Below are positions 1 to 21,827 of a stretch of DNA of 21,827 nt, piece by piece. Position 1 is the first letter of the stretch. The number at the start of each line of letters is the position of its first letter. The notes beneath the pieces were generated by a model. That model saw nothing but the letters and a program-made list of their open reading frames with translations, was not told where the DNA came from and ran no database searches. The stretch covers positions 1-21,827 of the IMG/VR virus record IMGVR_UViG_3300044695_000715. One strand, given 5' to 3'. A program made the translations under genes and the position numbers. This DNA comes from a virus.

Positions 1-1
1 C

Positions 2-1612
2 TGGCAAGAGATCACAACCTACCTGTTGCCACGCAATGGCCGGTACTTTGTGCAGGACCGTGATCGTGGCCAGCGTAGGCACAACAACATCTACGACAAC
101 ACCGGCACACGAGCGCTTCGAATTCTTGGCGCAGGCATGATGGCTGGCGCTACAAGTCCAGCACGGCCATGGTTCAGGCTGGCAACGGCTGACCCTGACC
201 TTAATTCGTATCACCCGGTGAAGCTGTGGCTGGAAGATGTGACCACGCGCATGCAGGTGGTGTTCCAAAAGTCGAACACGTACCGCACACTGCATCAAAT
301 GTACGAAGAGCTCGGCGCATTTGGCACAACAGCATCGATCCTGCTGTCAGATCCTCGCACTGTCATCCATCATTACCCGTCGACCATCGGTGAGTTTTGT
401 ATTGCCACTGACTACCGCGGCACGGTTGACACCATCTATCGCGAGTTTGAGAAGACAGTCGGCGAGCTGGTGAAAGAGTTTGGGTACAAGAACTGTTCGA
501 CCACCGTTCGCAATCTGTATGACCGCGGCACATTGGATGCATGGGTGCCAATCATTCATGCCATCGAGCCACGCGCTGATCGTGACATCACAATGCGCGA
601 CAACAAAAACATGCCGTTCAAATCGGTGTACTTTGAAGTCGGTGGCAATGAGGATCAGTACCTGCGCGAGTCTGGCTTCAAAGAGTTCCCAGCACTGGCA
701 CCGCGGTGGTCCACAATTGGTGGCGACATCTACGGCAACGGCCCCGGCATGGAAGCTTTGGGCGACATCAAGCAGTTACAGCACGAGCAGCTTCGCAAAG
801 CGCAGGCCATTGACTACCAGACCAAGCCACCATTGCAGGTGCCGACATCGATGAAGAACCGCGATGTTGACTCATTGCCGGGTGGCATTAGCTATGTCGA
901 TGCCAACAGCCCACAAGGTGGCATTAAGACAGCATTTGAGGTCAACCTGAACCTGCAGCATTTGCTGATGGACATTCAGGATTGCCGTGAGCGCATCCGC
1001 GGCGCGTTCTATGCTGACCTGTTTATGATGCTGGCCAACGCAACAGACACGCGCATGACCGCAACTGAAGTGGCCGAGCGCCATGAAGAAAAGTTGCTGA
1101 TGCTGGGCCCGGTGCTTGAGCGCTTGCACAACGAGCTGCTAGACCCGCTGGTCGATAAGACATTCCAGCGCATGGTTGAGTTCAACCTGCTGCCTCCGCC
1201 GCCGCCTGAGCTGCAAGGCATGGAGCTGTCAGTCGAGTTTGTTTCGATGCTGGCACAAGCACAGCGCGCAGTAGGCACCAACAGCGTCGACCGCTTGGTC
1301 GGCAACCTCGGTGCAGTGGCGCAGTTCAAGCCTGATGTGCTCGATAAGTTTGATGCAGACCAGTGGGTCGACAGCTACAGCGATATGCTGGGCGTTGATC
1401 CTAAGCTGATTATTGCCAACGAAGATGTGGCAATGATCCGTCAGGCGCGCGATCAAGCAATGGCCGCAAAAGAGCAAGCAGCAATGATGCAGCAACAGGC
1501 AGTCACGGCTAAGGATCTGGCAGCAGCCCAGACTGGCCAATCAGAAAACGCCCTGACCGATGTGATGAACATGTTCAGCGGTTACAACTCACCATCAGCT
1601 ACCGAGGTCTAA
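2..1612 (+). CDS. Portal (head-to-tail connector) protein, 5'-truncated by window
   Basis: Forms the twelve-subunit ring at one capsid vertex through which DNA is packaged and ejected, and on which the tail is built. The frame is open from base 2 to the TAA at 1610-1612, giving 536 visible residues. The start lies upstream of the window: the frame reads WQEITTYLLPRNGRY before the TTG at 26, which is the conserved W-x-E/Y-x-x-P opening of the podovirus head-to-tail connecting family, so TTG 26 is not the start. Other family marks are GAGMMAGATSPARPWFRL shortly after, and a proline run (LLPPPPPELQG) around bases 1189-1218 in the C-terminal half. The C-terminus is Gln/Ala rich. T7 gp8 is of similar length. 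A terminase gene would be expected just upstream but is not in the window. The next gene follows after one base. Confidence 0.93.
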   Translation, partial: WQEITTYLLPRNGRYFVQDRDRGQRRHNNIYDNTGTRALRILGAGMMAGATSPARPWFRLATADPDLNSYHPVKLWLEDVTTRMQVVFQKSNTYRTLHQMYEELGAFGTTASILLSDPRTVIHHYPSTIGEFCIATDYRGTVDTIYREFEKTVGELVKEFGYKNCSTTVRNLYDRGTLDAWVPIIHAIEPRADRDITMRDNKNMPFKSVYFEVGGNEDQYLRESGFKEFPALAPRWSTIGGDIYGNGPGMEALGDIKQLQHEQLRKAQAIDYQTKPPLQVPTSMKNRDVDSLPGGISYVDANSPQGGIKTAFEVNLNLQHLLMDIQDCRERIRGAFYADLFMMLANATDTRMTATEVAERHEEKLLMLGPVLERLHNELLDPLVDKTFQRMVEFNLLPPPPPELQGMELSVEFVSMLAQAQRAVGTNSVDRLVGNLGAVAQFKPDVLDKFDADQWVDSYSDMLGVDPKLIIANEDVAMIRQARDQAMAAKEQAAMMQQQAVTAKDLAAAQTGQSENALTDVMNMFSGYNSPSATEV

Positions 1613-1613
1613 C

Positions 1614-1934
1614 ATGGCAATGATCAGCATGAAGCAAGAAGCCGAGCGCGAAGAGATGCCCGGCGAAATTGAATACGATGAGCCAATGTATCCCTATGGC
1701 CTTTGCCTGAGTCTTGAACAAGACCAGATGGAAAAACTTGGTATTACTGCACTACCATCGGTTGGCACTGAGATGACGATTACTGCCAAGGTATTCGTCA
1801 AGGGCACCAGCGCTTATGAAACACAAGGTGGCAAAGACATGAGCATGCAATTGCAGATCACCGACATGGAGATCGGCGCAAGCGACAAAGCTCCGACTGC
1901 AGAGCGCAGTGCCACACTGCTGTACGGTGCCTGA
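1614..1934 (+). CDS. Small virion protein, capsid-staple-like
   Basis: 106 residues. The start ATG sits one base after the portal stop, with GAGG at 1604-1607 serving as ribosome-binding site inside the end of the portal gene, so the two are translationally coupled. The N-terminus is polar and acidic. The core YPYGLCLSLEQDQMEKLG, then LPSVGTE and a C-terminal MQLQITDMEI strand, match a family of short proteins found next to portal and capsid genes in many tailed phages and recently annotated as capsid staple proteins, which clamp neighbouring capsid subunits. That family name is recalled, not checked. Position between portal and capsid genes supports a head role. If it is not a staple, it is a conserved head-region protein of unknown role. 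Confidence 0.7.
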   Translation: MAMISMKQEAEREEMPGEIEYDEPMYPYGLCLSLEQDQMEKLGITALPSVGTEMTITAKVFVKGTSAYETQGGKDMSMQLQITDMEIGASDKAPTAERSATLLYGA

Positions 1935-1936
1935 TC

Positions 1937-2095
1937 ATGCCAGCCAAGTCAGAAAAGCAGAAGCGGTTCATGCAGGCCGTGGCGCACAACAAAGAGTTCG
2001 CCAAAAAGGTCGATGTGCCGCAGTCTGTGGGCCGGGAATTTATGGCTGAGAAGCTGTATCCGGTCTCTGACAAAGAACGCAAAAAGTCGAGGTGA
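1937..2095 (+). CDS. Small basic phage protein (KSEKQKRFM type)
   Basis: 52 residues, ATG two bases after the preceding stop, so probably translated by coupling because only a poor ribosome-binding site is visible. It begins MPAKSEKQKRFMQAVAHN and continues with PQSVGREFMAEKLY and a Lys/Arg-rich end. The opening motif (short basic start, K-S-x-x-Q-x-R-F-M) is common in tiny proteins encoded among phage structural genes, and it looks like an amphipathic helix. Function unknown. High lysine content and location suggest a minor head component or a nucleic-acid-associated peptide, but this is inference. The tail sequence AEKLY recurs in the next gene's product. Confidence 0.7.
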   Translation: MPAKSEKQKRFMQAVAHNKEFAKKVDVPQSVGREFMAEKLYPVSDKERKKSR

Positions 2096-2098
2096 CAC

Positions 2099-2263
2099 AT
2101 GTCTAAACCCGGATTGTGGGCCAACATTCATGCCAAGCGTAAACGTATTGAAGCTGGGTCTGGTGAACGCATGCGCAAGCCGGGTGAAGAAGGCGCGCCA
2201 ACGCGAAAAGATTTCAAAGAGTCTGCAGCCGAAAAGCTGTACGGCAAAGACAAAAAGAAATAA
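2099..2263 (+). CDS. Small basic conserved phage protein (GLWANIHAKRKRI type)
   Basis: 54 residues with a strong ribosome-binding site, GAGGTGA at 2089-2095, overlapping the stop of the previous gene. The product opens MSKPGLWANIHAKRKRIEAG and continues with GSGERMRKPGEEGAPT. This glycine-rich basic signature is very widely conserved in tailed phages, either as a tiny protein like this one or inside larger structural proteins. Its function is not known to me. It ends in AAEKLYGKDKKK, a lysine-rich tail sharing AEKLY with the upstream neighbour. The conserved motif makes it a real gene despite its length. Confidence 0.8.
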   Translation: MSKPGLWANIHAKRKRIEAGSGERMRKPGEEGAPTRKDFKESAAEKLYGKDKKK

Positions 2264-2272
2264 AGGCTGACT

Positions 2273-2998
2273 GTGTTCTATCCATCACGGACCGAAGATG
2301 ACCGCTCAGAACCGTTTGAGCTGCAAGTAGCCCGTGGCCTAATCAAGGGCCATTCGTTGGTCAATGTGTTTGGGTATCAGTCGGCAGTTAACTCGGTATT
2401 CGTACCGGTATGGGAAAACGATACCGTATACACATATCCACCTGCAGCTACGACAATGCAGATGGTAAGCAGTAGCGCATCAGACACCGCGGTATCAATT
2501 CGCATTTTGGGCCTGAATGCAAACTACGAAGCAATTACAGAAGTGGTCACGCTTAATGGCACGACGCCGGTGTCGACCATCGGGTCATACTTCAGAATCA
2601 ACAACCTTGTGACTGTGTCTGGCAACGCCGCGGGTAATGTGACACTGTCTGCTGCCGGCGTTACTTATGCCAAGATCAATGCCGGCGTCGGTCGCAGCCA
2701 AATGAGTCTGTACAGTGTGCCTGCCGGGTATTCGTTTTTCCTGACGCGGGTCGATTTGTTTTCAAACCTATCTGGCGGATCTGGCAATCACTGCCTATAC
2801 AAGGTTCAGACTGAGTACCCGAACGGCGTCAATATTGATATCTTGCAGACGCCATTTACGGACCGGTACGAAGCCCGGCGCGTGGTCCCATTTCCGTATC
2901 TTGAGAAAACAGACATTCAATGGCAGGCCAAAGCATTCCAGCAAACGGCTGAAATAGGCGTTGTGATTGAGGGCATATTGATACGGAACGAGCACTGA
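2273..2998 (+). CDS. Conserved virion structural protein, possible capsid decoration or head protein
   Basis: 241 residues with a GTG start at 2273, supported by AAGG at 2263-2266 six bases upstream. The opening region contains PFELQVARGLIKGHSLVNVFGY, followed by a VPVWEN segment and many Ser/Thr/Gly/Val strands, a mainly beta protein. Proteins with this ELQVARG-x-I-x-GHS opening recur between portal and capsid genes of marine and other podoviruses and myoviruses, usually called hypothetical or virion structural protein. A role as head decoration or minor capsid protein is my inference from that position. The gene ends with TGA at 2996-2998, directly abutting the first GTGCCCGTA nonamer. Confidence 0.75.
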   Translation: MFYPSRTEDDRSEPFELQVARGLIKGHSLVNVFGYQSAVNSVFVPVWENDTVYTYPPAATTMQMVSSSASDTAVSIRILGLNANYEAITEVVTLNGTTPVSTIGSYFRINNLVTVSGNAAGNVTLSAAGVTYAKINAGVGRSQMSLYSVPAGYSFFLTRVDLFSNLSGGSGNHCLYKVQTEYPNGVNIDILQTPFTDRYEARRVVPFPYLEKTDIQWQAKAFQQTAEIGVVIEGILIRNEH

Positions 2999-3007
2999 GT
3001 GCCCGTA
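2999..3007 (+). repeat. GTGCCCGTA intergenic nonamer, copy 1
   Basis: First of three identical nonamers in the window. It begins on the base after the TGA at 2996-2998, in the 36-base gap before the Bbp19-like gene. The stop and the motif also create a short palindrome, GCACT-G-AGTGC at 2992-3002, not shared by the other copies. Read as codons it gives GTG CCC GTA then TGA. Role unknown; candidates are a late promoter element, an RNA-processing or translation signal. The following gene has the weakest ribosome-binding site of the head genes. Confidence 0.5.
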
Positions 3008-3034
3008 TGATTTGGCAACGAGATAAATTAGACA

Positions 3035-3379
3035 ATGAGCAATTACGATCCGACCGATCTTCGTAGTCAGGAAAAGCAGAAAGCGGAGAAAGTTACCCGC
3101 GAAAAGCTTGCCAAAGAAAACGAAGAATCGGACATTAAGTGGCTCATGGGTACAAAGCGGGGCCGTCGCATATTGTGGCGGCTTATGGATCAATCCGGTG
3201 TGTTCCGGCTGTCGTTCAACACCAATGCGATGCAGATGGCTTTCGCAGAAGGTAACAGGAACTTCGGCAATCGCATGCTGGCAATGATTCACGAACAATG
3301 CCCAGAGCTTTACTCTGTAATGGTTAAGGAGCAGAAAAATGACAGATTCGCTGATGACGGAAGCCACAACGACCAATGA
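3035..3379 (+). CDS. Bbp19-like structural protein
   Basis: 114 residues. After a charged helical N-terminus the core reads WLMGTKRGRRILWRLMDQSG, then MAFAEGNRNFGNRMLAMI and a PELYSVMVKEQ helix near the C-terminus. This W-L-M-x-x-x-x-G-R-x-I-L-W plus F-x-E-G-x-R-N pattern is that of the Bbp19 family from Bordetella phage BPP-1 and relatives, small helical proteins encoded just before the scaffold and capsid genes. The ribosome-binding site is weak, a GAG about 12 bases upstream. The last 41 bases overlap the start of the scaffold-like gene, so the tail KNDRFADDGSHNDQ is probably dispensable or read out of frame with it. A role in head assembly is inferred from context. Confidence 0.85.
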   Translation: MSNYDPTDLRSQEKQKAEKVTREKLAKENEESDIKWLMGTKRGRRILWRLMDQSGVFRLSFNTNAMQMAFAEGNRNFGNRMLAMIHEQCPELYSVMVKEQKNDRFADDGSHNDQ

Positions 3380-4013
3380 CGGCGCACCCGCATCGCAAGA
3401 CGTAGGAAGCAATTCACCGACGGGTGATGCGCAACCTGCGAATGGGCAGCAAGCATCCGACGGACAGAACCAAAGCCAGACTACAGAGAATGGCGATGGC
3501 AATACCGAAGGCAACAAACAAGGCGACAAACCTGTACAAGGCGCGCCTGAAAAGTACGACTTCAAGTTCGATGAGGGCAAGACAGTTGACGCCGGAATAC
3601 TCGATGTGTATTCGGAGGTTGCCAAGGAATTGAATCTGACTCAGGAAGCTGCGCAGAAGATGCTCGGTAAGCTGGCCCCAGTAATTGAGGGCAAACAGCT
3701 CGAGCGGATTGAGGCGGTCAAGAATGAATGGACTCAAGCCTCTGTAACTGACAAGGAATTTGGTGGCGATAAGCTGGCAGAGAACCTTCAAGTCGCAGAA
3801 AAAGCTTTGAGCGCATTCGGTACTGACCAGTTGCGCGCGCTACTCAAAGACTCTGGGCTGGGAAACAATCCGGAAGTTATCCGGTTTATGTACCGCGCAG
3901 GGAAGGCAATCAGTGAAGACAGCTTTGTCGGTGGAAACAAAGGGCAAAAATCAAAAGGCCCGATGACTTTCAATGACCACGCTGCCGCACTTTATTCCAA
4001 TCAGCAAACTTAA
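3339..4013 (+). CDS. Scaffold-like capsid assembly protein
   Basis: 224 residues. ATG 3339 has a clear ribosome-binding site, AAGGAG at 3326-3331, inside the previous gene, and the two genes overlap by 41 bases. Residues 1-68 are Gln/Asn/Gly/Thr/Asp rich and presumably disordered. From APEKYDFKFDEG onward the protein is helical and charged (VYSEVAKELNLTQEAAQKML and beyond), ending in a basic stretch and MTFNDHAAALYSN. The disordered acidic N-terminus, helical centre and location immediately before the major capsid gene are those of podovirus scaffolding or head-assembly proteins; relatives are sometimes annotated as peptidases. No protease catalytic motif is visible, so I favour scaffold. It should be present in procapsids and lost on maturation. 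Confidence 0.78.
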   Translation: MTDSLMTEATTTNDGAPASQDVGSNSPTGDAQPANGQQASDGQNQSQTTENGDGNTEGNKQGDKPVQGAPEKYDFKFDEGKTVDAGILDVYSEVAKELNLTQEAAQKMLGKLAPVIEGKQLERIEAVKNEWTQASVTDKEFGGDKLAENLQVAEKALSAFGTDQLRALLKDSGLGNNPEVIRFMYRAGKAISEDSFVGGNKGQKSKGPMTFNDHAAALYSNQQT

Positions 4014-4025
4014 CAGGAGCACATC

Positions 4026-5045
4026 ATGGCAACTCTTTCTGCAACCGCACTCACGCTGGCCGATTGGGCCAAACGTATTGATCCCGAAGGCCGTGTACCA
4101 GTAGTCGCCGAACTGCTGTCACAGTCGAACGAAATTCTCGAAGACTGCATGTTTAAGGAAGGCAACTTGCCGACCGGCGAGCGTGTCGTTATTCGTACTG
4201 GCCTGCCGACCGTTTACTGGCGCGCGCTGAACCAAGGTATCCCGAACTCCAAATCGACCACAGCACAGGTCGACGAGGCTTGCGGCATCCTTGAAGCTCG
4301 CTCAGAAGTCGACAAAGATCTGGCCATGCTAAACGGCAACACGGCTCAGTTCCGCCTGTCGGAAGACACCGCGTTCCTCGAAGCAATGAACCAGACTCAG
4401 GCAACCACGCTGTTTTACGGTAACCCCGGCACCGATCCGAAGCAGTTCCTCGGCTTGGCTGCTCGTTACTCCAGCCTGTCTGGCGGCAATGCTCAGAACA
4501 TCCTGTCCGCAGGTGGCTCTGGTTCCGACAACACTTCGATCTACCTCGTGGTTTGGGGCGACAACACCGTCTACTGCCCATTCCCGAAAGGCTCAAAGGC
4601 TGGTCTGATCCACGAAGATTTGGGCGAGCAGACTGTCTACAACAGCGACGGCACCCGTCTGCAGGCATATGCAACCCGCTACCAGTGGAAAAACGGTCTG
4701 GTCGTTAAAGACTGGCGCTATGTCGTTCGCATCTGCAACATCGATGTGTCCGATCTGATCGCTCAAACTGGCACACAAGCTGCAAACGCAGCGACAGCAA
4801 TCATCAAACTGATGGCTCGCGCTCTGTATCGTATCCCGAACATGAGCATGGGTCGTGCTGCTTTCTACATGAACCGCACTGTGCACTCTGGTTTGGCTTT
4901 GGCCGCTCTGGACAAGTCGCAGTACGTTCTGAAGATCGAGCAGGGTCTGACACAGTTTGGTCAGCCTAATAGCTGGCTGTCGTTCTTGGGCGTTCCTCTG
5001 CGCCGTGTTGACGCTATCCTCAACACCGAAGCAGTCGTGTCCTAA
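4026..5045 (+). CDS. Major capsid protein (GP7/epsilon15-BPP-1 type)
   Basis: 339 residues, started by AGGAG at 4015-4019 seven bases before ATG. The N-terminus LTLADWAKRIDPEGRVPVVA, the following ELLSQSNEILEDCMF, and GERVVIRTGLPTVYWRALN are the signature of the major capsid family typified by epsilon15 gp7 and BPP-1 Bbp17, which have an HK97-like fold and a length near 330-340 residues. The central Gly/Ser-rich region and the VVWGDNTVYCPFPKGS and YRWxNGL-type segments (here YQWKNGLVVKDWRYVVRI) also fit. It assembles the icosahedral shell with the scaffold upstream and the cement protein downstream. Codon use is strongly biased to C/T-ending codons, as expected for the most highly expressed late gene. 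Confidence 0.93.
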   Translation: MATLSATALTLADWAKRIDPEGRVPVVAELLSQSNEILEDCMFKEGNLPTGERVVIRTGLPTVYWRALNQGIPNSKSTTAQVDEACGILEARSEVDKDLAMLNGNTAQFRLSEDTAFLEAMNQTQATTLFYGNPGTDPKQFLGLAARYSSLSGGNAQNILSAGGSGSDNTSIYLVVWGDNTVYCPFPKGSKAGLIHEDLGEQTVYNSDGTRLQAYATRYQWKNGLVVKDWRYVVRICNIDVSDLIAQTGTQAANAATAIIKLMARALYRIPNMSMGRAAFYMNRTVHSGLALAALDKSQYVLKIEQGLTQFGQPNSWLSFLGVPLRRVDAILNTEAVVS

Positions 5046-5072
5046 TCAACCAGAATCGAAAGGAAATAAATC

Positions 5073-5504
5073 ATGATTACCGATAAACTGCTTCGCGTTT
5101 CGGAAGATCAAGCGCTCACCACGACTGCTGTATCGACCGATACAATCGATCTGTCTGTAGCTCGTGACATGGGTGAAGGTGGCGATCTCTACATGAACTT
5201 TGCAGTAACCACAGCTTTGGCTGGCGGCACATCTGTAAAGTTTGAGGTGATCACTTCTGCTTCAGCCAACTTGGGTAGCCCAACCGTAATTGGCAGCACC
5301 GATGCAATCGTAACTGCATCGTTGGTTGCTGGTTACAACACAGCAGTTCGTATCAACCCCCAAGTCGCTTCTTTGGGTCAGCGTTATCTTGGCGCTCGTT
5401 ACACCATCTCTGGTACTTATACCTCTGGTAAGGTAACGGCTGATGTTGTGATTGATATCCAAGATGGTCGCAAGTTCTACCCATCGGGCGTTACTGTAGT
5501 TTAA
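5073..5504 (+). CDS. Capsid cement/decoration protein (Bbp16-like)
   Basis: 143 residues with AAAGGAA at 5059-5065 ahead of ATG 5073. Starts MITDKLLRVSEDQALTTTAV, then STDTIDL, and is rich in Val, Thr, Ser and Gly with alternating hydrophobics, a beta jelly-roll-like composition. Ends in FYPSGVTVV. Sequence and position directly behind the major capsid gene match the Bbp16 cement proteins of BPP-1-type phages, which sit on the outer surface and stabilise the shell as dimers. Like the capsid gene it uses mainly pyrimidine-ending codons, consistent with high expression. Confidence 0.87.
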   Translation: MITDKLLRVSEDQALTTTAVSTDTIDLSVARDMGEGGDLYMNFAVTTALAGGTSVKFEVITSASANLGSPTVIGSTDAIVTASLVAGYNTAVRINPQVASLGQRYLGARYTISGTYTSGKVTADVVIDIQDGRKFYPSGVTVV

Positions 5505-5519
5505 TGAAAGGAAAACACT

Positions 5520-5726
5520 ATGCCTACATACCGAGTTCTAGAAAAATCATTTATCAACAATGCCATCCGTGAGGAAGGCGAGCTTGTTGAGTATGATGGC
5601 AAAGCCGGTTCAAATCTTGAGCTGGTCGATGGCTCTGATGATGAACAGACCAAACCTTCCAAGCGTAAATGGGAGAAGAAGTCTCAAGCAACTGAAGAGC
5701 AGAACGAAGTAGAAGGCTCGGTGTAA
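5520..5726 (+). CDS. Small acidic hypothetical phage protein
   Basis: 68 residues. AAAGGA at 5507-5512 lies seven bases before ATG 5520. The first half, MPTYRVLEKSFINNAIREEG followed by ELVEYDGKAGSNLEL, forms a small beta-like unit resembling short proteins often found behind capsid and cement genes (a strand, then G-x-x-V-x-Y-x-G-x-x-x-x-N-L). The second half is Glu/Lys/Gln rich and probably disordered. Function unknown. It is the last gene before the terminator at 5748-5776, so it belongs to the capsid transcription unit; a minor head role is inference. Confidence 0.75.
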   Translation: MPTYRVLEKSFINNAIREEGELVEYDGKAGSNLELVDGSDDEQTKPSKRKWEKKSQATEEQNEVEGSV

Positions 5727-5747
5727 TCTTTCGAAGCCGTAATTACT

Positions 5748-5776
5748 GGGGCCGTTGGGAAACCACGGCCCCTTTT
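5748..5776 (+). terminator. Intrinsic (rho-independent) terminator after capsid genes
   Basis: Stem GGGGCCGT (5748-5755) pairs exactly with ACGGCCCC (5765-5772). Inside it a bulged T is followed by GG-GAAA-CC, a GNRA tetraloop with its closing pairs. A run of four T follows at 5773-5776. It separates the highly expressed capsid genes from the tail genes. The ribosome-binding site of the next gene starts four bases after the T run, leaving no room for a promoter, so downstream expression probably depends on readthrough or antitermination. Confidence 0.9.
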
Positions 5777-5791
5777 ACATAGGAGTCAAGC

Positions 5792-6472
5792 ATGGCATCC
5801 GAAGTCGACATCGTAAACTTGGCGCTATCTCATATCGGTGACCGTGCCAATGTCTCTAGCATCAACCCGCCAGAGCAATCAATGCAGGCCGAGTTGGCCG
5901 CACGTTTTTATCCTATTGCCAGAGATACCTTGCTTGAGATGCATACTTGGGCATTTGCTACTCGCAGAGATTATCTCGCCCAGCTAACGAACACATGGGA
6001 CCAATGGCAATATGCCTATGCATACCCACAAAGTGTTTCAAAAATTATTGCAGTAATACCACCAGAAGCAAACGACGATTATTCAAGCAGATTTGGCATC
6101 ACAAATGTTTACGGAATTTCAGAGACTTACAGTCCAGTTGTTGCCGCTGGCCATTATGTGCCTCAGCCTTATGCAGTGGAAACTGACTCAAGTGGTGCTC
6201 GCATCATTTACACGAATCAGGAAAATGCTATCTGCAGATACACAACGGTTGTAACAGACACCACAAAGTTTTCTTCATTGTTTACATTGACTTTGTCGTG
6301 GCATCTTGCATCTATGATGGCTGGTCCAATCATTAAAGGCGAAGTTGGTGCTCAAGAATCTGCTCGATGCACAAAAATGATGGTGGCATATTTGTCGCAG
6401 GCAAAGATGTCTGACACTGATCAACGTGACAGCAAGCCGGAACACATTGTGCAGTGGGTAGCCGGGAGATAA
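5792..6472 (+). CDS. Tail tubular protein A-like adaptor (T7 gp11-like)
   Basis: 226 residues, AGGAG at 5780-5784 then ATG 5792. The opening EVDIVNLALSHIGDRANVSS, then E-Q-S-M-Q-A-E-L-A-A-R-FYPIARDTLLEMHTWAFA and TRRDYLAQL, with WDQWQYAYAYPQ, is the signature of the T7 gp11-like adaptor family (N-x-A-L-x-x-I-G, YPxARD, W-x-F-A-x-R-R, YAYxYP). The protein forms the ring joining portal to nozzle and completes the head before tail assembly. T7 gp11 is about 196 residues, so this one is slightly longer. The gene ends three bases before the next start. Confidence 0.9.
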   Translation: MASEVDIVNLALSHIGDRANVSSINPPEQSMQAELAARFYPIARDTLLEMHTWAFATRRDYLAQLTNTWDQWQYAYAYPQSVSKIIAVIPPEANDDYSSRFGITNVYGISETYSPVVAAGHYVPQPYAVETDSSGARIIYTNQENAICRYTTVVTDTTKFSSLFTLTLSWHLASMMAGPIIKGEVGAQESARCTKMMVAYLSQAKMSDTDQRDSKPEHIVQWVAGR

Positions 6473-6474
6473 TT

Positions 6475-6861
6475 ATGCCAATCGACATGAGCAAATACGC
6501 CAGCATCTTGTATGCAAATCAGAACACCGGTCCTGATCAAATGGATGACAGCATGTATCGGCCAGATGGCACGGTCAAAAGCATGAAAGGTTATCTCGGC
6601 GCAATGGAGCGCTCAGATGGCACAGTGTCGACAGAGATATCAGCAGGCTTTGACATCGATGGTAAAGAGATGGATATCCCGTTGATGGTGCCCGGCCTCA
6701 CAAAAGATGAGATTAATTATCTTATGACGGCTGATATGGACAGCGAAGATTTTTTGAAAAACATGCCTGAGTCTATTCAAGACAAAGCAATTGAGCATGC
6801 AAAGAAACGCATCAAAGAAGGTAAAAACGTCTTTTATCAGGACGGCGAGGAGACACAATAA
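6475..6861 (+). CDS. Small conserved phage protein with IDGKE-IP-LVPGLT motif
   Basis: 128 residues from ATG 6475. I prefer this to the in-frame GTG at 6454, because GGAG at 6465-6468 is spaced six bases from ATG 6475 and this start avoids overlapping the previous gene. The core is a Gly/Ser/Asp-rich segment, then GFDIDGKEMDIPLMVPGL, then a helix that includes KAIEHAKKRIKEGKNVF. This module (acidic IDGKE, IP-T/L-LVPGLT, HAxxRIxxGKxxF) is widespread in phage virion genes, and is often a segment of large internal virion proteins. Here it stands alone between adaptor and nozzle. Function unknown. Its stop overlaps the start of the nozzle gene (TAATG at 6859-6863), giving tight coupling. Confidence 0.8.
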   Translation: MPIDMSKYASILYANQNTGPDQMDDSMYRPDGTVKSMKGYLGAMERSDGTVSTEISAGFDIDGKEMDIPLMVPGLTKDEINYLMTADMDSEDFLKNMPESIQDKAIEHAKKRIKEGKNVFYQDGEETQ

Positions 6862-9539
6862 TGCCATCAGTCCGCACCCTTATACGATCATTTGCAGGCG
6901 GCGAGATGTCGCCAGAGATGTTTGGCCGAATTGATGATGTGAAGTTTCAGTCTGGTGCGGCAAGAATGAGAAACTTTATTGCCACGCCACAAGGGCCAGC
7001 AGAAAACAGGCCCGGCACTACATTTGTGCGTGAAGTCAAAGACTCGACTAAGCGCACACGACTGATACCGTTTACGTTTTCTACTACGCAAACGATGGTG
7101 ATTGAAGTCGGCGCAGGATACTTTCGTTTCCACACCAATGGTGCCACGCTGTTAGCCGGCAGTCCTGCTGCATACCGTACAGCATCTACTGTTACGATCA
7201 CTATCGCAAGCCCCGGTGTAGTGACATGGACATCACACGGGCTATCAAACGGCACACCTGTGGTGTTTACAACTACTGGCGCATTGCCAACTGGATTGAC
7301 CGCCGGCACCATTTACTATGTTGTTAATGCAGCCACCAATACTTTTCAGGTAGCTGCTTCAGTAGGCGGCACAGCAATCAATACAAGCGGTACGCAGTCA
7401 GGCACACATACTGCAAATCGTTACTACAACATTGGTGATTTGGTTTCTAGCGGTGGCGTCAACTATTACGCAATAGCTGCTGGCTCAGGCAATGCTCCGC
7501 CGAACGCGACGTTTTGGTATCCATTGCCAAGCGCAGCTTATGAAATTCCAAACCCATACGCTGAAGCAGATTTATTTGACATACACCATGTGCAGTCATC
7601 GGACGTTTTGACGCTGGTGCATCCGAATTACCCACCAAGAGAATTACGCCGTCAGGGCGCTACACAATGGGTTCTGAATACGATTAGCTTTGGCGCGCCC
7701 ATATCACCGCCGGCTACCGTCACAGCAACTGCAAGTGGCCACACAGCAGCAAAGTATACCTATTCGTACAAAGTAACCGCCATTCCTGCTGATGAGGTCA
7801 ATGAGTCGATTGGATCTTCTACAGCATCAGCAAGCGGTAACCTGCTGGAAGTTGGCGGCATTGTGACTATTTCGTGGACCGCTGTATCTGGTGCATCACT
7901 GTATCGAGTCTACAAATTGCAAGGTGGTGTGTTTGGTTACATTGGCCAAACAAGCACGTTATCAATTATTGATGACAACATAGCGCCTGATCTTGGCGTG
8001 AGTCCGCCAAACTACGACAACGTATTTGCCAGTGCTAATAACTATCCCGGCGCTGTGTCTTATTTTGAACAGCGTCGATGCTTTGCCGGTACGATCAATG
8101 AACCGCAAAAGATGTGGATGACCAAGTCTGGCACTGAATCAAATATGAGTTATTCGCTGCCGATTAAGGACGATGACCGCATTGCGTTCAAGGTTGCAGC
8201 TCGGGAAGCCAATACAATCCGTCACATCGTACCGCTGTCGCAGTTGGTGCTGCTGACCAGTGCCGCGGAATGGCGGGTGACATCAGTAAACTCTGACGCC
8301 ATTACGCCGACATCGATTTCGGTGCAGCCACAGTCCTATATTGGCGCGTCCAATGTGCAGCCATCGATCATCAACAATGCCATGGTGTATTGCGCTGCCC
8401 GTGGTGGCCATGTGCGCGAGCTGGGCTATTCATGGCAGTCCAATGGATTTATCACTGGCGACTTATCTTTGCGAGCAGCCCACCTGTTTGACGATTACGA
8501 GATTGTCGACATGAGCTACAGCAAAGCGCCAAAGCCGATCATCTGGTTTGTCTCGAGCTCAGGCTACCTGCTGGGCCTGACATACGTCCCAGAGCAGCAA
8601 ATTGGCGCATGGCACTGGCATGACACAGAGGGCGCATTTGAAAGCTGCACAACGGTGGCAGAGGGCGCTGAGGATGTGCTGTATGTTGTGGTGAGACGGA
8701 CAATCAATAATGTCAGTAAGCGGTATGTCGAACGGATGACTACCCGCAAATTTGACAATCAGGTCGACGCTTTCTTTGTTGACTCCGGGGCAACATACAA
8801 CGGCACCAATACGACGGCCACTACAGTGACGGTGACTACTGGCGCAGGCTGGACCCCGGCTGATACCCTGACCATCACTGCATCGACTGGTATCTTTACC
8901 TATCCCGGCACATCGGATGTGGGTGATCAGATCGTTTTAACGGGCTCTGATGGCGTCAAATACCTGCTGACGATCAATGGCACCACATCGGCTACCGTGG
9001 CCACAGCGCGTGTCAATCGAACGCTGGCGAGCGAATTTAGATCGACGGCTACATCGGCATATTCATTTGCCAGAAACAGCATCAGCGGCCTTACATGGCT
9101 CGAGGGCAAGACCGTTAGCATCCTGATCGATGGCGCAGTTCACCCGCAGCGCGTGGTGACATCTGGCGCGATTACGCTGGAACAGCCCGGCACTATTATT
9201 CACATTGGCCTGCCGTATGAATCTGACCTGCAGACCCTGCCAATGGCCATGCAGATTGATGGCGCATTTGGCCAAGGCAGAATTAAAAACGTCAGCAAGG
9301 TGGCCATGCGCGTATACCGGTCATCGGGCATCTTTATTGGCCCGAATGAGGATGCTTTGATTGAAGCAAAGCAGCGGACCAGTGAGCCCTACGGATCACC
9401 GCCATCGTTGAAATCACAGGACATCGATATCAACTTGACGCCTGATTGGACCGACGGTGGGCAGGTATTCGTCAGGCAGCAAGATCCGTTACCGTTGACA
9501 ATTATCAACCTATCATTCGAAGTCGCTATTGGCGGATAA
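6861..9539 (+). CDS. Tail nozzle protein (tail tubular protein B, T7 gp12-like) with inserted surface modules
   Basis: 892 residues; T7 gp12 is about 794. GAGGAG at 6847-6852 precedes ATG 6861. The N-terminus SFAGGEMSPEMFGRIDDVKF, then RMRNFIATPQGPAENRPGTTF and RLIPFTFS, is the hallmark of the podovirus tail-tube/nozzle family. Inserted after it are a beta module at about residues 110-185 (HGLSNGTPVVFTTTG, then AGTIYYVV), a short YYNIGDLV...FWYPLP segment at 188-222 resembling carbohydrate-binding CBM5/12 folds, and a fibronectin-III-like region at about 282-384 (YTYSYKVTAI, then WTAVSGASLYRVYK). The nozzle core resumes with EQRRCFAGTINEPQKMWMTK and continues to the C-terminus with a second beta insertion at about 632-760. 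The protein forms the distal tube and may touch surface glycans through these modules. Confidence 0.9.
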   Translation: MPSVRTLIRSFAGGEMSPEMFGRIDDVKFQSGAARMRNFIATPQGPAENRPGTTFVREVKDSTKRTRLIPFTFSTTQTMVIEVGAGYFRFHTNGATLLAGSPAAYRTASTVTITIASPGVVTWTSHGLSNGTPVVFTTTGALPTGLTAGTIYYVVNAATNTFQVAASVGGTAINTSGTQSGTHTANRYYNIGDLVSSGGVNYYAIAAGSGNAPPNATFWYPLPSAAYEIPNPYAEADLFDIHHVQSSDVLTLVHPNYPPRELRRQGATQWVLNTISFGAPISPPATVTATASGHTAAKYTYSYKVTAIPADEVNESIGSSTASASGNLLEVGGIVTISWTAVSGASLYRVYKLQGGVFGYIGQTSTLSIIDDNIAPDLGVSPPNYDNVFASANNYPGAVSYFEQRRCFAGTINEPQKMWMTKSGTESNMSYSLPIKDDDRIAFKVAAREANTIRHIVPLSQLVLLTSAAEWRVTSVNSDAITPTSISVQPQSYIGASNVQPSIINNAMVYCAARGGHVRELGYSWQSNGFITGDLSLRAAHLFDDYEIVDMSYSKAPKPIIWFVSSSGYLLGLTYVPEQQIGAWHWHDTEGAFESCTTVAEGAEDVLYVVVRRTINNVSKRYVERMTTRKFDNQVDAFFVDSGATYNGTNTTATTVTVTTGAGWTPADTLTITASTGIFTYPGTSDVGDQIVLTGSDGVKYLLTINGTTSATVATARVNRTLASEFRSTATSAYSFARNSISGLTWLEGKTVSILIDGAVHPQRVVTSGAITLEQPGTIIHIGLPYESDLQTLPMAMQIDGAFGQGRIKNVSKVAMRVYRSSGIFIGPNEDALIEAKQRTSEPYGSPPSLKSQDIDINLTPDWTDGGQVFVRQQDPLPLTIINLSFEVAIGG

Positions 9540-9540
9540 T

Positions 9541-9549
9541 GTGCCCGTA
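9541..9549 (+). repeat. GTGCCCGTA intergenic nonamer, copy 2
   Basis: Second copy, one base after the TAA of the nozzle gene (9537-9539), in the 57-base gap before the gp14-like gene. Here it extends to GTGCCCGTAA, as in copy 3. About 12 bases further, ATCGATAATGTTCAGGC (from 9562) aligns with ATTCAAAATGTTTAGCC behind copy 3 at 12 of 17 positions. If GTG were used as a start, the frame would run 19 codons to a TGA overlapping the ATG at 9597. Role unknown. Confidence 0.5.
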
Positions 9550-9596
9550 AAACGCCGCGACATCGATAATGTTCAGGCATTGATTGGAGAGCAACA

Positions 9597-10286
9597 ATGA
9601 ACCAATATCAACCTTGGTACGTTAATCCAAATAACCAAGCCCCGGTGCCGGTTAGTCAACAGCCTGCTCCATCGCAGCAAAGCTCGACGTTTTTATCTGA
9701 TCTGTTCACTCCATCAGCAAAAACAATGGAGGGCTTTGGAAAAGCAGCGCCAATTATGTTTGTTGCCGGCGCAATTCAATCAGCAGTAGGCTCTTATTAC
9801 CAAGCAAAAGCAGCGCAATACCAGTTTAAATCGCAAGCGCTGACCATGGACTTTCAGAAAAGCATGTCGGAGATCAATGCCCGGCAAGCTGAGTTTATGG
9901 CGCAGCAAATTGTCGACGTAGGCGGCAAAGAAATCAGCATGCTAAAAATGCGCGCCGGCAAGATTAAAAGCGCATCAAAGGCCAGCATGGCAGCTCGCGG
10001 CATTCGCCTTGGCGTCGGATCTACCGCTGAAGTGGTGGCCACTACTGATCTGGTGGCCGAGATGGACGCGCTGACAATCTACGCAAACGCCATCAAATCT
10101 TCAGAGGCTGCTAGAACGCAATCAATTAATTACATGAACCAAGCAACAATGCAGGGCGTTTCTGCTGAGAATCTGCGCTCAACAGCAGCCAGCATTAGTC
10201 CATTAAGCGCTGCAACAGGTTCGCTCATGCAATCAGCAAATACTTTGGCAACATCATGGTTCTTGAATAAGAAGGTGGGCAAATAA
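9597..10286 (+). CDS. Internal virion protein, T7 gp14-like
   Basis: 229 residues (T7 gp14 is about 196). GGAG at 9585-9588, ATG 9597. Residues 1-40 are Pro/Gln/Ser rich. A hydrophobic segment, PIMFVAGAIQSAVGSYY (about 52-68), could insert in the outer membrane, as gp14 does on ejection. A long helix follows, with the conserved block AARGIRLGVGSTAEVVATTD (132-151), then EMDALTIYANAIKSSEAAR. This G-x-x-x-G-x-G-S-x-x-x-V block followed by D-x-x-x-I-x-x-N-A is typical of gp14-type internal proteins of podoviruses. It is ejected with gp15- and gp16-like proteins to form a trans-envelope channel. The stop overlaps the next start (TAATG, 10284-10288). Confidence 0.85.
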   Translation: MNQYQPWYVNPNNQAPVPVSQQPAPSQQSSTFLSDLFTPSAKTMEGFGKAAPIMFVAGAIQSAVGSYYQAKAAQYQFKSQALTMDFQKSMSEINARQAEFMAQQIVDVGGKEISMLKMRAGKIKSASKASMAARGIRLGVGSTAEVVATTDLVAEMDALTIYANAIKSSEAARTQSINYMNQATMQGVSAENLRSTAASISPLSAATGSLMQSANTLATSWFLNKKVGK

Positions 10287-12067
10287 TGGCAACAGTACCC
10301 ATTTATGATCAACCACAAGTAAGCCCAAATGTCGGTCAGATGCCTGCGTTTCAAGCGCCGGGCGTAGAAGCAGCGCGTGATTTCACCGCAAAGCAAATAG
10401 AAGAGACAGGTCAAGCACAGGCGAATCTTGGCGCAAACATAATGCGCATTGTTGAGAAGCAAAAAGAAATTGAAGAAGATTCATTGCTTGACAAAGTTGA
10501 GCTTGGAAATCGTGAATTTATTGTCAAGTGGCAAGAAAAAAATGCAGGCAGAGTTGGTGAAAAAGCCGATGGTTTAACCAGTGAATTTTCTACTGAATAT
10601 TACAAAAGAGTAGAAGATCAGATAAAAGAATTTGGCGGAGATAAAGAATCTCGAATTGTTAAGCGATATCAAAACAAAGCCAATGAACTTGGTTTGGCGA
10701 CAATCGCAAAACTTTCTTCATTTGAGGCTGCGCAAAAACAGGAAGTACGAGTAAACAACAACAAAGCGCTTGGCAAAATGTTGAGCAACACAGCATCGTC
10801 TGCGCCTTTTTCAATGAAAGATGGCAAGGTAACTGATGGCCTAGAGTTTGAAAACAGTAAAAAAGATCTTATTCAGAACGTAAAAAAACGCGCTGAATTG
10901 CTTGGCTACGGAGAAAACTCCGACGTTTACAAACAACTTTTGCAAGAAGAATTGTCCACGGTTTACATGGACCGTGTGGCCAATATGGTCAACACAAACC
11001 CGCTTGCTGCACCAGCATACTTTGATCAGGTCAAAGAATTTATTGTGAACGATGAGTTTAAAAATAAATTCAAAGGCATGGCCACTAAAGTTGCTCAGGA
11101 AGCAGAGGCTGAAGGCTGGGTTGAGTCTAAGTTTACTCAAGCATTAGCAAGCAAAGACAATAAGTCTATTGCTAATTTGCGTTTGGATATTATGAATAAG
11201 TTTTCTGGAGATCAACAGAAAACTGCGCTTCAGGTATACGAGCAGCTAGAACAAAGCATGAAAACGCAAAATGAACAAATTAGAAAACAATTTGCGAACG
11301 AAGCTTGGGATACTGTTTTTAAGTCACAAACAACTTGGGGTGCTTTGCCAAATACAACTAAAGAATGGTTGCGCGAAAACGATCCAAATACTTACGCAAA
11401 TTTGGAGCAGTATATTGAAAACAACATTCGCGAGAAAAAGCGTGATGCCAGAGAAGCTCGTCAAGAATCGCGAGCCATTCGAACTGAACAAAGGTTAATA
11501 GAAAAAGAACGTCGCGAAGAAAAAGAAAACATTGCTTTTGGTGAATTGAATTCGATTATGGGCGCTAATCCAAAAGAATTCATGAACATGGATCTGAACA
11601 ATTGGAGAACAAGACTTTCAGAATCAGACTGGAAATGGTTTTCCAAACAGCAAACTGAATTTAAGCTTAAGCCAGAAACTCAAAAACAATCTGCGACATT
11701 ACAAAATAGAATCAACAATGAGGTAGACATTCTTAATCTTGGCGGCAACAAAGCAAAGAAAGCTCGCTTCGAAAAAATTATTTTGAACGAGGTAGATAGC
11801 TACATAATAAACAACAATGGCAAACAGCCTGATGCAAAGCAGTTAAATGCAATCATTAATGATGCCAAAAAAGAATATGTAACAAGTGAATTTTTAGGTA
11901 TTCGCTCTAAGTCTCGTCGTTTTGAGCTTCAAAAGGCAAAAACAATTAATGACATACCAAAAGATCTTTTGGGTGAAATTAAAACTGATCTTGCTAAGAG
12001 AAAATTACCAGCCACAAACGAAGACATCATCAACATTTACAATGTTTATGTAGGCCAAAATGACTGA
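10286..12067 (+). CDS. Internal virion protein, T7 gp15-like
   Basis: 593 residues. Coupled to the previous gene by TAATG, with GAAGGTG at 10271-10277 upstream. The sequence is almost entirely helical and highly charged. The N-terminal YDQPQVSPNVGQMPAFQAPG tail and the helix after it, then LLDKVELGNREFIVKW, resemble the opening of gp15-like internal proteins encoded between gp14- and gp16-like genes. A strongly charged coiled-coil stretch lies at about residues 375-415 (KKRDAREARQESRAIRTEQR, then LIEKERREEKEN). Assignment rests on gene order, length (T7 gp15 about 747) and composition rather than a sharp motif. The gene is AT-rich, with AAA-rich lysine codons, unlike the capsid and nozzle genes. 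It overlaps the next gene by eight bases. Confidence 0.75.
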   Translation: MATVPIYDQPQVSPNVGQMPAFQAPGVEAARDFTAKQIEETGQAQANLGANIMRIVEKQKEIEEDSLLDKVELGNREFIVKWQEKNAGRVGEKADGLTSEFSTEYYKRVEDQIKEFGGDKESRIVKRYQNKANELGLATIAKLSSFEAAQKQEVRVNNNKALGKMLSNTASSAPFSMKDGKVTDGLEFENSKKDLIQNVKKRAELLGYGENSDVYKQLLQEELSTVYMDRVANMVNTNPLAAPAYFDQVKEFIVNDEFKNKFKGMATKVAQEAEAEGWVESKFTQALASKDNKSIANLRLDIMNKFSGDQQKTALQVYEQLEQSMKTQNEQIRKQFANEAWDTVFKSQTTWGALPNTTKEWLRENDPNTYANLEQYIENNIREKKRDAREARQESRAIRTEQRLIEKERREEKENIAFGELNSIMGANPKEFMNMDLNNWRTRLSESDWKWFSKQQTEFKLKPETQKQSATLQNRINNEVDILNLGGNKAKKARFEKIILNEVDSYIINNNGKQPDAKQLNAIINDAKKEYVTSEFLGIRSKSRRFELQKAKTINDIPKDLLGEIKTDLAKRKLPATNEDIINIYNVYVGQND

Positions 12068-15000
12068 TTTTACTAGCGCGATTGATTCGGTATTTGAAGA
12101 AAAGCGGCGCAAGTCGCCAACGATAGATCCTGCAAAATCTACTGTTGGAAAATTTGATTCCGCAATTGAGCAGTACAAATCTAATCAGGCAGCAGTAGTT
12201 AATTACACAGCACAGCATTTACCTGCTGACTATGCTGAGTCAATGCGCGTTAGTAAGCAAAGCAACATACCTGCAGAGGTTGTTGGCACTGATTTAAATT
12301 ACTTTAAGTCGCTGACCGACATCCGACAGAAGCAGGAATATCTTGCAAAGAACCCCGGCCTTTGGCAGTTTGTTGAAAGAAATCCTGAGAAGTATGGGTT
12401 GATTCAAAACGATCTTGGGAAGATTGACAATGTAGTCAATGGCACACGGCTGGGTATTCAGCTTGATGTTAGTAACAAAAAGAAAGTATTTACCAAACGT
12501 CCAACAGCGGCTGATTTTCCTATTAATGCCGACCGCGGTTTTGTTGATTCTGTCAAAGAACTGAAATCAGCTCAGTTCCAATGGGATGACATCATGAGCC
12601 GTGGTGAGGCTCGCCCAATGGACCGCACCATTGCTCGTGGTGATTACAAGCAATTTGCAAAAGACTTGATTGAAGGCCGGCAGTACGACGTATTTTTGCG
12701 CGGTTACCAAGAGGGCAAGCAAGCTATTGGTATTGGCCTTGATCGTCTTGATTTGTTTAGCGGTGTCAATCGAGACATTGCTGCAGCTTGGGAAGCTGAA
12801 GGGCTGACATATTCGCCAAATGCTATTCGTGCCGCTCGCATTCAACAACAGCAACGAAACGCAGAAAAATACCCAATACCTTTGGGAGCTGAAGAAGGCT
12901 TGCGCGAAATACAGCAGGCAGATGGTCCCGGCGATTCGTTGATGGCGATCATCAAAAACCCATTTGCAGCAGCTTACGCAATTGAAAAATCGTTAGGCGC
13001 TGTTGCTCCGGGCGTGGCAGTCACCATTGGTTTGTCTACGCTTGGCCCACTTGGTACGGCGACTGGTGCAGGCTTGACCAGTTTCGCAATTGAATACGGA
13101 TCTACCATACAAGATGTAATGCAGGAAAATAAAGTCGACATGAATGATGTCGGCTCCCTCAGCCGTGCTTTACAAAATAAAGAATTGATGGACAAAGCTC
13201 GAGAAAAGGCAGTTGCTCGAGGCATACCTATCGCTTTGTTTGATGCTGCAACCGGTGGTTTGGCAGGTAGATTTTTGGCTGCTGCTGGTAAAACAAAACG
13301 CAGCATGGTTGGTGCAGTTACTGCAGAAGCTGGCGTACAAATGGCCGGCGGAGCGCTTGGTGAAATTACTGCGCAAAAAGTTAGTGGTGAAGAAAAATTA
13401 AAGTGGGGCGATATTTGGCTCGAAGCATTAGGCGAATTGCCTACAGCCGTGCCAGAAGCTTGGTCTAATTATGCTGGCCTGCGCGCAAAGTATGAGCAAA
13501 AGCAGGCAGAGCGCACAGACAACATTGTGAATGCAGCAGTAAATGCTGACATCATGCGCAATGCCATGAACCAAGTTAAAAGCATGGAGGCTGCAAACCT
13601 TGGGCAAGAAGGCAAAGAGGCTATTGCTCAAGTATTCAATCAATCCAATCCTGATGCTGCTGTCACCATCAACGTCAACAATTTGATGGAGCTGGCTACA
13701 GAAGAAGAGTTCAACACGCTGCAGTCATTAAATGAGGATTACGTTGCGCAAATCAAAAATGCGATCAATGATCAGACAGATGTCGAAATTAAGATGGGCG
13801 ACTTTCTGGCTGTTTTTTCGCAATCGCAAAGGTCTGAGGAAATTCTTGCAAATGTTCGTATGAACGATTCTGACGTTACTTTGGCTGAGGCTAAGGTAAT
13901 GGCAGAGGAAGAGGATGCGACGCTAAAGCAAGAGCTCGAGACTTTGATTGCTGATCAAGAACTGCGCCAGTCATTTTACGAAAGCAGAGAAGCGGTCAAG
14001 CAAGACATACTTGGCCAGCTTAATCAGGCAAACCGGTTCACATCGTCTGTAAACGAAGTAAACGCAACGCTTGCCGCGGCTCGATTTGCCACTCGTGCAG
14101 TGCAGCTCGGCATGTCGCCACAGGAGTTTTACGAGCAGCGTGGCTTAAATATTATGGCGCAGCCAATTGATCTTGCAACAGAAAATACTTTAGTTCAAAC
14201 AGAACGCGTAACAGTCACGGTGCCAGATGGTACCGTATCAGGTCAGGTTATAAACAAAACAGAAGACGGAACAATCGAGATTGTAGGCGACGACGGCCAA
14301 ATTTATCGTTTTAAGGTCGGCGAAAACGGTGTCACGATGCAGCCAAACATATCGTCGTTTGAAATTTTAGAAACTCCGCCCGAAGTTCTTGCCTTATATA
14401 GGAAAGAAAATGAAATCAAAGCGCAGATTTCCGCCGCAAACGAGGAAAAAGACAGGATTGCCGATACTGGCGACCAAACGGCTCTGCAAGAAGCATTTGA
14501 CAAAATAGATGCACTTCAAGCTGAATTGTTGGAAGTTGAACAAAAATCTATTGAAACTGCGCGTCGTATTCGATCTGAACGTCAAATAGAATCGCCTGAA
14601 ATTTTCAAACAGGCCGTCAAAGGCAAGCCCGGCGCAAACAATCCCGGCGCAGGCGTAGAGGATCGCAACCGACTTGGATTCTGGCCTGCATTGCGCGTCA
14701 AGATCACCGGCAAGGCAACGATTCCGGATAAGCCGCTGATCATGACTGGCACCACCAATGCCAACGCACAAAAGCAGATCGATCAAATCGACGCGATCAT
14801 GCGCAAGTTTCCGAACGCGACGGCCACGCCCGAGCAATGGTCAAAGATGATGGCCTACGCGCTGGGATCGGACGAAGTGCCGGTGCCGCCGTATGCATTC
14901 ATTCGTGACCTGAATGGCACTGGATCGATCGACAAGCTACGCACTCTGACGCAAGGCCAGATTGATGACGCTACTGCTGGATTCGACAATGCGCGTGAAT

Positions 15001-18000
15001 TCCGCCGGGCATATATTGCAGGAGAGCTATCGGTCGAAACTACCGGCAAGCTGTTTATGTGGTCGTTCCTGTCCCGCGGCGTTAGCCCGTACACACAGGA
15101 GGCGCTTTTCATTGACTCGTTCAATGGTGCCAATGAATGGATCGCTAAAGCGGCTCGCGGTGAGTTTACTGAGGCTGATTTCCCGGCATATGAGGCATGG
15201 GCCAAGTCAGTTGCCCCCAAGGGCAGCGGCCAGCCCGGCGCTGGTGCCACGCACAATCTGAACGCATTTGGGCAGGATTTCCTGTTCAAGATGTCCAAGA
15301 TCGGCAAAGACGGCAAGTCGCACCTGCAGCGGTTGCACGACATGATGGCTGACCCAAATCAAACCGGCAAACAAATCCGCCGGGAGTTTGCGACATTTGG
15401 CGAAGGCGTCGGCATCGACAACAAGGTCGTGTCGTTTACCCTGCTGGTGGCCGGCTTCAACGATGTGATGGTTCTGGACCGGGTGCAGATTCGCCAGCTG
15501 TGGGATGACGGCAAGTTTGCCGGCGTCAACCTGTATGACGGCAGCAAAGGCCCGGACGGCAAAAAGCTGGCAGGCTCATCGCTAAACAGTTTGGCCGAGG
15601 GCGTCCGTGGCATTTTGGTCTACGAGGCCATCGAGCGTGGTCTTGAAGCCAAGATCAAGCAGTTTTATACGGATCTGGGCCGGCCACAGGACGCCAGCAT
15701 TGGTCGGTATCACTGGGAGACATGGGTTGCAGACAGCCAGCAGGAGGCCGCTCATGGCTCTCTGGGCGCTATTTTGGCCGATGCCAAGGGTGACGATCAG
15801 GCGATTGCCAGCGTCCACGCCAAGCAGGGAGAATATGGTGCATATGAGTACGGAGCGCTGTACAATAGGGACGTAACGTCAACACCTTGGTTTGGCTATG
15901 AGACTCCGACTGGGAACACTTATGCGTTCTCGGTGCCTGCTTTCCGGGCATTTTTGGAGGACATCAAGCGCCCGGCCACTGGCGTTGTGCCGACAAAATT
16001 TAAAGTGACGGAGAGCGGAAATGCCCCTTGGTACACCAGACCAGAAGTCAACCAACAGCGCCTTGATGAGCGCGCAGCCTACTGGGCAGACCTTGCCGGC
16101 GGAACAGGCGAAGGGCGACTTGCTATTGAGCAAGCTACTCCGCCAGCGCAGCCCGATGGTGCCCGACCCCAGCCCGGAGACGGTGAATTTTTCCAGTCCG
16201 GAGGGGCAGGCGTTCAGCGCTTACGAACAAGCGATATCAATGTTGCCGCAAGATATGGCACCCCAAGAGATGGAGCCACTACAGTCGTTGGCGTCCACTA
16301 TAGCGGCATCCCTCGAAACACTCTCTCCGGACAATTCTACGGAACAGGGTTAAAGGGTGCTGAAGCTGGCCGGCTTGGCCAGAGCACTGATAACCGGATA
16401 TCAAACCGGATTCATTTTTACGTTGACACTGGCTCAGGCATAGCGCCTGAAGCTGGCGTTGGCGGCAATGCTCACGCAGTCAATCTACAAAATCTATATA
16501 ACCTTCAGGAAGATGCGCTGGGCCTGCGCGCACAAGCATCTGCTGCAGGCAGAGATCCGCAAAACCTGTGGTTCAACGGCGTCGAGTCAGCCGTGCTTGA
16601 TGCTGGCTTTGATGGTATTTACATGCCAACCGCACAGGGCACACAAGGCGTTGCCGTGCTTTTGGGCCCACAGCATGCCAATGTGCCCATCGATCAACTT
16701 GGCACACATTCAGATCCTAATGCTGTTGCGCGGATTCAGCCTGCTGTAAATAAGCGCCGAATATCTTTGCTGCCAGAAGAAATCCAAACTTTCTATGATC
16801 AGGAAGCGCAGATTAAACAAAGCGCGCCAAGTGCATACTTGCGCAATGGCAATCTGATTTTTGATGAGACTGATGTTCAAGGCGTTATCGACTTTTTCCC
16901 AGCAGCAGCCAATGCCAAGGTGCTAATGCAGAATGCTCGCGGCACGTTTAATCCGCGAACTAATACCATCACGTTCCTCAATGACGCAAACCTATCCACG
17001 TTTGCGCACGAGCTTGCACACTTTTTCTTTGAAGATGACATCCTGCTGGCATCTGAATTGCTGGCTAAAGAAAACATTACCATTGGTGAGCAGCAAATCA
17101 TCAACGATGTCAGCAAGCTGATGTCGTGGCATGGTATCCAAGGCAATGCTGTTGAGCAGATTCAACAGTATTTCAATATGGATTTTGAAGAAAAGCGCGC
17201 ATATCACGAGCGCACTGCTGAATCGTTTGAGCGCTACATGTTCAGCGGCAAAGCGCCGAGCATTGAATTGCAACCTTACTTCCAGCGGTTCCGCGCTTGG
17301 ATGATCAGTGTTTACAACTCTATCAAAGAATTTTTGCTCCGCAATCCTGAAGCCGGCAAACTTAATGCTGAGGTCAGAGAAGTGTTTGATCGTATGTTGG
17401 CTACCAATGACCAGATCGAGTTGGCCCAGCAAAATCGTTCGATGTTGCCGCTGTTTGAATCTGCGCAAGATGCCGGCATGACTACCGAAGAGTTTGCTCG
17501 GTATCAGCAAGAAAATGCTGAAGCCGGCGCATCTGCTATGGATGATCTGACAGCCAAGACATTGTCAGACATGAAGTGGATGGAAAACGCTAGAGCGCGT
17601 GAACTGCGTCGCCTGCAAAAAGAAGCCGCTGGCTTGCGCGCAGAAATGAAGATCGAGGCCAGTCGACAGATTTTGTCGCAGCCTGTGTATCAAGCTTGGC
17701 AGTTCTTGACTGGCAAAGCAGCGCAGCCATCTGTTGATCTGACTGAGTATCAACTTGAGGTAGCTGAATGGGAGCGCAAGAAAGCTGAAGCGCTTGACGA
17801 AGCTCGCATCGAGATTCGCACAAAGCTGTGGTCAGAATCGACTGAATCAAAGAAAACCTACGAAACAACACAGCAGGCTGGTCTGGCAAAAGGCCAGTTC
17901 TTGTCTAAGCGACGCAAAGATGTTGAGCTCGAGGTAAGCAAATTTGCTTTGGAATATGACCGCAACAATCCAAAGCCAAAGAAACCAGAGGTGCCAACAA

Positions 18001-20990
18001 CCATCGAAGAGATGGGCGAGGTTGTATACGGCAAGCTCAATACAGCAGCCGTGGCAGAGCTCGGCATCCCTGATGAGATTACTGGATTCTTGAAGACGCT
18101 GCGCATGGTGGCAACAGATGGTCTGGACCCAGACATGCTGGCCACGCAGTATGGCTTTTCATCTGGCGATGAACTGGTTAGATCATTGGCTGCTGCAGAA
18201 AAGCCTGAGATAGCTATTGAGAAGCTGACCGATCAATTGATGCTCGAGCAGTACGGTGAGTTTGCTACGCCGGAAGCATTGGCGATGGCCGCTGATATGG
18301 CTATTCACAATGAGGCGCGCGCTCGATTTATTGCGACTGAGATGGCTGCTGTTGCAAAAGCTGCTGGCAAGCCTCGTGTACTGGCAAACTCTGCAAAAAA
18401 TTATGCGCGCATGATCATTGATCGGATGAAGATCATTGACATCCGCCCAGTCAAATACGCATCAGCAGAAGCTCGTGCAGCAAAGGCCGCGGAAAAAGCA
18501 ATGATGGCCGGCAATACGCAAGAGGTCTACGCAGAAAAGCGTAACCAAATGCTGAACAATCAGACTGCAAAAGCTGCGTATGAAGCACTTGATGAGATTC
18601 AAAAAGGCGTCAGATACCTCAAGAAATTTGATAGCGAAGGTGTACGCAAAGCTATCGATATCGACTATCAGGATCAGATCGATACATTACTTGAGCGATT
18701 CAATCTCAGCTCTGGTCAAAGCCGCCGCAGCATTGAAAAGCGTAAGCAACTAGCCGACTGGCTTGCATCTCAGGAAGAGATGGGCATCGAGGTCGACATA
18801 TCGCCCAAGCTTAAAAATGAAGCGCTGCGCCAATCTTACAAAGAACTGACAGTCGAAGAGTTCCGCGGTCTGGTTGACACCATCAAACAAGTGGAGCACT
18901 TAGGCCGTCTAAAGCAGCGGCTACTGACACAGGCTGAAGATCGCAGATTTGCCGACATCATCACCGAGATGGTGACAGGCATTGAGTTCAATGGCGCAAA
19001 TAAAAAAGCAGTCAATCGCACCCGCGATACATTGCCCAGCCGAATCACGGCGCTGTTCAAAGGTTACACGGCAAGCCATCGAAAGGTGGCCAGCTTGGCT
19101 CGTGAGCTCGATGGATTCAAAGACGGTGGGCCGGTGTGGAATTACCTGATCCGTACTATGAACAATGCCGGCAACCGTGAAGCAACCATGCGAGCTGAAG
19201 CAACCAAGCGCATGGCTGAGTTAATCAAGCCAATCATGAAGCTTGGCAAGATGGGCGGCAACGGAAAGTTTTTCCCGACAATTGGCCAAAGCTTGAACCG
19301 CGGTGAGCGCATTGTCATGGTCTTAAACATGGGCAACGCAGGCAACATGCAGCGCTTGCTTGATGGTTATGGCTGGACTCGTGAACAGGTACAGCCAATC
19401 ATTGATAGCCTGAGCCAAGAAGAACTCACATTTGTACAAAATGTCTGGGACTTCTTTGAAAGCTATCGGCCAATAATTGCTGAGAAAGAGCGCCGGGTTA
19501 TGGGCAAAGAGCCAAACTGGGTTGACCCGGTGCCGCTCGATACCAAGGCTGGCCGGCTACGCGGTGGATATTTCCCAATTGTTTACGATCCAAAGATGTC
19601 TGGCCGGGCTGAACAGCAGTCGGACGCTGAAGCAGCAAAGCAGCAATTGCGTGGGGCGTTCGTGGCCGCGACAACCCGTCGTAGCTACGTTCAATCGCGC
19701 GCTGAGGCCGTGATGGACCGTCCGATACTCCTGACATGGGATGGCCTGTTCCGTGGCGTCAATGAGGTCATTCATGATCTGACATGGCACGAGTGGGTGA
19801 TCGATGCCAACCGCATCGTCAAGAATGGTGAATTTGATGATGCCGTGCGTAGCCGGTACGGTGCCGAAGTAGTTCAGCAATTTAAGGCGGCGATCCGAGA
19901 TATTGCGGCAGGCGAATCTGCAGCACTGCAGCCTATCGAAAAAGGGCTCAACTATCTACGTGCAGGATCGGCCATCGCCGGCTTGGGCTTCAATATCATG
20001 AACGCTTTCCTGCAGCCGCTGGGCCTGACACAGTCTATTGTCCGCATCGGTCCTAAGTGGGTAGCCATGGGCATTGGCAAGTGGGCTTCATCACCGGTTG
20101 GCATGGTTAAGGAAGTTTGGTCTAAGTCGGAATTCATGATGAACCGGCACATGACCCAGCAGCGTGAAATGAACGAGATTCAATCGGTGGTACAGGGCAA
20201 AGGCCCAATCCGCCAGAAGATCGACACGCTGATGTTTGTTCCGATGATCAGCCTGCAGTTGATTGCAGATATGCCGACATGGTGGGGTGCTTATCAGAAG
20301 GCGCTGGCCGATGTAAATGTCGACATGACCGAAGAGGCCATCGAAAGCCGGGCGATTGCGCTGGCTGATCAGGCTGTGCTGGATTCGCAGTCGGGTGGCC
20401 AGATCAAGGATCTAGCACAGGTACAGCGCGGTGGTGCGGCATTGAAGCTGTTTACCGTGTTTTATGGCTACTTCTCGGCTTCCTACAATCTGGGCGTCGA
20501 GCGCGCAAAAGCTACGAACTTCCGCAAGCCGCTCGATATCATGCATCTCGGCTGGGATTTCTTGATGCTGTATTCGGTGCCATCCGTACTGGGCATGATG
20601 CTTAAAGATTCTTTGCAGCCGGGTGATGAGGATGACGAAGAAGAGCTGGCCGCAAAGCTGGCAGGCGAACAGATCAGCTACTTGATGAACATGATGGTCG
20701 GCCTGCGGGAAGCTGTGGGCGCAGTTCAGTACATGACTGGCACCAAGCAATTTGATGCGTCCTACGGTGGCCCGGCTGGCCTGCGGTTCTTCCAAGAGCT
20801 CGATAAGCTTGGCAAGCAAATCGGTCAGGGCGACCTTGACCGGGCGCTGCTTAGATCCATGGTCAACGTGATGGGCATTACCTTGCATCTACCATCAGCT
20901 CAGGCAAACCGGACCATTGATGGCGTTATGGCATTGAGCGAAGGTGAGACTGAAAACCCAATGGCCATCCTGACGGGATTCAAGAAATAG
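12060..20990 (+). CDS. Giant internal virion (polyvalent, gp16-like) protein with glycosylase-, ADP-ribosyltransferase- and zinc-peptidase-like domains
   Basis: 2976 residues, more than twice T7 gp16. ATG 12060 overlaps the gp15-like stop by eight bases; the ribosome-binding site (AGG at 12052-12054) is weak, so coupling is likely. Visible layout: N-terminal helical domain (1-120, NIPAEVVGTDL); hydrophobic Gly/Ala segments at about 302-350 and 385-465, possibly membrane-inserting; coiled coil about 770-850; GC-rich module about 865-1375 with an HhH-GPD/OGG-like motif, GVGIDNKVVSF (1116-1126) and VLDRVQIRQLW (1138-1148); ADP-ribosyltransferase-like domain about 1395-1590 (H1413-Y1414, Y1454, E1509 candidates); zincin with FAHELAHFF (H1650, E1651, H1654) and HERTAESFE (E1717 as third ligand); long helical region about 1780-2250; C-terminal gp16-like region with hydrophobic helices and an acidic GDEDDEEEL. 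No transglycosylase signature was seen. It is expected to be ejected into the host at infection. Confidence 0.88.
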   Translation: MTDFTSAIDSVFEEKRRKSPTIDPAKSTVGKFDSAIEQYKSNQAAVVNYTAQHLPADYAESMRVSKQSNIPAEVVGTDLNYFKSLTDIRQKQEYLAKNPGLWQFVERNPEKYGLIQNDLGKIDNVVNGTRLGIQLDVSNKKKVFTKRPTAADFPINADRGFVDSVKELKSAQFQWDDIMSRGEARPMDRTIARGDYKQFAKDLIEGRQYDVFLRGYQEGKQAIGIGLDRLDLFSGVNRDIAAAWEAEGLTYSPNAIRAARIQQQQRNAEKYPIPLGAEEGLREIQQADGPGDSLMAIIKNPFAAAYAIEKSLGAVAPGVAVTIGLSTLGPLGTATGAGLTSFAIEYGSTIQDVMQENKVDMNDVGSLSRALQNKELMDKAREKAVARGIPIALFDAATGGLAGRFLAAAGKTKRSMVGAVTAEAGVQMAGGALGEITAQKVSGEEKLKWGDIWLEALGELPTAVPEAWSNYAGLRAKYEQKQAERTDNIVNAAVNADIMRNAMNQVKSMEAANLGQEGKEAIAQVFNQSNPDAAVTINVNNLMELATEEEFNTLQSLNEDYVAQIKNAINDQTDVEIKMGDFLAVFSQSQRSEEILANVRMNDSDVTLAEAKVMAEEEDATLKQELETLIADQELRQSFYESREAVKQDILGQLNQANRFTSSVNEVNATLAAARFATRAVQLGMSPQEFYEQRGLNIMAQPIDLATENTLVQTERVTVTVPDGTVSGQVINKTEDGTIEIVGDDGQIYRFKVGENGVTMQPNISSFEILETPPEVLALYRKENEIKAQISAANEEKDRIADTGDQTALQEAFDKIDALQAELLEVEQKSIETARRIRSERQIESPEIFKQAVKGKPGANNPGAGVEDRNRLGFWPALRVKITGKATIPDKPLIMTGTTNANAQKQIDQIDAIMRKFPNATATPEQWSKMMAYALGSDEVPVPPYAFIRDLNGTGSIDKLRTLTQGQIDDATAGFDNAREFRRAYIAGELSVETTGKLFMWSFLSRGVSPYTQEALFIDSFNGANEWIAKAARGEFTEADFPAYEAWAKSVAPKGSGQPGAGATHNLNAFGQDFLFKMSKIGKDGKSHLQRLHDMMADPNQTGKQIRREFATFGEGVGIDNKVVSFTLLVAGFNDVMVLDRVQIRQLWDDGKFAGVNLYDGSKGPDGKKLAGSSLNSLAEGVRGILVYEAIERGLEAKIKQFYTDLGRPQDASIGRYHWETWVADSQQEAAHGSLGAILADAKGDDQAIASVHAKQGEYGAYEYGALYNRDVTSTPWFGYETPTGNTYAFSVPAFRAFLEDIKRPATGVVPTKFKVTESGNAPWYTRPEVNQQRLDERAAYWADLAGGTGEGRLAIEQATPPAQPDGARPQPGDGEFFQSGGAGVQRLRTSDINVAARYGTPRDGATTVVGVHYSGIPRNTLSGQFYGTGLKGAEAGRLGQSTDNRISNRIHFYVDTGSGIAPEAGVGGNAHAVNLQNLYNLQEDALGLRAQASAAGRDPQNLWFNGVESAVLDAGFDGIYMPTAQGTQGVAVLLGPQHANVPIDQLGTHSDPNAVARIQPAVNKRRISLLPEEIQTFYDQEAQIKQSAPSAYLRNGNLIFDETDVQGVIDFFPAAANAKVLMQNARGTFNPRTNTITFLNDANLSTFAHELAHFFFEDDILLASELLAKENITIGEQQIINDVSKLMSWHGIQGNAVEQIQQYFNMDFEEKRAYHERTAESFERYMFSGKAPSIELQPYFQRFRAWMISVYNSIKEFLLRNPEAGKLNAEVREVFDRMLATNDQIELAQQNRSMLPLFESAQDAGMTTEEFARYQQENAEAGASAMDDLTAKTLSDMKWMENARARELRRLQKEAAGLRAEMKIEASRQILSQPVYQAWQFLTGKAAQPSVDLTEYQLEVAEWERKKAEALDEARIEIRTKLWSESTESKKTYETTQQAGLAKGQFLSKRRKDVELEVSKFALEYDRNNPKPKKPEVPTTIEEMGEVVYGKLNTAAVAELGIPDEITGFLKTLRMVATDGLDPDMLATQYGFSSGDELVRSLAAAEKPEIAIEKLTDQLMLEQYGEFATPEALAMAADMAIHNEARARFIATEMAAVAKAAGKPRVLANSAKNYARMIIDRMKIIDIRPVKYASAEARAAKAAEKAMMAGNTQEVYAEKRNQMLNNQTAKAAYEALDEIQKGVRYLKKFDSEGVRKAIDIDYQDQIDTLLERFNLSSGQSRRSIEKRKQLADWLASQEEMGIEVDISPKLKNEALRQSYKELTVEEFRGLVDTIKQVEHLGRLKQRLLTQAEDRRFADIITEMVTGIEFNGANKKAVNRTRDTLPSRITALFKGYTASHRKVASLARELDGFKDGGPVWNYLIRTMNNAGNREATMRAEATKRMAELIKPIMKLGKMGGNGKFFPTIGQSLNRGERIVMVLNMGNAGNMQRLLDGYGWTREQVQPIIDSLSQEELTFVQNVWDFFESYRPIIAEKERRVMGKEPNWVDPVPLDTKAGRLRGGYFPIVYDPKMSGRAEQQSDAEAAKQQLRGAFVAATTRRSYVQSRAEAVMDRPILLTWDGLFRGVNEVIHDLTWHEWVIDANRIVKNGEFDDAVRSRYGAEVVQQFKAAIRDIAAGESAALQPIEKGLNYLRAGSAIAGLGFNIMNAFLQPLGLTQSIVRIGPKWVAMGIGKWASSPVGMVKEVWSKSEFMMNRHMTQQREMNEIQSVVQGKGPIRQKIDTLMFVPMISLQLIADMPTWWGAYQKALADVNVDMTEEAIESRAIALADQAVLDSQSGGQIKDLAQVQRGGAALKLFTVFYGYFSASYNLGVERAKATNFRKPLDIMHLGWDFLMLYSVPSVLGMMLKDSLQPGDEDDEEELAAKLAGEQISYLMNMMVGLREAVGAVQYMTGTKQFDASYGGPAGLRFFQELDKLGKQIGQGDLDRALLRSMVNVMGITLHLPSAQANRTIDGVMALSEGETENPMAILTGFKK
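16021..16353 (+). CDS. Candidate overprinted gene, +1 frame inside the giant internal protein gene
   Basis: 110 codons in the +1 frame relative to the giant gene. An in-frame TGA at 16006-16008 bounds it upstream. GGAG at 16010-16013 lies seven bases before ATG 16021, a good ribosome-binding site. The product (starting MPLGTPDQKSTNSALMSAQP, later PEGQAFSAYEQAISMLPQDM) has no Cys, His or Trp, is Gln/Pro/Ser/Met rich and acidic (13 acidic, 5 basic residues). Out-of-frame readings elsewhere in this genome are instead rich in Cys, His, Trp and Arg. In the overlap the giant gene's own frame uses unusual codons (7 of 10 Arg are AGA/CGA, 9 of 17 Gly are GGA/GGG), against 0 of 8 and 0 of 16 in its codons at 15361-15720. 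It lies over the linker and start of the ART-like domain. I recognise no family. An acquired segment with foreign codon use is the alternative. Confidence 0.45.
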   Translation: MPLGTPDQKSTNSALMSAQPTGQTLPAEQAKGDLLLSKLLRQRSPMVPDPSPETVNFSSPEGQAFSAYEQAISMLPQDMAPQEMEPLQSLASTIAASLETLSPDNSTEQG

Positions 20991-20999
20991 GTGCCCGTA
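20991..20999 (+). repeat. GTGCCCGTA intergenic nonamer, copy 3
   Basis: Third copy, starting on the base after the TAG of the giant gene (20988-20990), in the 59-base gap before the tail fibre gene. It extends to GTGCCCGTAA, like copy 2. If GTG were a start codon, the frame would run 20 codons and end at a TGA (21051-21053) overlapping the tail fibre ATG, the same ATGA arrangement as at copy 2. It is also in frame with the TAG upstream, so readthrough would add those 20 residues to the giant protein. Role unknown. Confidence 0.5.
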
Positions 21000-21003
21000 A
21001 GTG

Positions 21004-21031
21004 TATTCAAAATGTTTAGCCTTTATATAAT
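21004..21031 (+). promoter_or_regulatory. Weak candidate sigma70-type promoter before tail fibre gene
   Basis: A perfect TATAAT lies at 21026-21031 in the gap ahead of the tail fibre gene. The best -35 at normal spacing is TATTCA at 21004-21009 (16-base spacer), which matches TTGACA at only three of six positions, and there is no extended -10. Transcription would start almost on the ribosome-binding site AAGGAG (21036-21041), leaving a very short leader. An AT-rich gap can give TATAAT by chance, so this is tentative. Confidence 0.25.
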
Positions 21032-21049
21032 CTCCAAGGAGTCATTCTT

Positions 21050-21827
21050 ATGACTATCAGTTCGAATATCCGGAAAGCTGGCCCGTTCGTCGGGAATGGT
21101 ACAGCCTCCACATTTGCGTTTACCTTCAAGGTATTTCAGGCTGCTGATCTTGAAGTGGTCCGGCTTAACGTGGCCACCACCATTGAAACCATTTTGGTTA
21201 TCAATTCAGACTACACAGTCAGCCTGAACGCAGATCAGAATTCAAACCCCGGCGGTAGCATTACATTGACTGCTGGCGCACTAGCGGCTGGTTTTAATCT
21301 GGTCATAACATCGGATATTGAGAACCTGCAGCCAACTGACATCGTCAATCAGGGTGGCTTTTATCCTGATGTAATCGAAGATGCGTTAGACCGTGCAACG
21401 ATTCAGATCCAGCAATTGCAGGAAGCTGTCGACCGCTCGGCTAAATTGCCAATTACAAGCTCTGCAGACGCTGATGCTTTGGTGGCTGACATTGTTGCTC
21501 TTGCCAATGATCAAGAAAATATTGACCTTGTTGCCTCAAATATTGGTGACATAAATACAGTTGCTGATGATATTGCAAATGTAAATACAGTTGCTGGGGA
21601 TATTGGTGATGTAAGTATCGTTGCGGCTGATATTGCTGATGTAAGCATTGTTGCTGCAGATATTTCAGATGTAACTACAGCGGCTACAAATATTGCTGCA
21701 ATTATTGCTGCTCCCACTCAAGCTAGTAATGCTGCTGCAAGCGCCTCTGCTGCTGCCGCAAGTGAATCGGCTGCTGCTGCTTCTGCTGCTTCTGCTGCTG
21801 CGTCATTAGATAATTTTGATGACCGTT
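21050..21827 (+). CDS. Tail fibre protein, N-terminal part (3'-truncated by window)
   Basis: ATG 21050 with AAGGAG at 21036-21041; the frame is open to the window end (259 codons seen). Residues 1 to about 145 read MTISSNIRKAGPFVGNGTAS, then FAFTFKVF, DYTVSLNADQNSNPGGSITL, NQGGFYPDVIEDALDRATIQ and IQQLQEAVDRSAKLP. This is the T7-type tail-fibre N-terminal domain that anchors fibres to the podovirus tail (PFxGNG, FxFxFKVF, DYTV, GGFYP, IEDALDR). About residues 164-213 are five decamer repeats, followed by an Ala/Ser-rich tract (from residue 227), both typical of the trimeric shaft. The receptor-binding C-terminus is outside the window. It is the last gene of the virion block here. Confidence 0.9.
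   Translation, partial: MTISSNIRKAGPFVGNGTASTFAFTFKVFQAADLEVVRLNVATTIETILVINSDYTVSLNADQNSNPGGSITLTAGALAAGFNLVITSDIENLQPTDIVNQGGFYPDVIEDALDRATIQIQQLQEAVDRSAKLPITSSADADALVADIVALANDQENIDLVASNIGDINTVADDIANVNTVAGDIGDVSIVAADIADVSIVAADISDVTTAATNIAAIIAAPTQASNAAASASAAAASESAAAASAASAAASLDNFDDR
21539..21688 (+). repeat. 30-base / 10-residue tandem repeats in tail fibre shaft
   Basis: Five consecutive 30-base units starting at 21539, 21569, 21599, 21629 and 21659, with a degenerate sixth after them. They encode NIGDINTVAD, DIANVNTVAG, DIGDVSIVAA, DIADVSIVAA and DISDVTTAAT, consensus [ND]-I-x-[DN]-[IV]-x-x-[VA]-A-x. Similar ten-residue repeats occur in shafts of other phage fibres. DNA identity between neighbouring units makes the region prone to unit gain or loss. 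Confidence 0.85.
21728..21806 (+). repeat. Ala/Ser-rich, GCT/TCT-rich tract in tail fibre
   Basis: Codons from 21728 encode NAAASASAAAASESAAAASA and a continuation of Ala and Ser, using runs of GCT and TCT. Such tracts form helical trimer segments in phage fibres. Near-repetitive triplets could allow in-frame slippage. Confidence 0.7.

Follow-up and report, generated by a model that had tools for sequence, protein, structure and literature searches.

A conserved small gene, very probably translated separately, in the +1 frame of a giant phage virion-protein gene

In the Rz/Rz1 spanin pairs a small gene is read in the +1 frame relative to its partner. Depending on the phage, the Rz/Rz1 partner genes are embedded, overlapping or separate (PMC6139136). 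The locus analysed here holds a small +1-frame gene within the gene of a giant protein, which itself resembles two described groups. Its architecture looks like that of the polyvalent proteins (Iyer et al., 2017, PMC5512222), a single large polypeptide combining parts that are LPD22-like, ART-like and HELAH peptidase-like; the text of that study contains neither 'glycosylase' nor 'overlapping', and a nested gene is not described in it. With the T7 gp16-type ejection proteins it shares its place, the giant gene being the last of three core genes in an internal virion gene cluster. Domain swapping is usual between ejection proteins, and their gp16-like homologues measure 609-1337 aa according to a review whose text does not contain the word 'overlap' (PMC8954989), whereas the giant protein here has 2976 aa. 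A literature search retrieved no paper on the overlapping gene described below.

The overlapping frame in the window and its nearest relatives

The window, which is the whole stretch of 21,827 nucleotides that was analysed (IMG/VR virus record IMGVR_UViG_3300044695_000715), contains the following features.

12060..20990, + strand: host gene, giant internal-virion / polyvalent-type protein, 2976 aa
14643..16094, + strand: domain A of the giant protein (giant aa 862-1345), always 5' of the N-segment
16006..16008, + strand: +1-frame TGA just 5' of ATG 16021
16010..16013, + strand: Shine-Dalgarno-like GGAG, 7 bases 5' of ATG 16021
16021..16353, + strand: candidate small gene of 110 aa that overlaps the giant gene in the +1 frame; TAA stop at 16351-16353
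16123..16170, + strand: N-segment motif of the small protein (LLSKLLRQRSPMVPDP), over the giant-frame linker; predicted helix 26-41
16195..16350, + strand: C-segment of the small protein (...FSAYEQAISMLPQDMAPQEMEPLQSLASTI...STEQG), over the start of the ART-like region
16197..16859, + strand: ART-like region of the giant protein, as assigned in an earlier note on this DNA

Pfam searches returned no match for the ART-like region, the LPD22 match in the giant protein is weak, and a match to phrog_9880 spans its residues 1618-2968.

The earlier note, made from the letters alone, had proposed an overprinted gene encoding a small separate protein. The TGA, GGAG, ATG, TAA and 110 codons from which it argued are all present on the sequence, and the product is acidic (D+E 13, K+R 5) and free of Cys, His and Trp, as it had stated. 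The product starts with MPLGTPDQKST, is Pro/Ser-rich and has a conserved Pro-containing tail. Its predicted structure is poor (pLDDT 65, pTM 0.25; three helices only) and thus gives no clue to function. It has no PHROG match, and Pfam yielded only Caprin-1_C at an E value of 0.3. The shift of giant-frame codons in the overlap to AGA/CGA (7 of 10 Arg) and GGA/GGG (9 of 17 Gly) was counted exactly, as was their absence from the 8 Arg and 16 Gly codons at 15361-15720; over the whole giant gene these codons account for 35 of 175 Arg and 37 of 235 Gly.

The stretch is the longest same-strand out-of-frame opening in the giant gene (114 codons), the next ones having 103, 101 and 96. The other +1 stop-free stretches of 96-103 codons in the giant gene lie at 16444-16749, 14950-15261 and 15586-15876, the last two of which sit where relatives often have +1 stops. 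When synonymous codons were redrawn under the amino acids of the giant frame and its codon usage, the ORF stretch stayed open with a probability of 0.12. In view of this value and of the rival openings, ORF length was dropped as evidence. Judged from the window alone the ORF is no more than chance would give; its significance rests on the relatives.

Four IMG/VR contigs (L002-L005) contain the whole region, and all four retain the ATG, the stop and the open +1 frame. In this comparison the giant-frame synonymous divergence is 0.09-0.25 in the overlap versus 0.3-0.7 in most other regions. The reduced synonymous variation expected by the earlier note is thus seen, but only part of it can be credited to a second frame: in the comparisons of the window with L002 and L005 the dip starts near 15660, about 360 bases 5' of the ORF, so that recombination explains part of it. 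Between the window and L002/L005, pS is about 0.13 at 15660-16020, versus 0.44; this low divergence is likely due to recombination, and another constraint may contribute. The window and L003 are similar over the 520 codons before the overlap, too. Since the dip precedes the ORF, it was dropped as sole evidence from the nearest clade.

Recombination does not explain how the changes are distributed. Between the window and L005, 8 changes in the overlap are silent for the giant frame alone and 7 for the +1 frame alone, compared to 14:0 just upstream and 61:15 downstream. Counted by column in the nearest clade, first- versus third-position changes are 15:22 in the overlap versus 404:1156 elsewhere, which is borderline (p = 0.057), and versus 4:33 in the 120 codons just upstream (p = 0.007). 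At identical residues the codon identity between the window and L003 is 0.91 in the overlap versus 0.57 outside it (p=2e-6), a contrast that is confounded by the recombination upstream in this clade.

Conservation of the second frame among distant relatives

The small gene begins at or near the 3' end of domain A. An AlphaFold2 model of this domain (pLDDT 87) places its residues 88-371 (14904-15755, giant aa 949-1232) on the fold of the archaeal 8-oxoguanine DNA glycosylase. In VIA-align 2 the best matches were Tm1821 (3n0u, Z 15.8) and MjOgg (3knt, Z 15.6), with an rmsd of about 3 over ~205 residues, followed by other glycosylases of the same superfamily with Z near 10; Foldseek alone gave the same top match with an E value of 0.006. 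Lys 261 and Asp 279 of domain A (giant aa 1122 and 1140) are invariant in 28 sequences and lie 18 residues apart, a spacing that matches MjOgg. Domain A is like the archaeal-type 8-oxoguanine DNA glycosylase (3n0u, 3knt) in its fold, and its invariant Lys and Asp may correspond to the catalytic pair; it differs from Tm1821 and MjOgg in an identity of only 14-15% and in about 200 further residues. Its modelled fold is HhH-GPD 8-oxoguanine glycosylase-like, and glycosylase activity is putative. Pfam does not recognize the domain, and it was not found in any record of the phages collection. It is widespread in uncultured phages and is linked to the small gene in every domain-A locus.

The domain-A set comprises 75 loci, nearly all from uncultured phages, which form 45 clusters at 93% nucleotide identity. 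Across the 45 clusters, the +1 frame after the GNAPWY sequence encodes a short protein with a motif that ends in Pro-Met/Ile and reads roughly [RE]-x-L-[FM]-x-x-[ML]-x-K-x-K-x-(FY)-P-[MI]. Frame and motif are retained in 45/45 clusters and in about 11 held-out clusters, and we found no relative that keeps the giant protein here and loses the +1 frame. Over a fixed interval spanning the motif, the +1 frame is broken in 1 of 45 clusters, at a position 5' of that locus's own ATG, and the +2 frame in 33 of 45; in four upstream control intervals the +1 frame is broken in 25-36 of 45.

One locus shows an apparent frame break of another kind. In L040 (1149-1556) the host frame meets a stop at +135 and the small frame enters what is the host frame of close relatives, which is either a sequencing error or a real fusion. 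L040 was excluded from the similarity statistics and from the tally of unfused host genes.

The second frame is better conserved than the first. In 14 columns over the motif, from a thinned set of 24 divergent sequences, pairwise BLOSUM scores average 26.9 for the +1 frame versus 7.5 for the giant frame. When synonymous codons were drawn anew under unchanged giant proteins, the +1 frame scored 0.07 (sd 1.13), and the best of 500 draws reached 3.97. Free realignment gave 33.5 versus 14.1, with a null of 3.5 (sd 2.1). Independent redrawing in each sequence erases shared ancestry at silent sites, so that Z values from this null make the result look more certain than it is; thinning of the set and the use of held-out loci serve as safeguards against this bias. 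Codons of the motif are conserved at +1-frame positions 1 and 2 and vary at position 3 (Pro as CCG, CCA or CCC; Leu as CTA, CTG, TTG or CTC), which argues that the constraint acts on a protein.

A profile HMM of the motif, built from the first set, picks up all domain-A loci and gives no other match within them. The held-out set, fetched later by domain A alone, consists of 16 loci in about 11 distinct clusters. In 15 of the 16 the top match of the motif HMM fell on the +1 ORF where it was expected, three of these matches being weak (E 0.007-0.08), and the sixteenth, L163, has a diverged copy of the motif by eye. In L138, a contig of a bacterial MAG (Opitutae), the expected ORF scores best among the 209 ORFs of the locus.

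The position of the small gene relative to its host gene differs between phages. In L022 and L023 the motif lies beyond the end of the host gene, which stops 87 bases past the anchor; the host gene of L163 likewise ends ahead of the motif, at a similar place. In all three the small ORF with the motif runs on to a stop of its own, and just behind it the next gene begins. There the conservation of the motif cannot be a by-product of the giant frame, and we regard this case, as read from the sequences, as the strongest single fact for a small gene. The small gene is nested near the 3' end of the host gene in 11 clusters and deeply nested in 23, and in 8 further clusters the host frame runs over it to the end of the available sequence. 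Family members have about 44-150 residues. The longest, with 148 aa, is found in L007 (5701-6144), where the small frame lies over a different downstream host domain. The sub-family searches A3 and A4 yielded no stand-alone copies elsewhere, and for the small product of L060 the phages collection gave chance-level matches only.

A second group of relatives covers the other half of the overlap. These ART-region relatives (L072-L107; Limnohabitans phage DC33 = L086, phage zth2-2 = L087, L105) have another domain upstream, and their +1 frame shows no interruption before a stop in the same position. Their small product is alike over the last ~50 residues (...YEQAISMLPNDM...LQSLASTI...TEQA). Thus, with regard to loss of the start or stop, L002-L005 keep both and the ART-region relatives keep the C-terminal half and the stop. 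In the DC33 group the small ORF has its own ATG after a AAAGGAAG-type sequence, and in DC33 itself it reads as follows.

PQ492659.1, 26932-26747, minus strand: small ORF of DC33, product MENPQSLPNQEPEVAAFNAYEQ...

At identical residues the codon identity exceeds the outside level in all pairs tested, and in most of them significantly so. The excess is clear within the DC33 group (L086-L103: 0.91 vs 0.60, p=1e-5), several distant pairs reach p values of 0.006-0.05, and some are not significant. The small product of the window joins two separately conserved segments, the N-segment and the C-segment. Phrog_2136, whose function is not assigned, matches the C-segment weakly in 3 of 7 relatives (best E 0.0036); we rejected it as the stand-alone home of this segment, since the match is weak and at E <= 1 also occurs in 12 of 14 unrelated control genomes. 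The DC33 record has only the host CDS annotated over the small gene. Its taxonomy is given as Inoviridae (PQ492659.1), yet it has 39 kb with a 9.4-kb CDS related to the giant gene, and the label looks wrong.

Translation, function and alternative readings

A conserved open frame, lower synonymous variation, excess similarity in the second frame and a start signal were all found for this ORF. In our judgement it is very probably a real gene that is translated separately, as the earlier note had proposed. Comparison with the relatives shows dual coding, a gene family and its linkage to domain A, and the start signals strongly suggest separate translation.

As to function, we tentatively guess that the small protein may serve the giant ejected protein as an accessory, for example as assembly partner, chaperone or regulator. 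Given its fixed place next to an enzyme-like domain in a giant protein of the ejected type, this is the most economical guess. In the main alternative, the gene would be real and its product would restrain the glycosylase-like and ART-like domains in the producing cell, like an immunity protein. The linkage of the glycosylase-like domain in every domain-A locus, and of the C-segment to the ART-like region, fits such a role, but the same linkage is equally expected for an assembly partner and the small product has no confident fold, so we consider restraint rather unlikely.

The small protein is very probably made from its own internal start on the late mRNA, where the GGAG, a 7-base spacer and ATG 16021 would direct synthesis of the 110 residues. 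The small frame always follows domain A in the same +1 relation, and some clusters have no +1 stop directly upstream. Both would also be expected of a programmed frameshift, by which ribosomes would leave the giant frame after domain A and add the small sequence as an alternative C-terminus. Against this, a +1 stop lies within 24 nt 5' of the ATG in 33 of 45 clusters, and the start itself moves between loci: start offsets are +1 in 24 clusters, +64 in 11 and +46 in 6, the others single, so that they range over -38, -5, +1, +46, +64, +76 and +82, mostly with a Shine-Dalgarno match. A match of at least 4 bases precedes 41 of 45 starts, compared to 189 of 733 (26%) control ATGs. Moreover, no common slip site was noticed by eye, and the C-segment family has its own Shine-Dalgarno sequence and ATG where domain A is absent. 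A frameshift is therefore very unlikely, and the start signals argue strongly for independent initiation of the small gene. The usual ATG arises from the codon of the anchor Asn, for which AAT is used in 36 of 44 cases, compared to 606 of 1813 gene-wide, and in L008, where the usual ATG is lost, another ATG with AAGGA is present. The GGAG at offset +1 is partly dictated by the host residues TESGNA and thus weighs less than the Shine-Dalgarno matches of the other starts.

According to a further reading there is no gene, the opening having arisen by chance in a recombined or acquired segment whose foreign codon usage causes the codon shift; it can point to the non-significant ORF length and to the synonymous divergence that falls already 5' of the ORF, but with a motif present in every cluster and in new loci, absent elsewhere in those loci and persisting outside the host gene in L022, L023 and L163, it has hardly any probability left and, provided that the alignments are right, is refuted by the data at hand. 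An acquired segment, which the earlier note had named as a competing explanation, is not required to explain the frame. That the conservation reflects a signal in RNA or DNA instead of a protein, for instance a regulatory or recombination site, is just as improbable, because its location at a domain junction of a mosaic gene, where such sites could matter, is outweighed by the variation at third +1 positions and by conservation that tracks residues rather than bases.

Origin of the overlap and comparison with known systems

The small frame is probably the older as well as the better conserved of the two, the giant-frame linker having been imposed later. In the overlap the host-frame codon preference drops from 0.18 to -0.06 and that of the +1 frame climbs from -0.15 to 0.02, which, together with the better conservation of the +1 frame, fits a small gene that came first and was later overprinted by the host frame. 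In the window's own overlap the preference is alike in both frames (-0.06 and -0.10). The upstream gene would have lost its stop, so that its frame came to lie over the pre-existing small gene. In some phages the host gene ends at this point, and the small gene follows it as an ordinary overlapping neighbour downstream; in the majority the host frame continues across the small gene, often into other domains, and buries it. We propose this order, small gene first and host read-through and fusion later, with moderate confidence from an unrooted comparison.

A fuller scenario can be drawn, although as a whole it is doubtful. An ordinary small gene would have been trapped when the glycosylase-like gene upstream of it lost its stop and became fused to what followed, which gave rise to giant multi-domain proteins; domain shuffling would then have swapped overprinted stretches along with the domains, so that the small protein of the window would combine a stretch of glycosylase-side origin with another of ART-side origin, and would act as a dedicated partner or inhibitor of ejected enzyme domains.

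The small gene appears to be old, and no record whose annotation could be checked lists it. Nested frames escape gene callers, and a gene conserved in every one of these phages has thus been overlooked. The series of architectures, in which the host gene ends inside the small gene, ends just after it or extends kilobases beyond, could allow the burial of a separate gene within a fused gene to be traced, and it shows how a second coded message can travel with domains that ejected proteins exchange in mosaic fashion. Finally, the small protein is a candidate to be sought in these virions.

A Rz1-type o-spanin does not fit the MPLGTPDQKST start, the absence of Cys and the location in an internal virion gene cluster. 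As in Rz/Rz1 of lambda and its relatives, a small gene occupies the +1 frame, and here too the host gene either ends inside the small gene or passes it. Unlike Rz1, the small product has no Cys and hence no lipobox, no sequence relation was seen, and the gene lies in a giant virion-protein gene outside any lysis cassette. The small genes make up a new overlapping-gene family that is comparable in kind to Rz/Rz1.
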